Source: Aurantiacibacter luteus (GTDB taxonomy: Bacteria > Pseudomonadota > Alphaproteobacteria > Sphingomonadales > Sphingomonadaceae). From it: DNA of 64,000 bases. Under the pieces are notes generated by a model. That model saw only the letters and a list, made by a program, of their open reading frames with translations. It ran no database searches and was not told the origin of the DNA. The DNA is taken from the NCBI RefSeq assembly GCF_001010945.1, contig NZ_LBHB01000006.1:1-64000 (forward strand), read 5' to 3'. Each line of letters opens with the position of its first letter. Position 1 is the first letter of the stretch. Made by a program: the position numbers and the translations under genes. Positions 1 through 64,000 of this stretch are shown one piece after another.

Positions 1-1870
1 AGCCCTCTTCGCCGCTGCCGGGCGTGTAGGTAAACGTGCCGTCGCCGTTGTAGGCCAGCGTGCCGGTGCCCGAGAGGCTGCCGGCCACCGCCGCCACCGC
101 GCCGTCGGCAACGCCGTCCGCGCCGGGCACGTCGTTCGCCAACACGTCCACCGTGATCGCCGCGTTCTCGGTTCCCTGGCTGGCGCTGTCGTCCAGAGCC
201 ATCGGCACGTCGTCGACGATGGCGATCACCAGGGTATCAGCCGCGGTGTCGCCGTCGAGATCGGTCACGACGATGTCGATGTCTACCGTCGTGTCGTCGC
301 CGCTGGTGTTGTCGCCAAGTGTATAGGTGTAGGTGATCGTGCCCTGCCCGGTCACCGGGTCGTAGGTGTACCCGGTGACGATCAGCGTGCCTTCGGCGTT
401 GTTCACCACCGTCTGCGGCAGGTTGCCGGGAGTGATGGTCACGCCTTCGATAGTGACGCTCTGAACCCCGTCGGTCGACACGAACGTGATCGTCCCGCCG
501 GTCTGCTCGGAGGTGTCGCTGTTGTTATTAGCGATGTCGTCGGCGATTTCGCCCGTGCCGGGGTTTACACCGCCGCGCGGAGGCAGGCCGCCTTCGTCGA
601 CCTGCGTCGCCTCGCCGACCGAGGGCAGGGAAATGGAATTCGGCGCGTCGCCGATGGTGATCACGAGCGTTGCCGCCGAGGTGCTGCCGTCCTGGTCGAC
701 GACGGCGTAATCGAAGCTTTCCTGCACGCCGCCGGGCGTGTTCACGCTGCGCACGTAGCTGTAGCTGCCGTCGGCGTTCAGCGTCAGGGTGCCGTACTGG
801 CCTTGCAGCGTGGCTCCGGGAGCAGCGTTGGTGCCTCCGCGCGAGAAGCCCAACACGCCGCCGGCCGTGGCAAAATCGTCCGCGCCGGACAGGTCGTTCG
901 CCAGCACATTGCCAGTGATCGCGGCATGGCTTCCGCCCGGTACCGCGCCCGCATCGTTGGCCGCCGCCGGACCGTCGTCGACGATCTGCACGGTGAGGTT
1001 GGCGGTCGCGGAATCGCCGTCGCGATCGACCACGCGAACGACGAAGAAGGGATCGCTGGTGCCGCCGACGCTGTTGTCGGCCAGGACATAGGTGAACCCG
1101 ATCGTGCCACCCGCCAGGTCGATGCTGGTGATGGACATCGTACCAAGCGGCGAGGTGAAGGTCTGGCCGACCGTCGTCACCTGCACATCGTTGATGAAGA
1201 TCGCCGAGACCCCGTCGGGCGAAGCGAAGCGGATCGTGCCGCTCGCGCTCTCGGACGAGCTGGCCGCATCGCTTCCCTGCGGCTCGGACGGATTGCCGCG
1301 CACCGGCAAGCCGCTTTCGGAGACGATGGCGATGGCATTCTCGACGCCGACCGGATTGTCGGGAGTCTCGATGACAACCGTGGGCTCGCGGTCGAGGAAA
1401 CCGGGAATGATCTCGCGTTCGACCTGCTCGGCACGGGGCAGCTCGGTATAGGGCAGCAGGTCGCCGAGATCGAAGGCGGACTGGATGGAGCCCGGGTCGT
1501 AGGCGAAGTTGCCGCCGGAGCTGGGCGTCTGGATGACGGCGGGTTCCGGCTCGTTGCCGATCAGGAGCGCGGCGACGTTGGCCGGGGGGATCGGCACGCC
1601 ATCGACGATGAGCTGGGGCACGATGATCGCACCGTCCGGAACCACGAGGCGCGTCCCGTCGCTGAGCACGATGACGAGATCGCTGCCCTGGACCTCGAGC
1701 GTATCGATGGTGAGACCGGGGGGGATGACGACGGCGTTGTCGGCGCCTGCGCGCACGACCGATGTTGCCTGCTTCGCAACCGGCTTGGCCTGCCCGGATG
1801 CTTCGCCCGTCCAGTCTGCGGCACCGCTGGTGCCGAGGCCATTGTCGAAACCGTTCAGTTCTTCGCTCAT
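1..1870 (-). CDS. Giant secreted repeat adhesin, N-terminal part (runs off left edge)
   Basis: Open frame of 623 codons from the ATG at 1870 to the window edge with no stop, so the gene is partial. The product starts MSEELNGFDNGLGTSGAADW and has no Sec signal peptide. Residues about 40-110 form a hydrophobic beta-rich module (DNAVVIPPGLTIDTLEVQGS, VPDGAIIVPQLIVDGVPIP) of the kind that opens BapA/LapA-type giant adhesins. Then come Asp/Gly/Thr-rich cadherin-like repeats with NVLANDLSGADD, LTLNADGSYSYV, DVLANDVPGADG and TLAYNGDGTFTYTPG, typical of type I-secreted VCBS/RTX proteins. The family acts outside the cell in adhesion or biofilm, exported by an ABC transporter through a C-terminal signal not visible here. 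Composition is very acidic. The transporter genes are not in the window. Family assignment is firm; ligand is unknown. Confidence 0.85.
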   Translation of the reverse strand, partial: MSEELNGFDNGLGTSGAADWTGEASGQAKPVAKQATSVVRAGADNAVVIPPGLTIDTLEVQGSDLVIVLSDGTRLVVPDGAIIVPQLIVDGVPIPPANVAALLIGNEPEPAVIQTPSSGGNFAYDPGSIQSAFDLGDLLPYTELPRAEQVEREIIPGFLDREPTVVIETPDNPVGVENAIAIVSESGLPVRGNPSEPQGSDAASSSESASGTIRFASPDGVSAIFINDVQVTTVGQTFTSPLGTMSITSIDLAGGTIGFTYVLADNSVGGTSDPFFVVRVVDRDGDSATANLTVQIVDDGPAAANDAGAVPGGSHAAITGNVLANDLSGADDFATAGGVLGFSRGGTNAAPGATLQGQYGTLTLNADGSYSYVRSVNTPGGVQESFDYAVVDQDGSTSAATLVITIGDAPNSISLPSVGEATQVDEGGLPPRGGVNPGTGEIADDIANNNSDTSEQTGGTITFVSTDGVQSVTIEGVTITPGNLPQTVVNNAEGTLIVTGYTYDPVTGQGTITYTYTLGDNTSGDDTTVDIDIVVTDLDGDTAADTLVIAIVDDVPMALDDSASQGTENAAITVDVLANDVPGADGVADGAVAAVAGSLSGTGTLAYNGDGTFTYTPGSGEEG

Positions 1871-2366
1871 CGTATTTCCCCCCAGGCGCGAGGGAGCGAA
1901 GTCTGCGCCGCCCCCCAGCGGTGTATCGGATGCCCGGCCGAACGACCGGCGGGACAGACGAATACAGCGGGGACCAAACCACCAAAGAAAGATGGTTTCA
2001 AGGTCGTTAAGCATACCGCTGCGTATGCAGGCCGAAGCAGAGCAGCGGCCTCACGTCTTAATCGGCGAAATATCGCTGATATGTATGGGCTTTTCAGGGA
2101 ATCAAGCTGCGATGTCGGGTTCGGAAAGACCGATCTTTCCTGCGATCGTGTCGGAACGGAACAGGAAAACTTCGACCGGGAAAGGTTAATTCAGCGGCCG
2201 TGTTTCAGGGCCTTGCAAGTATCTGCCGAGTCGCAATTGCGAGTCGCAAGTCAAAGGGCAAGCCGAGGGAAGTTCGTGCGCGCCCGGCTAATGCCACACG
2301 CAGCGAAGGATTCGCGACGGGAATCATTCTGCCAGAGTTTTACTTCCGCGCCGGCCCGCAGCCCCT
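1871..2366. other. Intergenic region upstream of the adhesin gene
   Basis: 496 bases without a supportable gene. Frames open here are Arg-rich antisense shadows. The adhesin promoter must lie in this stretch, which is clearly more AT-rich between about 1970 and 2190 than its surroundings, but I could not pick a -35/-10 pair with confidence. No strong hairpin with a T run is seen after the M23 peptidase gene. Confidence 0.5.
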
Positions 2367-3056
2367 TTAGCGCAGCGGATCGACCGACTGGCCGCCCATG
2401 CGGACTTCGTAATGCACGTGGGGGCCGGTGGAATTGCCGGTCGAGCCCGAGCGGCCGATTACCTGTCCCTGCATCACGCGGTCGCCCGGCCGCACGGCGA
2501 TCGAGGACAGGTGGGCATAGCGGGTTTCCATGCCGCCCCCGTGGTCGAGCGCAACCATCAGGCCGTAACCGCCCCACCACGACGCCATCTCCACCACGCC
2601 GTCCGACGTGGCCACCACGGGTGTGCCGCTGGCGACGGCGAGGTCCACGCCATGATGGCTCGCACCGCGACCGCTGACGGGGTGGACGCGGTAGCCGTAA
2701 TCGCTCGACAGGCGCGCCCCGGAAACCGGCAGGCCGGAGGGCAGGCCCCCGCCCCCGACAACTGCCCCGCCTGCGCGCGGGCGCGAGCTGACGAACCGCA
2801 CGGTCGTGGCAGTGCCAGTGGTGCTCGTGCGCTGCGCGTAGCGCGGAGCGCCGGCGATGGTATCGAAACCCACCCGGATGCGCGGCGCCGGAGTGGCGGG
2901 TTCAACCTGCGCCTCGGCACCGGCGGGCGCCGGAGCGTAGGTCGCGGCGGCGGGATGGTCGGCATTGTCGGTGAGGCCGGCGGCACGCTCCTGCGCCAGA
3001 GCCGCGAAGGGCATTGCCAGAGCTGACACGGCAAACATCACAATGACGCGTTTCAT
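2367..3056 (-). CDS. Secreted M23 (LytM-type) peptidase
   Basis: 229 residues. The chosen start gives MKRVIVMFAVSALAMPFAAL, a clear Sec signal peptide ending at AQ around residue 21, and follows a GGGGGGAT ribosome binding site; an upstream in-frame codon would bury the signal. The C-terminal half is a LytM/M23 zinc metallopeptidase domain: HHGVDLA supplies the first His and Asp, and HVHYEV near the C-terminus supplies the HxH motif. Family members cleave cross-bridges of peptidoglycan in the periplasm or act as non-enzymatic activators; the metal ligands are present here, so activity is expected. There is no LysM domain. It lies 100 bases after the Tad operon on the same strand, so it may be cotranscribed and help the pilus cross the wall, but this is inference. 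Confidence 0.9.
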   Translation of the reverse strand: MKRVIVMFAVSALAMPFAALAQERAAGLTDNADHPAAATYAPAPAGAEAQVEPATPAPRIRVGFDTIAGAPRYAQRTSTTGTATTVRFVSSRPRAGGAVVGGGGLPSGLPVSGARLSSDYGYRVHPVSGRGASHHGVDLAVASGTPVVATSDGVVEMASWWGGYGLMVALDHGGGMETRYAHLSSIAVRPGDRVMQGQVIGRSGSTGNSTGPHVHYEVRMGGQSVDPLR

Positions 3057-3156
3057 GGATCCCCCCAACCCGTCCGGCCCGCATAGCGAGTCGAACGAGA
3101 CATCGGCCTTGTAACACATCCCGGCCCGACCTGACAGCCACCGCGGGGCGGGGCTG

Positions 3157-3615
3157 TCAGGCGGGCGCGTCGCCCATGTAAGTCATTATGGCCAAGGCGA
3201 TGGCCCCGGCAGCTATGGCCATGCCGTAGGGCAGCGCCGCGAGCCGCTCCCGGCGCTTCTTTTTCGACGGCGTGAGGCTGAAAGCGAGGACCAGCACCAC
3301 GCCTGCGAGCGCGGTGTAGAGCGCCAGCATGGGCGCCTGCACCAGCGGAAACCAGACGGCGGCGGCGGCGTAGAACTTGGCGTCTCCCCCGCCCCACATC
3401 CCGAACCGGAACAGGACCATCGCGGCCACCAGCGCAAGCGCGAAGTGGGCGAGGTGCAGCAGCGTGCCCTCAACCGTGGAGGTGGCGACGGCGAAGCCCA
3501 CCCCTGCCACCAGCACGACGAGGTTGAGCAGGTTGGGGATGCGCCGCGTCAGCAGGTCCGTAGCGGCGCAGGCAAGCGCCAGCACGACCAGCGCGCCCAG
3601 TTCGACCGTACTCAT
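3157..3615 (-). CDS. cpaA: Prepilin peptidase of the Tad pilus (CpaA/TadV type)
   Basis: 152 residues, the size of the short archaeal-type A24A prepilin peptidases that lack the N-terminal methylase domain. Both catalytic aspartates of the aspartyl protease are recognisable: ATDLLTRRIPN near the N-terminus and the GxGD-type motif MWGGGDAKF in the middle. Several hydrophobic segments place it in the inner membrane. It should remove the leader from the Flp pilin at 14742-15002 and from the TadE-like pseudopilins. It begins 10 bases after the TPR lipoprotein gene and is the last pilus gene of the operon. The start is the ATG giving MSTVELGALVVLA; an upstream in-frame codon would overlap the preceding gene and add a charged N-terminus. 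Confidence 0.88.
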   Translation of the reverse strand: MSTVELGALVVLALACAATDLLTRRIPNLLNLVVLVAGVGFAVATSTVEGTLLHLAHFALALVAAMVLFRFGMWGGGDAKFYAAAAVWFPLVQAPMLALYTALAGVVLVLAFSLTPSKKKRRERLAALPYGMAIAAGAIALAIMTYMGDAPA

Positions 3616-3625
3616 GCCGGTGCGA

Positions 3626-4504
3626 TCAGCCGGGCGTGCGCAGGCGCACGGTGACCGGATAGGCCGCCCGTTCGGGCGAACGCAGCGTGCCACTCACTCG
3701 GACGCTGACGCGGCCGCGCTGGCTTGCGAAGCGCGATCCCGCGGCGACAGGCGCGGCAACCGGTGCGGGCCTGCGAGCGCCGTCGACCGTCGCGACGCGA
3801 ACCGGCGCCTGGTCCCGGGTGGCGGCCATGCTGACCGGTTCCTCGATGCCAAGAGTTCGCGGCAACGGGCCCACGTGGACCACCGCAGGGCGTTCCTGCG
3901 CGGCGACGTTTACGCGGGCCGTCCAGTCGTCGCGGCTGGAGATGGCGACCTCGCGGGTGGACACGCGCTGCATCCGCTGCGCCCCCCCGGCCTCGAAACC
4001 GGCACCAAGCTCGGCCCCGACCTCGCGCGCCAGTTGCTCGAGCCGGATGTCATCGCCAAGGCTCGCTCCGGCTGGCGCGGGTGCGGCGGCCAGTTGCGGC
4101 TGGACGGCGGCAGCGGCACCGGCACGCGCGAGCTGGGCGGTGTCGAAGCGCGCGGCGTTGCGGGCGAAGCGCGCGTCCTGCGGCGCGGCAGCCACGGCCT
4201 GGCGGAAGTAGCGCTCGGCAAGGTCGTAGCGGCCCAGCCGGTCGTAGGCGACGGCCATGCCGTTGAAGGCCTCCCCGGCGAAATCGGGGTTGTAGCTCGC
4301 CTGCCGGAACGCCTCGATCGCGGCGGCCAGGCGATAGGCGGCCAGGTGGCGGCGGCCGTCATGGATGCGCTGGGCGAAATAGCTCGACATGTCGGGCGTC
4401 GAGGGTGCCCGCGCCTCGCTGTGGGCGGATTGCCACGGCATTCCCTGGCAACCCGACAGCGCGACCAGCGAAATGGCTCCGAGCAGGGCCTGTGTCGTCT
4501 TCAT
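3626..4504 (-). CDS. TPR lipoprotein of the Tad pilus operon (TadD-like)
   Basis: 292 residues. The N-terminus is a lipoprotein signal (MKTTQALLGAISLVALSGC, lipobox LSGC, Cys19). Residues about 45-130 hold TPR-like helical repeats (AAIEAFRQASYNPDFAGEAF, RYDLAERYFRQAVAAAPQDA). The rest is Ala/Pro/Arg-rich and low in structure. TadD-type lipoproteins with TPRs take part in Tad pilus assembly, probably by supporting the outer membrane secretin; that role is inferred from the family and from position between tadC and the prepilin peptidase. The start four bases after tadC indicates one transcript. Confidence 0.83.
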   Translation of the reverse strand: MKTTQALLGAISLVALSGCQGMPWQSAHSEARAPSTPDMSSYFAQRIHDGRRHLAAYRLAAAIEAFRQASYNPDFAGEAFNGMAVAYDRLGRYDLAERYFRQAVAAAPQDARFARNAARFDTAQLARAGAAAAVQPQLAAAPAPAGASLGDDIRLEQLAREVGAELGAGFEAGGAQRMQRVSTREVAISSRDDWTARVNVAAQERPAVVHVGPLPRTLGIEEPVSMAATRDQAPVRVATVDGARRPAPVAAPVAAGSRFASQRGRVSVRVSGTLRSPERAAYPVTVRLRTPG

Positions 4505-4508
4505 CTTT

Positions 4509-5483
4509 TCAACCCCCGGTCATCAATGGGAAAACGTCGCGCACCATGCGGATCGCGGCGGGCAGCATGATCACGCCGATCATGGTCGGCAGCATGAACA
4601 CCACCAGCGGAATGGAGATCAGCACCGGCAGGCGGTGCGCCTTTTCCTCGGCGCGCATCCGGCGCTTCTCGCGCATTTCCTCCGCGTAGACGCGCAAGGT
4701 GGAGCTGACCGAGGTGCCCAGCTTGTCCGACTGGACGAGCAACGTGGTGAAGCTGCGGATCTCGTCCACCCCGGCGGCATCGGCCATGCGCTTGAAGGCC
4801 TCCTCGCGGCTGGCACCGGCGCGAAGCTGGAGGACCGCGGTGCCCAGCAGGGCGGCGACGAGCGGGTGCGAGGCGGCGGTCTCGCGCGCCACGCGGTCGA
4901 GCGCAGCCTCCACGCCGAGCCCGGCCTCCATGCAGACCAGCATGAGGTCGAGCGCGTCAGGGAAGCCATTGACGATCTGCTCGCGGCGGCGGTCGGCCCT
5001 GGCCTGGATGAACAGCGATGGCAGCATCAGGCCCGCGAGGCCGAGGATCGAGCCGAACAGGTACAGCGCCAGGAATCCCGGCGGTTCTTCCCGCGTCAGC
5101 GCGATAGCGAGGTAGAGGACGGGAAGGACGAAGACCAGCACCAGACGGATGAGCGTGTAGGCCCGCGGTGCGGCGGGCGACGGGAAACCGGCGGCGATCA
5201 GCTTTTCGCGCAGACGGTGGTCCTTGGTGTCGCCGAGGTGCAGCCCGGTGCGCTCCACCGCCTCGACGATGGAATTCCACGCCGCGCGCTTGTCCGTGCC
5301 GCGCAGCACGCTCTGCGTCTCGTAGGCGGGAGCGCTGGCGCGGATTTCCTGCAGGCCGCTGCGCACCGACGAGCGGCGGTTTATAAAGGCGAGCGCACCG
5401 AAGCTGCCGACCACGACGACGATGAACAGCCCCAGGAGGAGCGCCATCCGCAACACGTCGCTGGCGAGAATCTGTTCGAGCAT
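4509..5483 (-). CDS. tadC: Tad pilus inner membrane platform protein TadC
   Basis: 324 residues of the type II secretion F family. An N-terminal membrane segment (LRMALLLGLFIVVVVGSFGA) is followed by a second hydrophobic pair near residues 130-180, the cytoplasmic F domain (DALDLMLVCMEAGLGVEAAL, ELAREV-like amphipathic helices) and a C-terminal membrane hairpin (VLISIPLVVFMLPTMIGVIM). It pairs with TadB to form the platform on which the ATPase TadA acts. It starts one base after the tadB stop, so it is translationally coupled. Confidence 0.92.
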   Translation of the reverse strand: MLEQILASDVLRMALLLGLFIVVVVGSFGALAFINRRSSVRSGLQEIRASAPAYETQSVLRGTDKRAAWNSIVEAVERTGLHLGDTKDHRLREKLIAAGFPSPAAPRAYTLIRLVLVFVLPVLYLAIALTREEPPGFLALYLFGSILGLAGLMLPSLFIQARADRRREQIVNGFPDALDLMLVCMEAGLGVEAALDRVARETAASHPLVAALLGTAVLQLRAGASREEAFKRMADAAGVDEIRSFTTLLVQSDKLGTSVSSTLRVYAEEMREKRRMRAEEKAHRLPVLISIPLVVFMLPTMIGVIMLPAAIRMVRDVFPLMTGG

Positions 5484-5484
5484 G

Positions 5485-6485
5485 TCAGACCTTTATGTCG
5501 ACCATCTTGCGGATCATCAGGAACCCCATGAGGTACATCACCATCAGCGAGATGAAGCCGATGATGAACGAGCGTTCACCCGCCACGCTGAGGTAGAATT
5601 CAGGGTTGACCAGGAACATGCCCACGAAGGCGAAGATCGGCAGCGCCGTCAGCAGCCAGCCGGTCATCCGGCCTTCCGAACTCAGCGCCCGCACCTTGAG
5701 GAACAGCGAGGCGCGCGCGCGGATGACGGTGGAGAGGTTTTCCAGGATTTCGGCCAGGTTGCCGCCGGTTTCCGACTGGACGGTAAGGGAGACGACGAAC
5801 ATGCGGATATCGTCCGAATCCCAGCGCTCGGCCATGTCGGAAAGCGCATCGGTGAGGTTCGAGCCGTAGCTGATCTCGTCCGATACCAGGCCGAACTCGC
5901 TGCCGATGGGGTCTTCCATCTCCATCGTCAGCAACGACAGCGCCGAGGCGATGGGATGGCCCGCCTTCAGCGCGCGCACGAAGACGTCGAGCGCGATGGG
6001 GAACTGCTGTTCCACCCGCCGCCGCCGCCGCGACGCCATCGCCGAGAGCACCATGAGCGGGATGAAGATCCCGATGCAGGCCGATATCACGACCGAAAGC
6101 AGCAGCACCCCCGCCGTCGCCTGGAATTCGGTCGAGGCGATGCCGATGAGGATGAGGAAGAACACGACCAGCGTCAGCACCGCCATCGCGAACAGCACCT
6201 GGCCCAGCGAATAACTGATGCCCGATCCGCTGACCGCGCGCTGGATGCCCGTGAGCGGCAGGCGCAGGATGGCCGGCAAGCCGCTGAAATCGCTGCCTTG
6301 GTTCTTACGCAGCAGGGCCACCACGCTTTCGCGGTTCATGCCCCGCTTGATGTAGCTCAGCCGCTTGTTGACCGCACGCGTATGGGCGCTGCGCGACCAC
6401 GCCTGGTTGAGCACCAGCTGGACGACCAGGAAGATCGAGGCGAAAATCGCCAGCAGCACTCCGATGCGCAGGAGATCGTCGCTCA

Positions 6486-6486
<1 letters not shown>
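5485..6486 (-). CDS. tadB: Tad pilus inner membrane platform protein TadB
   Basis: 333 residues of the type II secretion F family, paralogous to the next gene. N-terminal membrane segment (LRIGVLLAIFASIFLVVQLV), a hydrophobic pair around residues 95-150, a cytoplasmic F domain with QQFPIALDVFVRALKAGHPI, and C-terminal membrane segments (GWLLTALPIFAFVGMFLVNP and FIIGFISLMVMYLMGFLMIR). It forms the inner membrane platform with TadC. The ATG overlaps the stop of tadA by one base in an ATGA junction, indicating coupled translation. Confidence 0.92.
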
Positions 6487-7900
<1,414 letters not shown>

Positions 7901-7904
<4 letters not shown>

Positions 7905-9085
7905 TGCCTGCCTCCTGCCAGCGAGCGCAGCAGGCCATCCGCCAGTTCGCCCACGTCGAGCGCGAAGGGGTTCTTGCGGTTGCCCTGCGAGACCAGCCGT
8001 CCGGCATCGAGCGCCTGCGCCAGTTCGCCCTTGTCCTCGCGCACGGTCGCCACGACGTCCCGGCCCAGCGTGTCGGCCACGTCCTGCACCGTGATGCTGC
8101 TGAACCGGCTCTTGTTGGCGCGGTTGACGATCACGTCGACGCTGCGCTGGCCGATGCCGACATCGCGGAACAGGTCGAGGCAACGCCGCGCCTGGCGCAG
8201 GTTCGCCAGCGATTGCTCGACGACCATGACGATCCGGTCCGATTCCGCTGCGACCGACAGCGACCAGTTGGTCCACGCGGCCGGAAGATCGATCAGCACG
8301 AGGTCGAATTCGGCCTGCGCGAGCGAGACGATCTTGAGCAACTGCTCGGTCTCGACCTGCTCGATCGGCACGATCTCGGTCGGCGCGGAAATGAGGTAGA
8401 CGCCGTCGCGCACGCGGCTGGCGATGTTCCTGACCATGTCGCCGTCGAGCCGCTGTTCGGCTTCCAGCAGGCTCAGCACCGACCGCTGGGTATCGACCCC
8501 GGCGTAGGCGGCGAGATGGCCCGCCTGCAGGTCGAGGTCGATCACGCAGCAGCGAATGGGCGTGGGGCTGCGCCGCGCCATCTCGTCGGCCAAGTGGAGC
8601 AGCACGGCGCTAGCCCCCGACCGGCCGAGCGCGCCGATCACGCACACGCTGGGCGCGAGCGAGGCAGGGCCATGACTGGCGAGCGCAGTCCCTATCGTAT
8701 TGACCTGCTGGCCCAGCGCCTCGGGTTCGAGCGGCAAGGCCGCGACATCGCTGATGCCGTGGCGCAGCAGGGCACGCATCAGGGCGATGTCGGCATTCTC
8801 CACCGCCGCGATCACCGGCAGGTCCGGTCGCGCGCGCTTGACGCTCTCCAGCCGGTCGAGACTGGCGGGATTGCCCGCGTCCACCTCCAGCACCAGAACG
8901 TCCGCGTGGCGCAGGATGTCGGAGGGAACCGCGTCGCGCGGACCTACGGCGCAGGTCCTGAGGTCCGGCAGCGAGGTCCAGGCGCTGTTGCCGGCCGCCG
9001 CAAGCCAAGCCGGATCGCAGGCCAGCACGGTGCGGATCGAGAAGCCGGTCGCGGTTTCGGGGTCGAGGTTCAAGGTGTCCTTCAT
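7901..9085 (-). CDS. cpaE: Pilus localisation ATPase-like protein CpaE/TadZ
   Basis: 394 residues. An N-terminal receiver-like domain (VLVLEVDAGNPASLDRLESV) is followed by a MinD/ParA-like domain from about residue 130. The P-loop is atypical: VIGALGRSGASAVLL replaces the usual KGGVGKT, so the Walker A lysine is missing. Later motifs CVIDLDLQAG and FDLVLIDLP are conserved. TadZ/CpaE proteins direct the pilus machine to its site at the pole. The gene overlaps tadA by 4 bases. No convincing Shine-Dalgarno precedes the start, which is chosen for fit to family N-termini; the N-terminal end is therefore less sure than the rest. Confidence 0.9.
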
Positions 9086-9111
9086 GGCGTCGTCAGGTCG
9101 CTTCAATCCGC

Positions 9112-9771
9112 TTATCCCTGACCGTCTTCGAGGGTCAGCGAATAGGCCTGGTCGGGCAGGCCAAGGGTGCCGAAACCGGCAAGAAAGATCGGCCTGAAGG
9201 CCAGACCGCGCACGCTCACCGTCACGATCGGCGAGACATCGGGCCCGTTGGGATCGCCGGCATAACCGAGCCCCGACCATTCGTAGGTGACGACCACGTT
9301 GTCCGCGTCGGCCCGGGGTTGCAGTTCGTTGACCCGCGCGACGATCGCGCCGAAGGCATTCTGCGCGGCCGTGTTGCCAGCGGTCACGACGCTGAACGGG
9401 GCGCTCGTCGGCGTGCAGGCCAAGGTTCCGCCGGGTGCCGAGCAGGTAATTGTCGGGAACAGGCTCTTGGGGACGGGAGACCCCTGAGCGACGTTGCTGG
9501 CGAGCGCGAAGCTGTAGCACTGCAGCCCCGGCGTGCGGTTGTCGTTCGCCGCGCAGCCGATGTCGCCGCCGGGGATCGTGTTGCTGACCACGGCCAGCCG
9601 CGCTCCCGCCTGGGTCGCCTTTTCGCTTTCGTTGACCGCCCAGATGAAGCGGCCGACGTCGATCGTGCCGAGCAGGAACAGCAGGAAGGTGGGCAGCACC
9701 AGGGCGAACTCCGCCGCGCTTGCGCCGTGGTCGCTGCGCCACAGGGCGCGCAGGGGCACGGGCACGCTCAT
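9112..9771 (-). CDS. TadE-like pseudopilin
   Basis: 219 residues. The N-terminus has the TadE motif, a short basic leader followed by a single hydrophobic helix beginning GASAAEFALVLPTFLLFLLG with the Glu expected at the fifth position of the mature protein. The remainder is a periplasmic beta-rich domain with four cysteines. TadE-like proteins are minor pseudopilins processed by the prepilin peptidase and needed for Tad pilus assembly. The ATG overlaps the stop of the neighbouring tadE-like gene (ATGA). A longer frame upstream is a shadow of that neighbour, so the internal ATG is chosen. Confidence 0.86.
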   Translation of the reverse strand: MSVPVPLRALWRSDHGASAAEFALVLPTFLLFLLGTIDVGRFIWAVNESEKATQAGARLAVVSNTIPGGDIGCAANDNRTPGLQCYSFALASNVAQGSPVPKSLFPTITCSAPGGTLACTPTSAPFSVVTAGNTAAQNAFGAIVARVNELQPRADADNVVVTYEWSGLGYAGDPNGPDVSPIVTVSVRGLAFRPIFLAGFGTLGLPDQAYSLTLEDGQG

Positions 9772-10313
9772 ACTCCCATCACCGCCGCCTGCGCCTGCCC
9801 GCGTACCACCGCGCCGCTGGTGTCGAACCCGAGCGTGCCGAGGATGGAATTGTAGGTGACGCGCGCATTGACCAGCACCCGCGGAACGTTCCCTCGCTCG
9901 CGAAAGATGCCGTTGTTGTGGTAGGTGGTGGTGTCGCTGCTGCTGGGGCAATCGACCGTCACCGCGAACACATCCCCCTGGCGCGCGGTGAATCGCGGCG
10001 TGCCGGTGCCTTCCGGATTGCCGAAGCGCATGACGTTGCGGATAGCATCGACGTTGCTGATCACTGTCGGGGTTGTCTGGAAATTGCCCACGACGGTGCC
10101 GCTCGTGCAGTCGTAGGCGGAATAGCTGAGCCGCCCGGCAAACCGCGCCCCCTCGCGCGCGCTTTTCAGCACGCGGTGTTCGGCCAGCAGGTAATTGCCG
10201 CCTTCGAAGGTGGTGAAGATCAGCGCGAACATCATCGGCAGGATCAGCGCGAACTCGGCCGCGGCGGCGGCGCGGCTGTCGCTTGGCAGGAGGCGGAGGG
10301 CGCGGCGCATCAT
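9768..10313 (-). CDS. TadE-like pseudopilin (second copy)
   Basis: 181 residues. N-terminal basic leader then AAAAAEFALILPMMFALIFT, the TadE helix with the conserved Glu. The periplasmic part contains two cysteines. It is paralogous in architecture to the gene downstream, giving the operon two TadE-like proteins besides the TadG-like one, a common arrangement (tadE, tadF, tadG). It starts with the first of two consecutive ATG codons, the one overlapping the stop of the TadG-like gene by 4 bases. Confidence 0.85.
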   Translation of the reverse strand: MMRRALRLLPSDSRAAAAAEFALILPMMFALIFTTFEGGNYLLAEHRVLKSAREGARFAGRLSYSAYDCTSGTVVGNFQTTPTVISNVDAIRNVMRFGNPEGTGTPRFTARQGDVFAVTVDCPSSSDTTTYHNNGIFRERGNVPRVLVNARVTYNSILGTLGFDTSGAVVRGQAQAAVMGV

Positions 10314-12004
10314 TCCACCAGATACGGCATGTCGCGCCGGATGGTTTGGAGGTTCGTACCGCTCGAACCGCCGATATCGGTTCGGCCGATCAGTTCGACA
10401 TAGACGTCGGTGTTCTCGGTATACTTGATGTTACAATCTGTGCCGCCCGGTCCGCCTCCGCCGCCCGGTCCGCACCGATTGCGGGCGATGATCGGTTCGA
10501 CCATGAAGATGTCGATCCAGGTCGTGACCGGCAGCTCACGATTGTTCAGGTTGGTCGGTCCGTTGGCCGGATTGGTAAGTGCCTTGCAATTCAACACGGC
10601 CACGCTCAGCCGACGTCGATCGAGGTCGGTGCCAGGGACTCGGCCATACGGCGATGCCGCCAGGGCCCGCTGCTGCCCGGCTTGCGGCTGGGCATAGGCC
10701 GACTGCCCCCCTCCGGCTGATCGCACGACGTTCGGCAAGGTGCCAGCCGCGATGCGTTCGGCTTCCCATCTGTAGACCTGATAGCGCGTGGGATAGGTGT
10801 TTCGCGAAACCGCCTGATAGGAATTCGTCGCTATCGTGCCGGAGGGATAGGCCGTGCCGAAATTCGAGCGCCAGTAGGCGTTGATATCCCACTGGCCGTT
10901 ACCCATGCGGCTTGGGTTGACACCATTAAAGGAGCACACGCCGCTGTTCGACACAGCGTGACACATATCGCGGGGATGTCCCATGATGCGCGGAAATGTT
11001 CCACTGCCGAACTGACTGTCGTACGTTGCGTTGGTCAGCGGGCGATAGGCTTCCGTGTTGAAATTGAACTTGTTGCCTTCATGCACGGCCCAGGTGCTGT
11101 TGTTGCCGTTGCTCCGCACCAGGTCCTTGCGCACGTTGACCGAAGGCGAGCACTGGCCGTTTACGCCGCCGATATCGGGACAGGCACCGCCGCTGCCGAG
11201 CATATCGAAGCGCGTGTTGATAGCGTCCATGACGCTCGCGGTGAGGCCTTCCTTCGTTTCCACCCCGTCGATCGAAACGCAATCGCCGCGCCGCACGTCC
11301 CAGCCCAGAGCAGCTCGCAACTGGTTGGCTGCATTGCCCGATCCGGTTTCCAGGAAGCCGAAGGTGCCGGGCTCGTAAGCGGTATTGGCGACCAATTGCA
11401 TGCCAGCGCCGACGTTGTTCTCGACATCGAAAGGCAGCAGGATGTTGGTGTTACTGGTCGGCTCCGCCGGATTGCAGACCATCAGCGGCGGCACGCGGCA
11501 GATGGCGCTGCCGATCCCGGCCATCGCGCGGGCGCGCATGTTGCCGGAATTGAAGGCATCGACGACGGGAGTCAGCGCATAGCGGGCAACGCGCGGAGTG
11601 GTCACCACTTCCACGAAGCGCGCCTGGGCATCGGTCGTGGCGGCCTGTGTCCTGTCGCGGTCCTGCCAGAACCGGATGAAACCCGTGGCATCGCAACTGG
11701 GTTCGGGGTCGAAGGTGACCGCGGCCCCGTCGGGATCGCCGTCGTTGGCGAGCAACGTCACGTTGCGCAGCATCCCGACCGCCGCGGCGCTGGCGCGTGA
11801 GCAGGCGCCCGACGACTTGTCGAGCTGCGAGGCGGCGGCCAGCGCGGCCTGGTCGGCACCGTTCTGCAGCTCGCTGTGCATTCCGGCCATGCGCGCATAG
11901 TCGAAGCCGACACCGGCAATCGCCACCAGCCCGAGCACCGCGATGGCATAGGTCGCGGCGATCGCGCCTCTATCGTCCGCTAGAAACGATACCCCCCGAG
12001 GCAT
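10310..12004 (-). CDS. TadG-like pilus assembly protein
   Basis: 564 residues. One N-terminal membrane segment with the TadG signature (RGAIAATYAIAVLGLVAIAG then VGFDYARM and QNGADQAALAAASQ). The long periplasmic region has several cysteines and aromatic-rich stretches; I see no DxSxS metal site, so the von Willebrand A fold found in some TadG proteins is not evident. Near the C-terminus there is a Gly run, CGPGGGGGPGGTDC, between two cysteines. Role by family: minor component anchoring or assembling the Tad pilus at the inner membrane. It lies 9 bases after the small lipoprotein gene. Confidence 0.85.
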   Translation of the reverse strand: MPRGVSFLADDRGAIAATYAIAVLGLVAIAGVGFDYARMAGMHSELQNGADQAALAAASQLDKSSGACSRASAAAVGMLRNVTLLANDGDPDGAAVTFDPEPSCDATGFIRFWQDRDRTQAATTDAQARFVEVVTTPRVARYALTPVVDAFNSGNMRARAMAGIGSAICRVPPLMVCNPAEPTSNTNILLPFDVENNVGAGMQLVANTAYEPGTFGFLETGSGNAANQLRAALGWDVRRGDCVSIDGVETKEGLTASVMDAINTRFDMLGSGGACPDIGGVNGQCSPSVNVRKDLVRSNGNNSTWAVHEGNKFNFNTEAYRPLTNATYDSQFGSGTFPRIMGHPRDMCHAVSNSGVCSFNGVNPSRMGNGQWDINAYWRSNFGTAYPSGTIATNSYQAVSRNTYPTRYQVYRWEAERIAAGTLPNVVRSAGGGQSAYAQPQAGQQRALAASPYGRVPGTDLDRRRLSVAVLNCKALTNPANGPTNLNNRELPVTTWIDIFMVEPIIARNRCGPGGGGGPGGTDCNIKYTENTDVYVELIGRTDIGGSSGTNLQTIRRDMPYLVE

Positions 12005-12013
12005 TAGATCCCC

Positions 12014-12310
12014 CTATCCGCCGCCGCCGCCGCCGCCGCTGCCGACCGAGGTGGTATCCTCGGCCTGCGGCTGGACGACCTGGCGCAGGCGCACGCGCTC
12101 GGCAGCCTCGGCGGCCGATTCCGCACTGGTTTCGAGAGGTGTGTCGTACACCGGATCGGGATTGACGATCATGGCGGCAAAGGTCTGCTTGTTGGCCTCG
12201 CCAAAGCCCGCGACCTCGTCCAGCTGGCCCGACTGTGCGCTCCAGGTGCTGGCGCAGCCGCCCAGCAGCAGGACCGCGCCCGAGAAAGCCAGGGCTGTCT
12301 TAGTATTCAT
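12014..12310 (-). CDS. Small lipoprotein of the Tad operon with poly-Gly tail
   Basis: 98 residues. The start ATG is preceded by GGAGG at ideal spacing and gives a lipoprotein signal, MNTKTALAFSGAVLLLGGC with the lipobox LGGC at Cys19. The mature part is hydrophilic (DEVAGFGEANKQTFAAMIVN) and ends in SVGSGGGGGGG. It overlaps the end of cpaC by 11 bases. Its place between the secretin gene and tadG matches that of cpaD or rcpB in other Tad loci, but it is too short to be CpaD and I do not see homology; a role in supporting the secretin is inference from position and predicted outer membrane anchoring. Confidence 0.75.
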   Translation of the reverse strand: MNTKTALAFSGAVLLLGGCASTWSAQSGQLDEVAGFGEANKQTFAAMIVNPDPVYDTPLETSAESAAEAAERVRLRQVVQPQAEDTTSVGSGGGGGGG

Positions 12311-13712
12311 AGTCGCCTCCTTGCGGCGTGGCGGGAAGTTCGCTGGGCGCGGCCGGGCCAAGGTCGCGCGGCTGATAGACGTCGCCGTTCAGCAGCACGT
12401 CCGCGACATCGGGCACCGGCACGCGATCTGTCGGCAGGCGCACCTGGTCGGGCCGGATCGGCTGGACCAGGCGCGGCGTGACCACGATCAGCAGCTCGGT
12501 CTCGCCGCGCTGGTAGCGGGTCGAGCGGAACAGCGAGCCGATGATCGGCAGCGATCCGAGGATCGGCAACTGGTTGGTGGTCGCCTGCGTCTCATCGCGG
12601 AGCAGTCCGGCGATGGCGAAGCTCTCGCCGTCGCGCAGTTCCAGCGTGGTGCGCGCTCGGCGCGTCTGCAGGCCGGGCACGGTCAGGCCGTTGATCGTCA
12701 CCGAGGCGCTGGGATCGATCGAGCTGACCTCCGGCGCGACCACCAGGTTGATCACCCCGTTGCCCAGCACCGTGGGCGTGAAGGCGAGGCTGACGCCGAA
12801 GGGCTTGAACAGCACGGTGATGACAGCACCGCCATCGTCGGCGGCACCGCCACCGCTCTGCGCGACCGGCACCGGGAATTCACCGCCGGCCAGGAACGAG
12901 GCGGTCTCTCCCGACAGCGCGACAAGCGTCGGCTCCGCCAGCGTGCGTGACAGGCCGTTGCGCTCGAGCGTGTCGAGATAGGCCTCGATGCTGACGTCGC
13001 CCAGTTCGAACAGCGCGCCGAAGACGCCGAAGGCATCGGCTACGGCGCTGCCCACCGCGGTATTCGGCAGGTCCACCCGCGGGGCGTTGCCCGTAGCGAG
13101 CCCGAAGTCGCCATTGCCGGAAAGCCCGAACCCGTTGACGCCGAGCTGTTCGCCGATGTTGCGCGTCACCTCGGCGAAGCGCACCTCCAGCATCACCTGC
13201 TGGCTGGAGCCGAGGCCGAGGAGGTTCACCACCTGCCCGTCACCCGCGTAGGCGGCGGCGAGGCGGGCGGCGCGGTCGGCGGCGCCGGGATCGTTGACCG
13301 TGCCCGACAGGACGAGCGCGCCGTTGGACAGGGTCACGTCGATATCCTGCCCCGGCATCAACTGTTCGATCTGACGGCGCACGCCATCGACGTCGGGGCC
13401 GACCGAGACGTCCATCACCGCGATCACGCGGTTGCTGCGGTCGTAAAGGGTCAGACTGGTGGTGCCCAGTTCCTTGCCCAGCACGTAGATCGAGCGTTCG
13501 GAGATCGGCAGCACGTCGGCAATCTCGGCGTTGCCGATCATCGCGCGGTCGATGGCCTCGCTGGTGGTGACGACCTGGCTTTTGTTGATGGGGACGATCA
13601 GCTCGCCCGCGTGAAGGCCGTAGCCGTCGTCGTACTGCTGTGCGGCCGCGGGTGCGGCGGCGAGCAGGCTGGCGCTGGCGGCAAGGCCGATGGCAAAGGT
13701 GCGAAGGCTCAT
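12300..13712 (-). CDS. cpaC: Outer membrane secretin of the Tad pilus (CpaC/RcpA)
   Basis: 470 residues. Sec signal peptide (MSLRTFAIGLAASASLLAAA, cleaved near AQQ). Residues about 30-110 are the pilus-specific N-domain (ELIVPINKSQVVTTSEAIDR), about 110-170 a BON-like segment (DVTLSNGALVLSGTVNDPGA), then the secretin beta domain with RTLAEPTLVALSGETASFLA and the C-terminal VTPRLVQPIRPDQ. It forms the multimeric outer membrane pore through which the Flp pilus leaves the cell. A longer frame upstream overlaps cpaB and is rejected; the chosen ATG is one base after the cpaB stop. Confidence 0.93.
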   Translation of the reverse strand: MSLRTFAIGLAASASLLAAAPAAAQQYDDGYGLHAGELIVPINKSQVVTTSEAIDRAMIGNAEIADVLPISERSIYVLGKELGTTSLTLYDRSNRVIAVMDVSVGPDVDGVRRQIEQLMPGQDIDVTLSNGALVLSGTVNDPGAADRAARLAAAYAGDGQVVNLLGLGSSQQVMLEVRFAEVTRNIGEQLGVNGFGLSGNGDFGLATGNAPRVDLPNTAVGSAVADAFGVFGALFELGDVSIEAYLDTLERNGLSRTLAEPTLVALSGETASFLAGGEFPVPVAQSGGGAADDGGAVITVLFKPFGVSLAFTPTVLGNGVINLVVAPEVSSIDPSASVTINGLTVPGLQTRRARTTLELRDGESFAIAGLLRDETQATTNQLPILGSLPIIGSLFRSTRYQRGETELLIVVTPRLVQPIRPDQVRLPTDRVPVPDVADVLLNGDVYQPRDLGPAAPSELPATPQGGDYEY

Positions 13713-13713
13713 G

Positions 13714-14649
13714 TCAGCGGCTCCCCAGGCGGCCGACCGGATAGTCGGTGGTATCGGTTCCGCGGATGACCTCCATCGAGCGGCCCGAGCGCACGGCAGG
13801 CGCCTGCGCGGGCGCGGCCTGCTGCGGCGCGGCGGCCACGGGGGCCTGCTGGATGATGATCGGCTGCTGCGCCGGCGCGGGCGCGGTGGCAGGCTCGCGC
13901 CGGCCGGCGAGGTAGATGCGCGAGTTGCCGAGATCACGGGTGGTCACCGTGGCGAGCTGGCCGGGCACCTGGTTTTCCACGTTGCGCAGGGCGAGCGAGA
14001 GCTGGCCCACGCGGTTTGCCAGCGTCAGCACCTGCGCGCCGCGCTGGTCGACCTCGACCACGGCGGTGCTGCCGGTGCCGGGCTCGGTCGCGGCCTCGCT
14101 GGAGACCTGGTCGATGGCGAGGACCTTCACGCCCTCCATGATGATGTCGACCATCTGGTCGGCGCTGCCCGCACCGTCGCCGGGGATCTGGCGGGTGAGC
14201 ATGACGTCGACGATATCGCCGGGCCGCACGAATCCGGAAACGCCGGTGACGGGGCTGATCGGGATGGAGACGGCGCGTGCGCCGTTCTCGAGCAGGGCGG
14301 AAAGGACGGCGCGACCGCCGCTGCCGCTAACCTTGTCGGCCAGCACGGGCTCACCCGGCACGATGGGGCGCAGCGCCACGCGCCCGCCCTGCATGGCCTG
14401 TTCGATGCTGGTAAAGGCGCCCGCGGGCACCGAATTGGCCGGAAAGTTCTGAAGTCGCAGGTTTTCCTGCGTCAATGCCGAGCCGAATTCCATCGGCTGG
14501 CTGGCGACGACGATTCGCGTCTGGTTCAGCTCCTCAGCAATCTGCTGCTGCTTCTCTTCCTGTCCGGAAAACCAAGCGTTCGCAATGATTACCGCGAAGA
14601 TACCCAATACTATTGCAACGGCCAGAATGGCCAGGTTGCGTCCCCCCAT
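13714..14649 (-). CDS. cpaB: Pilus assembly protein CpaB/RcpC
   Basis: 311 residues. One N-terminal membrane anchor (LAILAVAIVLGIFAVIIANA), then an SAF domain (RIVVASQPMEFGSALTQENL, residues about 45-110) and the RcpC/CpaB domain (RAVSIPISPVTGVSGFVRPG, DIVDVMLTRQIPG). The C-terminal 60 residues are Ala/Pro/Gln-rich. CpaB/RcpC works with the secretin in the periplasm. It is the first gene after the flp terminator and probably heads the long assembly operon, by readthrough or from its own promoter in the 40-odd bases between the hairpin and its ATG. Confidence 0.92.
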   Translation of the reverse strand: MGGRNLAILAVAIVLGIFAVIIANAWFSGQEEKQQQIAEELNQTRIVVASQPMEFGSALTQENLRLQNFPANSVPAGAFTSIEQAMQGGRVALRPIVPGEPVLADKVSGSGGRAVLSALLENGARAVSIPISPVTGVSGFVRPGDIVDVMLTRQIPGDGAGSADQMVDIIMEGVKVLAIDQVSSEAATEPGTGSTAVVEVDQRGAQVLTLANRVGQLSLALRNVENQVPGQLATVTTRDLGNSRIYLAGRREPATAPAPAQQPIIIQQAPVAAAPQQAAPAQAPAVRSGRSMEVIRGTDTTDYPVGRLGSR

Positions 14650-14690
14650 GATTTTCCCCCCGGAAACTCGCTGTGGAGTTTACTTACATC

Positions 14691-14731
14691 AAAAAAAAAG
14701 CCCCCGCGAGAAAATTCTCGCGGGGGCTTTT
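14691..14731 (-). terminator. Strong intrinsic terminator after flp
   Basis: Perfect 17-base inverted repeat, arms 14696-14712 and 14715-14731 (core GCCCCCGCGAGAA against TTCTCGCGGGGGC) with a two-base centre. On the minus strand the hairpin is followed by a run of nine T (the A run at 14691-14699), a textbook Rho-independent terminator. It lies 11 bases after the flp stop and before cpaB, so most flp transcripts should end here while a minority continues into the assembly genes. Confidence 0.87.
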
Positions 14732-14741
14732 GTCACCTCTA

Positions 14742-15002
14742 TTACGGCGTGGTGGTGCCGCCGCCGCTGCCGCCGGTGCCCGCGCAGCTGGTGTTGCCAG
14801 TCGGAGCGTTGGGGCCGGCGGTGCCCGTCGAGTTGTTGCACTCGTAAACGTCTTCGCCGGCGTCGCCGATTGCGGCCTGAACGTTGGCACCGAGGTACAG
14901 CGCAGCGGCGCCGATGCCGACGCCGACGACGGCGATGATCAGGGCGTATTCCGCGGCCGAAGCACCGGATTCGTCGGCGATGAAGTTCTTGATGAAGCTC
15001 AT
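14742..15002 (-). CDS. flp: Flp-type major pilin
   Basis: 86 residues. The leader MSFIKNFIADESG is followed by the processing site and Flp motif: cleavage after Gly13 leaves a mature protein beginning ASAAEYALIIAVVGVGIGAA, with Glu at +5 and Tyr at +6. The rest differs from the usual 50-60 residue Flp: a C-terminal extension with two cysteines (YECNNSTG and NTSCAG) and a Gly/Thr tail, GGSGGGTTTP. It is the major subunit of the Tad pilus, used for surface attachment. It is the first gene of the locus and is followed at once by a strong terminator, fitting high separate expression. A GAGAGAGAA ribosome binding site precedes the ATG. Confidence 0.92.
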   Translation of the reverse strand: MSFIKNFIADESGASAAEYALIIAVVGVGIGAAALYLGANVQAAIGDAGEDVYECNNSTGTAGPNAPTGNTSCAGTGGSGGGTTTP

Positions 15003-15347
15003 GATAGTTCTCTCTCGTTACTGGCGTATAACAAAACGGGACCGGCCTCTATTTCCGGTTGCCCATGCTGTCCGAGAAAATGGAACCCGGCGCCGACCCC
15101 CTGTTCGATTGGATCGGCCAGTTTCGACGCCGGGTAACGTCCCCCCTCTGACGCCGATAATTTTCTGCAAAAGCCGGGAACAAATCAACGAGTCGTTAAA
15201 CTGCGATTTTATATCTCGGCATTCCAATGGGTTATCGGGCAGGTATCCTAACAATCTTGGTTATCGGCATTTTAACCATGCCGCAAACCGTCATCATTCC
15301 GGCACAGTTTCGCGCCGCGCGACTCGCATCGCCTTTCTGCTGCGGCA
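15003..15347. other. Intergenic region upstream of flp
   Basis: Roughly 345 bases without a gene. It must contain the flp promoter; a TTATAC sequence on the minus strand about 30 bases before the flp start could be a -10 box, but no matching -35 is obvious and I do not call it. No sigma-54 motif was found here. Confidence 0.45.
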
Positions 15348-15385
15348 AACAAAAACGCGCCCGAATCGCAGTGATTCGGACGCGC
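15348..15385 (-). terminator. Probable terminator after the small membrane protein gene
   Basis: Imperfect inverted repeat with arms 15355-15367 and 15373-15385 (ACGCGCCCGAATC against GATTCGGACGCGC), followed on the minus strand by TTTTTGTTT. It lies 24 bases after the stop of the gene ending at 15410. Confidence 0.6.
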
Positions 15386-15409
15386 CTCACGTAAAAGAGA
15401 GTATCGCCG

Positions 15410-15649
15410 TCAGGCCGGTTGCAGCCTACGTTCCAGCTTGCGGATCGCGAACATAGGCACGATCACCGACAGCGCGATGCCCGCCAGCGAGCAGAAGCCC
15501 AGCCAGATCGCCATCAGCGTGCCGCCCGCTTCGTACATCGCGTAAAGCACCGGCACGGCAAGAACGATGCCCCGGATCTCGTTCAGCGCCAGCAGAAACG
15601 CGGCGGAACGCAGGACGAGGCGGACGATGGCAAAGCGGCTCTCGGTCAT
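15410..15649 (-). CDS. Small hypothetical membrane protein
   Basis: 79 residues from the ATG giving MTESRFAIVRLVLRSAAF. An in-frame GTG 18 bases upstream would add MPISSP; neither start has a good ribosome binding site. Two hydrophobic segments are visible (SAAFLLALNEIRGIVLAVPV and TLMAIWLGFCSLAGIALSVI followed by VPMF), ending in a basic tail (RKLERRLQPA). No family is recognised. It is a lone gene between the pilus locus and the next group, with its own likely terminator. Confidence 0.55.
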   Translation of the reverse strand: MTESRFAIVRLVLRSAAFLLALNEIRGIVLAVPVLYAMYEAGGTLMAIWLGFCSLAGIALSVIVPMFAIRKLERRLQPA

Positions 15650-15733
15650 GGGGGACGATATGGGCACAATTGGTAAACATCGCGTTAGCTCGCTGCGCGC
15701 CCTGCTGGCTCCGTGGCTGCCCCGTCCGAGAAT

Positions 15734-16558
15734 TTATACGATGCGACCGCCAGTTGTTTCCAGACACTTGACGATTTTTTCCCGCTCCAGCCCGGCCAGC
15801 CGCAGGTCGGTGGCAAGGAAGATGCGGCCCTTCTTGAGCTGCTGCTCGAGATGATTGGCGGCGTAGTCCTCCACATCGAGGTCGCTCAGCATCGCCGCCA
15901 TTGCCGCGCCGGTCGCGCCGATGATGCCGCCTGCCGCCGCGACCGCGCTGTAGGCCGAGGCCAGCACAGCGCCCGCCGCCGCCACTGGCCCTAGGCCCGG
16001 GATCACCAGAATGCCGATGCCCAGCGCCGCGCCGGCCACGCCTCCGCCGGTGACGGAGGCGAGCACCGTGCGGGCCGAATGGCCCTTGGGCCAGGCGATG
16101 TCGGCCTGCATGAAGGCATTGGCGCGCCACAGCATGGACAACGCCTCTTGCGGGGCCCCTTCCTCCACCATGCAGTCGAACGCGGTCTCGGCCTTTTCCA
16201 GCGTCTCGTAGAGGGCGATGACCTGAGCGTGCTGTTCGGCCTCGTAGGCGCGGCGGGCCTTGTCGAAGGCCGTGGCAAAGGCGGCGCGCTTGGCCTCGCC
16301 CGCGAAGATCGCTCGCACGCCCGCTGCATTGCGCAACTCGATCACGCTTGGGCTGGGATCGTTGTTGTGAAAGGTGCGGAGCAACTGCTCGAGGCTGGAG
16401 GGCGACAGCTTGCGGTCGGTGGCGCGGTTGATCCACTCGATGCGCTCGGGCTGCGGATGGTCTGGAGCCAGAAAGTTCAATGCGACGAGCTCGGCCAACT
16501 TGACGACGTAGCAGTTGCTCGCCGTGACCTGCTCGATATCGTCTGCCCCCCGCGCCAA
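15734..16558 (-). CDS. Hypothetical protein with a glycine-zipper membrane region
   Basis: About 274 residues if it starts at the TTG at 16558, four bases after the stop of the upstream secreted protein gene with AGG about 8 bases before it. The frame stays open farther upstream but only as an Arg/Pro-rich shadow of that gene. The product (LARGADDIEQVTASNCYVVK) has an N-terminal helical part, then two Gly/Ala-rich hydrophobic segments (AGAALGIGILVIPGLGPVAA and AYSAVAAAGGIIGATGAAMA) like glycine zippers of stress-induced membrane proteins, and a soluble C-terminus (HLEQQLKKGRIFLATDLRLA). No function can be assigned. Close spacing suggests cotranscription with the upstream gene. Confidence 0.6.
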   Translation of the reverse strand: MARGADDIEQVTASNCYVVKLAELVALNFLAPDHPQPERIEWINRATDRKLSPSSLEQLLRTFHNNDPSPSVIELRNAAGVRAIFAGEAKRAAFATAFDKARRAYEAEQHAQVIALYETLEKAETAFDCMVEEGAPQEALSMLWRANAFMQADIAWPKGHSARTVLASVTGGGVAGAALGIGILVIPGLGPVAAAGAVLASAYSAVAAAGGIIGATGAAMAAMLSDLDVEDYAANHLEQQLKKGRIFLATDLRLAGLEREKIVKCLETTGGRIV

Positions 16559-16562
16559 TGGC

Positions 16563-17000
16563 TTACCTGAGGTCCTGGCAGGTGGCGCTGATGCAGGCCG
16601 TGCCCGGCGCGGGGATGAGCTCGCCGCTGATCCTGAGTATCCTGCCGTTGCCGAGGCGCCAGGTCGGCACGTCGAACCGGTCGAGGACATCGATGTTCCC
16701 GGCGATGGTATAGCCCACCGGCTCGGTCCGCGTCGCCGCAGCCCCGCCCGGCGTGCCCTGCCCGCCCCGCCCGGTCCGGCGCGGACTGGCGGCACCTCCC
16801 CGGCGCGCATTGGTGGCGGCAATCGCGTCCGCCGCGCCGCCCAGTGCTCCGCGCGTGGCATTGCCGACCGAGCGCGCCGCCGCGCCCGTCCCCCGCGAGC
16901 CCGACAGGACGGCCCCGGTCTCCGCCGCGTCCTGCGCAAAGGCGGTCACGGGAATCGCGGCCAAGGCGACGCCAAGTGCAAGTGCCAGAGATTTAAGCAT
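16563..17000 (-). CDS. Hypothetical secreted protein
   Basis: 145 residues. Clear Sec signal peptide, MLKSLALALGVALAAIPVTA, cleaved near AFAQD. The mature protein has an Ala/Gly/Arg-rich middle (GTGAAARSVGNATRGALGGA) and a C-terminal part with two cysteines (PGTACISATCQDLR) that includes PTWRLGNGRILRISGEL. No family recognised. It is followed four bases later by the glycine-zipper gene, so the two may act together in the envelope; this is only context. Confidence 0.62.
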   Translation of the reverse strand: MLKSLALALGVALAAIPVTAFAQDAAETGAVLSGSRGTGAAARSVGNATRGALGGAADAIAATNARRGGAASPRRTGRGGQGTPGGAAATRTEPVGYTIAGNIDVLDRFDVPTWRLGNGRILRISGELIPAPGTACISATCQDLR

Positions 17001-17098
17001 AATGCCCCCGCTATGCTTGTTCCGATCATCTCCTTAACACATTTCGTCCATCCGGCCGGCAAAATCTTGTAAGAATACGACTCTGCGATTTCGCGCGT

Positions 17099-17701
17099 TC
17101 ACTCCGCTGTCGCCGGCCCATTCTCGTTCATCATGCTGGTGATCCGCTTCTGCGCCTGGTTGTGCTTGCTGGTGGCAACGATGTGGTCGACGCCCGCGAC
17201 GGTGATGACGAGCTTGCCCTCCTGATCGGTCTGCGCATAGCCTTTCTCCTTGAGGTACCAGGCGTGGAATTCGAAGCGGTCTTCCGCGCAGCCCAGCTTT
17301 TCCTGCAACAGCCAGCCGACCAGGCCCGCGTCGCCGGGATGCTCGCGGCGCTGCTTGTAGAGCGAGAGCAGGATGCGCTCGATCATCTCGGCATCCTCGA
17401 TGGCCGCGTCAGCCTCGATCGACAGGTCGCCGAAGCCAGCGCCAAACCCTGCCGCATCGGACCGCGCACCGGGCCCGTCGGCCAAGCCCCGCTGGTTGTT
17501 GTAGAGCGCCCGTCGCTGCGGATCGCGCAGGAAGCCATAGGCCTCGACCACCTGCTGGAACCTATCGGGATCGGCGCTGGCGATGGTATCGGGATGGTAG
17601 CGCTTGGCCAGCCGGTGATAGGCCTGCTCAAGCTCGCGCCCGTCGACGAGCGGGTGCACCTGCAACAACGCATAGTAATCGGGAAGATCTTCGATCCGCA
17701 C
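17099..17701 (-). CDS. J-domain (DnaJ-like) protein
   Basis: 200 residues from the GTG at 17701, preceded by AGGGGGG. The frame is open for 84 more codons upstream, but that part is low quality and crosses a tRNA remnant; starting at the GTG places the J domain at the N-terminus, as in most family members. The J domain (DYYALLQVHPLVDGRELEQA, with RYHPDTI carrying the HPD motif that stimulates the DnaK ATPase) covers about residues 6-70. There is no zinc-finger or DnaJ C-terminal domain; residues about 110-190 form an unidentified helical and winged domain (EFHAWYLKEKGYAQTDQEGK). Likely a specialised DnaK partner. Confidence 0.8.
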   Translation of the reverse strand: MRIEDLPDYYALLQVHPLVDGRELEQAYHRLAKRYHPDTIASADPDRFQQVVEAYGFLRDPQRRALYNNQRGLADGPGARSDAAGFGAGFGDLSIEADAAIEDAEMIERILLSLYKQRREHPGDAGLVGWLLQEKLGCAEDRFEFHAWYLKEKGYAQTDQEGKLVITVAGVDHIVATSKHNQAQKRITSMMNENGPATAE

Positions 17702-18082
17702 GCTAGCCGGCCCCCCTGGCTTGGTCGGCAGCCGCGCGCATTGCGCCGCTGCAATACCCTCCCGATACCGCGAGCACCGCCACGTTCCAACCGAAAACCA
17801 TGCTTGATTAGCGAAAACAGTTCGATGATCGCGAGGCGACCTTGGCAAGGAGGAGCGCAGCAACGCTCTAGCGTGGTACCCCCAAGGCCCCAACGCGATA
17901 CGGTTGAAATCGATGGCGGAGAGGGTGGGATTCGAACTGAAAAAATTACTCACTACTAAAACAGCGCATTTATGCGAATCAATCGTCCCTATACCCCAAC
18001 CCTTACCCCGCTATTTCACTATGAAAACGCCGCGTAAAGGCAGGTCTCGCGACCTTCCATGCTGAGCCCGCTTAGCCGAGAA
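17702..18082. other. Intergenic region holding a possible island left boundary
   Basis: 381 bases without a supportable gene. It contains the tRNA-Ser 3'-end remnant at 17914-17936 and, at 17994-18010, CCCCAACCCTTACCCCG. Between about 17935 and 18030 the sequence is distinctly more AT-rich than on either side, as expected for the end of an inserted element. No convincing terminator follows fliA. Confidence 0.5.
17914..17936 (-). repeat. tRNA-Ser 3'-end remnant, candidate attachment site
   Basis: Read on the minus strand this segment ends ...CCCACCCTCTCCGCCA and begins TTCGAAT, i.e. the T-loop, T-stem, acceptor stem and CCA end of a bacterial tRNA-Ser. The bases 5' of it on the minus strand do not form a tRNA body, so it is only the 3' end, the part that integrases duplicate when an element inserts into a tRNA gene. 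A related sequence is found at 50588 on the other side of the flagellar cluster. Confidence 0.6.
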
Positions 18083-18823
18083 CTAACATTCTAGAACGTC
18101 ATCCCGGTGCCCGGAACAAGCATCACGTAACAATGCCAGCGCCTTCGCCTTCAACTGATGGACGCGCGGGATGCTGACTTCGAGGATCTCGGCAATCTCC
18201 GACAGGTTAAGTTCCTCTACGAAATAAAGCTGCAGCGTCAGCTTGAGACGGTCCGGCAAAACAGCGATCATCTCTGCCAGCCTGTCGGATTCCTCGATGG
18301 CGCTCAACACCTCGAAGGCATCGGGCGCCTCGTCGGCGAACGCGGGATCGGCGTCCGCGTAGCTCGCATCGAGGGACTCGATGCGCGTGGCGGGAATGTC
18401 CGCTTCGAGCAGGTCCCGGGCACTCATGCCGGTGGCCTCGGCCAGTTCCGCCATGGAAGGTGCGTGTCCCGTGCGCGCGATGAACTGCCGCCGTACCTCG
18501 CCGACCAGCGCTCTCTTGCGGGCCGTGACCCGGCCATCGGGAATGGTCTTGCGCAGCAGATCGTACATCGCTCCGCGCACGCGCATCTTGGCATAGGCCG
18601 CGAAACCGTCCTCTCCGGTTCCGGAATGCCGGCGCGCGCATTCGGTGAGCGCGAGCAGACCCGCCTGCATCAGGTCGTCCACCTCTATGCCCGGCCGTCC
18701 GCCGCCATGGATATGCCAGGCGAGTTTGCGCACCAGCGGAATGAAGGCGCGGACCCGCCGTTCGACGACGTCGGGGGCGGCATAGGCCTGCGCGGCCTGG
18801 AAGCGGGCGTGATCCTGCTTCAT
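18083..18823 (-). CDS. fliA: Flagellar sigma factor FliA (sigma-28)
   Basis: 246 residues. Region 2 is seen in AFIPLVRKLAWHIHGGGRPG and VDDLMQAGLLALTECARR, followed by FAAYAKMRVRGAMYDLLRK; region 3 in GHAPSMAELAEATGMSARDL; region 4, a helix-turn-helix, in ELNLSEIAEILEVSIPRVHQ. This is the layout of the FliA/WhiG group that directs RNA polymerase to late flagellar promoters. It is the last gene of a minus-strand operon, overlapping flhA by 4 bases (ATGA). Its anti-sigma factor FlgM is encoded at 22254-22541. The region 2-4 length and lack of region 1 agree with sigma-28. Confidence 0.9.
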   Translation of the reverse strand: MKQDHARFQAAQAYAAPDVVERRVRAFIPLVRKLAWHIHGGGRPGIEVDDLMQAGLLALTECARRHSGTGEDGFAAYAKMRVRGAMYDLLRKTIPDGRVTARKRALVGEVRRQFIARTGHAPSMAELAEATGMSARDLLEADIPATRIESLDASYADADPAFADEAPDAFEVLSAIEESDRLAEMIAVLPDRLKLTLQLYFVEELNLSEIAEILEVSIPRVHQLKAKALALLRDACSGHRDDVLEC

Positions 18824-20949
18824 GCGGCCACCGGTTCCGCCGCGGTGGCGGCATTGGCCAGCGCATCACCCGCGCCGCCGACGACGCTCAGCACGTCGAT
18901 CGGCTGGCTGGGCGGCAGTTCCGCCAGCGAGATGACGAGGCAGTCGGGCACCCGGCTGCGCAGCAGGCGCGCCAGCGCGCGGCGCGTAGGCGGCTGCACG
19001 ACCAGCGCGATGCCGCCCGCGCCCGACGTGCCGCGCTCCTGTGCCAGCGCGGCGATGCTCTCGCCGATCATGCGGGCGCATTCGGGCTCGATCAGCAGGT
19101 CCCCGCTCGCCGGATCACGCAGGCCGCCCAGGATGGCGCTTTCGAGATTCCCGTCGAGCGTCACCACCGGCAAGGTCGCTTCGGGCCCGCAGATCTGGCC
19201 GATCAGCCAGGCCCCCATGTCGGCGCGGACGTGGTCGATCAGGCGGTCGAAATCCTTGGTCTCCTGCAATCCGGTCGACAGGCTGGCGAGGATCGGCATG
19301 GGGTGGGCGAGCGTGATGCCGTCGGCCAGCAGCGCGCGCAGGATGCGGGTCAGCGCGGCAAGCGGCAGGGGATCGGGCGTGACCGCCTCCACGAGCCCGG
19401 GCGAGCGTTCCTTGACCCCTTCGAGCAGCGCTCGCGCCTCGTCCGGGCCGAACAGGCGCTCGGGCCGTCCCTCGAGCAGCTTGCTGAGATGGGTGGCGAT
19501 GACGGTGCCCGGATCGACGACGAGGAAGCCTTCGGCCACGGCATTGTCGCGCTCGGATGCAGGGATCCAAAGTGCCGGACACCCGAAGCTGGGGTCGCTG
19601 GTGGGGATGCCCTGCATGGCATGGTCCGCGCGCACCTCGCCCGTGTCGATCGCCAGCATCCGGTCGGCGCGGATCGCCCCTCCCCCCAGCATCGCGCCGC
19701 CCAGCACAATGCGATAGTTGCCTGCCGGCAGATCGAGACTGTCGCGAATGCGGAACTGCGGCACGATGAAGCCGAAGGTCTGGCTGAGTTGCTTGCGAAC
19801 GCCCGTAATGCGGGCGACCAGCGCGCTGTCCTGTGTCTTGTCGACCAGGTGGACGAGTCCGTAGCCAAGCTCCAGCGTCACCAGCGTGTGGTCGGACACA
19901 TCCTCGATGGCGATGGCGTCGGGGTTGGCGGCGGGCGCGACAGGCTCTGCCGGGGCTGGACGCTCCGCCTGTGCCTTCAGCTTGCGGTACAGCCAGAAAG
20001 CGATGGCCGCTGCCGGCAGGAACACCGATTGCGGCATGGCCGGGATCAGCCCGATGGCGAACAGCACGACGGCCACCGGCAGCCACGATTGCGGATTGCA
20101 GAACTGGCCGCCGATATGGCCCGCCAGATCGTCCTTGTCGCTCACCCGGGTGACGATCACCGCGGCGGCGATGGAGAGCAGCAGAGCGGGCACCTGCGCC
20201 ACTAGCGCGTCGCCCACGGCCAGCGTCACATAACGCTCCGCCGCCTCCGACGCGGTCAGGCCATGACTGATCATGCCGAGGCAGAAGCCGGCAATGATGT
20301 TGATCACCAGGATCAGCAGGGCGGCAATGGCATCGCCCTTCACGAACTTGCTGGCACCGTCCATCGCGCCGTAAAAATCCGCCTCGGTCGACACCTCGGC
20401 GCGGCGCGCGCGGGCCTCTTCCGAAGTCATAAGCCCTGCGGCGATATCGGCATCGATGGCCATCTGCTTGCCGGGCAGGGCATCCAGCGTGAAGCGCGCC
20501 GATACCTCGGACACGCGGCCCGCGCCCTTGGTGATGACGACCATGTTGATGATCAGCAGGATGATGAAGACGAACAGGCCGACGGCAAAGTCGCCGCCGA
20601 CGAGGAACGCGCCGAAGCTCTCGATGATCTGACCGGCTGCCGCCTCGCCCTGATGCCCGTTGACCAGTACGATGCGCGTGGAGGCCACGTTCAGTGCCAG
20701 GCGGAACAGGGTGGCGAACAGCAGGACGGAGGGGAACGAGGAGAAGTCCAGCGGGCGCGCGGCGTTCATCGCCGCCATCAGGATCGCCACCGAAAGCGCG
20801 ATGTTGAGGACGAAGAAAGCGTCCAGCATCATGGTGGGGATCGGCAGGACCATCAGCACGATCAGCGCCAGGATCCCGGTGGGCAACGCCAGCGTGGCCG
20901 GGGAGATGCCCTGCCTTGCGCGCGCCTGCGAAGTGGCGAGCGCGGTCAC
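18820..20949 (-). CDS. flhA: Flagellar export gate protein FlhA
   Basis: 709 residues, standard for FlhA. The N-terminal half carries about eight membrane segments (ATLALPTGILALIVLMVLPI; FFVLNIALSVAILMAAMNAA) with the conserved FHIPEP-type region represented by PSVLLFATLFRLALNVASTR. The cytoplasmic loop AGRVSEVSARFTLDALPGKQ with DADIAAGLMTSEEARARR is the family signature. The C-terminal half is the soluble export platform domain. It forms the nonameric gate of the flagellar type III secretion system. The GTG start overlaps the stop of the transglycosylase gene (GTGA). It belongs to the operon driven by the sigma-54 promoter at 21905-21920. Confidence 0.96.
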   Translation of the reverse strand: MTALATSQARARQGISPATLALPTGILALIVLMVLPIPTMMLDAFFVLNIALSVAILMAAMNAARPLDFSSFPSVLLFATLFRLALNVASTRIVLVNGHQGEAAAGQIIESFGAFLVGGDFAVGLFVFIILLIINMVVITKGAGRVSEVSARFTLDALPGKQMAIDADIAAGLMTSEEARARRAEVSTEADFYGAMDGASKFVKGDAIAALLILVINIIAGFCLGMISHGLTASEAAERYVTLAVGDALVAQVPALLLSIAAAVIVTRVSDKDDLAGHIGGQFCNPQSWLPVAVVLFAIGLIPAMPQSVFLPAAAIAFWLYRKLKAQAERPAPAEPVAPAANPDAIAIEDVSDHTLVTLELGYGLVHLVDKTQDSALVARITGVRKQLSQTFGFIVPQFRIRDSLDLPAGNYRIVLGGAMLGGGAIRADRMLAIDTGEVRADHAMQGIPTSDPSFGCPALWIPASERDNAVAEGFLVVDPGTVIATHLSKLLEGRPERLFGPDEARALLEGVKERSPGLVEAVTPDPLPLAALTRILRALLADGITLAHPMPILASLSTGLQETKDFDRLIDHVRADMGAWLIGQICGPEATLPVVTLDGNLESAILGGLRDPASGDLLIEPECARMIGESIAALAQERGTSGAGGIALVVQPPTRRALARLLRSRVPDCLVISLAELPPSQPIDVLSVVGGAGDALANAATAAEPVAA

Positions 20950-21848
20950 AGGTTCATCGCCTTGAGCCGGTCATAGGCGCCGCGCACATGCGCGGGCATG
21001 GGCCGGTCGCCGGTGGCAAAGCTGGCATGGAGGAGATCGGCCATCGACGGGCGCTGTTGCGGCGGTGCGCCCTGCGCGCCCGCCACCGCGCCGACACCCA
21101 ATCGGGCACCGCCCGTGCCGGTCATGCCGGCGGGCGAAGCCCAATCGCGGGCGGCGCTGGCGAAGCGGGCGGAGGGTGAGGAATCGAATGACGAAGGAAG
21201 GGCCCCGCCCGCCGCCATCGCGGTCTGCATCCTGCCGCGCATCAAGCCCATGACCTCGCCCAGCGACCTCGACGCGCCACCGGGGCCGTAGAAGATGCTG
21301 CGGTTTGCTGAGGCCGCCTGCGGCATGAGCGCCGCAGCCGCAGCGGTGGGGTCCTGCGCCAGCGCGGTCAGGAAGCGCCCCGCCCCCGCCGCGCCGAGGA
21401 AATGCGCCATGTAAAGCTCCGTCGCGTCCGGCTCGCGCCCGAGCACGTTCATCAGCTGAGCGCGGTTGTCCTGCGCCAGGGCTCCGGCCATCATGGCCGA
21501 GGCGTGGGGATCGAACTTCAGCGCCATGATGGCGGCGGCATTCGCCGGATCGCTGACAGCGCTGCGCCCGCCACGGGTCTCGATCGCCCCGGCAACCCCG
21601 GCATAGCCGAGACGTTCGCCGTGACGATCGAGGGTCGAGAGCCAGGTGCTGTCGATGAACTGGTAGAGCCCTTCCGCCGAGGAGGTACGGGCTCGCGCGG
21701 CGGGATCGAGCGCCGATTCCAGCCGCGCCTGCGCCAGCAGGTAATCGAAATCGGCCCCGGTCGCCTCTGCCGCGCGGGCGATGGCGCCGGCCACTTCGCC
21801 CCGCGGCGGGGCGGGCGCGCGAAGGGAGGGATGTCCCCCCGCTGCCAT
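20946..21848 (-). CDS. Flagellar SLT-type lytic transglycosylase
   Basis: 300 residues from the ATG giving MAAGGHPSLRAPAPP; an in-frame GTG five codons earlier is less likely. Residues about 20-165 are a lysozyme-like SLT domain: DYLLAQARLESALDPAARAR holds the catalytic Glu and SSAEGLYQFIDSTWL the usual GLYQF motif. The C-terminal half is low-complexity Ala/Gly/Pro. No N-terminal signal peptide is visible, so export through the flagellar apparatus, as for FlgJ, is likely. Because FlgJ in this cluster has only the rod-binding domain (29703-30026), this enzyme probably supplies the wall-cutting activity needed for rod passage. It is the first gene of the operon with flhA and fliA. Confidence 0.86.
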   Translation of the reverse strand: MAAGGHPSLRAPAPPRGEVAGAIARAAEATGADFDYLLAQARLESALDPAARARTSSAEGLYQFIDSTWLSTLDRHGERLGYAGVAGAIETRGGRSAVSDPANAAAIMALKFDPHASAMMAGALAQDNRAQLMNVLGREPDATELYMAHFLGAAGAGRFLTALAQDPTAAAAALMPQAASANRSIFYGPGGASRSLGEVMGLMRGRMQTAMAAGGALPSSFDSSPSARFASAARDWASPAGMTGTGGARLGVGAVAGAQGAPPQQRPSMADLLHASFATGDRPMPAHVRGAYDRLKAMNL

Positions 21849-21904
21849 AACTTGTGATCCCACTGTGCCGAACGCCTTTTTGAAATTGCTTTCGAGCGGC
21901 GTTC

Positions 21905-21920
21905 AGCAAGAGCCGTGCCA
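21905..21920 (-). promoter_or_regulatory. Sigma-54 promoter for the transglycosylase-flhA-fliA operon
   Basis: On the minus strand the sequence reads TGGCACG, four bases, TTGCT: an exact match to the sigma-54 -24/-12 consensus with correct spacing. It lies 57 bases before the ATG at 21848 and in the short gap after flgN. Confidence 0.82.
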
Positions 21921-21927
21921 GAAAGAC

Positions 21928-22257
21928 CTATCCCTGCATCAGCACCGGGCGCGGCCGGGCGTTGTAGGTGCCCGCGCGCTGGGTGAGTGCGTCCAGCCGC
22001 GCCGCGACGTTGGCCGAGACCAGGTTGCGGATACGGCGGTTAACCTCGTTGGCGTGCCGCGCCGACAGGAGCAGCGCCCGGCATTCCTCGTCGATCGACT
22101 GCGCGTCCTGCGCCTCCAGGGCAGCGCAAAGCGTATGCTTGCCCTTCCCCATCAACGTGAGCGCATCGATGTCCAGCCCGGCAAGCGCCTGCCGCTCGTC
22201 TTCAAGCACGGCAAGCATTTGCCGCAACTGGTCCTTCAGCATGGGGGCGGTCGTCAT
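21928..22257 (-). CDS. flgN: Flagellar chaperone FlgN
   Basis: 109 residues, predicted all-helical (KDQLRQMLAVLEDERQALAG, ARHANEVNRRIRNLVSANVA). Size, helical character and position directly behind flgM identify it as FlgN, the export chaperone of the hook-filament junction proteins FlgK and FlgL (30031-32285). FlgN sequences diverge strongly, so the call leans on context. The ATG overlaps the flgM stop by 4 bases. Confidence 0.78.
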   Translation of the reverse strand: MTTAPMLKDQLRQMLAVLEDERQALAGLDIDALTLMGKGKHTLCAALEAQDAQSIDEECRALLLSARHANEVNRRIRNLVSANVAARLDALTQRAGTYNARPRPVLMQG

Positions 22258-22541
22258 TCGGGGGAACTCAGCATGAGGCGCGCGGCGATCATCGCATCGG
22301 CAATGCGCGCAGGAAGGATAGGATAGGTGCCGTCGCGCAGCGCATTGCGGATTTCGCCGACGCGCTCGGCATCGATGGGTGCCGCATCGGCGCGCGCGCC
22401 CTGCCCGGTCTCGACCTCGACGCCGCCATCGATGCGGGCGGGAGCTTTCCCGACTGCTCCGGCAAGGGCGTTCGCACGCCCCTCGGCACGGGCACCCACG
22501 GCGGGACGCGATCCCGAAACTGGGCTGATTTCCGACGACAC
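22254..22541 (-). CDS. flgM: Anti-sigma-28 factor FlgM
   Basis: 95 residues from the GTG at 22541, which follows a strong AAAGGAG ribosome binding site 7 bases away; longer readings of this frame are antisense shadows. The N-terminal half is disordered (VSSEISPVSGSRPAVGARAE). The C-terminal sigma-binding part matches the FlgM pattern: ERVGEIRNALRDGTYPILPA then RIADAMIAARLMLSS. FlgM binds FliA until it is exported after hook completion, timing the late genes. It sits with flgN between flgA and the sigma-54-driven flhA operon. Confidence 0.87.
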   Translation of the reverse strand: MSSEISPVSGSRPAVGARAEGRANALAGAVGKAPARIDGGVEVETGQGARADAAPIDAERVGEIRNALRDGTYPILPARIADAMIAARLMLSSPE

Positions 22542-22615
22542 TGGCTCGCTCCTTTCACGTCTCGGACACCAGAACGACCGCGCCGCGAGAGTTTTAAGAG
22601 CAAGCGGCGAGAAAC

Positions 22616-23140
22616 TCAGGAAAGCGGCAGCACGACCACGCCGGGCCGCTCCACACGGGCGCGCAGAACGTCGCGGCGGCCGGCGATGCGCACGCGCACC
22701 CATTCGCCCGCCGCACCCGAATCCATCGCCTCGCCAACCTGGCTCACGGTAAAGCCGGGGCCGGCCACCGCCACGGAGACGCTGTCGCCTCGCGAGACCA
22801 GTGGCGCTTCGCTCGCGACCTGCTCCCGCTGCGCCTCGCGCACAGGCACGAAGATGCGCCAGCCGCCGCGGTCGGGGCACTCGACCACCACGTTGGCGCG
22901 CGCCGATCCGTGCCACGACAGTGCCAGCGGCGTGTTGCATCGGGCGAGACGCAGGCGGCGGTCGGTCAGCTGCCGCGCCCCGCCCTCGGCACCGATGGGG
23001 AGGCCCGTGAACTGGGCGACCGCAAGATCGATATCCGCCGGATCGGCGAACTGTGCCTGCGCCATTGCGGGGGAAGGAGCGAGCAGGAAAAGTCCGGCAG
23101 CGAGCGCGGCCGGCAGGAGGGTCTTAGGGCAAGGGGGCAT
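22616..23140 (-). CDS. flgA: Flagellar P-ring chaperone FlgA
   Basis: 174 residues. Signal peptide MPPCPKTLLPAALAAGLFLL, cleaved near AMAQA, so periplasmic. The SAF-like/ChapFlgA domain is seen in APLVSRGDSVSVAVAGPGFT, VSQVGEAMDSGAAGEWVRVR and DVLRARVERPGVVVLP, the usual C-terminal signature. It assists assembly of the FlgI P ring. Longer upstream readings are a shadow of the neighbouring gene, whose end this gene overlaps by 17 bases, indicating one transcript with the MotA/MotB-like pair. Confidence 0.9.
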   Translation of the reverse strand: MPPCPKTLLPAALAAGLFLLAPSPAMAQAQFADPADIDLAVAQFTGLPIGAEGGARQLTDRRLRLARCNTPLALSWHGSARANVVVECPDRGGWRIFVPVREAQREQVASEAPLVSRGDSVSVAVAGPGFTVSQVGEAMDSGAAGEWVRVRIAGRRDVLRARVERPGVVVLPLS

Positions 23141-23585
23141 CGGCGTTTCCCTGACAGGTGAGATCGGGTGTGACCGTCGGGCCCTGCAAGGCCTGTGCCA
23201 TCCCTCCACCTTTGGTGAATGAAACGCTGGCGAAAAGCTCGTCCGTCGCCCCCTGCTCGACAACGGTTCGCGGCAGGAATCCCGCCGCGCGCGCCTGGTC
23301 CAGCAACGCAAGCGCGCGCTGCGCGGCGGAATCCGGATCGTCACCCTCGTACCGCGCGGTGATCGTTACCGTTTCACGCGGGTCGCCGGCGCGCGCGGCG
23401 AGCCAACCAGCCAAGCTCTTCCCCGATGCGGGCGTCCAGACGTCGGTTGCCTCTGCGAAGAGCTCGTGAGGAGGATTCGCACCGCTATCGTCTCCCGTGG
23501 CGAATGCGGAGGCGATGACGATGAAGAGAATGAGAGACAGGTCGGCCAGGATTACCTGCCAACCGTGACCGGCACGCAAGGTCAC
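23124..23585 (-). CDS. MotB/ExbD-like single-span protein without OmpA domain
   Basis: 153 residues from the GTG at 23585, which overlaps the stop of the MotA-like gene (GTGA); farther upstream the frame is a shadow. One N-terminal membrane segment (WQVILADLSLILFIVIASAF) starts with an Asp in the position of the proton-binding Asp of MotB/ExbD (LADLSLILF). The remaining 120 periplasmic residues (RYEGDDPDSAAQRALALLDQ) do not show the OmpA peptidoglycan-binding motif that fixes MotB to the wall. Position after a MotA-like gene and before flgA suggests a stator-like proton channel subunit of the flagellar regulon. Function is inferred. Confidence 0.62.
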   Translation of the reverse strand: MTLRAGHGWQVILADLSLILFIVIASAFATGDDSGANPPHELFAEATDVWTPASGKSLAGWLAARAGDPRETVTITARYEGDDPDSAAQRALALLDQARAAGFLPRTVVEQGATDELFASVSFTKGGGMAQALQGPTVTPDLTCQGNADAPLP

Positions 23586-24247
23586 GCGGCGGCTCCGGCC
23601 AACACGGCAGGCCCGTCGGGCACGACGCCCGCAATCTGTTGCGAAAGCCAGTCGAAGAGGTGCTGGCGCTCTTCCTCCTCCTGTTCGGCGCGGCGTTCGA
23701 TCAGACGGGCTAGAGGGTAAAACACAAAATGCGCGCACAGGAGCCCATAAAGCGTCGTAAGCACCGCGCTCGCCACAGTCGCTGCCATGTCGCCCGAGGC
23801 CAGCCCGTCCGCCGGCAGCTGGCTGAGCGCGAGCAGCGTCCCGGCAAGTCCGAACACCGGCGCCAGATCGCCGGCCTGCGCCAGCGTTTCCTCGGCCACC
23901 TGCCGGCGGCGGCGGCGCATCTGCGCGTGGCGCTGGTGCGTGGCTTCCAGCGCGGCGATGGAACGGTGCTTAATGAGCGCGGCTGTCGCTTCGTCGATCT
24001 CGGCATCCTCGCTCGTCACGGGGTGCGCGCGCAGCACGCCGTCGCTGCGTATCTCATCGACCTGGGCTGCTACCTTGGCGCGGGCATGTTCGTAGGTGAA
24101 GCGCGGGCGCAGCAGTTGCGTGGCGGCACCTGCCGCGGCCTGCCAGCCGGTGCGCCCGCAGCGCAGCAGGGTGGCGAGCAGCGTGCCCCCCAGCACGACG
24201 GCGAGGCTGGCAGGGTCCAGCAGCGCGGAAAACGTGAATGCGTCCAT
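23582..24247 (-). CDS. MotA/TolQ/ExbB-family channel protein (second stator-like gene)
   Basis: 221 residues from the ATG giving MDAFTFSALLDPASLAVVLG, preceded by GAGGA. Membrane segments: about residues 12-28, then after a cytoplasmic domain (residues 45-125, rich in Arg and Glu) two more at about 127-145 (APVFGLAGTLLALSQLPADG) and 155-180 (ASAVLTTLYGLLCAHFVFYP). The motif AVLTTLYGLL with the following FYPLA is characteristic of MotA/ExbB channel proteins. It is distinct from the full-length motA at 32312. It heads a minus-strand operon with the MotB-like gene and flgA, divergent from flgB. Confidence 0.75.
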   Translation of the reverse strand: MDAFTFSALLDPASLAVVLGGTLLATLLRCGRTGWQAAAGAATQLLRPRFTYEHARAKVAAQVDEIRSDGVLRAHPVTSEDAEIDEATAALIKHRSIAALEATHQRHAQMRRRRRQVAEETLAQAGDLAPVFGLAGTLLALSQLPADGLASGDMAATVASAVLTTLYGLLCAHFVFYPLARLIERRAEQEEEERQHLFDWLSQQIAGVVPDGPAVLAGAAA

Positions 24248-24326
24248 GGCAAAAGGGTCCTCTTCGAACCCCGAGAACGACCCCGCCCGCAAGCCCTTAA
24301 GCGGATCGGCGCAACTTTGCCGCAAC

Positions 24327-24342
24327 CGGCAATCGCTTGCCG
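24327..24342. promoter_or_regulatory. Inverted repeat upstream of flgB, candidate activator site
   Basis: CGGCAA, TCGC, TTGCCG: a perfect 6-base inverted repeat about 46 bases before the -24 element of the flgB sigma-54 promoter, in the divergent region with the MotA-like operon. Placement suits binding of the sigma-54 activator encoded at 35579-36856, but this is inference. Confidence 0.35.
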
Positions 24343-24387
24343 CCCCCGGTGTGCCGCGACCCCGCCTTTCGCCTTGCCTGCGCCATT

Positions 24388-24403
24388 TGGCACGCTGCTT
24401 GCT
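24388..24403 (+). promoter_or_regulatory. Sigma-54 promoter for the flgB operon
   Basis: TGGCACG, four bases, TTGCT: exact sigma-54 -24/-12 consensus with the correct spacing, 58 bases before the flgB ATG. Expected to drive the long rod and hook operon. Confidence 0.86.
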
Positions 24404-24460
24404 GAAGCGGCACCACCACGCGCGGCAAAACACTGCTGCGCGCAACAAGCGAGACCGCAC

Positions 24461-24808
24461 ATGAGCGAAGGATTGTTCGGCATACACGGGGCGGCGCTGG
24501 AACTGCGCTCGCAGCGCATGGCCATGCTGACCGCGAACATCGCCAATGCCGCCACCCCCGGCTACAAGGCGCGCGACATCGATTTCGATGCGGCCCTGCG
24601 CGCCCGGATGACGGGCAGCGATGCGGGATCGGCGGCGGATGGCGCGGTGCGATACCGCGTGCCCGTCATGCCCTCGCTCGACGGCAACACCGTGGAACTG
24701 GCCAACGAGCAGATGGCTTTTGCCGAAAATGCCGTCGCCTACACCGCGACGCTGTCGTTCCTTCAGGGCCGGGTCGAGACCGTGACCCGCGCGATCCGGG
24801 GCGAATGA
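24461..24808 (+). CDS. flgB: Flagellar rod protein FlgB
   Basis: 115 residues. The N-terminal rod motif is present (LRSQRMAMLTANIANAATPG followed by YKARDIDFD), as is the C-terminal helix (TATLSFLQGRVETVTRAIRG). FlgB is the proximal rod subunit at the MS ring. It is first in the flgBCDEFGHIJKL series and sits 58 bases behind a sigma-54 promoter. Length is slightly short of the usual 130-140 residues. Confidence 0.93.
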   Translation: MSEGLFGIHGAALELRSQRMAMLTANIANAATPGYKARDIDFDAALRARMTGSDAGSAADGAVRYRVPVMPSLDGNTVELANEQMAFAENAVAYTATLSFLQGRVETVTRAIRGE

Positions 24809-24809
24809 C

Positions 24810-25214
24810 ATGCCTGGTTCGATGAGCATCTTCGCCCAGGTCCAGCGCGGCATGTCCGCCCAGCTCGTGCGCATGAACGCGGCCGCCTCAAACCTCGCAA
24901 ACGCCGGCGCCGTCGCCGGGCGCGAGGAGGATGCCTACCGCCCGATCCGCGCCGTCTTCAGCGAGGAGGTCGACCGCGCCAGCGGAACCTCCACCGTCCG
25001 CGTTGCCGCCGTCATGCGCTCCGACGCGGCGCCGGTGCGCCGGCACGATCCGGGCCATCCGCTGGCCGACGAGAACGGCGACGTCTGGGATTCGAGCGTC
25101 GATGAGACGGCCGAGATGGTCGAGATCATGGAAAGCAGCCGCCAGTACCAGAACCTGGTCGAGGCCATGCAGACCGCCAAGCAGCTCATGCTCGATACGA
25201 TGAGGATCAAATGA
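24810..25214 (+). CDS. flgC: Flagellar rod protein FlgC
   Basis: 134 residues, standard length. N-terminal motif QLVRMNAAASNLANAGAV and C-terminal SRQYQNLVEAMQTAKQLMLD identify FlgC, a proximal rod subunit. In-frame ATGs at 24810 and 24822 are both possible; the first, right after flgB, has GGGG before it. Overlaps flgD by 4 bases. Confidence 0.93.
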   Translation: MPGSMSIFAQVQRGMSAQLVRMNAAASNLANAGAVAGREEDAYRPIRAVFSEEVDRASGTSTVRVAAVMRSDAAPVRRHDPGHPLADENGDVWDSSVDETAEMVEIMESSRQYQNLVEAMQTAKQLMLDTMRIK

Positions 25215-25510
25215 CGACCATTGCGAACACGGCCTCAGCCACTGCCTTGCCCGCGGCACCCTCCAAGGGCGGCCTAGGCGCGATGGGCCAGGGCGATTTC
25301 CTCCGCCTGATGGTGGAACAACTCAAGCAGCAGGACCCATTCGATCCCGTCGATAACAAGGAAATGCTGGCGCAGATGGCTCAGTTTTCCGGACTTGCCG
25401 GCACGACCGAGACGAACGCCGCGCTCGCCAGCATCGCCAGCCGGCTCGACACGCTGATCCAGCTGCAACAGCAGCAGGCCGCAGCCGGGTCCGCGACGCC
25501 CGCCCCCTGA
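25211..25510 (+). CDS. flgD: Minimal hook-cap protein FlgD
   Basis: 99 residues. It contains only the conserved N-terminal FlgD domain: GQGDFLRLMVEQLKQQDPFD, then NKEMLAQMAQFSGLAGTTET. It then ends in a Gln/Ala tail. Typical FlgD is about 220 residues with tudor-like and Ig-like C-terminal domains that form the cap; those are missing, and the next frame begins a bona fide flgE 28 bases later, so there is no sign of a simple frameshift that restores them. FlgD caps the growing hook. The start overlaps the flgC stop (ATGA). Confidence 0.88.
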   Translation: MTTIANTASATALPAAPSKGGLGAMGQGDFLRLMVEQLKQQDPFDPVDNKEMLAQMAQFSGLAGTTETNAALASIASRLDTLIQLQQQQAAAGSATPAP

Positions 25511-25538
25511 TCCCGCCCTTCACGAAGGAAATACCGCC

Positions 25539-26354
25539 ATGTCTTTCTACACTTCCCTCAACGGCCTGAAGAACGCGCAGACCGACCTCGGCACCATCGC
25601 CCACAACATCGCCAACGCCGAGACGACCGGCTTCAAGAAAAGCGACACCCGTTTCGCCGACCTCGTGGCGGGCGGTTCCTACACCGATCCGCGGCAGATA
25701 AAGGGCATCGGCTCGACGGTCAGCGGGATCGTCCAGAACTTCGGCCTCGGCGCGATCGACCAGACCGGCAACGCGACCGATCTCGCCATCGCCGGCGACG
25801 GCTTCTTCACCACCCGTCACGAGGAGAGCGGGCGCACCCTGTTCACCCGCAATGGCAACTTCGAGATCGACGGAGGCGGCTACCTGCAGGACGGCGGCGG
25901 CAACCGGTTGCAGATGTTCGGGCTCGACGCGGCCGGAAACCCCGCCAGTGGCGGGGCGACGGCCGATGTGCTCATTCCCGCCACCAACGCTGGCGGAGCC
26001 GAACTCGCCGGCGTGACCATCGAGAGCGACGGTACCATCAACGCGGCCTATGCCGACGGCACGATAAATGCCGTTGGTAGGGTGGCCATGGCCACCTTCA
26101 TCGCGCCCACCTCGCTGCGCCAGACCGGCGATTCGAAGTGGGAAGCCACGGGAGGATCGGGCGCGCCGACGATGGGCGTGCCGGGCGTCGGACGCTACGG
26201 CAACCTGCTCTCGGGCGCTCTGGAACGCTCCAACGTCGACCTTGCCGAAGAGATGGTCGGCCTGATCACCGCGCAGCGATACTTCCAGGCCAACGCCAAG
26301 GCCATCGATACCGCGACCCAGCTCTCCCAGACGATCATCAACCTGCGGAGCTGA
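25539..26354 (+). CDS. flgE: Flagellar hook protein FlgE (short form)
   Basis: 271 residues. N-terminal rod/hook motif (LGTIAHNIANAETTGFKKSD) and C-terminal D0 helix (ALERSNVDLAEEMVGLITAQ, RYFQANAKAIDTATQLSQTI) mark it as hook protein. The middle is short: hook proteins are usually 400 residues or more, so the outer D1/D2 domains are reduced to about the size of FlgG or FlgF. Gene order between flgD and flgF supports FlgE. GAAGGAAAT precedes the ATG. Confidence 0.9.
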   Translation: MSFYTSLNGLKNAQTDLGTIAHNIANAETTGFKKSDTRFADLVAGGSYTDPRQIKGIGSTVSGIVQNFGLGAIDQTGNATDLAIAGDGFFTTRHEESGRTLFTRNGNFEIDGGGYLQDGGGNRLQMFGLDAAGNPASGGATADVLIPATNAGGAELAGVTIESDGTINAAYADGTINAVGRVAMATFIAPTSLRQTGDSKWEATGGSGAPTMGVPGVGRYGNLLSGALERSNVDLAEEMVGLITAQRYFQANAKAIDTATQLSQTIINLRS

Positions 26355-26359
26355 CCGGC

Positions 26360-27103
26360 GTGGACCGCATGATCTACACCGCGCTGACCGCGATGAACGC
26401 GGCGATGGACCGGCAACGGGCCATCGCCAGCAACCTGTCGAACGCGCACACAACCGGCTTCCGGTCCGAGACCTTCAGCGTCAACACCCTGACCTTGCGC
26501 GGCCCTTCGCTGGAGACGCGGGCGATGGCGCAGGGTTCGGTGCGCGGGGCCAACCTGGCGGCGGGGCGGGCGGTGCCAACGGGCCGCGATCTCGACCTTG
26601 CCCTGCGCGGCGATGCCCTGATCGCCCTGCAGGCGGCGGACGGCAGCGAGGTCTACTCGCGCCGCGGCGACCTCGCCATCGGGGCAGCCGGAGTGCTGGA
26701 GAACGGCGATGGCCGCCCGGTAATGGGCGCGGCCGGCCCGATCACCGTCCCGCTGGGCGCACAGGTGACCGTTGCCGAGGACGGTCGGGTCATGGCGGCC
26801 GATCCGGCAACTCCTGACCAGCCGGCCGAGGAAATCGCGCGCATCCGCCTCGTCAGTCCGGCCGGCAGCCGGATCGTCAAGAACCTTGACGGCTTCTTCG
26901 AGGTCGTGGGCGGCGGCGTGCTGCCGGTGGACGAGACCGCCCGCGCCGACATCGGCAGCCTCGAGGAATCCAACGTCGATACCGCGCAGACCCTGGTCGA
27001 GATGATCGAGGCGCAGCGCAGCTTCGAGCAGCGCTCGAAACTCTTCTCCACCGTCAGCGAACTCGACCAGGCGGGAAGCCGCCTGATGTCGCTGCGCGGC
27101 TGA
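26360..27103 (+). CDS. flgF: Flagellar rod protein FlgF
   Basis: 247 residues from the GTG at 26360, giving MDRMIYTALTAMNAAMDRQR, the usual FlgF opening; GGAG lies about 10 bases before it. A downstream ATG would remove the first three residues. Rod motif ASNLSNAHTTGFRSET near the N-terminus and SLEESNVDTAQTLVEMIEAQ at the C-terminus. FlgF is a proximal rod component between FlgC and FlgG. It starts 5 bases after flgE. Confidence 0.93.
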   Translation: MDRMIYTALTAMNAAMDRQRAIASNLSNAHTTGFRSETFSVNTLTLRGPSLETRAMAQGSVRGANLAAGRAVPTGRDLDLALRGDALIALQAADGSEVYSRRGDLAIGAAGVLENGDGRPVMGAAGPITVPLGAQVTVAEDGRVMAADPATPDQPAEEIARIRLVSPAGSRIVKNLDGFFEVVGGGVLPVDETARADIGSLEESNVDTAQTLVEMIEAQRSFEQRSKLFSTVSELDQAGSRLMSLRG

Positions 27104-27134
27104 CCCTTCCGGAATCCAACAAGGAACCCGAACC

Positions 27135-27923
27135 ATGCCCATTTCCGCCCTTCACGTCGCCCGCACCGGGCTCGAGGCGCAGGACGCCAGAATGCGCGTC
27201 ATCGCCAACAACCTGGCGAACATCTCTACCACCGGCTTCAAGCGTGACCGCGCGAATTTCGCTACGCTCGCCTACCAGGACGCGCGCGTCGCGGGCCAGC
27301 GATCGACCGGCGACACCGCCTATGCCGTGGGCCTCAACCTTGGCACCGGCGTGGCGCTTCAGGGCACCAGCCGGATCGACACGCAGGGCACGCTCGACAC
27401 CACCGGCAATGCCTTCGATCTCGCGCTGGACGGCAATGGCTATTTCCAAGTGCAGATGCCCGACGGGACGCTCGCCTATACCCGCGCGGGCAATTTCACC
27501 CTCGACGCGCAAGGCCAGCTCGTCACGCCGCAGGGCTTCGCCGTGCAGCCCGCCATCTCCGTTCCGCAGGGGGCGACCAGTGTCACCGTCGCGCCCGACG
27601 GCACCGTCACGGCCATGCTGGCCGGCGAAGGCGAGCCTGCCGAGATCGGCCAGCTGACCGTCGCCCGCTTCGCCAACGCGGCGGGCCTGCAGGCGAGCGG
27701 CGACAACTTCCTGCTCGAAACCGCCGCCAGCGGCCCGGCCGAACTAGGCGTGGCCGGCACCGAGGGGCGCGGCTCCATCCGCCAGGGCATGCTGGAGGCG
27801 AGCAACGTCAACGTCGTCGAGGAACTGGTCGGCATGATAGAGGCGCAGCGCGCCTACGAGATCAACTCCAAGATGATCAGCGCGGTCGACGAGATGCTGC
27901 GCAACGCGAACCAGACGCTGTGA
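27135..27923 (+). CDS. flgG: Flagellar distal rod protein FlgG
   Basis: 262 residues, exact family size. N-terminal GLEAQDARMRVIANNLANIS and TTGFKRDRANFATL, central DLALDGNGYFQVQMPDGTLA, and C-terminal EASNVNVVEELVGMIEAQRA are all strongly conserved. It forms the distal rod that crosses the periplasm. Confidence 0.97.
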   Translation: MPISALHVARTGLEAQDARMRVIANNLANISTTGFKRDRANFATLAYQDARVAGQRSTGDTAYAVGLNLGTGVALQGTSRIDTQGTLDTTGNAFDLALDGNGYFQVQMPDGTLAYTRAGNFTLDAQGQLVTPQGFAVQPAISVPQGATSVTVAPDGTVTAMLAGEGEPAEIGQLTVARFANAAGLQASGDNFLLETAASGPAELGVAGTEGRGSIRQGMLEASNVNVVEELVGMIEAQRAYEINSKMISAVDEMLRNANQTL

Positions 27924-27931
27924 GGCGCGCG

Positions 27932-28594
27932 ATGACCCGGCTCTTGCCTCTGTCCTTCGTCTGCGGTGCAGCACTCTCGCTTGGCGGATGCGCCACCGAT
28001 CGACCGGCAGAAGGTTTCCACGCCGCGCTTCCTCCGCCCTCTCCCGCCTATGCCCCGTCCAACGGCGGCATCTACCAGAACGCGCGCGGCTATGCCGGGC
28101 TGATCGAGGGCAACCGCGCCCGCCACGTCGGCGACCTGTTGACGATCGTGCTGGTCGAGAACGTCTCCGCCTCACGCAGTACGACGGGCCGCACCGATCG
28201 TTCGGGCTCGGCCTCGATCACCCCTCCAAGCGCCGGTCCGCTCGACTTCCTCGACCCGGCCGCTCTTAACATTTCGTCGGGAAGCTCGTTCTCGGGACGG
28301 GGTGAGGCCGGCCAGCGCAGTTCGCTGCGCGGCGAATTGGCCGTGACCATCGCCGATGTCCGCCCCAACGGCACCGCGCTCGTGGTGGGCGAGAAGCAGA
28401 CGGAGATCGGACAGGGCATGGAGTGGGTGCAGTTCTCGGGGATCGTACGGCTTGCCGATATCGATACGGACAACCGCCTGCCCTCCAGCAGGGTAGCCGA
28501 TGCGCGGATCAATTATGCGGGCAACGGCGCGATCCAGCAGGCCAGCCGGCCGGGCTGGCTGTCGCGCTTCTTCGCCATGGTCAGCCCCTTCTGA
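27932..28594 (+). CDS. flgH: Flagellar L-ring lipoprotein FlgH
   Basis: 220 residues from the ATG giving MTRLLPLSFVCGAALSLGGC, a lipoprotein signal with lipobox LGGC; GAGG precedes it. An alternative GTG at 27920 overlaps the flgG stop. The mature protein has the FlgH signatures RHVGDLLTIVLVENVSAS and RLADIDTDNRLPSSRVADAR, and ends GWLSRFFAMVSPF. It builds the outer membrane bushing of the rod. Confidence 0.95.
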   Translation: MTRLLPLSFVCGAALSLGGCATDRPAEGFHAALPPPSPAYAPSNGGIYQNARGYAGLIEGNRARHVGDLLTIVLVENVSASRSTTGRTDRSGSASITPPSAGPLDFLDPAALNISSGSSFSGRGEAGQRSSLRGELAVTIADVRPNGTALVVGEKQTEIGQGMEWVQFSGIVRLADIDTDNRLPSSRVADARINYAGNGAIQQASRPGWLSRFFAMVSPF

Positions 28595-28608
28595 TGCGGG
28601 ACACATTG

Positions 28609-29706
28609 ATGCGGACTTTCCTCCCCTTATGTCTGGCGCTGCTCGCCGCGTTTCTCCCCGCCGCAGCCCATGCCGAGCGCGTGCGCGATCTCGGCACCTT
28701 TCAGGGCGTGCGAACGAACCAGCTGACCGGCTACGGCATCGTCGTCGGTCTGCAGGGCACGGGCGACGACAATCTGGAATATGCCACGCAGGCCATGCTC
28801 GGAGTGTCCGGGCGGCTCGGCCTCAACCTCCCGCCGGGTATCGAGCCAGGGGTGAAGAACGCAGCCGCGGTCATCATCACCGCCGACCTGCCCGCCTTCG
28901 CCAAGCCCGGTCAGAGCATCGACATCACCGTATCCACCATGGGCCGCGCCTCCTCGCTGCGTGGCGGCACACTGGTGCTGAGCCCGCTCTACGGCGCGGA
29001 CGGACAGATCTACGCGATGGCGCAGGGCAATCTCGCCGTCGGCGGCCTGGGCGTGAGCGGGCGCGACGGATCGCAACTGACAGTGAACGTGCCTACCGTA
29101 GGCCGCATCGCCGACGGCGCCACGGTCGAACAGGCCGTCGCCACCGGCTTCGACAGCGAGGGCGAGCTGCGCTTCAACCTCCACACCGCCGACTTCCTCA
29201 CCGCCACGCGCGTGCGCGACACGATCAACTCCTACTTCCCCGGCTGCGCCCGGGTGGTGGACGCGGTCAGCGTTTCGCTGGTGCTGCCCTACGGCACCGA
29301 TGCCAGATCCGAAATGCTGGCGCAGATCGAGATGCTGGAGGTGACCCCGGCCGAAAGCCCGGCACGGGTCATCGTCAACAGCCGCACCGGCACCGTCATC
29401 ATCAACAGCGCCGTGCGCCTGGCTCCGGCGGCGATCAGCCACGGGCGGCTGGTGGTTCGGATCGACGAGGCGCCCAGGGTCGTGCAGCCCGGTCCCTTCG
29501 GCAACGGCCGCACGGCGACCGAGCAGTCGAGCGAGGTTTCCGTGGCCGAGGAAGGTCAGCGCGTCACGCTAGTGGGCGGAGGGGCCGACCTGTCGCAGGT
29601 GGTCGACGCGCTCAACCTGCTCGGCGTCGGCGCATCGGACCTCGTCGTGATCCTTGAGGCACTGAAGGAAGCGGGCGCCCTGCGGGCCGAAATGGTGATC
29701 CTGTGA
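28609..29706 (+). CDS. flgI: Flagellar P-ring protein FlgI
   Basis: 365 residues. Signal peptide MRTFLPLCLALLAAFLPAAA, cleaved near AHAER; GCGGGA precedes this ATG. An ATG five codons earlier overlaps flgH but would lengthen the signal. Conserved parts: RVRDLGTFQGVRTNQLTGYG, IVVGLQGTGDDN, ASSLRGGTLVLSPLYGADGQ, and the C-terminal ILEALKEAGALRAEMVIL. It polymerises in the periplasm around the rod with help from FlgA. Confidence 0.96.
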   Translation: MRTFLPLCLALLAAFLPAAAHAERVRDLGTFQGVRTNQLTGYGIVVGLQGTGDDNLEYATQAMLGVSGRLGLNLPPGIEPGVKNAAAVIITADLPAFAKPGQSIDITVSTMGRASSLRGGTLVLSPLYGADGQIYAMAQGNLAVGGLGVSGRDGSQLTVNVPTVGRIADGATVEQAVATGFDSEGELRFNLHTADFLTATRVRDTINSYFPGCARVVDAVSVSLVLPYGTDARSEMLAQIEMLEVTPAESPARVIVNSRTGTVIINSAVRLAPAAISHGRLVVRIDEAPRVVQPGPFGNGRTATEQSSEVSVAEEGQRVTLVGGGADLSQVVDALNLLGVGASDLVVILEALKEAGALRAEMVIL

Positions 29707-30026
29707 GCGTTGTCGCACCCTCTCCCTCCGTCGCCACGAGCAATCTCGCCGCCGCGACCCAGCCGCGCGGCGACGACGACTTGCGCAAGGTGGCCGAAGG
29801 GTTCGAGGCCATCTTCATCCGCAAGATCCTCGAGACCGCCCGCGCGGCGGATTTCGGCGGCGAGGACGTGTTCGGCGGGCAGGCGTTGGAAACCTTTACC
29901 GCGATGCGCGACGAGTATGTCGCCGACATCGTCTCGGGCACGGGCGCCTTCGGCTTCGCCGCCTCGATCAAACGGCATCTTGCCGCGCGTCTGCCCGGCC
30001 CGAGTTCCAGCACGGACGAGGGTTGA
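29703..30026 (+). CDS. flgJ: Rod-capping protein FlgJ, rod-binding domain only
   Basis: 107 residues starting at the GTG that overlaps the flgI stop (GTGA). It contains the FlgJ rod-binding domain (RKVAEGFEAIFIRKILETAR, GGQALETFTAMRDEYVADIV) and stops before any muramidase domain, as in alphaproteobacterial flagella where FlgJ is split. The enzyme is probably the SLT protein at 20946-21848. Confidence 0.92.
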   Translation: MSVVAPSPSVATSNLAAATQPRGDDDLRKVAEGFEAIFIRKILETARAADFGGEDVFGGQALETFTAMRDEYVADIVSGTGAFGFAASIKRHLAARLPGPSSSTDEG

Positions 30027-30030
30027 CGCG

Positions 30031-31368
30031 GTGTCGGGCAACCTTATCCTGATCGGACGCAGCGGCGCTAATGCCGCGCGCGCGGCGCTGGAGACGACCG
30101 CGCAGAACATCGCCAACGCCGACAACCCCACCTATGCGCGGCGCACGCTCGCCGTGTCGGAGGTCGCCGCCACCGGCGGCATCGGCACCGGCGGCAGTGC
30201 GGTCCTGAGCGGCGTGCGGGTGGACCGGGTGCAGCGGACGCAGTCGCTGTTCCTGCAGACCGAGGTGCGCCGCACATCCAGCGACATCGCCCGCGCCGAT
30301 GCCGAACTACAAGGCCTGCGCGACGTGGAGAGCGTGCTGGAAGGGGCCGAGGTCTATCCCGCCATCACCCGTTTCGAAGCGAGCCTGTCGCGCCTTCGCT
30401 CCGATCCGCTAGACAGCTCGCTCAGGGCCGATGCACTGGAAGCCGCGCGCACGATGGTGCAGACCTTCGGCATAGCCGACCACGGGCTTGCCATTTCCGG
30501 CGACGAGATGCGCTTCGCCGCTGCCGACGGATTGGCCCAGGTCAACACGCTTGCGGGCGAACTCGCACGCGTGAACATCGGGCTGGCGCGCGCGCAGGAC
30601 GGTTCTGTCAGCAAGGTCGCCCTGCTCGATCGCCGCGATGCGCTGCTGACCCAGATGGCCGGCGAGATCGGCATCAGTACCACTTTCGATGCCGTGGGCC
30701 GCGTCACCGTGCGACTGGTCGATGCGGGCGGCCCGGTCATGGTCGCAGGGGACAGCGCCTCCGCTATCTCGCAGACAGTCGATGCCGACGGCACCCTCTC
30801 GTTCGCACTCGACGGCACGCCTTTCTTTCCGCTGGCGGGAGCGCTGGCGGGGCGGGCACAGGCGCTCGAGCGGATCACGGTCGTCAAGACCGAACTCGAC
30901 GGGGTAGCGGCGCTGCTGATCGCTCAGGTCAACGGCGCGCAGGCAATCGGCGCGACCCCGACCGGCGCTCGGGGCGGCCCGATGTTCTCCGGCACCGGCG
31001 CGGGCGACATCGCGCTCGTCATGGCGCAGGGCAGCGACATCGCCACGGCGCCCGCGGGCAGCCCCGCCTTCAGCCGGGACATCGGCAATCTCGAAAGCCT
31101 GATCGCGGCGCTGGCGGGCGATGGTCCCGCCAAGGCTGCCGATACCATGCTCTTTGGCCTGTCCAGTGCTATTGGCGGCAGGCAGATCACCCGCGATGCC
31201 CTTCGCTCCATCGCCGATACCGCTAGCATCGCGCTGGCGACCGAGACCGGGGTCGACCTCGACAACGAGGCGGCCAACCTTCTGCGATTCCAGCAAGCCT
31301 TTCAGGCCAATGGCCGTGTCATCCAGGTGGCGGCGGACATTTTCGACACGCTTCTGGGAGTGCGGTGA
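30031..31368 (+). CDS. flgK: Hook-filament junction protein FlgK (HAP1)
   Basis: 445 residues from the GTG at 30031, giving VSGNLILIGRSGANAARAAL; longer frame readings are shadows of flgJ. N-terminal D0/D1 (AQNIANADNPTYARRTLAVS) and C-terminal motif DLDNEAANLLRFQQAFQANG with VIQVAADIFDTLLGVR are typical. It joins hook and filament and is a client of FlgN. Confidence 0.94.
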   Translation: MSGNLILIGRSGANAARAALETTAQNIANADNPTYARRTLAVSEVAATGGIGTGGSAVLSGVRVDRVQRTQSLFLQTEVRRTSSDIARADAELQGLRDVESVLEGAEVYPAITRFEASLSRLRSDPLDSSLRADALEAARTMVQTFGIADHGLAISGDEMRFAAADGLAQVNTLAGELARVNIGLARAQDGSVSKVALLDRRDALLTQMAGEIGISTTFDAVGRVTVRLVDAGGPVMVAGDSASAISQTVDADGTLSFALDGTPFFPLAGALAGRAQALERITVVKTELDGVAALLIAQVNGAQAIGATPTGARGGPMFSGTGAGDIALVMAQGSDIATAPAGSPAFSRDIGNLESLIAALAGDGPAKAADTMLFGLSSAIGGRQITRDALRSIADTASIALATETGVDLDNEAANLLRFQQAFQANGRVIQVAADIFDTLLGVR

Positions 31369-32285
31369 TGAGCTTCATCGGCAATTCGTCTCTGGCTTTC
31401 TACCAGCGATCCGTCGCGCAGATGGCCGATGCCAGGCGCGGTGCCGAAAACCTGCAGACCCAGCTTGCCACGGGCGAGCGTCTCGCGCGTGCCTCGGAAG
31501 ATCCCGTTGCCGCCTCGCGCATGCGCCGGCTGGACCGCACGGCCGCCCTGGCCGCCATCGACGAGGCCAGCGCAGCACGTGCCAACGACGACCTGTCGCT
31601 CGCGGGGAGCGCGCTCGCGGGTATCATCGACGATGTCGTTCGCCTGCGCGAGCTGGCACAATGGGCGGGCAGCGGCACCATCTCGCCGCAGCAGCGCGCC
31701 AGCATCGGCGAAGAGGTATCGCAGATCCGCCTCGGCCTGCTGACCGCCATCAATGGTCGCGACAGTTCCGGCAACGCTCTTTTCGGTGGTGAGACGGGCG
31801 GCGCAGCCTACAGCATCGATGCCCTTGGCAACGCGATCTACGTCGGCACCGCAGAGAGCGGCGAATTGGCGCTTGGCGGCGGGCAAAGCGTGCGCCGCGG
31901 CGTGACCGGCAGCGAGCTTTTCGACTTCAGCACCGGCGGCGCGGCGACCGACCTGCTAGCCTTCGTCAAGACGCTGGCCGACGCCTTGCAAGGGACCGTC
32001 GCCGACCCCGCGGCTTTCTCGCGCGATGCCGTGACCGGACTCGACGATGCGCTCGAGGTCCTGACGCGCGGACAGACCGTGATCGGTGCCAGGCTGGCCT
32101 GGGTAGAAACGGTGCAGGGCCGCCAACTCGCCGGATCGGAATTGCGTGCGGCTGAAGCAGATCGGTTGGGCGGCGTCGATTTCGCATCCAACATCGCCCG
32201 GCTGCAGCAGACCATGAATGTGCTTGAGGCCACCCAGGCGGGCTTCACCAGGCTCTCGCAGCTCTCGCTGTTCAACCGTATCTAA
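31368..32285 (+). CDS. flgL: Hook-filament junction protein FlgL (HAP3)
   Basis: 305 residues from the ATG at 31368, with GGAG 7 bases before; a GTG one codon earlier overlaps the flgK stop as well. N-terminal flagellin-like helix (LQTQLATGERLARASEDPVA) and C-terminal DFASNIARLQQTMNVLEATQ are diagnostic. Acts with FlgK at the hook-filament junction. Last of the flg series. Confidence 0.93.
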   Translation: MSFIGNSSLAFYQRSVAQMADARRGAENLQTQLATGERLARASEDPVAASRMRRLDRTAALAAIDEASAARANDDLSLAGSALAGIIDDVVRLRELAQWAGSGTISPQQRASIGEEVSQIRLGLLTAINGRDSSGNALFGGETGGAAYSIDALGNAIYVGTAESGELALGGGQSVRRGVTGSELFDFSTGGAATDLLAFVKTLADALQGTVADPAAFSRDAVTGLDDALEVLTRGQTVIGARLAWVETVQGRQLAGSELRAAEADRLGGVDFASNIARLQQTMNVLEATQAGFTRLSQLSLFNRI

Positions 32286-32311
32286 ATTCGACCCGAAAGG
32301 CACCCTTCCCC

Positions 32312-33175
32312 ATGCTTCCAGCCATCGGGATAATCATCCTCCTAGTCATGGTTTTCGGCGGTTTCGCTCTGACGGGCGGCGCGCTCGGCCCGGTGATGCA
32401 CGCGGTGCCGCATGAAATGCTGATCATCGGCGGTGCAGCTGCCGGTGCGCTTGTAGCGGGAAACTCGAAGCACGAACTGAAGGCGCTGGGCAAGGGACTG
32501 GTCAAGGTCTTCAAGGGGCCGGGCTATTCGCGCAAGGACCATGTCGATGCGATCGCCCTTACCGGACGCCTGATGCGCCTGCTGAAAACCGAGGGTGCCG
32601 TCGCGCTGGAAGAACATGTCGAGAAGCCCGGCGAATCGGCGATCTTCGCCGAGTATCCCCGCATCCTGACCGATCATGCGCTGTGCGGCCTCATCTGCGA
32701 CACGCTGATGCTGATGGTGGTCTCCTCCGGCACGCTGGAGGTGCACGCGGTGGAAGAAGTGATGGACAATGCCATCCGCTCCCATTTTCACGAGATGGAC
32801 GAGCCCGCCCATGCGCTGCAGCAGTTGGCCGACGCGCTGCCCGCGCTGGGGATCGTTGCCGCCGTGCTGGGCGTGGTCAAGACCATGGGTTCCATCGATG
32901 AGCCGCCATCGGTGCTGGGCGGCATGATCGGCTCCGCGCTGGTCGGCACCTTCCTGGGCGTGCTGCTGGCATATGGCATCGTGGGCCCGCTCGCGAGCCG
33001 GCTCAAGCAGATCAACGCGCACGACCAACAGATCTTCCACTCCGTCAAGCAGGTCATCATCGCCTCGCTGCACGGTTGGCCCCACGCGCTGGCGGTGGAG
33101 TCGGCGCGGTCCGGGCTGCCGCATTCGTTGCGCCCGCCGCTGCTCGAACTGCTTGATACGCTGAAGGGCCGCTAG
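32312..33175 (+). CDS. motA: Flagellar stator protein MotA
   Basis: 287 residues, full-length MotA. Four membrane segments (AIGIIILLVMVFGGFALTGG; EMLIIGGAAAGALVAGNS; LPALGIVAAVLGVVKTMGSI; SALVGTFLGVLLAYGIVGPL) with the conserved Pro at the start of the third. The cytoplasmic loop between segments two and three contains the charged stretch that contacts FliG. With MotB it makes the proton channel that turns the rotor. Spaced 26 bases from flgL and directly followed by motB. Confidence 0.95.
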   Translation: MLPAIGIIILLVMVFGGFALTGGALGPVMHAVPHEMLIIGGAAAGALVAGNSKHELKALGKGLVKVFKGPGYSRKDHVDAIALTGRLMRLLKTEGAVALEEHVEKPGESAIFAEYPRILTDHALCGLICDTLMLMVVSSGTLEVHAVEEVMDNAIRSHFHEMDEPAHALQQLADALPALGIVAAVLGVVKTMGSIDEPPSVLGGMIGSALVGTFLGVLLAYGIVGPLASRLKQINAHDQQIFHSVKQVIIASLHGWPHALAVESARSGLPHSLRPPLLELLDTLKGR

Positions 33176-33176
33176 G

Positions 33177-34082
33177 ATGGCGAGCGCCGCCCCACAGGCG
33201 GGCGAAGTTGCCTATATCGGCCCCGAGCGGCGCGGTCCCGATGATCTCGCGCCCGAACCGCAGCGCCCGCTGATCGTCAAGAAAGTCATCGTCCAGGCCG
33301 GCGATGGTCATCACGGCGGCGCCTGGAAGGTCGCCTACGCCGATTTCGTCACCGCGATGATGGCCTTTTTCCTGCTCCTGTGGCTGCTGGGCGCGACCAC
33401 CGAGGAGCAGCGCAAGGGTCTTGCCGACTATTTCACCCCGACGCTCGTCAAGCTGCGAGAGGAGAGCGCGGGGGCCGACGGCCTGCTGGGCGGCAGTTCC
33501 ATTACAGACGCGGATGCCTATCCCCATGCCGCCGGGCAGACCGGCACGCAGGCGCTGACGATCCCGCGCGATTCCCGCGGCGGCCCGGTCGAGGGCGGCG
33601 GGGCGCAGGAACCGGCGGGCATCCGGGCACGCGCATTGCAGAAGGAGATCGAGGAGCGCCTCGCCGCCGACGCGGCGCTGCGTGAACTGGTAAGGCAGGT
33701 GCGGGTCGTTGCGACACCCGAGGGCGTCCGCATAGACATGGTCGACGATGCCGATTTCTCCATGTTCGCGCTCGGCACCACGGTGCTGGTTCCGCGCGCG
33801 GAGGAGCTGTTCGCCACGATCGGCGCCTCGATCGCCGACTTGCCTGCTCCTATCATCGTGCGCGGTCACACCGATGCGCTCCCATGGCGGCCGGGCGTGG
33901 CGACCAACAACTGGTCCTTGTCCGCCGGTCGTGCCGAAGCCACGCGCCAGTCGCTGCTGCGCAGCGGCATCGCGCAAGGCCGCTTCGCCAGGATCGAGGG
34001 CGTGGCCGACCGCGAGTTGCTGATTGCCGACGATCCCGCGGACCCGCGCAACCGGCGCATCTCCATTCTGCTGCTGGACTAA
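33177..34082 (+). CDS. motB: Flagellar stator protein MotB
   Basis: 301 residues. The single membrane segment has the proton-binding Asp in its usual context (WKVAYADFVTAMMAFFLLLW). The C-terminal OmpA-like peptidoglycan-binding domain is clear: IIVRGHTDALPWRPG, NNWSLSAGRAEATRQSLLRS, and DPRNRRISILLL. It anchors the stator to the wall. The ATG begins one base after the motA stop. Confidence 0.95.
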   Translation: MASAAPQAGEVAYIGPERRGPDDLAPEPQRPLIVKKVIVQAGDGHHGGAWKVAYADFVTAMMAFFLLLWLLGATTEEQRKGLADYFTPTLVKLREESAGADGLLGGSSITDADAYPHAAGQTGTQALTIPRDSRGGPVEGGGAQEPAGIRARALQKEIEERLAADAALRELVRQVRVVATPEGVRIDMVDDADFSMFALGTTVLVPRAEELFATIGASIADLPAPIIVRGHTDALPWRPGVATNNWSLSAGRAEATRQSLLRSGIAQGRFARIEGVADRELLIADDPADPRNRRISILLLD

Positions 34083-34487
34083 TCGGCCGTCTTCCGGTGG
34101 GCGTGCGGCGCGCCGGGGCCGGTCATCGCCTGTTTCTAAGCACCCCGCAGATCGCGGCTTCCCTGTCGATTGCCGCACTGTCGCCGCTGGCCCGTGGCCC
34201 AGCGTTCCGTTTCTGCGCGACCCGTGAGCGGCGACTGCCCTTGCGGCGGAAATGAGGCTTGATGACGGGTCCAGCCTCGTCACCTCTGTTGTCGCGCTTC
34301 CCAAAGACCCTTCACCCGCTTGCCTTGCAGCATCCAGGATCGCCGACGGACCTTTGGCCAGGGCAGAAGCGTGGTTCCGAGAGCAATGCCATTGCGCCAC
34401 CCATGTCCGAGCCTCCGTCCCGGCTCGCCCGGCCGGCTCCGTGCCAGCTCAAGACAAGGCTAGGCACGCCGCCTTTCGCACGCATAC
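34083..34487. other. Intergenic stretch between motB and the fliC terminator
   Basis: About 405 bases between convergent motB and fliC. Frames open here have no family-like features, ribosome binding site or codon pattern of a gene. No clear terminator for motB was found. Confidence 0.5.
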
Positions 34488-34519
34488 GAAAAGACCCCGG
34501 CAGTTGCCCGCCGGGGTCT
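34488..34519 (-). terminator. Intrinsic terminator of fliC
   Basis: Perfect 10-base inverted repeat AGACCCCGGC / GCCGGGGTCT (arms 34492-34501 and 34510-34519), followed on the minus strand by TTTTCG, 27 bases after the fliC stop. Confidence 0.78.
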
Positions 34520-34546
34520 CGTCTACCAGGGACTGCGAAAATAGTC

Positions 34547-35377
34547 TTAGCGCAGCAGGGAGAGCACGTTCTGCTGGCTCTGGTTGGCCTGCGCCAGCAT
34601 CGCGGTCGAAGCCTGGCTCAGGATCTGCGACTTGGCGAGCGCGGTCGTTTCCGCCGCGTAGTCCGCATCGACGATCCGCGAACGCGCATCCGACAGGTTG
34701 GTGGAGTTGATGCTGAGGCTGTTCACCGCCGATTCGAGCCGGTTCTGCGCCGCACCCAGGCCGGCGCGCGCCGTGGCGATGGTGCCGAGTTCGGTATCGA
34801 CAGCCGCAATCGTCGCGTTGGCGGTGGTGCCATCGGCACCGGCCACGCCGTAGGACCCTGCCGCACCGGCCGCACCGGCAAGGCCCGAAAGATCGGCCAT
34901 GTTGAGGTCGATCGTGTCACCACCGTTCGCGCCGGCCTGAATCGTCACCGCGGCGGTCGAGGCGTCGAACAGCTTCACGCCGTTGAATTCGGTGTTGGTC
35001 ACCACCTGACCGATCTGCGCGGTGAGCGAATCCACCTCGGTCTGCATGTTGTCGCGGTCGCCGGCGGAATAGGTGCCCGAGGCCGCCTGCACCGACAGTT
35101 CGCGAACGCGCTGCAGCATGTTGGACACCTCGTCCAGCGCGCCTTCCGCCGACTGGGCGAGCGAGATGCCGTCGTTGGCGTTGCGCACGCCCTGGTTCAT
35201 GCCGCGGATCTGCGCGGTCATGGTGGTGGCGATGGCGAGGCCGGCGGCATCGTCCTTGGCGCCGTTGATGCGCTTGCCGGTCGACAGGCGCTCCATCGCG
35301 ACACCCATCATGCGATCGGCCTGGCTGGAGGCGTTGGCGGCCTTCAGGGCGGAGATATTCGTGTTGATAACGGCCAT
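34547..35377 (-). CDS. fliC: Flagellin FliC
   Basis: 276 residues from the ATG giving MAVINTNISALKAANASSQA; the frame reads farther upstream but that lacks a ribosome binding site. The N-terminal D0/D1 (MERLSTGKRINGAKDDAAGL, AQIRGMNQGVRNANDGISLA) and C-terminal D1/D0 (AQNRLESAVNSLSINSTNLS, MLAQANQSQQNVLSLLR) are strongly conserved. The variable middle is small, about 70 residues, so the filament surface is simple. It is the only flagellin in the window and lies reversed between motB and the sigma-54 activator. Its promoter lies between 35378 and 35500. Confidence 0.96.
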   Translation of the reverse strand: MAVINTNISALKAANASSQADRMMGVAMERLSTGKRINGAKDDAAGLAIATTMTAQIRGMNQGVRNANDGISLAQSAEGALDEVSNMLQRVRELSVQAASGTYSAGDRDNMQTEVDSLTAQIGQVVTNTEFNGVKLFDASTAAVTIQAGANGGDTIDLNMADLSGLAGAAGAAGSYGVAGADGTTANATIAAVDTELGTIATARAGLGAAQNRLESAVNSLSINSTNLSDARSRIVDADYAAETTALAKSQILSQASTAMLAQANQSQQNVLSLLR

Positions 35378-35460
35378 GTGAAAATCCTCGTTCTCGTGGT
35401 CGCAGCTGCGGCCCGTCGCCGTGGCTGTCAGGGCAAAGAGCGGCCCGGGAACGCGGATTT

Positions 35461-35478
35461 TAAGCGGCTGTCCCGCCA
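35461..35478 (-). promoter_or_regulatory. Possible weak sigma-54-type promoter for fliC
   Basis: On the minus strand TGGCGGGACAGCCGCT has the invariant GG and GC of sigma-54 promoters at correct 10-base separation, but differs from consensus at four other positions. It is about 84 bases before the fliC ATG. A TTAAAA stretch overlapping its end could instead be the -35 of a sigma-28 promoter, with CCGCTCTT as a poor -10. Confidence 0.3.
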
Positions 35479-35480
35479 TG

Positions 35481-35494
35481 CGACTAGGTAGTCG
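35481..35494. promoter_or_regulatory. Perfect palindrome between fliC and the activator gene
   Basis: CGACTA, GG, TAGTCG: 6-base arms, immediately upstream of the fliC promoter candidate. Could be a regulator binding site; inference only. Confidence 0.3.
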
Positions 35495-35578
35495 TGCGTG
35501 GCCTTAAATTACCCCGGCTTAGAACGTTGGGCCGCATTGCCGGCTCAAGGGCAGACAGGGTTAACAGGGGCACGGTTC

Positions 35579-36852
<1,274 letters not shown>

Positions 36853-36856
<4 letters not shown>

Positions 36857-37221
36857 GCACGATCAGCGGCTCACCGGGCGTGGCGCAGGTCATGGCGCTG
36901 CGGCGCCAGATCGTCGATCAGACACAGGCTCTTCGCGACCTGCGCCAAGCTGGCGGCCCGGGCGGTACGGGAGCTGCCGCATCTCCCGCGCAGCCGCAGG
37001 ACGGCAGTTTTGCCGGCACGCTGCGCAACGCTGTCGACGAGGTCAGCGCCGCCCAGCGGCGAAGTTCCGACATCACCGCCGCCTACGAACAGGGCCAGGT
37101 GACCGATGTCGCCCAGGTCATGCTCGCCCGGCAGGAAGCCGGCGTCGCCTTCGAGGCCACGCTGCAGGTCAGGAACAAGTTGCTGTCCGCCTATCAGGAC
37201 ATAATGCGGATGGGAGTATAA
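36853..37221 (+). CDS. fliE: Flagellar MS-ring/rod adaptor FliE
   Basis: 122 residues. C-terminal part carries the FliE pattern: FAGTLRNAVDEVSAAQRRSS, DVAQVMLARQEAGVAFEATL, QVRNKLLSAYQDIMRMGV. FliE links the MS ring to the rod and is an early export substrate. The ATG overlaps the activator stop; fliF follows after 4 bases. Confidence 0.93.
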
Positions 37222-37225
37222 CCAG

Positions 37226-38863
37226 ATGGCTGATCTCATCCCAGCAACCGCCGGCGCGGCCGACCCGCGCGCCGTGCCGCCATCGCTCCTCGCCCCCCTC
37301 ACCGATCCTGCGGGCGGTACATTGCGTGACCGTTTCGGCGGCTTTTTCGGCCAGCCCGCCGTGCGCCGCGCCCTGCCCGGCATAGTCGGTGTGAGCGCGC
37401 TGGCGGGTGCTGCCCTGCTGTGGGTCAGCCTTTCGAGCGGGCCCCAGCGGGTGCTTTACTCCACCCTCTCCGATGCCGAGCGATCCGAGGTCGTGGGCGC
37501 GCTCGAGCAGGGCGGCATCACCTATGCCATCGACGCCTCCACCGGCACGCTGACCGTGGGTGAGGACGACCTTTACAAGGCGCGCATGCTGGTGGCCAGC
37601 AACGGCGCGCTGGCCGCGCCCGACAGCACCGCCGAACTGCTCGATTCCATCCCGCTGGGATCGAGTCGCACGCTGGAAGGCGAGCGCCTGCGCAACGTGC
37701 GCGAGCGCGAGCTGATGCTGACCATCGCCGAGATCGACGGCGTGGAGGCCGTCCGCGTCCACCTTGCCACGCCCGAGCGTACCGTTTTCGTGCGCGAGCG
37801 GACCGCCCCTTCGGCCTCGGTCATGGTCCGCCTCGCGCGCGGCCGCAGCCTCTCGCCGGACCAGGTGATGGCCATCGGCAACCTGGTCGCCGCGTCCGTC
37901 CCCGGCATGACCGCCGATGCCGTGCGCGTGGTCGACCAGCACGGCCAGCTCCTCTCCTCGACTGGCGGCGAGAACGCCGACGGGCTCGACCTGCAACGCC
38001 AGTTCGAGGACAAGCTGCGCGCACAGCTCGCCCAGCTCCTGACGCCCATCGTGGGCGAAGGCAATTTCTCCACCGAAGTCCAGGTCGAACTCGACCTTGC
38101 CGAGGTGACCTCGGCGCAGGAAAGCTACGACCGCGAAGGCGCGATCCGCAGCGAGACGCAGTCGCGTTCCCAGTCGCAAGGGCCCGGCCTCGCCGGCGGC
38201 GTGCCTGGCGTGCTGTCCAACACCCCGCCACCACCCACGGGCCTGGACGATGCCGCACCCGAAGGCACGGTCACCGAGGCGGGCGCACTGGCAACCAGCG
38301 GTGAGAGCACCGCCCGCCGGACTTACGAACTCGGCCGGCAGGTCGCTGTCTCCAGCACCACCCCGGGCGCGGTCAAGCGCCTGTCGGTCGCGGTTGCGGT
38401 GGATTCCGCCGCACTCGGCACCATCGCGCCCGCCAACCTGCAATCGATCGAGAACCTCGTCGGCTCGGCGGTCGGCGCGCAGCCTGATCGCGGCGACCGG
38501 GTGACCGTCATCACCAGCGCGTTCTCGCCGACGGACATCGAGGACGCCCCCTTCTGGGAAACCGCCTGGTTCGCCACGATCCTGCGCAATGCGGTGGCGC
38601 TGATCGCGGTCATTCTTGCCGCCGTCTTCGGTCTTCGCCCGCTGATGGCGATGCTGCGCCGGCGCGGCGAGACGGCGGACGAGCGGGTCAGGATGCTCGC
38701 CTCGCCGGTATCCGGCGAGCAGGATACCGATGCCCTGCTCGATGCGACCTCCATGCACGAACAAATCGAACTGACGCGCAAGCTGGCCGCCGACAAGCCG
38801 GAGCGCGCCGCCGCCGCGCTGCGCCGGATGCTCGCCCCGCCCGCCGAAAGCCGCGCGGCATGA
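37226..38863 (+). CDS. fliF: Flagellar MS-ring protein FliF
   Basis: 545 residues. First membrane segment near residues 50-70 (LPGIVGVSALAGAALLWVSL), ring-building motifs (LEQGGITYAIDASTGTLTVG, RERELMLTIAEIDGVEAVRV HLATPERTVF), second membrane segment near 450-470 (NAVALIAVILAAVFGLRPLM) and a C-terminal FliG-binding helix. It forms the inner membrane base of the motor. Good ribosome binding and direct coupling with fliG through a 4-base overlap. Confidence 0.95.
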   Translation: MADLIPATAGAADPRAVPPSLLAPLTDPAGGTLRDRFGGFFGQPAVRRALPGIVGVSALAGAALLWVSLSSGPQRVLYSTLSDAERSEVVGALEQGGITYAIDASTGTLTVGEDDLYKARMLVASNGALAAPDSTAELLDSIPLGSSRTLEGERLRNVRERELMLTIAEIDGVEAVRVHLATPERTVFVRERTAPSASVMVRLARGRSLSPDQVMAIGNLVAASVPGMTADAVRVVDQHGQLLSSTGGENADGLDLQRQFEDKLRAQLAQLLTPIVGEGNFSTEVQVELDLAEVTSAQESYDREGAIRSETQSRSQSQGPGLAGGVPGVLSNTPPPPTGLDDAAPEGTVTEAGALATSGESTARRTYELGRQVAVSSTTPGAVKRLSVAVAVDSAALGTIAPANLQSIENLVGSAVGAQPDRGDRVTVITSAFSPTDIEDAPFWETAWFATILRNAVALIAVILAAVFGLRPLMAMLRRRGETADERVRMLASPVSGEQDTDALLDATSMHEQIELTRKLAADKPERAAAALRRMLAPPAESRAA

Positions 38864-39864
38864 GCGCGCTACCGCAAGCCAGCGACATCGAGCGCGCCGC
38901 CATCGTCGTGATGCTGATGGACGAGGCCGATGCCTCCAGCGTCCTCGCCCACCTGACGCCCGAGGAACTGACGCTGGTCGGCACCACCATGTGCAACCTC
39001 GGCACCATCGCCGAGGAGCGTATCGCCGATGCGCTCGCAGGGTTCATCCGCCACGCCGCCAACGAAGGTATCGACGCCCACGACCGCCCGCAAACGGTGC
39101 GCCGCCTGATGCAGGGTGCGGTCGGCGAGGTGCGGGGCGAGCACCTGATGCAGCGCATCGCCCCGCCCCGCGCAGCGCGCTCGCTGGAGATCGCCCGCTG
39201 GCTCGCGCCCGAAAGTCTCCTCGCGCTGCTCGACGGCGAACATCCGCAGGCCATCGCCGTGCTGTTGCTGCTGCTCGATCCCGAACCCGCGGCCCATGTC
39301 CTTGCAGGCCTGCCGCAGACCATGCAGCCGGTCGTGGTCGAACGCATCGCGCGAATGGGCCCGGTATCCGCCGCGGCCGTCGCCATGCTCGACGACCTGC
39401 TCTCGACCCGCATCGTCGAGCAGTTCGGCCGCGCCGCTCTGGTCATGGGCGGCGCACGCGAGGCGGCGGAACTGATCAACCAGGCGATGGGTAACGTCGG
39501 CGCGATCGTCATGCCGGAAATCGATCGCCGCGATTCCTCCCTCGCCCGGCGCATCGAGGCGGAGATGTTCACTTTCGCCATGTTGTCCGACCTCGAACCG
39601 CAGGCCATGGGCCGCCTGCTGCGCGACATCGAGAGCGAGGTTCTCGTCGATGCGCTCAAGGGCCTGGCAGAGGAGGAGCGCCAGCCGTTCTTCGCCGCCA
39701 TGTCCAGCCGTGCCGCCGACGGCGTGAAGGACGAGATCGAACTGCGTGGGCGCATCCGCAAGGACGATGCCCGCAAGGCGCAGAACGTGATCGTGGAAGC
39801 TGCACGCAAGCTGGCCGACCAGGGCGAGATCGTGATCGGGTCGGGGGACAACGACTATGTTTGA
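38860..39864 (+). CDS. fliG: Flagellar motor switch protein FliG
   Basis: 334 residues. N-terminal FliF-binding domain (ERAAIVVMLMDEADASSVLA), middle domain with the EHPQ motif (DGEHPQAIAVLLLLLDPEPA), and C-terminal torque helix with the charged residues that meet MotA (LLRDIESEVLVDALKGLAEE, DEIELRGRIRKDDARKAQNV). Part of the C ring. Overlaps fliH by 8 bases. Confidence 0.95.
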   Translation: MSALPQASDIERAAIVVMLMDEADASSVLAHLTPEELTLVGTTMCNLGTIAEERIADALAGFIRHAANEGIDAHDRPQTVRRLMQGAVGEVRGEHLMQRIAPPRAARSLEIARWLAPESLLALLDGEHPQAIAVLLLLLDPEPAAHVLAGLPQTMQPVVVERIARMGPVSAAAVAMLDDLLSTRIVEQFGRAALVMGGAREAAELINQAMGNVGAIVMPEIDRRDSSLARRIEAEMFTFAMLSDLEPQAMGRLLRDIESEVLVDALKGLAEEERQPFFAAMSSRAADGVKDEIELRGRIRKDDARKAQNVIVEAARKLADQGEIVIGSGDNDYV

Positions 39865-40492
39865 AGGCGGCGCCGGCTTCGCTTCGCTGCCCCGCGACAC
39901 GCGTCACCATACTGCCCCCGGCTGGCTCGACAGGCTCGGCGCTCGCGGCGAATTCGAGCCCGATCTCCGGTTCGGTCCGCGAATGATTCCGGATGCGAAT
40001 GCCTGCGCGGCGGAGGCGGAGCGGGCGGAGATCCAGGCCGCCATCGACCTCGCCTACGAGCAGGGCCGGACCAATGGCGAGGCGGCTGCCGAGGCCCGGG
40101 CAAGGATCGAGATCGCCGCGCGCGAGAGGCTCGGCATGGAACTGCGACAGCTCGACGTCTCGCTCCAGCAAACGCTGGCCGAAGCCCTACGCGAAACCGT
40201 GGCGGCGCTGTGCAGCGACCTGGTCACAAATGCGGCGGCCGACGCGGAGCGGCTCGAACGTCGCTGCGAGGCGGCGGCCGTCATGCTCGGAGGGGCCATC
40301 GGCGACCTGCGCCTGTATCTGCATCCCGACGATATCGCCCCACTCGATCCCGCGTTCGCCGCAGGCTGGACAATAGTGCCCGACCCCGAGGCGGAGCGCG
40401 GCTCCCTCAGGCTCGAGAGCGGCGACAGCGGCATCTGCGACGGTCCCGCCGTCTGGCGCGACCAGATCGACGCCGCGCTGCGCGTGTGCTGA
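39857..40492 (+). CDS. fliH: Flagellar export ATPase regulator FliH
   Basis: 211 residues. N-terminal disordered part, then a helical region (RAEIQAAIDLAYEQGRTNGE, AAEARARIEIAARERLGMEL) and a C-terminal domain with AGWTIVPDPEAERGSLRLES, the usual FliH/HrpE ending. FliH holds the FliI ATPase and links it to the C ring. Sequence conservation is low, but order between fliG and fliI is decisive. Confidence 0.88.
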   Translation: MFEGGAGFASLPRDTRHHTAPGWLDRLGARGEFEPDLRFGPRMIPDANACAAEAERAEIQAAIDLAYEQGRTNGEAAAEARARIEIAARERLGMELRQLDVSLQQTLAEALRETVAALCSDLVTNAAADAERLERRCEAAAVMLGGAIGDLRLYLHPDDIAPLDPAFAAGWTIVPDPEAERGSLRLESGDSGICDGPAVWRDQIDAALRVC

Positions 40493-41820
40493 GTCTCGCC
40501 GCTCGCACGCTGGAGCAGCTGTCGCGCGCGCCCCTTTCGATCGGGCCGGTGCGGCACGGCCGCATCCGCTCGTGCGAAGGTGGACTGGTCGAGGTGTCCG
40601 GTCTGCCGGTTCCTATCGGCACGCTGTGTCGCATCGAGGACGGCGCCGGCAGCACGGAGCACACCGCCGAAGTGATCGGCTTCCGCCACGGGCACAGCCT
40701 GATGATGCTGCTCGGCGATACCGTGCTGCTCGAACCCGACAGCCTGGTGCGCCCGGAAGGGACGCCGGGCATGGTGGAGGTGAGCGAGGCCTTCCTCGGC
40801 CGCGCGGTCGACGGCTGCGCGATGCCCATCGACGGAGGCGGCCCGGTCGCCGCCAGTACCCGCTGGCCGCTCGCCGGACGGCGCGAGGGCGCGCTGGAGC
40901 GAGCCAGCGTCACCCTACCGTTCGACAGCGGAGTGCGCGCGATCAACGCGCTTGCCACCATGGGCGTGGGCCAGCGCATGGGTATCATTGCCGGCTCCGG
41001 CGTGGGCAAGTCGGTGCTGATCGACATGATCGCGCACGGGGCAGAGGCCGATGTCGTGGTCGTCGGCCTGATCGGCGAGCGCGCGCGCGAGGTGTCCGAC
41101 TTCGTTGCCCGCCACCTTTCCGGGGCGGAAGCGGCGCGCACGGCGATCGTCGCCGTACCTGCCGACCACGCGCCCAACCTGCGCCTGCGCGGCTGCCAGT
41201 TCGCCACCGCACTGGCGGAATTCTTCCGCGCCCAAGGAAAGCGCGTGCTGCTGATCATGGACAGCCTGACCCGCGTAGCCCACGCCGCGCGCGAGATCGC
41301 CCTGCTGACCGGGGAGCCCGGGGCCGCCCGCGGCTATCCGCCCAGCGCGCTCGCCACCATCACACGCCTCGTCGAGCGCGCCGGCAACGCCGCCAGCACC
41401 GGCGGCGCGATCACTGGGCTTTACACCGTGCTGGCTGACGGCGACGATACCAACGATCCCGTCGTCGATACTGCGCGCGCCATTCTCGACGGGCATCTGG
41501 TGCTCTCGCGTGAACTGGCGCAGCGCGGTCATTATCCGGCGATAGACGTGCCCGCCTCGCTCAGCCGGATCATGGACGATGTCGTGACGCGCGAGCAACT
41601 CGCCGCCTCCCGCGCCATGCGCGCGCTGATCGCCGACTACGAAGGCAACCGCGATCTCGTGCTGATGGGCGCCTACCGGGAGGGGGCCGATCCGGCAGTG
41701 GACAGGGCCATGGCGATGCACGGACCGATCGCCGCCTTTCTCGCTCAGGAACGCGCCGAGCGCTCTTCGCTTGCCGATAGCCGGGCGCAGTTGCTGTCGG
41801 TGATGCAGGATGGCGACTGA
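40486..41820 (+). CDS. fliI: Flagellar export ATPase FliI
   Basis: 444 residues from the GTG at 40486, overlapping fliH by 7 bases; the frame continues upstream as a shadow of fliH and no clear ribosome binding site is visible, so the exact start is uncertain. F1-type ATPase: Walker A IIAGSGVGKSVLIDMI (about 167-182), VVGLIGERAREVSDFV, Walker B VLLIMDSLTRVAHAAREIAL, and YPPSALATITRLVERAGNAA. It energises export of flagellar proteins. Confidence 0.94.
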   Translation: MLSLAARTLEQLSRAPLSIGPVRHGRIRSCEGGLVEVSGLPVPIGTLCRIEDGAGSTEHTAEVIGFRHGHSLMMLLGDTVLLEPDSLVRPEGTPGMVEVSEAFLGRAVDGCAMPIDGGGPVAASTRWPLAGRREGALERASVTLPFDSGVRAINALATMGVGQRMGIIAGSGVGKSVLIDMIAHGAEADVVVVGLIGERAREVSDFVARHLSGAEAARTAIVAVPADHAPNLRLRGCQFATALAEFFRAQGKRVLLIMDSLTRVAHAAREIALLTGEPGAARGYPPSALATITRLVERAGNAASTGGAITGLYTVLADGDDTNDPVVDTARAILDGHLVLSRELAQRGHYPAIDVPASLSRIMDDVVTREQLAASRAMRALIADYEGNRDLVLMGAYREGADPAVDRAMAMHGPIAAFLAQERAERSSLADSRAQLLSVMQDGD

Positions 41821-42238
41821 CAAGACGCGGCTGCAACGGCTCGAGCGGCTTGCCCGCCTGCGCGCGGTCGAACGGCACGAGGCGACGCGCAGAATGGCAC
41901 TGGCCGTGGATGCGCAGTGCCGCAGCGACGACCTGCTCGCGCGATGCCGCGACATCACGGCGCGCTATGCCGCGACGGACACGGCGCAGTGCGGGCAGGA
42001 CCTTGTGGGCGCCATGCGCTTTGCCGCGCACATGGCGGACGTGGCCGAGACCAGCCGGCAATGCGCCGATCTGACGGCCGAGGCATCGCGCCTCGCGCGG
42101 CAGGACATGGCCACCGCTCAGCGTCGCGGCGAACTGGTCGAGCAGCGATTGGACAGCGAAAAGCGGGCCTATCTTCGCGAAGACGGCCGCGACAATCCCG
42201 AATTGGCACGAAACTTGATGAGGCGGTCTCGAACCTGA
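41810..42238 (+). CDS. fliJ: Flagellar export chaperone FliJ
   Basis: 142 residues, helical and charged throughout (RLQRLERLARLRAVERHEAT, TAQRRGELVEQRLDSEKRAY), as expected for the coiled-coil FliJ that sits in the FliI hexamer. Identification rests on length, helicity and position after fliI, which it overlaps by 11 bases. Confidence 0.82.
   Translation: MATDKTRLQRLERLARLRAVERHEATRRMALAVDAQCRSDDLLARCRDITARYAATDTAQCGQDLVGAMRFAAHMADVAETSRQCADLTAEASRLARQDMATAQRRGELVEQRLDSEKRAYLREDGRDNPELARNLMRRSRT
42204..42219 (+). promoter_or_regulatory. Near-consensus sigma-54 promoter ahead of fliK
   Basis: TGGCACG, four bases, TTGAT within the last codons of fliJ, 45 bases before the fliK start. All consensus positions match except the -12 C, which is A; that position is usually important, so activity is doubtful. 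Confidence 0.38.
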
Positions 42239-42263
42239 TTTTTCTGCGCCGAGGGACCGACCG

Positions 42264-43610
42264 TTGCTGCCGATCACTGCCAGTTTGCCGAAAATGCCGT
42301 CCCCCCTTGAAAGCGGGGCTACCGCAACGCTCGGCGAAGGGATCGCCGAACGCTTCGAAGCGCTGTTCGCGGCGTTTACCGATACCGTGCCAGACGAAAT
42401 TCCCGCTCCCGAGGCCGTCGTCGATGGTACCGACGGCAGCGTCTTGCCGGTCGAGGGCGGCAATAGTTTGCCGCCGGCCGCGCTGGTCATTCCGCAGCCC
42501 ACTCCCGGGGTGTCCCTCCTGCCTGTCGTGTCGCCCATGCCGGCACAGGAGAAGCCTTCGAACCCGCCGTCCGGCCAGCCACGGTTGGTAAGCCTGGATG
42601 GCGACGCCCGGCCTGGCCGCCAATTCCCGGCACCTCTTTCCGCACAAGCTGCTGAAACCTTGCGCGAAGTCCCCACCGCCGCACTCGTCGCAGGCGCGGT
42701 GGCGCCCTCGCCCGCACCGCATCAGGGCTCGCCATCCGGCAAGGCGCCCGCGGCTGTCGTCCTGCCGAACCAATGGGACATCGCCGATCTGCAAATCGTA
42801 ACGACCAGTCCTGCGCGGCTGCCGGTGGCCGTTCAGCCTGCTGTCCAGGCCATCGCCGCCCCAATCGTGGCTCTGGCAGGCACGGCCTCATCCTCAAGCC
42901 ATCAACCCGCCTTGCCAGAGGAAGAGCCGGACGCCGCATCGTCGCGCGAAGTCGGCGAATTGCCGGAGTTCAAGGCGAGGCCCACCCGCCTCGCATCACC
43001 TGTTGCCGCGCTTGCAGGTTCGACCGCAGCGCCGCCCCTCGCCGCCATCGAAGCAGTCCAGCAAACTGGCGCGCCGCAACCCACCACCGCTGCCCAGCCG
43101 TTGCAGAACCAACTCTCTCAACCCGCTGCAACGGCGGGCCAGGCGCGGCCGCTCACCCTTACCGACCTTGTCGACAGCATCGCCCAGGCGCGCGAGGCGG
43201 CCCTCCCCCACCGGGCCGAACTGTCGGTGCGCCATTCCGATTTCGGCCGGGTCAGCATTCGCATGGACGCAGCCGGAGCGGCCGCTTCACTGGGCTTCAC
43301 GCTGTCGAGCGCGGATGCCGGCTTCTCTTCCGCGGCACAGGCGGCGCTTGCCGATCGCGGCGCGGCCGAGCGTGTCGTGGTGGCGGCGCAGGGTGACCAG
43401 ACCTCGCGCCAGGCCGAGCCGAACGCGTCCGGCCAGGGCGGCAGCAACGGCGCCTCGAGCCAGCAGGCGACTAGCGGCGGAACCGGCCATCCGGCCCACC
43501 GCTCGCCCGCGCCCGCCCACGACCCGGCGCGCGATGCCGATGTTTCGCGCGCCGACGAGAATGTCGTCTCGTCGAACGATCGCCGCGCCCGCGGCGGCAT
43601 CTTCGCCTGA
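42264..43610 (+). CDS. fliK: Hook-length control protein FliK
   Basis: 448 residues from a TTG start that follows GAGGGA at good spacing; the next in-frame ATG is ten codons later. The first 300 residues are Pro/Ala-rich and unstructured, as in the molecular ruler part of FliK. The C-terminal domain is short: AELSVRHSDFGRVSIRMDAA and LGFTLSSADAGFSSAAQAAL resemble FliK-C. It measures hook length and switches export specificity through FlhB. It lies between fliJ and fliL as usual. Confidence 0.82.
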   Translation: MLPITASLPKMPSPLESGATATLGEGIAERFEALFAAFTDTVPDEIPAPEAVVDGTDGSVLPVEGGNSLPPAALVIPQPTPGVSLLPVVSPMPAQEKPSNPPSGQPRLVSLDGDARPGRQFPAPLSAQAAETLREVPTAALVAGAVAPSPAPHQGSPSGKAPAAVVLPNQWDIADLQIVTTSPARLPVAVQPAVQAIAAPIVALAGTASSSSHQPALPEEEPDAASSREVGELPEFKARPTRLASPVAALAGSTAAPPLAAIEAVQQTGAPQPTTAAQPLQNQLSQPAATAGQARPLTLTDLVDSIAQAREAALPHRAELSVRHSDFGRVSIRMDAAGAAASLGFTLSSADAGFSSAAQAALADRGAAERVVVAAQGDQTSRQAEPNASGQGGSNGASSQQATSGGTGHPAHRSPAPAHDPARDADVSRADENVVSSNDRRARGGIFA

Positions 43611-43642
43611 TTTCCGTCACACTCACACCACGGACAGCATCC

Positions 43643-44212
43643 ATGAGCGAAACTCCCGAACCCAAGAAGAAATCCGGCGGCAAGCTGAAGCTGCTGGTCG
43701 GCGCATTGCTGCTGCTCGGCCTGGGGGCCGGCGGCGTCTATGGCGCCATGCACTTCGGTCTGCTGGGCGGCGCCGCAGAGGCCCGCGCACCCGAGGGGCC
43801 GCAACTTCTGCCCAAGGGGGAGGATGATCCCTACGCGCCGACCGAGGACGAGAGCGAGGAGGTATCCTACGTCGATGGCGAAGGCGGCAGCGAATACCGC
43901 ACGAGCTACTACAGCTTCGAGGACAGCTTCACCGCCAACCTGAAGAACTCCGCCGCGCTGATCCAGGTGAGCCTGGCCGCTTCCACCCGGCGCGACGGGC
44001 GCGTGCTGCAATGGCTGCACCGCCACGAGCTGGCGATCCGGTCGGCCATCATCGTCCAGCTCGCCGAGACCACCGAGGAACAGGCGACGACAGAGGCTGG
44101 CAAGCAGGATCTGCAGCGGCGACTGACAGCCGCAATCAACGAGGTGCTCGAAAATACCGAGGGGTTCGGCGGTGTCGATAACGTCTATTATCGCGGATAC
44201 CTCGTCCAGTGA
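43643..44212 (+). CDS. fliL: Flagellar basal body protein FliL
   Basis: 189 residues. One N-terminal membrane helix (LKLLVGALLLLGLGAGGVYG), an acidic linker (EDDPYAPTEDESEEVSY), and the periplasmic FliL domain (FTANLKNSAALIQVSLAAST, RLTAAINEVLENTEGFGGVD). FliL surrounds the stator and supports torque. Overlaps fliM by 4 bases. Confidence 0.92.
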   Translation: MSETPEPKKKSGGKLKLLVGALLLLGLGAGGVYGAMHFGLLGGAAEARAPEGPQLLPKGEDDPYAPTEDESEEVSYVDGEGGSEYRTSYYSFEDSFTANLKNSAALIQVSLAASTRRDGRVLQWLHRHELAIRSAIIVQLAETTEEQATTEAGKQDLQRRLTAAINEVLENTEGFGGVDNVYYRGYLVQ

Positions 44213-45108
44213 GCGCGCAGGCGAACAAGACCCGCACGGCAAAGGCGGCGCGGGCCGTAACGCATTGCACGAAGCTGCTCGGCTCACGCATGGACGATGC
44301 CGACCGCACGGCCTGCCTGGCTCAGCTCGCCGGTCGGCTGTGCCGCCGGCTGCCTCCGGCGCTCGCCGCGGTGATCGCCGGAGCCAAGGTGCGCGTTGCC
44401 GCGGGGACGCCCTGCCAGCACCCGGCGGGCGAAGCCGAGGCCGCCTTTGCCGGGCTTGCGACCGCTGGAACCCTTGCGCTGCCGGGCGAGGTTGGGCTGC
44501 TCGTCATGCTCGAAATGCCGCACGCCCTGCGCCTGACCGATCGCCTGTTTGGCGGCAACGGCGAACTGCCCGATCCGCTTCCCGGCGATCTGCCGATGAC
44601 TGCGGAGCTGGTGCTCGCGCGGCTGGACCAGGCCCTTTGCGAGGCGCTGACGGACGAACGCGGTGGCGGCCAGCGACCGCAGGCCGCCGGGCGCAGCAGC
44701 GATATCGCGCGCGCGATGGCGGCAGGACGCGGGTCGGGCTGGACGAGTATCGGGATCGAGATCGAAGAGGAAGGTCGCGAAGCCTGGAGCGTGGTCGTCG
44801 CGCTGGACGATGCCGCGCTCGACCGGCTTGCCCGCATGGGCGCAGACCGCGTCCCGGCCGACCGGCGCCGCGCCGTCAGCCCGGACCCGTTGAGCGCTCC
44901 GTTTGCCGACCTCCCCTTCGATCTCACCGCCACCCTGCTCGAGCTGACGATCCCCTTCTCCCGCCTCTCCGACCTCAAGGTCGGCGACCGCCTGCCCGTC
45001 GCCATCCCTCGCGACGTCGAATTGACACTCGGTCCGATCCCGCTTGCCACTGGCACCATCGGCACGCGCGAAGACCGCGTGGCCCTGCGCCTCTCGCGCG
45101 TCGCCTGA
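44209..45108 (+). CDS. fliM: Flagellar motor switch protein FliM without CheY-docking motif
   Basis: 299 residues from the GTG that overlaps the fliL stop (GTGA). The middle domain has the FliG-contact motif in RLTDRLFGGNGEL (GGxG) and the C-terminus a FliN-like SpoA domain (LELTIPFSRLSDLKVGDRLP). The N-terminus, MSAQANKTRTAKAARAVTHC, has no LSQxEIDALL-type sequence, the docking site for phosphorylated CheY. Family FliM is about 330 residues, so the missing length is at the N-terminus. The C ring should assemble, but switching by CheY would be impaired; no che genes are in the window. Confidence 0.88.
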   Translation: MSAQANKTRTAKAARAVTHCTKLLGSRMDDADRTACLAQLAGRLCRRLPPALAAVIAGAKVRVAAGTPCQHPAGEAEAAFAGLATAGTLALPGEVGLLVMLEMPHALRLTDRLFGGNGELPDPLPGDLPMTAELVLARLDQALCEALTDERGGGQRPQAAGRSSDIARAMAAGRGSGWTSIGIEIEEEGREAWSVVVALDDAALDRLARMGADRVPADRRRAVSPDPLSAPFADLPFDLTATLLELTIPFSRLSDLKVGDRLPVAIPRDVELTLGPIPLATGTIGTREDRVALRLSRVA

Positions 45109-45134
45109 CCCGACTTTCTCAAGGACCAAGATAG

Positions 45135-45428
45135 ATGAACATTTCTCCCCGCGGTCTCGGCATGCTTCGCAACGTCGAGGTCTGCCTCTCCGTCGAACTC
45201 GGCCGCGCGCGCATGACGCTTAAGGAATTGCTGGCACTCCAGACCGACACCGTGGTGCCGCTGGACCGCCTCAGCGACGAACCGCTCGACGTCTTCGTCA
45301 ATGGCAAGCGCATCGCCAAGGCGGAAATCCTCACCGAGGGCGACCGCTTTGCCTTGCGTATCGTCGAGATGGATGGCGAAGGCGACGGCGATGCGGGCGA
45401 CGCTGCTATCGCGAGCGATGCCGCCTGA
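45135..45428 (+). CDS. fliN: Flagellar motor switch protein FliN
   Basis: 97 residues with a complete SpoA/FliN domain: MLRNVEVCLSVELGRARMTL, KELLALQTDTVVPLDRLSDE, VFVNGKRIAKAEILTEGDRF, ALRIVEM. AAGGA precedes the ATG. It forms the lower C ring and docks FliH. Stop and fliO start overlap by one base (TGATG). Confidence 0.94.
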   Translation: MNISPRGLGMLRNVEVCLSVELGRARMTLKELLALQTDTVVPLDRLSDEPLDVFVNGKRIAKAEILTEGDRFALRIVEMDGEGDGDAGDAAIASDAA

Positions 45429-45709
45429 TGGTCTGGTATGTCGTCAAGCTTGTGCTGATGCTGCCGCTGATCGGACTTCTGATCTGGGGCAGCCTGGTAC
45501 TGACTCGCAAGTTGCAGGCTCGCGTCGGCCCAGCCCAGCGCACAAAGGCCGCGCGGTTGGTTGAGACGACCTTTCTCGCGCCCGGCGTAAAGCTGGCCGT
45601 GATCGAGTTTCACGGGCGCGAGATTCTCGTCGGCTCCTCGCGCCACGGCCTCGTGCGCCTGGCCGAGGCCGGCGCCGTCGACCGCTCCATGCCGGAAAAC
45701 GGCGAATGA
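45428..45709 (+). CDS. fliO: Flagellar export protein FliO
   Basis: 93 residues. One membrane helix (VVKLVLMLPLIGLLIWGSLV) and a small cytoplasmic domain (RLVETTFLAPGVKLAVIEFH, GREILVGSSRHGLVRL) as in FliO, the scaffold that helps FliP form its complex. Overlaps fliP by 4 bases. Confidence 0.88.
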   Translation: MVWYVVKLVLMLPLIGLLIWGSLVLTRKLQARVGPAQRTKAARLVETTFLAPGVKLAVIEFHGREILVGSSRHGLVRLAEAGAVDRSMPENGE

Positions 45710-46491
45710 CGCGCTCGCGCACCATCGCCCTGTGCAGCGGCGTGGCAGTCGGCCTGTCGCTGCTGGCCCTGCCGCACCTGGCTTTGGCGCAAGAAGCCGC
45801 GCCCTCTGCCATGAGCGGCGCGCTCGACCGGGCGCTGGGAGCCGCGGGAGGAGAGGAGCAGGCGCCGCTGTCGCTCTCGTTGCAGCTGCTGCTGCTGATG
45901 GGCCTGCTCACCATCCTGCCGGCCCTGCTGCTGATGATGACCAGCTTCACCCGCATCATCATCGTCCTTTCGATCATGCGCCAGGCGCTGGGCCTTCAGC
46001 AGTCGCCGCCCAACCAGGTGCTGATCGGGCTGTCGCTCTTCCTCTCGCTGTTCGTCATGGCCCCGACGCTGGAGGGCGTGAACGACCGCGCGCTGGCACC
46101 CTATGGCGCGGGCACGATGAACGCCGAACAGGCCATCGAGGCGGCGGGCGAGGAGTTCCATGTCTTCATGATCCGCCAGACCCGCACTGCCGACCTCGCC
46201 ATGTTCACCGACATCGCCGGCGAGGATTCCTACGATGCGCCCGAGGCGGTGCCCTTTTCGATCCTGCTGCCAGCCTTCGTCACCAGCGAATTGAAGACGG
46301 CGTTCCAGATCGGCTTCATGCTGTTCCTGCCCTTCCTGGTCATCGATCTCGTCGTGGCATCGGTGCTGATGAGCCTTGGCATGATGATGCTCTCGCCCAC
46401 CATCGTCTCGCTGCCATTCAAGCTGCTGCTGTTCGTCCTGATCGACGGCTGGAGCCTGCTGATGGGATCGCTGGCCATGAGTTTCGCCTGA
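45706..46491 (+). CDS. fliP: Flagellar export gate protein FliP
   Basis: 261 residues. N-terminal signal peptide (IALCSGVAVGLSLLALPHLA), usual for FliP, then LLLMMTSFTRIIIVLSIMRQ, ALGLQQSPPNQVLIGLSLFL, ILLPAFVTSELKTAFQIGFM and SLGMMMLSPTIVSLPFKLLL, all family signatures. Forms the FliPQR export gate. Confidence 0.96.
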   Translation: MTRSRTIALCSGVAVGLSLLALPHLALAQEAAPSAMSGALDRALGAAGGEEQAPLSLSLQLLLLMGLLTILPALLLMMTSFTRIIIVLSIMRQALGLQQSPPNQVLIGLSLFLSLFVMAPTLEGVNDRALAPYGAGTMNAEQAIEAAGEEFHVFMIRQTRTADLAMFTDIAGEDSYDAPEAVPFSILLPAFVTSELKTAFQIGFMLFLPFLVIDLVVASVLMSLGMMMLSPTIVSLPFKLLLFVLIDGWSLLMGSLAMSFA

Positions 46492-46502
46492 GGCGCGGCG
46501 AG

Positions 46503-46775
46503 ATGGACGATACCGCCTCCCTCCTCTCCCTGACCGACCGGATGCTGTGGGTCACCGCTCTCGTCGCGGCGCCGGTGCTGCTGGCGGCGCTGGGCGTGGG
46601 CCTGCTCATCGGCATCGTGCAGGCGGCGACCTCGGTGAACGAGCAGACGCTGACCTTCGTGCCCAAGCTCGCCGTCATTGCCCTGGTGCTGGTCATCTTC
46701 GGCGCTTCGATGATGGGCCTCGTCGCCGATTTCGCGCGCGACATCTTCCAGCAAATCGCCACGATCTCGGGATAG
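46503..46775 (+). CDS. fliQ: Flagellar export gate protein FliQ
   Basis: 90 residues, standard size, two membrane helices (ALVAAPVLLAALGVGLLIGI and VPKLAVIALVLVIFGASMMG) joined by QAATSVNEQTLTF, the FliQ signature. Good GGCGAG ribosome binding site; 11 bases after fliP. Confidence 0.95.
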   Translation: MDDTASLLSLTDRMLWVTALVAAPVLLAALGVGLLIGIVQAATSVNEQTLTFVPKLAVIALVLVIFGASMMGLVADFARDIFQQIATISG

Positions 46776-46781
46776 GCTGGG

Positions 46782-47561
46782 GTGAACCTTCCCGATTTCG
46801 GCCTTGGCGCGCTGGAGGCGGACCTGTGGCGCCTGCTGTTCGTCATGGTGCGCATCGGGGCCGCCGTCATGGCCGCCCCCATCTTCGGCGCGGGCAGCGT
46901 ACCCGTGCAGGTACGGATCGTGCTGGCGGGAGCGATCGCGGTGTTCGTTCTTGCCTGGACGCCCGTGGCGTTGCCCGCCGACCTCCTTTCCATTGCGGCC
47001 CTGCTGGCGCTGGCGGGCGAGGTCGTCATCGGCCTCGCCTTCGGCTTCATCCTGACCCTTAGCTTCGCTGCGGCGGTAATGGCGGCCGAACAGATCGGCG
47101 GCGCCATGGGCATGGCCATCGCCACCGCAGTCGATCCGAACACCGGCGGGCAATCGGGCGCGCTGGGGCAATACTTCACGCTTGTCCTGACGCTGATCTT
47201 CCTCGGCGTGGGCGGCCATCTCATCTGGCTGCGGCTGATCGTCGACAGCTACACGTCCCTGCCGCCCGGCACCTGGCTGGGGGCGGAGCGGGCCGCGGCA
47301 ATCGCGGGCTTCGCCTCCGCCATGTTCGTTGCCGCGGTCGCCATCGCCCTGCCGGTCATGCTGGCGCTGTTGCTGGTGCAGTTCGCCACTGGCGTGCTCA
47401 GCCGCTCGGCACCCTCGCTCAACCTGTTCTCGCTCGGCCTGCCGGCGGGCGTCATGGCGGGCATCGCCGCGCTGATCGCCGCCATGCCGCTGATCGGCGA
47501 ACAGTTCGTCACCCTCTCGGGCCAGGCGCTCGACCAGGTAGCGCAGGTCACCGGGTCATGA
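46782..47561 (+). CDS. fliR: Flagellar export gate protein FliR
   Basis: 259 residues starting with GTG. About six membrane segments; conserved parts RIGAAVMAAPIFGAGSVPVQ, VRIVLAGAIAVFVLAW, and NLFSLGLPAGVMAGIAALIA. It completes the FliPQR gate. Overlaps flhB by 4 bases. Confidence 0.94.
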   Translation: MNLPDFGLGALEADLWRLLFVMVRIGAAVMAAPIFGAGSVPVQVRIVLAGAIAVFVLAWTPVALPADLLSIAALLALAGEVVIGLAFGFILTLSFAAAVMAAEQIGGAMGMAIATAVDPNTGGQSGALGQYFTLVLTLIFLGVGGHLIWLRLIVDSYTSLPPGTWLGAERAAAIAGFASAMFVAAVAIALPVMLALLLVQFATGVLSRSAPSLNLFSLGLPAGVMAGIAALIAAMPLIGEQFVTLSGQALDQVAQVTGS

Positions 47562-48688
47562 GCGAGCAGGCGGGCGAAAAGAGCTTCGCGCCGACGGAAA
47601 AGCGCAAGAAAGACGCGGCGAAGAAGGGCGACGTGCTGCGCTCGAAAGAGGTCGGCACTGCCGCGGCGGTCTTTGCCGGGGCGGCCTGGCTCTACGTCGC
47701 CGGCGGATGGCTGCTGGAGGCGATAGAGACCGCGGCGCGCGATTCACTGCGCTTCACCCGCGCCGATCTCGACGATTTCTCCCCCGGCGCGATGCTGCTG
47801 GCGGCGCTGCTCGACATCCTTCCGCCCCTGCTCGCGCTCGGCGCGACGGTGCTTCTCGCCACGCTGGTGACGCAGCTGGTGCTGGGCGACGGGCGGTTCA
47901 TCGCCGGCAACCTCGCTCCCAAGGCCTCGCGCCTCGATCCGCTCGCGGGACTGAAGCGCATGTTGGGCATGCAGGGCCTGATCGAACTCGGCAAGAGCGT
48001 GCTCAAGATCGCGCTGCTCGGCTCGATCGCCTGGTTCTGGGGCGCGGCGCATCTGACGCAGATCCTGTCGCTGGGGCGCGGCGAACTGACCGGCCAGCTG
48101 GCGCTCGCCTGGCAAAGCGCGCTGGCCTTGCTGATGCTGCTGGCGGGCGGGCTGCTGGTGATTGCCTTCATCGACTGGCCCATCCAGTTCCTGCGCCGCC
48201 TCTCTCGCCTCAAGATGACGCAGCAGGAAATGCGCGACGAACACAAGGAAAGTGAAGGCGCGCCCGAACGGCGTGCGGCGATCCGCCAGCGCCAGCGCCA
48301 GCTCGCCAAGGGGGGGGTCGCCGTGGCCATGAAGGACGCGCAGTTCGTGCTGACCAATCCGAGCCACTTCGCCGTCGCCATGACCTACGATCCGGCGCTG
48401 GCAGATGCCCCGGTGGTCCTGGCCAAGGGGCGCGATGAAAAGGCCCTCGCCATGCGCGAACTGGCGGCGGAAAGCGGGCTGCCGGTGCTCGAATATCCGT
48501 TGCTGGCCCGCTCCGTCTATTTCACCACGCGCGAGAACCAGATCGTGCGGCAGGAGCTTTATGCCGCCATCGCTGCCGTCCTTGCCTTCGTCTATTCGCT
48601 GAAACGCGGCGAGCATCCCGAGCGGCCCCATGTACAGGTGCCCACACACCTGCAATTCGATGCGAGCGGCAAGCTGATGGCGGCTTAA
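47558..48688 (+). CDS. flhB: Flagellar export switch protein FlhB (NPSH variant)
   Basis: 376 residues. Basic N-terminus (KSFAPTEKRKKDAAKKGDVL), four membrane segments, then the cytoplasmic autocleavage domain. The self-cleavage motif, NPTH in nearly all FlhB proteins, reads NPSH at about residues 267-270 (QFVLTNPSHFAVAMTYDP). Asn and Pro, which carry the cleavage chemistry, are kept. FlhB switches export from hook to filament substrates when FliK signals hook completion. Last gene of the export set. Confidence 0.95.
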   Translation: MSEQAGEKSFAPTEKRKKDAAKKGDVLRSKEVGTAAAVFAGAAWLYVAGGWLLEAIETAARDSLRFTRADLDDFSPGAMLLAALLDILPPLLALGATVLLATLVTQLVLGDGRFIAGNLAPKASRLDPLAGLKRMLGMQGLIELGKSVLKIALLGSIAWFWGAAHLTQILSLGRGELTGQLALAWQSALALLMLLAGGLLVIAFIDWPIQFLRRLSRLKMTQQEMRDEHKESEGAPERRAAIRQRQRQLAKGGVAVAMKDAQFVLTNPSHFAVAMTYDPALADAPVVLAKGRDEKALAMRELAAESGLPVLEYPLLARSVYFTTRENQIVRQELYAAIAAVLAFVYSLKRGEHPERPHVQVPTHLQFDASGKLMAA

Positions 48689-48718
48689 TCCGCGTCTTGC
48701 GCTGTCGTTCTTGGCTGC

Positions 48719-50176
48719 ATGGACAGCTCCACCACCTCGATCGTTTCAGCCCTGGGCGCCGGCAGCGGCGTGGACATGGCCCGGCTCGCCGCCGATCTTT
48801 CGGCCGCGCGCTTCGCCATGCAGGTACAGCAACTGGAAGCACGCAGCGAGCAGATGGAGACGCGCATCTCCGCCGCCGCCGCTCTCAAGGGCCAGCTGTC
48901 GCAGCTCGCCAGCGCGCTTGGCGACCGCATCCGCACCGGAGACCTCGCCCCGCGTGCGACGATTTCCAACCCTTCCGTGGCGAGCGCCAGCGTGACCCCC
49001 GGCGCGCGACCCGCGGGCAGTTTCTCGCTGGAAGTCTCCCAGCTCGCGAAGGGGCAGGTGCTGGCGAGCCGGGCCTATCCCGCCGCCGGCAGTACGGTGG
49101 GCGAAGGGCTGCTGACCATCACATTCGGCACCCAGTCGGGCACCGGCTTTGCCGCCGACATTGCGCGCAGCCCGGTGGAGATCGCGGTGACCGCCGACGA
49201 CACGCTGCAGACCCTCGCCGCAAAGATCGGGGCGAGCGGCAACGGGCTGGTCGCCTATGTTGCCGTGACGGGGACCGGGGCGCAGCTGGTTGTCAAGGGG
49301 CCGGAGGGCGCAGCCAACGGCTTCACCCTCACCGGCAGCGGTGCGAGCGCCAGCGGCGTGGACGGGTCGGGCAATCCGGTTGCACCGACCGCGGGCAACA
49401 TCGACTATCTCGACTGGACCCCGGTCACCGATGCCGGACGCCAGACGCAGGTTTCCCGCAACGCGGCTTTCGCGCTCGACGGAGTCGAGATGACGAGCGC
49501 CAGCAACACTGTGGCGAACCTTCCGGGCGGGTTGAAACTCGTGCTCGCCGGCACCAATGTCGGCGCTCCGGCGACCATCTCGTTCGCGGGCAAGGATGCA
49601 GAGATCCGCAGCCTGATGGAGGACTTCGCCGCCGCCCTCAACGACGTGACGGCGCAGCTGCGGGAAACCGCCGATCCGCAGGGCGGTGAGCTGGGTGCCG
49701 ATCCCGGCGCGCGCGCGCTCAAGCGCATGCTGCGCGGACTGACCGGCCAGATCGTCATGCCCGGCGCCGCTGCCGGCGCGCCTGCGACGCTCGCCGATCT
49801 CGGCCTCTCCTTCACCCGCGACGGCATTTTCCGCGTCGATGGCGAGCGCCTCTCGCGCACGCTGGCCGAACAGCCGGAGGCCGCAGCGGCCATGTTCACC
49901 ACCGGGATTTATGGCCTTTATGCCACGATGGACAAGCTGGCGCGCGATGCCGGTTCGTTCGCTAACCCCGGATCGCTGGGCGGCAGCATTTCTCGCTATG
50001 AAAAGCGCAATGCCGCGATCGAGGACAAGTTGGCTGACATCGCCGACAAGCAGGCGGCCTTGCGCGAGCAGATGACGAGGCAGTTCACCGCCGCCGACCG
50101 GCGCGTCGCCAGTTCGCAATCGACCCTGACCTTCCTGCGCAGCCAGATCGATGCGTGGAATTCGGCGCGCGACTGA
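48719..50176 (+). CDS. fliD: Filament cap protein FliD (HAP2)
   Basis: 485 residues. N-terminal FliD motif (SSTTSIVSALGAGSGVDMAR then LAADLSAARF), coiled-coil LEARSEQMETRISAAAALKG, and C-terminal motif YEKRNAAIEDKLADIADKQA with ALREQMTRQFTAADRRVAS. Caps the growing filament. Overlaps fliS by one base. Confidence 0.94.
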   Translation: MDSSTTSIVSALGAGSGVDMARLAADLSAARFAMQVQQLEARSEQMETRISAAAALKGQLSQLASALGDRIRTGDLAPRATISNPSVASASVTPGARPAGSFSLEVSQLAKGQVLASRAYPAAGSTVGEGLLTITFGTQSGTGFAADIARSPVEIAVTADDTLQTLAAKIGASGNGLVAYVAVTGTGAQLVVKGPEGAANGFTLTGSGASASGVDGSGNPVAPTAGNIDYLDWTPVTDAGRQTQVSRNAAFALDGVEMTSASNTVANLPGGLKLVLAGTNVGAPATISFAGKDAEIRSLMEDFAAALNDVTAQLRETADPQGGELGADPGARALKRMLRGLTGQIVMPGAAAGAPATLADLGLSFTRDGIFRVDGERLSRTLAEQPEAAAAMFTTGIYGLYATMDKLARDAGSFANPGSLGGSISRYEKRNAAIEDKLADIADKQAALREQMTRQFTAADRRVASSQSTLTFLRSQIDAWNSARD

Positions 50177-50553
50177 TGTTCATGCTGCGCAGCCCCTCGG
50201 ACGCCTACGACCGCGTCGCACTCGACGCCCGCATTGCCGGCAGCGACGCCCGGCAGCTGACCGGCGTTTGCCTCGATCACGCCATCGAGAGCCTCGGCCG
50301 CGCGCTGGCCGCCGACAAGTCTGGGTCCTTCAGCAACCGCTCGCAGGCGCTTGGCCTGTGTCTAAACGCGCTCTCGGCGCTGGCACTGGGCATCGACCGG
50401 CAACATCCCATGGCGGCAATCCTGTCGGATTTCTACGAGGGCATGCAGATCAGCGTGGCGCAGGCCGTGCGATCCTTCTCCCGAGAGACGGTCGAGAAAG
50501 CGCGAGGCGATCTGGTGGACGTGGCGACAGCGATGACGGCGGCACAGACCTGA
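50176..50553 (+). CDS. fliS: Flagellin export chaperone FliS
   Basis: 125 residues from the ATG at 50176 (MFMLRSPSDAYDRVALDARI); an in-frame GTG seven codons earlier overlaps fliD more deeply. Helical; LTGVCLDHAIESLGRALAAD and ALALGIDRQHPMAAILSDFY match FliS. Keeps flagellin unfolded for export. It is the last flagellar gene of the cluster. Confidence 0.88.
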   Translation: MFMLRSPSDAYDRVALDARIAGSDARQLTGVCLDHAIESLGRALAADKSGSFSNRSQALGLCLNALSALALGIDRQHPMAAILSDFYEGMQISVAQAVRSFSRETVEKARGDLVDVATAMTAAQT

Positions 50554-50587
50554 ACTGCCATCGGCCCGGCCGAGCCTTACCCAAGAC

Positions 50588-50649
50588 TGGCGGGGAGGGT
50601 GGGAGGAAAGTCGAATATCAAACTGCATTTTGCCCCAACATTTACCCCG
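50588..50649. repeat. Second, degenerate copy of the tRNA-Ser-end sequence
   Basis: TGGCGGGGAGGGTGGGA at 50588-50604 matches 17914-17930 at 16 of 17 bases in the same orientation. CCCCAACATTTACCCCG at 50633-50649 matches CCCCAACCCTTACCCCG at 17994-18010 at 15 of 17 bases. The bases directly after the first block no longer fit a tRNA T-loop, so this copy is degenerate. Together the two pairs bracket the flagellar cluster. Confidence 0.5.
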
Positions 50650-50682
50650 GACTTGTGCCGATGGTATTTAAAAGCCGATCAA

Positions 50683-51123
50683 TCACACTGGCAGTACGAC
50701 GTAGTGCTCGGCAATGGCGGTCTGGGCTGCGCCGCTGGAGGCGATGTAGTCGAGTTCGGCGACTTGCATGGCGCGCTCGAACGGCCCGTCCTCGGGAAAG
50801 CGGTGCATGAGGCGGGTGAGCGACCAGCTGAAACGCTCGGACTTCCACACCCGGGCGAGCGCGGTGTCGGAGTAGGCGGCGACACTGTCGGCATCGTTGC
50901 GACGGAAGTAGCCGGTCAGCGCCTTTGCCGCATAGTGCACGTCGCTGGCGGCGAGGTTCAGGCCCTTGGCGCCCGTCGGCGGGACGATGTACGCGGCATC
51001 GCCGCATAGCAGCAGGCTGCCGTGGCGCATGGGCGCGAAGACGTAGCTTCTGAGCGGCGCGATGCTCTTTTCCAGGCTCGGCCCGCGGGTCATGTGCGCG
51101 GCGGCCTCCGGGTCCAGGCCGCG
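50683..51123 (-). pseudogene. pobA: C-terminal fragment of 4-hydroxybenzoate 3-monooxygenase (pobA)
   Basis: About 147 residues (starting RGLDPEAAAHMTRGPSLEKS) that correspond to the last third of PobA, a flavin monooxygenase of about 390 residues making protocatechuate. The FAD-binding end is clear: LLLCGDAAYIVPPTGAKGLN, LAASDVHYAAKALTGY, ALARVWKSERFSWSL. In frame upstream there is a stop three codons before this point and the homology ends, so the N-terminal two thirds including the GxGxxG fold are gone. The break lies beside the accessory region 51.2-52.7 kb, which probably caused it. Confidence 0.85.
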
Positions 51124-51188
51124 CGTCTACCGTCGCACGACACATATCTGCAGAAGGTCGGTGCCTAGGCGTGAGAGCGGCTGGCCAT

Positions 51189-52667
51189 TCAGAGCACGCC
51201 CTTAATCCAGAAATGACCCATCTTCTTCAGCACGGGATGATGTCCGCGGACGCCGTCGAAAAAGCCTTCGTCCCACTGCGTCAGGATGAGGTCGGGGCGA
51301 TTGCAAGCTACGATGGCGAACGTCCAGAACCTCGCCAACAAGTTGATTTGAGGATCGGTCGCCTGGATATCCTGCCCCTTTGGAGCGGACGTTTCCAATG
51401 CCCGATGAATAGCCTTCCTGGCGACGGCAAGCGCCTCCCGCGGGTTGAGAGCACTTGTATACAGAAAACCTGAGGGCGCATCAGAAGGGTCGTCCCATTG
51501 AGCGAGCTTCATTGGGTCGAAATCATCGATCTGCGCGTACTTGGCCAGGCCCACCATGGTGGAAACCGGCGGCAGAAACACCTCGTCGTAAGACGGAAGC
51601 TCATCGCTTTCTTTCCACTGAGGCAGGACTTCGTAGCCGGTCTTCCACTGGGGGAGATCATACCAGAATATGGCAGGGACGCGCCGCCGCATGTCCGCTT
51701 CATCAGGCTCCATCGCGTCGGCACCAAAACCGGCAATTGTTGCCGACAAACTCATACTCAAAGGTGCATTGGTGGGTTCTTCAGTTCTCGTTTTGTCGAG
51801 CTCCGATGATGGCATTTCCTGCCCACCTTCGGCATCGTCGCTGCGGACCTCCTTCCACTGCGCAGGTGAATTCGCCACCCTTGCGAAGCCGCTCGACAGA
51901 TCCATTTCGCCCCTCAAGGGCACTTCTTCAATAGACCCTGCCTTATCATCGGCGTGGCGATATCCTTTTGCCGGTCCGAGTGACTGGACCTCAGTCGCGG
52001 TTCCTTGTCTCAGCGCCGCGAGAACCTCCTCTCGACCTTTGATTTCCTTTCCACGCGATGCACACCACTCTAGGAAATCGTCCCCGGTAGGCGCGTCCTC
52101 CTGCCCTGTCTTTGACCGCAAAAGCCCATGAAATTCCAGCACGCGAGCAGTTACGGCAGGACCCAAATCGAGTGCCTGAAAGGCTGCGTTTTGCCGCTCG
52201 GTGAGCCCCGCGAAATGCACCAGCAACTCGTTCTCGATCAGCGTCAGACGTGCGATCTTGGCCTCCTGTTCGGCCCGGATCCTGGCGACCAGGAGCAGCG
52301 CTCGGCGGGCGTCGTTACGGTCTTCGATGATCGCCGCCATGGCCTTGGAACCGACCCGCATGGTGTCGCGCAAAGCGGTGCGTTCGGGCACATAGTGGCG
52401 AGCAGGCAGGAATGGCCGATATTGGGGCGCAAAGCGGACATCAGCGAGGCAAAGTGATGGAGATACTCCAATGATCTGAGTGCCATCTTTATCGTCTATG
52501 GGGCACCACTTCCTCTCAGAGTTGGGCAACGTGCTTCTCAAACGGTTTTCTCCCGCGGCCTTGTGGGCCAAGGTGTGATCCTTTCCATAGATCGTGTTTC
52601 GCTTACGCCTCGCACGCACACGCTTCATGAAGACCTGTTGTCTGCTGGCGCTCGGGTTGGTTGCCAT
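51189..52667 (-). CDS. Hypothetical accessory protein (492 residues)
   Basis: Not recognised. The longest reading gives 492 residues, but the first 100 (MATNPSASRQQVFMKRVRAR) have no ribosome binding site and look irregular; a start at the ATG of MRVGSKAMAAIIEDRNDARR near residue 103 is a good alternative. The rest has a helical, charged N-terminal part (LLLVARIRAEQEAKIARLTL), an acidic middle (PSSELDKTRTEEPTN), a short tandem motif (LPQWKTGYE, LPQWKESDE), and a Trp-rich C-terminal domain (LLARFWTFAIVACNRPDLIL, TQWDEGFFDGVRGHHPVL). No membrane segments. It is visibly more AT-rich than its surroundings and sits next to a truncated pobA, so it is probably a recent arrival. Confidence 0.55.
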   Translation of the reverse strand: MATNPSASRQQVFMKRVRARRKRNTIYGKDHTLAHKAAGENRLRSTLPNSERKWCPIDDKDGTQIIGVSPSLCLADVRFAPQYRPFLPARHYVPERTALRDTMRVGSKAMAAIIEDRNDARRALLLVARIRAEQEAKIARLTLIENELLVHFAGLTERQNAAFQALDLGPAVTARVLEFHGLLRSKTGQEDAPTGDDFLEWCASRGKEIKGREEVLAALRQGTATEVQSLGPAKGYRHADDKAGSIEEVPLRGEMDLSSGFARVANSPAQWKEVRSDDAEGGQEMPSSELDKTRTEEPTNAPLSMSLSATIAGFGADAMEPDEADMRRRVPAIFWYDLPQWKTGYEVLPQWKESDELPSYDEVFLPPVSTMVGLAKYAQIDDFDPMKLAQWDDPSDAPSGFLYTSALNPREALAVARKAIHRALETSAPKGQDIQATDPQINLLARFWTFAIVACNRPDLILTQWDEGFFDGVRGHHPVLKKMGHFWIKGVL

Positions 52668-52755
52668 CGATTAGTTGGTCACGCACCAATCTGCCACCCT
52701 AGAGAAAGCAGGCGGTGTCATCACGGCAGGTGCGCAGGGCTGCAAGCAACGCAGC

Positions 52756-54039
52756 CTAGGCGAAGGCTGCGGGCAGCCAGAGCGAGAGGCCGGGGATCGC
52801 AATGATGCAGAGCAATGCAACCAGCAGCGCGAAATAGAACGGCCAGATCGTCTTCAGCGCCTGGCCGATGGGAATGCCCTGCGCCGCGCATCCCACGAAC
52901 AGCACCGATCCCACCGGCGGCGTCAGCAGGCCTATGCCCAGCGCGAGCATCAGCATGATGCCGAAATGCACCGGGTCCATGCCGACCGCCGTGGCGATCG
53001 GCAGGAAGATCGGCGTGGTGATGAGGATGAGCGGGGCCATGTCCATGAAGGTCCCCAGCACCAGCAGCATGGCCGCGATCAGCAGCAACGTCAGCAGCGG
53101 GCTCGTCATCGCGGGCGCCAGCAGCTCGGCGAGCTGCGCGGGGGCCTGGAGCACGGCCAGCACCCAGCCGAACAGCGCCGCCGTGGCGATGATGAACATC
53201 ACCATGATCGTGGTGCGCGCGCTGTTGACGAAGGCGAGGCGGATGCGCGCGAGGTCGAGATCGCCATAGACGAAGGCACCAATTATAAGCGTGTAGGTGC
53301 AGGCGATGGCCGCGCTCTCGGTTGGGGTGAAGACACCCGCGAGGATGCCTACCAGGATGATGATCGCGGTCAGCAAGCCGGGAAAGGCTGTGACGATGGC
53401 GCGCGCGAGCGGCCTCCAGCCCGGGAACGAGCCGCGGGGATAGCCGCGCCGCGTCGCGACGATGGCGGCCACGATCATCAGCACCACGCCGATCAGGATG
53501 CCGGGCAGGATCCCGCCCAGGAACAGGTCGCCGATGGAGATGCCCGTGCCGGCCGCGGTCGCGTAGATGATCATGTTGTGCGACGGCGGGATCAGGATGC
53601 CGGTGATGGACGCGCTGGTGGAGACGTTGACGATGTAGTCACTGTCGAACCCGCGCTTGCGCATCTCCGGCCCCAGCGCCGAACCCATCGCCGATGCGCT
53701 GGCCAGCGCCGAACCCGATACCGCCCCGAACAGCATAGAGCTGAGGATGGTCACCTGCCCCAGCCCACCTGGGGCCGCGCCCAGCGTCGATTCCGACACT
53801 CGGACCAGCCGCCGGGCGATGCCGGCCTGCGTCATCAGTTCGCCTGCGAGGATGAACAGCGGGATGGCGAGGAGGGTGAAGATGCTCACGCCCGAGGACA
53901 TTCGCTGCACCGCCACCACCAGCGGAATGTCCAGCATCAGCAGCACGGCGCAGGCCGAGAGGAACAGCGACAGGGCAACGGGCACGCCGAGATACAGCAT
54001 GATCGCCAGCAGCAGCAGCAGGAGAAGGACCATGGTCAT
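52756..54039 (-). CDS. dctM: TRAP transporter large membrane subunit (DctM type)
   Basis: 427 residues, about 12 membrane segments. Family motifs: LAIPLFILAGELMTQAGIAR, RLVRVSESTLGAAPGGLGQV, MLFGAVSGSALASASAMGSA, VSTSASITGILIPPSHNMII, and LGIGLLTPPVGSVLFVGCAA. Together with the small subunit and binding protein it imports an organic acid with sodium or proton. The locus around it points to a uronate such as glucuronate. Overlaps the small-subunit stop by 4 bases; last gene of the operon. Confidence 0.94.
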   Translation of the reverse strand: MTMVLLLLLLLAIMLYLGVPVALSLFLSACAVLLMLDIPLVVAVQRMSSGVSIFTLLAIPLFILAGELMTQAGIARRLVRVSESTLGAAPGGLGQVTILSSMLFGAVSGSALASASAMGSALGPEMRKRGFDSDYIVNVSTSASITGILIPPSHNMIIYATAAGTGISIGDLFLGGILPGILIGVVLMIVAAIVATRRGYPRGSFPGWRPLARAIVTAFPGLLTAIIILVGILAGVFTPTESAAIACTYTLIIGAFVYGDLDLARIRLAFVNSARTTIMVMFIIATAALFGWVLAVLQAPAQLAELLAPAMTSPLLTLLLIAAMLLVLGTFMDMAPLILITTPIFLPIATAVGMDPVHFGIMLMLALGIGLLTPPVGSVLFVGCAAQGIPIGQALKTIWPFYFALLVALLCIIAIPGLSLWLPAAFA

Positions 54040-54521
54040 GCGCTGCCCAGGCTCCCGTCGATTTCCTCACCCCGGACCAGCTTGCGCAAGGCGAACACCG
54101 CCATCAGCAGGCCGGAGAGGGGGATGACGAGGTAGGCCATTCCGCGCGACAGCGGCAATGTGGGGACGGCGTTGCCCCACGTTGCGACGACTAGGTCGAT
54201 CCCCAGCCAGAACGTGAGCGCACCTGCCAGGGCGACCAGCAGGTTGGCCGCGCCGACCGCCGGGCCGCGCCAGCGCACGGGCAGGCTCGCCACGCCTTCC
54301 ATGATGCGGATGTGAAACCCCTCGGCAATGCCCGAGGCGGTGCCGAGAAAGGTCATCCAGATCATCAAGAGCAACGCCGTCTGCTCGGCCCAGGCGGGGC
54401 TGTTGCCGAGCACGAAGCGGGCGAACACCTGCCAGGTCAGGATCGCCATCATTGCCGCGAGCGCAAGCGCGGCGCAGCGCATAAGGATGGCACTCACCAA
54501 GCTGATGGCGCGGTCAAGCAT
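54036..54521 (-). CDS. dctQ: TRAP transporter small membrane subunit (DctQ type)
   Basis: 161 residues from the ATG giving MLDRAISLVSAILMRCAALA. Four membrane segments and the DctQ pattern: ILTWQVFARFVLGNSPAWAE, QTALLLMIWMTFLGTASGIA, HIRIMEGV. The frame is open upstream but that part overlaps dctP and is a shadow. Overlaps dctP by 8 bases. Confidence 0.93.
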   Translation of the reverse strand: MLDRAISLVSAILMRCAALALAAMMAILTWQVFARFVLGNSPAWAEQTALLLMIWMTFLGTASGIAEGFHIRIMEGVASLPVRWRGPAVGAANLLVALAGALTFWLGIDLVVATWGNAVPTLPLSRGMAYLVIPLSGLLMAVFALRKLVRGEEIDGSLGSA

Positions 54522-55509
54522 CGGTCTGTCCCATGCCGGCGATATCCTCGACGAGGCGGCGAAGCGCGGGGGTTCCCGCGTAGTCGTGCCAAAGCGGCTG
54601 CATGCGCGCCTGGAACGCGGCGCGGTCCACGTCTTCCACGATGCGCGCGCCGCCAGCGGTGACGATGGCGGTGGACTGCGCCACCCGCGAATCCCAGATC
54701 CGGCGCATGACGGGCACCGAGGCCCGGGCTGCCTCGGCGACGACCTCACGATCGGCGGAAGCGAGCTTCTCCCAGCTCATGCGCGACATGGCGAGGATCT
54801 CGGGCGCCAGCACGTGGCGCGTCATGCTGTAGACGGGCGCGACCTCGAAATGACGCGAGCTTTCGTAGGACGGCATGTTGTTTTCCGCGCCGTCGATCAC
54901 GCCCTGCACCATGCCTTGGTAGACCTCGCCGTAGGTCATCGGCGTGGCGCTGGCGCCCATGCTCTCGATCATGTCGACGAAGAGATCGGAGGTCTGCACG
55001 CGGATCTTCAGGCCGGCCATGTCGGCAGGCTCGTGAACCGGGCGGTCCACCGTGTAGACCGAGCGCGCGCCGCTGTCGTAAAAGGCCAGCCCGATGAGAT
55101 CATGGGCGGACAGCGCGGAGAGGATGGCCTGCCCCGGCGCCCCGTCCATCGTCGCGCGCATGTGTCCGGTCGAGCGGAACAGGAAGGGCAGCGAGGGCAC
55201 CAGCGTTTCGGGCACCAGCACGTTGAGTGGCGCGGAGTTGATGCGGATGAAGTCGATCCCGCCGAGCTGCGCCAGTTCGAGCGTGTCGCTCTGGCTGCCG
55301 AGCTGCTCGGACGGGAAGACCTCGATCGCCACCCGCCCTTCGGTTTCGCGGGCAACGGTGGCGGCGAACCAGCGCAGCGCCTCGACGGTGGGATAGTCCT
55401 CGGGCTGGCTGTCGGCGGCGAGCAAGGGGCGCGGACCCGTGCGGCAAGCTCCGAGCGATGCCAGCAGACCGAAGGCGCCGCCGGCCGCCAGGGCATCGCG
55501 CCGGTTCAT
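54514..55509 (-). CDS. dctP: TRAP transporter solute-binding protein (DctP type)
   Basis: 331 residues from the ATG overlapping the uxuB stop (ATGA). The N-terminus MNRRDALAAGGAFGLLASLG followed by AC has a twin-arginine-like start and a lipobox, so it may be a membrane-tethered lipoprotein. TRAP binding-protein features: VAIEVFPSEQLGSQSDTLEL, GIDFIRINSAPLNVLVPETL, the solute-contact region GLKIRVQTSDLFVDMIESMG, and TPMTYGEVYQGMVQGVIDGA with ENNMPSYES. It captures the substrate in the periplasm; expected substrate is glucuronate or a related uronate by context. Confidence 0.92.
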   Translation of the reverse strand: MNRRDALAAGGAFGLLASLGACRTGPRPLLAADSQPEDYPTVEALRWFAATVARETEGRVAIEVFPSEQLGSQSDTLELAQLGGIDFIRINSAPLNVLVPETLVPSLPFLFRSTGHMRATMDGAPGQAILSALSAHDLIGLAFYDSGARSVYTVDRPVHEPADMAGLKIRVQTSDLFVDMIESMGASATPMTYGEVYQGMVQGVIDGAENNMPSYESSRHFEVAPVYSMTRHVLAPEILAMSRMSWEKLASADREVVAEAARASVPVMRRIWDSRVAQSTAIVTAGGARIVEDVDRAAFQARMQPLWHDYAGTPALRRLVEDIAGMGQTDA

Positions 55510-56885
55510 GCCACCGAGGCCAGGGAATCTAGATGGGCGTCGATTGCCGCCACGTCTTTGACATCCGGCTGCCAATGGGAGGCCAGGGGGCCGCCGGGCC
55601 CGAAAACCGCACCCACGATGCCGCCCCGTCCGGCGCTGTGCCAGAGCTCTGCGAGAGGCCGCGCCGCCGGGTCGTCCACCGCACGCACATCGCCGCGCAC
55701 ATGGCGCAGCCAATGGGCGATGCCGGTCAAGATGGCAGGGGAGCGCAATCCGCGCGCCTGCCTCGCCGCGAGCGTATCGAGCCAGCGTTGCGGAACCTTC
55801 TGGCTGCCGTCGATGGCGATCTGCGCCAGCCGGTGATGTAGCGCAGGGTTGGCGAAACGCGCCAGCAACGCCTCGGCATAGGACGGCAGATCCTGTCCCG
55901 GCCCCGCCGCGATGGTGGGCATGGCATCTGCCATCAGCGCCTCCACGAGGGCGCGCAGGTGCGGATCGGCGATGGCCTCGTGGACGAAGGTATGCCCCCG
56001 GTCGAGCCCGGCATAGGCGAGCAGCGAGTGCGCGCCGTTCAGCATCCGCAGCTTGGCCGCCTCAAACGGCGCGACATCGGGTACGATCTGCGCGCCGTGA
56101 TCGTCCCAGCCGGGGCGGGGACCGGCGAAGTCGTCCTCTATCACCCACTGGCTGAAGGGCTCGGTGAAGACAGCGCCCTCGTCGCGCAGGCCGAGTCGCG
56201 CCTCGAGGTCGCGCAGATCGTCTTCGCCGGTGGCAGGCACGATGCGGTCGACCATGCTGTCGGGCGTGCGGCAGGTATCGGCGAACCAGGCCGCGAGGTC
56301 GCGGTCCGTTTCCTCCAAGTATTGAGTCATCAGCCGGGAAAGCTGGCGCCCGTTGGCAGAAAGGTTGTCGCAGCTCAGCAGGGTCAGGCCAAAAAGGCCC
56401 GCCGCGCGGCGCCTGGCAAGTCCATCTGCAAGCAGTGGATAGAACCCCTCGCGCGCCAGCGGGATGTCGAGCGACCCGTCGGCCTGCCGGCAATAGCCCT
56501 TCTCGGTCACGGTGAAGCTGACGATGCGGCAGGCGGCATCGGCGATGCGATCGGCCACGGCGGCGGCATCCCGGCCGGCGACGAGAACCTCGCGAACCGA
56601 ACCGACGACGCGCGTGCGCGGTGCCCCGGAAGAGCGCTCGGTGACGGTATAGAGCCCATCCTGCGGATCTAGCTGGTGCGCGACCGCTGCCGAGCGCATG
56701 GAGACGCCCTCGATCATCCACCCTGCCTCTCCCGCATTCAGGCAGGCGTCGGTATACCAGGCCTGCTGCGCCCGGTGGAAAGCGCCGATGCCGAAATGCA
56801 GGATGCCCACGCCCTGTCCGCGGTCGTAGAGCGGCCGAGCCACCCCGTCCGCAAGCTCTCCGAGCGTGGCCTGCGAAAGCCTCAC
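55506..56885 (-). CDS. uxuB: Fructuronate reductase / D-mannonate oxidoreductase UxuB
   Basis: 459 residues from a GTG that overlaps the uxaC stop (GTGA). Polyol/mannitol dehydrogenase family: N-terminal Rossmann region (VGILHFGIGAFHRAQQAWYT), QWVIEDDFAGPRPGWDD, and the catalytic stretch KLRMLNGAHSLLAYAGLDRG with the Lys-Asn-His set (family KxxxxNxxH). It reduces D-fructuronate to D-mannonate with NADH. UxuB fits better than the tagaturonate enzyme UxaB because manD is in the same locus. Confidence 0.92.
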   Translation of the reverse strand: MRLSQATLGELADGVARPLYDRGQGVGILHFGIGAFHRAQQAWYTDACLNAGEAGWMIEGVSMRSAAVAHQLDPQDGLYTVTERSSGAPRTRVVGSVREVLVAGRDAAAVADRIADAACRIVSFTVTEKGYCRQADGSLDIPLAREGFYPLLADGLARRRAAGLFGLTLLSCDNLSANGRQLSRLMTQYLEETDRDLAAWFADTCRTPDSMVDRIVPATGEDDLRDLEARLGLRDEGAVFTEPFSQWVIEDDFAGPRPGWDDHGAQIVPDVAPFEAAKLRMLNGAHSLLAYAGLDRGHTFVHEAIADPHLRALVEALMADAMPTIAAGPGQDLPSYAEALLARFANPALHHRLAQIAIDGSQKVPQRWLDTLAARQARGLRSPAILTGIAHWLRHVRGDVRAVDDPAARPLAELWHSAGRGGIVGAVFGPGGPLASHWQPDVKDVAAIDAHLDSLASVA

Positions 56886-58288
56886 AGCCGGTACGCCGCC
56901 TTCGCGAAATCGTAGGCGAGGCCGCGGGCGAGCTCCGCCGCCTCCCAGTCCTCCATCCGGTGTTCCGAGACCAGTTCGGCCAAAAAGCCGCAGTCGATGC
57001 GGCGCGCCAGGTCATGGCGTGCGGGGATCGAGAGGAAGGCGCGGGTATCGTCGTTGAAGCCGACGGTGTTGTAGAAGCCAGCCGTCTCGGTCACGCCGCG
57101 GCGATAGCGGCGCATGCCTTCGGGGCTGTCGTGGAACCACCAAGCAGGGCCGAGCTTGAGCGCCGGATAATGGCCTGCCAGCGGCGCGAGTTCGCGGGCA
57201 TAGGTCGATTCGTCCAGCGTGAAGACGATCAGCGAGAAGCGCGGGTCGCTACCGTAGCGTGCCAGCAGTGGGCGCAGCGCGTGGACGTACTCGGTGCGCA
57301 GCGGAATGTCGGCGCCCTTGTCGCGCCCGAAGCGGGCGAACAGGACCGGGTTGTGGTTGCGGAACGATCCGGGATGAATCTGCATCACCAGCCCGTCCTC
57401 CACGCTCATGCCGGCCATCTCGGTCAGCATCTGGGCGCGGAAAAGTTCCGCTTCGGCGGGAGAGACATCGTCCGCCTGCACCCGCGCGAACAGCGCCTCG
57501 CTTTCCTGCGGCGACAGGTCGGCGGTGGCAGCGGTGGGATGGCCGTGATCGCTCGAGGTCGCGCCCATGCGCCGGAAGAAGTCGCGCCGCTGGCGATGCG
57601 CCGCCAGATAGCCGCGCCATGAGCGACAATCCTCGCCGGTGAGGTCCGACAGGGCGTCGAGATTGGCACCAAAGCCCTCGAACTCCGGGTCGATGACCGG
57701 GTCGGGACGGTAGGCGGTGATGACCCGGCCCTGCCAATCGCTCGCCGCGATGGCGGCGTGGTGTTCGAGCGTGTCGAGCGGGCCCTCGGTCGTCGCGATG
57801 ACCTCGATGCCGAAGCGGTCGAACAGCGCCCGCGGGCGGAAAGCGTCGGTCGCCAAGGCCTCGGTGATGCGGTCGAAATAGAGGTCGGCGCTCTCGGCGC
57901 TAAGCAGCACCTCCATGCCGAAGGCCTCGCTGAACACCCAGTCCAGCCAGATGCGCGAGGGGGTGCCGCGAAAGAGGTGATAGTTGGCGGCAAGCACGCG
58001 CCATGCCTCGCGCGAGGAGGCGGCGGGCGCATCCTTGCCGCGAACCCCCAACGCTTCCATCGGATGCCCCTGCGAGTGCAGCATCCGCAGCACGTAGTGG
58101 TCGGGCACCAGCAGCAGCTGCGCCGCGTCGGGGAAATTGGCATCCGTGGCGAACCAGGCGGGATCGGTGTGGCCGTGCGGGCTGACGATGGGAAGGTCGC
58201 AGACCTCGCGGTAGAGTTCGCGGGCGATGCCGCGCACGCCGGGGTCGGCCGGCAACAGGCGATCGGGGTGAAGGACGAGCGGTTTCAT
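56882..58288 (-). CDS. uxaC: Glucuronate isomerase UxaC
   Basis: 468 residues, standard size. N-terminal metal-binding stretch LPIVSPHGHTDPAWFATDAN, then NFPDAAQLLLVPDHYVLRML, IEVIATTEGPLDTLEHHAAI, and C-terminal AGFYNTVGFNDDTRAFLSIP with ARHDLARRIDCGFLAEL. It converts D-glucuronate to D-fructuronate (or galacturonate to tagaturonate). First enzyme gene after the regulator in the minus-strand operon. Confidence 0.96.
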   Translation of the reverse strand: MKPLVLHPDRLLPADPGVRGIARELYREVCDLPIVSPHGHTDPAWFATDANFPDAAQLLLVPDHYVLRMLHSQGHPMEALGVRGKDAPAASSREAWRVLAANYHLFRGTPSRIWLDWVFSEAFGMEVLLSAESADLYFDRITEALATDAFRPRALFDRFGIEVIATTEGPLDTLEHHAAIAASDWQGRVITAYRPDPVIDPEFEGFGANLDALSDLTGEDCRSWRGYLAAHRQRRDFFRRMGATSSDHGHPTAATADLSPQESEALFARVQADDVSPAEAELFRAQMLTEMAGMSVEDGLVMQIHPGSFRNHNPVLFARFGRDKGADIPLRTEYVHALRPLLARYGSDPRFSLIVFTLDESTYARELAPLAGHYPALKLGPAWWFHDSPEGMRRYRRGVTETAGFYNTVGFNDDTRAFLSIPARHDLARRIDCGFLAELVSEHRMEDWEAAELARGLAYDFAKAAYRL

Positions 58289-58312
58289 CAGGAGCGGCCC
58301 GGGTTCGCGCGG

Positions 58313-59068
58313 TCAGGCGGTGACTTGCGAGAGGCGGTCGCGCTTTGCCTGGATGCTCGCGCGCGCCTCGTCCACGGCACGCTGCTCGGTGGCGAAAAGC
58401 AGGCTTTCGAGCACCTGCTGCAGGTGTCCCCGCATGGCTGCGCGCGCGGCACGCGGATCGCGTTCGCGCAGCGCGTCGAGTATGGCGGTATGCTCGTCGA
58501 CGACCGGCTTGATATTGGCGTGGCGCGCCTTTTCGTGGAGCAGCGCAGCCTCTCGCGAGGTGCTGCGAAGATCCCACAACCGTTCCACCGTTTCCACCAA
58601 TGCGCTGTTCCGCGTGGCGCGGGCGATGGCGAGGTGAAAGGCGAGATCGGCTTCCTCCTTGCCGCCGGGCGTCGCGTTCTCGGCCTCGATCTCGCGCACG
58701 AGCCGCTCGAGTTCGCCCAGTTCGGTGTCGGAGATATGCGCCGCCGCGAGTGCCGCGACCTCGCTCTCGACCAGCAGGCGCGCCTCGGTCAGCTCGATTG
58801 CGGAAACTTCGCCGGCCTGCACCTGGCGGTCCTCGGTTGCGCTCAGGACATATACGCCCGAGCCCACCCGCACTTCGACGAAGCCGCGCACCTCGAGCGA
58901 GATAATCGCCTCGCGCACGACGGGGCGGCTCACTTTGTATTGCAGCGCGAGATCGCGCTCGGCCGGCAGGCGCGCGCCCATGGGGTGCACGCCCGACTGG
59001 ATGTCGGCCAGCAGCGATTGCGCGATGTCCTTATAGAGCCGATGCGTGACGCGCGATGTTACCGACAT
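58313..59068 (-). CDS. GntR-family (FadR/UxuR type) regulator
   Basis: 251 residues from the ATG giving MSVTSRVTHRLYKDIAQSLL, with AAGG before it; an in-frame codon 20 residues earlier is possible. Winged helix: GARLPAERDLALQYKVSRPV VREAIISLEVRGFVEVRVGS. The C-terminal FCD effector domain is helical with the metal-binding His pattern (DLAFHLAIARATRNSALVET, VVDEHTAILDALRERDPRAA). Such regulators are released from DNA by a uronate. It is divergent from manD and 24 bases ahead of uxaC, so it probably controls both arms of the locus. Confidence 0.92.
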   Translation of the reverse strand: MSVTSRVTHRLYKDIAQSLLADIQSGVHPMGARLPAERDLALQYKVSRPVVREAIISLEVRGFVEVRVGSGVYVLSATEDRQVQAGEVSAIELTEARLLVESEVAALAAAHISDTELGELERLVREIEAENATPGGKEEADLAFHLAIARATRNSALVETVERLWDLRSTSREAALLHEKARHANIKPVVDEHTAILDALRERDPRAARAAMRGHLQQVLESLLFATEQRAVDEARASIQAKRDRLSQVTA

Positions 59069-59168
59069 TAGCAAACCTTTGGACTGACCGATTTCCGGCA
59101 ACTTGACAGACCAAAATTGCGCCGTCAAGAACCGGCGTCGTACGGGCTTTCAGGGCAGGGACGCAGAA
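59069..59168. promoter_or_regulatory. Divergent control region between the GntR regulator and manD
   Basis: 100 bases between divergent starts. It holds TTGACAGACCAA (59103-59114), an imperfect dyad (TTG...CAA) that also resembles a -35 box, and GTCAAG at 59124 forming a second dyad with CTTGAC at 59102. Probable operator and promoter area for both operons; the exact operator is not established. Confidence 0.45.
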
Positions 59169-60377
59169 ATGAAGATTCAGGACGCTAAGGTGATCGTCAC
59201 CAGCCCGGGGCGAAATTTCGTCACTCTTAAGATCCTGACGGATCAGGGGGTCTACGGCATCGGCGATGCGACCATGAACGGCCGCGAGTTGGCGGTGGTG
59301 ACCTATCTGCAGGACCACGTCATCCCTTGCCTTATCGGCATGGACCCGCGCCGCATCGAAGATATCTGGCAGTATCTCTACCGCGGGGCCTACTGGCGGC
59401 GGGGGCCGGTGACGATGCGTGCCATCGCCGCGGTGGACATGGCGCTGTGGGACATCAAGGCCAAGATGGCAGGAATGCCGCTATACCAGCTGCTCGGCGG
59501 GCGCAGCCGCGACCGAGTGATGGTCTATGGCCACGCCAATGGCGCCGACATCGGCGAGACAGTGGAGGCCGTGGGCCAGTACATAGACATGGGCTACAAG
59601 GCGATCCGCGCGCAGTCGGGCGTTCCGGGGGTGAAGGACGCATACGGCGTGGGGCGCGGCAAGCTGCATTACGAGCCCGCCGATGCGGCACTCCCCTCGG
59701 TCACCGGATGGGACACGCGCCAGGCGCTGAACCATGTGCCCAAGCTCTTCGAGAAGCTCCGCGACACCTACGGTTTCGACCATCACCTGCTGCACGACGG
59801 CCATCACCGCTACACGCCCCAGGAAGCGGCGAACTTGGGCAAGATACTGGAGCCCTACCAGCTGTTCTGGCTGGAGGATTGCACCCCGGCGGAGAATCAG
59901 GAGGCGTTCCGCATCGTGCGCCAGCACACGACCACGCCGCTGGCCGTCGGCGAGATCTTCAACACCATCTGGGACTGCAAGGACCTGATCCAAAACCAGC
60001 TAATCGATTACATCCGCTGCACCGTGGTGGGCGCGGGCGGCATCACGCACCTGAGGCGCATCGCCGATCTCGCCAGCCTCTACCAGGTGCGCACCGGCTG
60101 CCACGGCGCGACCGACCTGTCGCCGGTCACGATGGGCTGCGCCCTGCATTTCGATACGTGGGTGCCCAATTTCGGCATCCAGGAATACATGCGCCACACC
60201 GAGGCGACCGACGAGGTCTTCCCGCACGACTATATCTTTGCCGACGGCCACCTGCATTGCGGCGAGACGCCCGGCCACGGCGTCGACATCGACGAGGAAA
60301 AGGCCGCCCGCCATCCCTACAAGCCTGCCTACCTGCCCGTGGCGCGGCTGGGCGATGGCAGCATGTGGAACTGGTAG
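59169..60377 (+). CDS. manD: D-mannonate dehydratase ManD (enolase superfamily)
   Basis: 402 residues from the ATG at 59169 ([20 protein letters not shown]). Enolase superfamily signatures: [20 protein letters not shown], metal ligands in [30 protein letters not shown] and [15 protein letters not shown], and the later [16 protein letters not shown]. The sequence pattern is that of the D-mannonate dehydratase characterised from Novosphingobium aromaticivorans, which turns D-mannonate into 2-keto-3-deoxygluconate. It takes the place of UxuA, which is absent. Followed 6 bases later by kdgK. Confidence 0.95.
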
Positions 60378-60383
60378 GACGGG

Positions 60384-61283
60384 ATGCCGCGCGTCACGCT
60401 CGTCGGCGAGGGAATGCTGGAGCTGACCCCGCAAGACGGGTCCGCTTTCGCGCTGTCCTACGGCGGCGATGCGCTCAACACCGCGATCCACATGGCACGC
60501 CTCGGCCACGACGTGGCCTTTGCCAGCGCGCTTGGTGACGACCCTTTCAGCCATTCGCTGCGCGCAGCGTGGGAGGCTGAGGGCATCGATTGCTCCCCTA
60601 TCCTCGTCGACCCATCACGGAGTGCGGGGCTTTACGCCATCTCACTGTCGGATGAAGGTGAGCGCACCTTTACTTATTGGCGCGGCGACAGCGCTGCGCG
60701 GCAGATGTTCGCCCTGCCCGAAAGCGACAGCATCGCCCGGCGCGCGCTTGCCGGCGATTGCCTCGCGTTCTCGCTCGTCACGCTCGCCATCCTGCCCGAC
60801 GCGGGACGCGAGACCTTGCTGGCATTGGCACGCGACGTGCGCGATGCCGGCGGCATGGTCGCCTTCGACGGCAATTACCGCCCGCGGCTCTGGTCGAGCG
60901 GCGAAGAGGCCGCGATCTGGCGCGACCGGGCGATTGCCGTCGCCAGCATCGGCTTGCCCACCCTCGACGACGAGGTGCTGATCGGCGGGCCGCACGGCGC
61001 CGACGCGGTCGCGGCGCGTTGGGAAGCGGAAGGCTGCGCCGAGGTTGTCGTAAAACTGGGCGCGGAGGGATGCCGTTTGCCCGGCGGGGAACTGGTCGCA
61101 CCGGAGCGTCCCCTTGCTCCCGTCGATACGAGCGGCGCGGGCGATGCCTTCAACGCCGGCTACCTCGCCGCGCGGCTTGCCGGGGCCGAACCACTCGAGG
61201 CAGCCCGTCGTGGCAATGCGCTGGCCGGTTGGACCATCATGCGCCGCGGGGCCATCCCCCGGCGCGACCAGGACTACCCCTAG
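60384..61283 (+). CDS. kdgK: 2-keto-3-deoxygluconate kinase KdgK
   Basis: 299 residues, PfkB carbohydrate kinase family. N-terminal SYGGDALNTAIHMARLGHDV, central VAFDGNYRPRLWSSGEEAAI, and the C-terminal anion-hole motif DTSGAGDAFNAGYLAARLAG with the catalytic Asp. It phosphorylates KDG to KDPG, which the Entner-Doudoroff aldolase splits. Directly follows manD. Confidence 0.94.
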   Translation: MPRVTLVGEGMLELTPQDGSAFALSYGGDALNTAIHMARLGHDVAFASALGDDPFSHSLRAAWEAEGIDCSPILVDPSRSAGLYAISLSDEGERTFTYWRGDSAARQMFALPESDSIARRALAGDCLAFSLVTLAILPDAGRETLLALARDVRDAGGMVAFDGNYRPRLWSSGEEAAIWRDRAIAVASIGLPTLDDEVLIGGPHGADAVAARWEAEGCAEVVVKLGAEGCRLPGGELVAPERPLAPVDTSGAGDAFNAGYLAARLAGAEPLEAARRGNALAGWTIMRRGAIPRRDQDYP

Positions 61284-61295
61284 GGCCGCTTCGGC

Positions 61296-63992
61296 TCAGT
61301 CGGCCGGAGCGATCTCTATCGCGGACACGATGGCCTCGCCTGTCACGGGCACGAACCCAAGGTCCAGCACGCCATCGGCAACGACGGTCTCGAAGCTCTC
61401 AGTGACGGCACGCAAGGTGCCACCCGCTCGCTGGGCCACATCGACGCGCAAAAGCGTCTGGTCGCCCTCGGCCGTCACGTCGAATATACGCGCCCCTGCC
61501 GCCTGCGTGGGCTCCACGAATGTGAGCGTGATCCGGTAGCGACCGTTTCCGGTTGGCACGCGGTAGGAGAATGCGCCCTCGCGAAAACTGGCGACGATGT
61601 CGCGGCGCTGGGTCCCGGCAATCTCGGCCGTCACCGCCTGCCTGCCACGCCCACCGCGCTGGTCCGTGCTGCCCGCCGTGCCGCCGTCGAAGAAGGTGTC
61701 CGATCCGAACTGGACCTCGGCAGCGGCCGCAACGACCGTCCCGGAATCGATGCGAAATGACTGCTCCTGCGCCGCATCGAGCTGCCAGACGACGCGGTCC
61801 TCGACTGTCTCTTCACCGAAGCGGGCGCGCGCAACGACGACGTTCTCGCCCCGCGCCAGCCGCACGTCGCGCCAGACGCACACGTTCTGGTCGCAGTCGC
61901 CTTGCGCGGGCAGCGCCGCGCCGTTCACCGTCATGCCGGTCGATGCGGCATTGGAGTTCACGCGGATGTCGGTGACAGGGTAGGCGCGGTCGACGTAACG
62001 CCGTCCCTGAACGTGGACCGTTGGCTCGTCCGACCAGACGGCACGATAGAAGTAGTAGGCATCCTTGGCAATTTCGCGGTCGTAGGTTACGAGGCCCTTG
62101 GTGTTGATATCCTGCGCGTCGCCTTCCGCACGCACCGTGGTGCCGAAATCGAAGGCGTTCCACAGCCAGATACCCCACAGGTCGTCCCGGCCCGCAAGCT
62201 CGCGCCAGTTCTCCTCGTGGAACCAGGTGGCGAACTCCTCTGGCTGGGTACGCCCGCCCATGTCGATGGGGCCGCCAAGCGGATTGTCCGAATGCATGTT
62301 GGGCGCCCCGCCCGCACCGTATTCGCTGACGGACAGCGGAATGTCGGGGTGCTTGGCGCGCAGCGTGTCGAGATGCTCGCCGAGCTGGTCCGGAGCGCCG
62401 TAATACCAGCCGAAATAGCGGTTCGCGCCCACGGCATCGACCGCTTCGGCCACCACGGGCACGTCCTGCATCCCGCGCTCCTCGCAGCAGTTGGCAAGGA
62501 CGACGGGGCGCAGCGGATCGAGTTCGCGCGAGAGGGCTGCCAAATTCTCCAGCAGCGGCATCGGATCGGCGATGACTTCGGGCGGGCGGCCGAGAAAGTC
62601 AGGCCGGCCCGGCCCGAAATCGACCTCGTTGGCGATGCCCCAGACCGCCACCGAGGCGTGGTTGTAGTTCTGGTGCACGAGGTCGAGTAGCTGCTGCCGG
62701 GCATTGGCGAGGATGGCGCCCGGCAGCTCGACCTGGTCGGGCGCATTGGTCCAGGCGGTGACGAGCCCGATCTCGTCCCACAGCACCATGCCCATGCGGT
62801 CGGCGATTTCATGGACGGGCGCGCCGTGCTGGTAGTGCGCGAGGCGGACGGAATTCGCGCCCATGTCGCGCATTATCTGCATCGATCGTTCGACCTCGCC
62901 GGGCGCGACGGCCCAGTCGGACGCCTCGGTGTCCTGATGGAAACCGGCGCCGCGCAGCTGATGCGGCCGTCCGTTGAGGAAGAAACCGCGCTCCGGGTCG
63001 ATGCGCATCTCGCGCACGCCGAAGGGCTGGTCGATACGGTCGATCAGCGCGCCGGATTCGTCGAACAGGTCGAAGCGCAGGGTATGGAGGTAGGGGTCGT
63101 CCACCCCGTTCCACAGGCGCGGCGCGTCGAGCGCCATCTCGCCCGCGATCTCGGCGGTCTCGCCCGGCGGCACAATGATTGCGCTGCGCTGCGAGCCCAC
63201 CACGTGGCCATCGTCCGCGATCAGGCTGGCGACCATGGCCAGCTCGGCGCGCTTCGGCGAAGAGTTGGCGATGCGCGCGCTCAGGTTCAGCCGCGCCGCG
63301 CCCGGTGCGATGGAGGCGGTGCTGGCATAGACGCCCGGCCCACCGTGATCGAGCAGGTCGAAGTGCACCGGCGGGGCCACGATCAACCGCACCGGGCGAT
63401 AGATGCCGCCGCGCACGAAGAAGTCGCCCGTCATCGGCAGCACTTCGGCGGTGCTGTTGCCCTCTGCGGGCTGGGTGTTGTCGACCTTGACGTAGAGCTC
63501 GTTTGCGCCGCCCATGCGCAAGGCATCGGTCACGTCGAGGCGGAAGCGTCCGAATGGGTTGCGGTTCTCGCCCACCTTGCGCCCGTTGACCCAGACCTCG
63601 GCCGTTCGGCTGACCGCGTCGAATTCGAGATAGGTGCGCTCGCTCCCGGCCAGCCGCGGGCTCTCGAAAGTGCGGTAGTACCAGCCGACGCCCTGCGTCT
63701 TCTCGACGTTATCGGCGCTATTGATGTGCTGTTCGGGATCGGACAGGTAATAACCCACCCGGTTCCACGTGTGCGGCACGGCGACCACCTGCCATGCGCC
63801 CGGATCGGGTGCCTCGAGCGAGCCGTCCCCGGCATAGGGGCCGACGAGGTTGAACTGCCAGCCGGTGTCCAGATCGAGCGAACGGCGCGTCTCTGCCCCG
63901 GCCCCTTGCGCGACGACGGGCGATGCGCTCGCCAGTGCCGTTCCGATAGTCAGGGCCAGCAGGCCCAGTCCACGCGCCGGTCTGCGGCCCAT
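61296..63992 (-). CDS. Secreted GH2 glycosidase with C-terminal malectin-like domain
   Basis: 898 residues from the ATG at 63992, eight bases from the window edge, so the ribosome binding site is not seen. Signal peptide GLGLLALTIGTALASASPVV with cleavage near AQG. GH2 order: jelly-roll sugar-binding domain (about 40-220), Ig-like domain (about 220-330), TIM barrel (about 330-650) with the acid/base in AVWGIANEVDFGPG and the nucleophile in LSVSEYGAGGAPN; then Ig-like modules and a malectin-like domain (FSYRVPTGNGRYRITLTFVE). An NxKG motif (INTKGLVTYDRE) is found in beta-glucuronidases but also in some beta-galactosidases. Context with a glucuronate pathway favours a beta-glucuronidase. It converges on kdgK with 12 bases between stops. 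Confidence 0.9.
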   Translation of the reverse strand: MGRRPARGLGLLALTIGTALASASPVVAQGAGAETRRSLDLDTGWQFNLVGPYAGDGSLEAPDPGAWQVVAVPHTWNRVGYYLSDPEQHINSADNVEKTQGVGWYYRTFESPRLAGSERTYLEFDAVSRTAEVWVNGRKVGENRNPFGRFRLDVTDALRMGGANELYVKVDNTQPAEGNSTAEVLPMTGDFFVRGGIYRPVRLIVAPPVHFDLLDHGGPGVYASTASIAPGAARLNLSARIANSSPKRAELAMVASLIADDGHVVGSQRSAIIVPPGETAEIAGEMALDAPRLWNGVDDPYLHTLRFDLFDESGALIDRIDQPFGVREMRIDPERGFFLNGRPHQLRGAGFHQDTEASDWAVAPGEVERSMQIMRDMGANSVRLAHYQHGAPVHEIADRMGMVLWDEIGLVTAWTNAPDQVELPGAILANARQQLLDLVHQNYNHASVAVWGIANEVDFGPGRPDFLGRPPEVIADPMPLLENLAALSRELDPLRPVVLANCCEERGMQDVPVVAEAVDAVGANRYFGWYYGAPDQLGEHLDTLRAKHPDIPLSVSEYGAGGAPNMHSDNPLGGPIDMGGRTQPEEFATWFHEENWRELAGRDDLWGIWLWNAFDFGTTVRAEGDAQDINTKGLVTYDREIAKDAYYFYRAVWSDEPTVHVQGRRYVDRAYPVTDIRVNSNAASTGMTVNGAALPAQGDCDQNVCVWRDVRLARGENVVVARARFGEETVEDRVVWQLDAAQEQSFRIDSGTVVAAAAEVQFGSDTFFDGGTAGSTDQRGGRGRQAVTAEIAGTQRRDIVASFREGAFSYRVPTGNGRYRITLTFVEPTQAAGARIFDVTAEGDQTLLRVDVAQRAGGTLRAVTESFETVVADGVLDLGFVPVTGEAIVSAIEIAPAD

Positions 63993-64000
63993 TTCGGTCT

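Follow-up and report, generated by a model that had tools for sequence, protein, structure and literature searches.

A flagellar stator-derived gene pair of reduced architecture between flgB and flgA in Sphingomonadaceae

Known flagellar stators require their B subunit to be held still. A survey described them as structurally uniform, combining a four-helix "square fold" membrane domain, a plug and linker, and an OmpA anchor (PMC12505986), and dual stators are common (PMC6375700, PMC11633141). MotCD of Pseudomonas and MotPS of Bacillus, each present alongside another stator, possess TM1, an OmpA domain and a known torque function. Outside flagella, the SiiAB pair of the Salmonella SPI4 type 1 secretion system is a stator-like pair that does not serve torque generation. 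Its SiiA subunit is a MotB-like partner whose domain is described as peptidoglycan-binding. Our searches of the literature library returned no paper on the gene pair presented here. In Zymomonas, motA1/motB1 are listed in a flgL-side position (PMC9797736), a naming that may point to an annotated second pair in that organism.

We analysed a stretch of 64,000 nucleotides from Aurantiacibacter luteus (hereafter, the window), for which a preliminary description had reported a second MotA/MotB-like pair without a wall anchor in the flgA operon. The coordinates, the lengths of 221 and 153 residues and the GTGA coupling of the two genes, here termed A and B, were confirmed on the sequence, as was the presence of a normal motAB elsewhere (Table 1), in which motA matches both MotA_N and TIGR03818 and the two genes are intact. 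The start of flgA (23140) lies inside the 3' end of B, with an overlap of 17 nt. The genome encodes four MotA_ExbB proteins, namely A, the canonical MotA (32312) and two more elsewhere.

Table 1. Positions of the A-B pair, its regulatory elements and related flagellar genes in the window
Feature	Position	Strand	Details
A subunit, PomA/MotA homologue	23582..24247	(-)	221 aa, three predicted TM helices, MotA TM1 absent
B subunit	23124..23585	(-)	153 aa, GTG start, one TM (7-29), Asp15
B subunit, periplasmic part	residues 46-123		small OmpA-like fold (predicted) after short linker
GTGA stop/start overlap coupling A to B	23582..23585	(-)	read directly from sequence
flgA, P-ring chaperone, downstream of B	22616..23140	(-)	ChapFlgA 1.7e-10
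flgB, divergent neighbour of A	24461..24808	(+)	
flgM, anti-sigma28	22254..22541	(-)	FlgM_jcvi 9.5e-9, 35.9 bits, under the curated cut-off of 40.75
fliA, sigma28	18083..18823	(-)	FliA_WhiG 6e-43, under that model's curated cut-off
Canonical motA and motB, E. coli MotA type	32312..34082	(+)	TIGR03818 2.6e-100; MotB_plug, OmpA
Sigma28-like promoter of the pair, TAAGGGCTTGCGGGCGGGGTCGTTCT	24274..24299	(-)	motif learnt from fliC promoters
Sigma54 promoter of flgB, directed away from the pair	24388..24402	(+)	kept in 45/51 loci
Sigma54 promoter site of flgA, in the 3' end of B	23186..23200	(-)	like site present in 57/74 loci, 0/76 in the control
Conserved palindrome between flgB and A, CGGCAATCGCTTGCCG	24327..24342	(.)	48/50 loci; likely activator site

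The larger subunit had been called a MotA/ExbB-type channel protein, a label that holds for its MotA_ExbB profile match (1.3e-11) and fails on the ExbB side, since PomA is the best match by both sequence and fold. The PomA profile scored 1.1e-15, and a profile search of the PDB matched PomA at 6.7e-22. By sequence and profile, the best PDB matches were PomA and other flagellar MotA proteins, with the alignment beginning at PomA residue 27-29; these searches returned no match to ExbB and an insignificant one to TolQ (E 0.2). The AlphaFold model of A (pLDDT 90.5) aligned to PomA with a TM-score of 0.81 and a Z of 18, versus a TM-score of about 0.46 and a Z of 9-11 for ExbB/TolQ. Its cytoplasmic part superposes on PomA, with torque-interface helices partly merged in the model, and its predicted fold is that of PomA, not the condensed one of ExbB/TolQ. 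An ExbB/TolQ origin of A was thereby ruled out by sequence and fold comparison.

MotA_N was not found in A, no hydrophobic helix precedes TM2, and TM1 is also absent from the same-genus loci. An overlooked TM1 resulting from a wrong start of A was rejected, as the upstream in-frame stretch to 24874 shows no evident hydrophobic helix and the relatives agree. Outside the Sphingomonadaceae, homologues possess TM1 in 26/27 class-level loci, the last one (L219) being unreadable, and homologues from 11 loci in other families of the same order also carry it. Given the PomA-like sequence and fold, the missing MotA_N and the TM1 of these outside-family homologues, A is, as read from sequence and model, a flagellar-type (PomA) stator subunit that has lost TM1.

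In Vibrio, the Na+ site is composed of PomA T158 and T186 with PomB D24 (PMC6677748). A keeps PomA T158, T185, T186, P151, G189 and P199 (pore threonines T137/T164/T165 in A), and the channel residues are invariant in 47-57 orthologues. With all three PomA threonines kept, the ion used by the pair is possibly Na+. At the rotor contacts, MotA R90/E98 (PomA R88/E96) correspond to R67/H75 in the window A, and this pair of residues is not conserved together, E96 occurring in 4/15 core members and R88 in 5/29 divergent ones.

The smaller subunit was correctly described as single-span with an Asp at the membrane start. W9 and D15 are invariant in 57 orthologues, and the prediction for B is a membrane-spanning protein bearing a MotB-type Asp, not a soluble or unrelated one. 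In its model, the TM helix (7-29) is followed by about 15 unstructured residues and then by a beta-alpha-beta-alpha-beta-beta domain (46-123), most residues of which exceed a pLDDT of 90. Sequence comparison of B with Pfam, NCBIfam and the PDB yielded nothing convincing, the PDB matches staying at chance level. VIA-align placed OmpA-like domains at the top (an LPHT-ring chain, Helicobacter pylori MotB, SiiA and OmpA), with middling Z values of about 7, little above those of unrelated rows. Because Foldseek alone ranked HypE/FtsZ pieces first, the OmpA-like reading of B leans on VIA-align, topology and orthologues, and the same-locus orthologues, rather than the fold search, are the stronger support for an OmpA-like origin. 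Same-locus partners in other Sphingomonadaceae measure 145-218 aa, several of them score MotB_plug and OmpA in Pfam, and in NCBIfam the B orthologues have MotD as best match, with MotD/MotS top-scoring. MotB_plug scored in divergent orthologues only, and not in the window B. Among 28 divergent B proteins, the peptidoglycan-site Arg is kept in all 28 and the corresponding Asp aligns in 6; the window B does not present a GHTD-type peptidoglycan site. The earlier claim that B lacks the OmpA wall anchor therefore stands as regards the missing peptidoglycan-site residues and long plug/linker, and must be amended as regards the domain itself, since a reduced OmpA-like fold is predicted and orthologues score OmpA. 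By sequence and model, B is a MotB derivative with a channel Asp and a predicted shrunken OmpA-like domain near the membrane, and in the window lineage it is the eroded end of a graded series beginning with OmpA-bearing partners.

Compared with PomAB (Vibrio) and the TGI4 stators, the pair shares the fold and sequence of A, the pore threonines and prolines, the membrane Asp of B and the A-then-B order. It differs by the absence of TM1, plug, long linker and peptidoglycan-site Asp, by FliG contacts that are not kept, and by its position between flgB and flgA in a genome with a full motAB. Measured against the features of the structural survey (PMC12505986), it fails the four-helix fold, the plug/linker and the rotor contacts, whereas with MotAB/PomAB it shares the sequence and fold clade of A, the channel Asp of B and the pore residues of A. 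The pair thus belongs with flagellar stators by descent, but is not an ordinary stator by published defining features. Like MotCD and MotPS, it is a TGI4-like pair additional to another stator, and one might regard it as a true second stator set (MotCD/MotPS/PomAB-like) acting on the same rotor and anchored through divergent residues. The PomA/MotC type of A, the MotD/MotS scores of the B orthologues, the frequency of dual stators, and the Arg kept in all divergent B proteins, some with an Asp near the peptidoglycan site, would agree with such a set. Such a set is improbable, given that the window lineage has lost TM1, plug and long linker, that so few divergent B proteins have the Asp aligned, and that the rotor contact charges differ. 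Since the window B lacks both a plug and a GHTD-type site and has a short linker, the pair is unlikely to transfer torque in the usual stator manner.

In the predicted models, a three-TM A and a short-linker B compose an ExbBD/TolQR-type topology, including the small periplasmic domain. The pair could therefore be an ExbBD/TolQR/SiiAB-like energiser, in which ion flow would drive pulling or gating work directed not at the C-ring but at a flagellar partner, whether late export substrates, filament secretion or a component of the outer membrane or of a ring. The SiiA domain (6qvp) is among the nearest folds to B, and the degraded FliG contact pair of A points in the same direction. However, the cytoplasmic part of A is PomA-like and not condensed, and a casual look at the cluster noticed no TonB/TolA-like partner gene. 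The pair also differs from ExbBD/TolQR in its flagellar sequence and genomic setting, and from SiiAB, which is not flagellar and gave no sequence match. We consider this energiser unlikely, and rank it below an accessory unit of the assembled motor, a reading towards which the regulation of the pair also points.

A sigma28-like motif was derived from nine regions upstream of fliC. It precedes A in 26/49 loci, compared with 8/2000 random stretches, and in this 49-locus comparison no instance faced flgB or preceded flgA. A somewhat relaxed version, run over 3.2 kb in 66 loci, clustered only before A and flgM; in the window, the flgM site lies at 22596-22571. Ahead of most divergent A genes no such motif was detected, and the sigma28-like promoter of A is accordingly defined, by sequence, for the Novosphingobium/Erythrobacter-type lineage only. 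No sigma54 site toward A was found across 51 loci, the sigma54 sites being those of flgB and flgA. With the sigma28-like site before A and these separate sigma54 sites, the pair reads as a set of late genes whose transcription can be separated from that of flgA, and appears to be expressed late, in the promoter class of fliC and flgM. In E. coli, motAB also belongs to the sigma28 (late) class. The original placement "in the flgA operon" is therefore right in its adjacency to and overlap with flgA, and incomplete in that separate promoter sites serve the two, a sigma28-like one for A and a sigma54 one for flgA.

The palindrome between flgB and A (CGGCAA-N(3-4)-TTGCCG) occurs, with close half-matches, 10 times in the window versus 0.7 expected, several times near sigma54 sites. 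Sites are located at 22179-22224, 24327-24342, 42434-42473 and 51731-51745, and the FlbD-type activator whose gene is at 35498-36856 probably binds them.

These promoters bear on the roles initially put forward for the pair, namely energising export, helping P-ring assembly or modulating the motor. The late sigma28-like promoter common to A, fliC and flgM weakens the first two. A helper of P-ring/FlgA-dependent assembly or of early export would agree with the conserved adjacency to flgA, but flgA has a conserved sigma54 site within B whereas A carries the late sigma28-like one, relatives retain the same flgB-flgA cluster without the pair, and we regard this role as very improbable. Set against the separate sigma54 site of flgA, the sigma28-like promoter of A speaks for a role at the finished motor rather than in P-ring assembly. 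Modulation of an assembled motor, or work at it, fits the late-class promoter better, the functional role itself being inferred.

The gene order was followed in 80 loci from named records, all from Sphingomonadaceae or unplaced alphaproteobacterial assemblies, and in 34 loci from the family. In these, A adjoins flgB or flgC, and flgA lies downstream wherever the contig reaches; the order flgB<>A-B-flgA holds in 19/19 same-genus positives and, with the same proviso on contig reach, in the 80 fetched loci. Outside the Sphingomonadaceae, in the 27 class-level loci and the 11 from other families of the order, the PomA-like A adjoins FlbD-type regulators or motB and in no case flgA. Within the sampling made, the pair is confined to Sphingomonadaceae. 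Over 250 family genomes, A matched in 113, an upper bound since a few weak matches (e.g. G112, G116) may be ordinary PomA, FlhA in 175, and both in 112. The sole A-positive genome without flhA is 77% complete. The pair thus tracks flagella rather than being equally frequent in genomes without them, which supports the stator-like channel of the flagellar regulon first proposed. Canonical MotA occurs in 162/250 genomes, both with and without the pair, and other flagellated Sphingomonadaceae have flgB and flgA with no pair between them. On the FlhA tree, the distribution fits one gain and about three losses. Since the monophyly of all pair A subunits has weak tree support (22, unstarred), the case for a single origin is made by synteny and by the FlhA tree. 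The pair was probably gained once inside the family and lost a few times, and it is inherited together with the flagellar cluster.

In eight close pairs of loci, dN/dS amounts to 0.09-0.31 for A and 0.13-0.43 for B, which indicates that A-B is under purifying selection and, together with the conserved gene order, that the pair is not due to chance. These values bear on whether the pair could be the decaying remnant of a former second stator that persists by hitch-hiking, as the erosion of B past Pfam recognition and one genome (L124) carrying A without B on a long branch might suggest. Against these ratios, the invariant channel residues and the conserved promoter, such a relic is hardly credible. 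L124 (G078) and L189 (G164), which shares the same genus code and has no pair, likely represent loss of the pair in progress.

G076 and one other genus, both early-branching and without the pair in any member, have flgP/flgT-like ring genes, which occupy the flgB-flgA slot in the three loci read, an occupancy that speaks for the energiser reading. The slot holds flgP (LPP20) and flgT-like H-ring genes at 4279-5735 in L165, 6970-8444 in L190 and 12526-14024 in L158; FlgT_N was found in just 5/250 family genomes.

Based on the late-class promoter, the PomA-type cytoplasmic fold and the strict flagellar linkage, we tentatively favour, as somewhat short of probable, a slimmed-down rotary unit of stator descent, driven by ions and probably of A5B2 composition, that would serve the assembled flagellar motor as an accessory. 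Sigma28 would switch on the pair late, together with the filament genes, and ions would pass between A and Asp15 of B, turning A around B. Since B has lost the plug, the linker and the peptidoglycan site, it must either have another anchor or serve another purpose, and the anchor may be another envelope or flagellar-ring protein instead of peptidoglycan. The unit could then join, exchange with or modulate the canonical MotAB stators via a FliG-facing surface with altered contacts. The broken rotor contacts, the improbability of ordinary torque transfer by the window B, the relatives flagellated without the pair and the sigma28 motif not found at most divergent A genes count against such an accessory motor. 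A more radical proposal, possible although rather doubtful, is that within one family and one flagellar regulon a stator has turned into a rotary motor of ExbB topology, off the cell wall and acting on something else than FliG, be it a component of a ring, of export or of the outer membrane, with intermediates still seen. The pair departs from several uniform stator features yet stays tied to flagella, and the graded series from OmpA-bearing to eroded partners in one family provides a natural test of the parts needed for ion flow, torque and anchoring, which also bears on how stators and ExbB/TolQ-type motors interconvert.

Two further observations concern the surrounding flagellar genes. In G096 (L181, 1-6000), flgJKL-motAB is gone and replaced by repeated transposase-bearing segments, while the pair is retained; this genome with the pair and no motAB was dropped as functional evidence, flgJKL-motAB having been lost around transposase copies. 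In the window, a protein with a weak SLT transglycosylase match is encoded at 20946-21863, between flgN and flhA, and is kept across the flagellar clusters of the family; it is perhaps a candidate flagellar muramidase, the one missing from the short flgJ.
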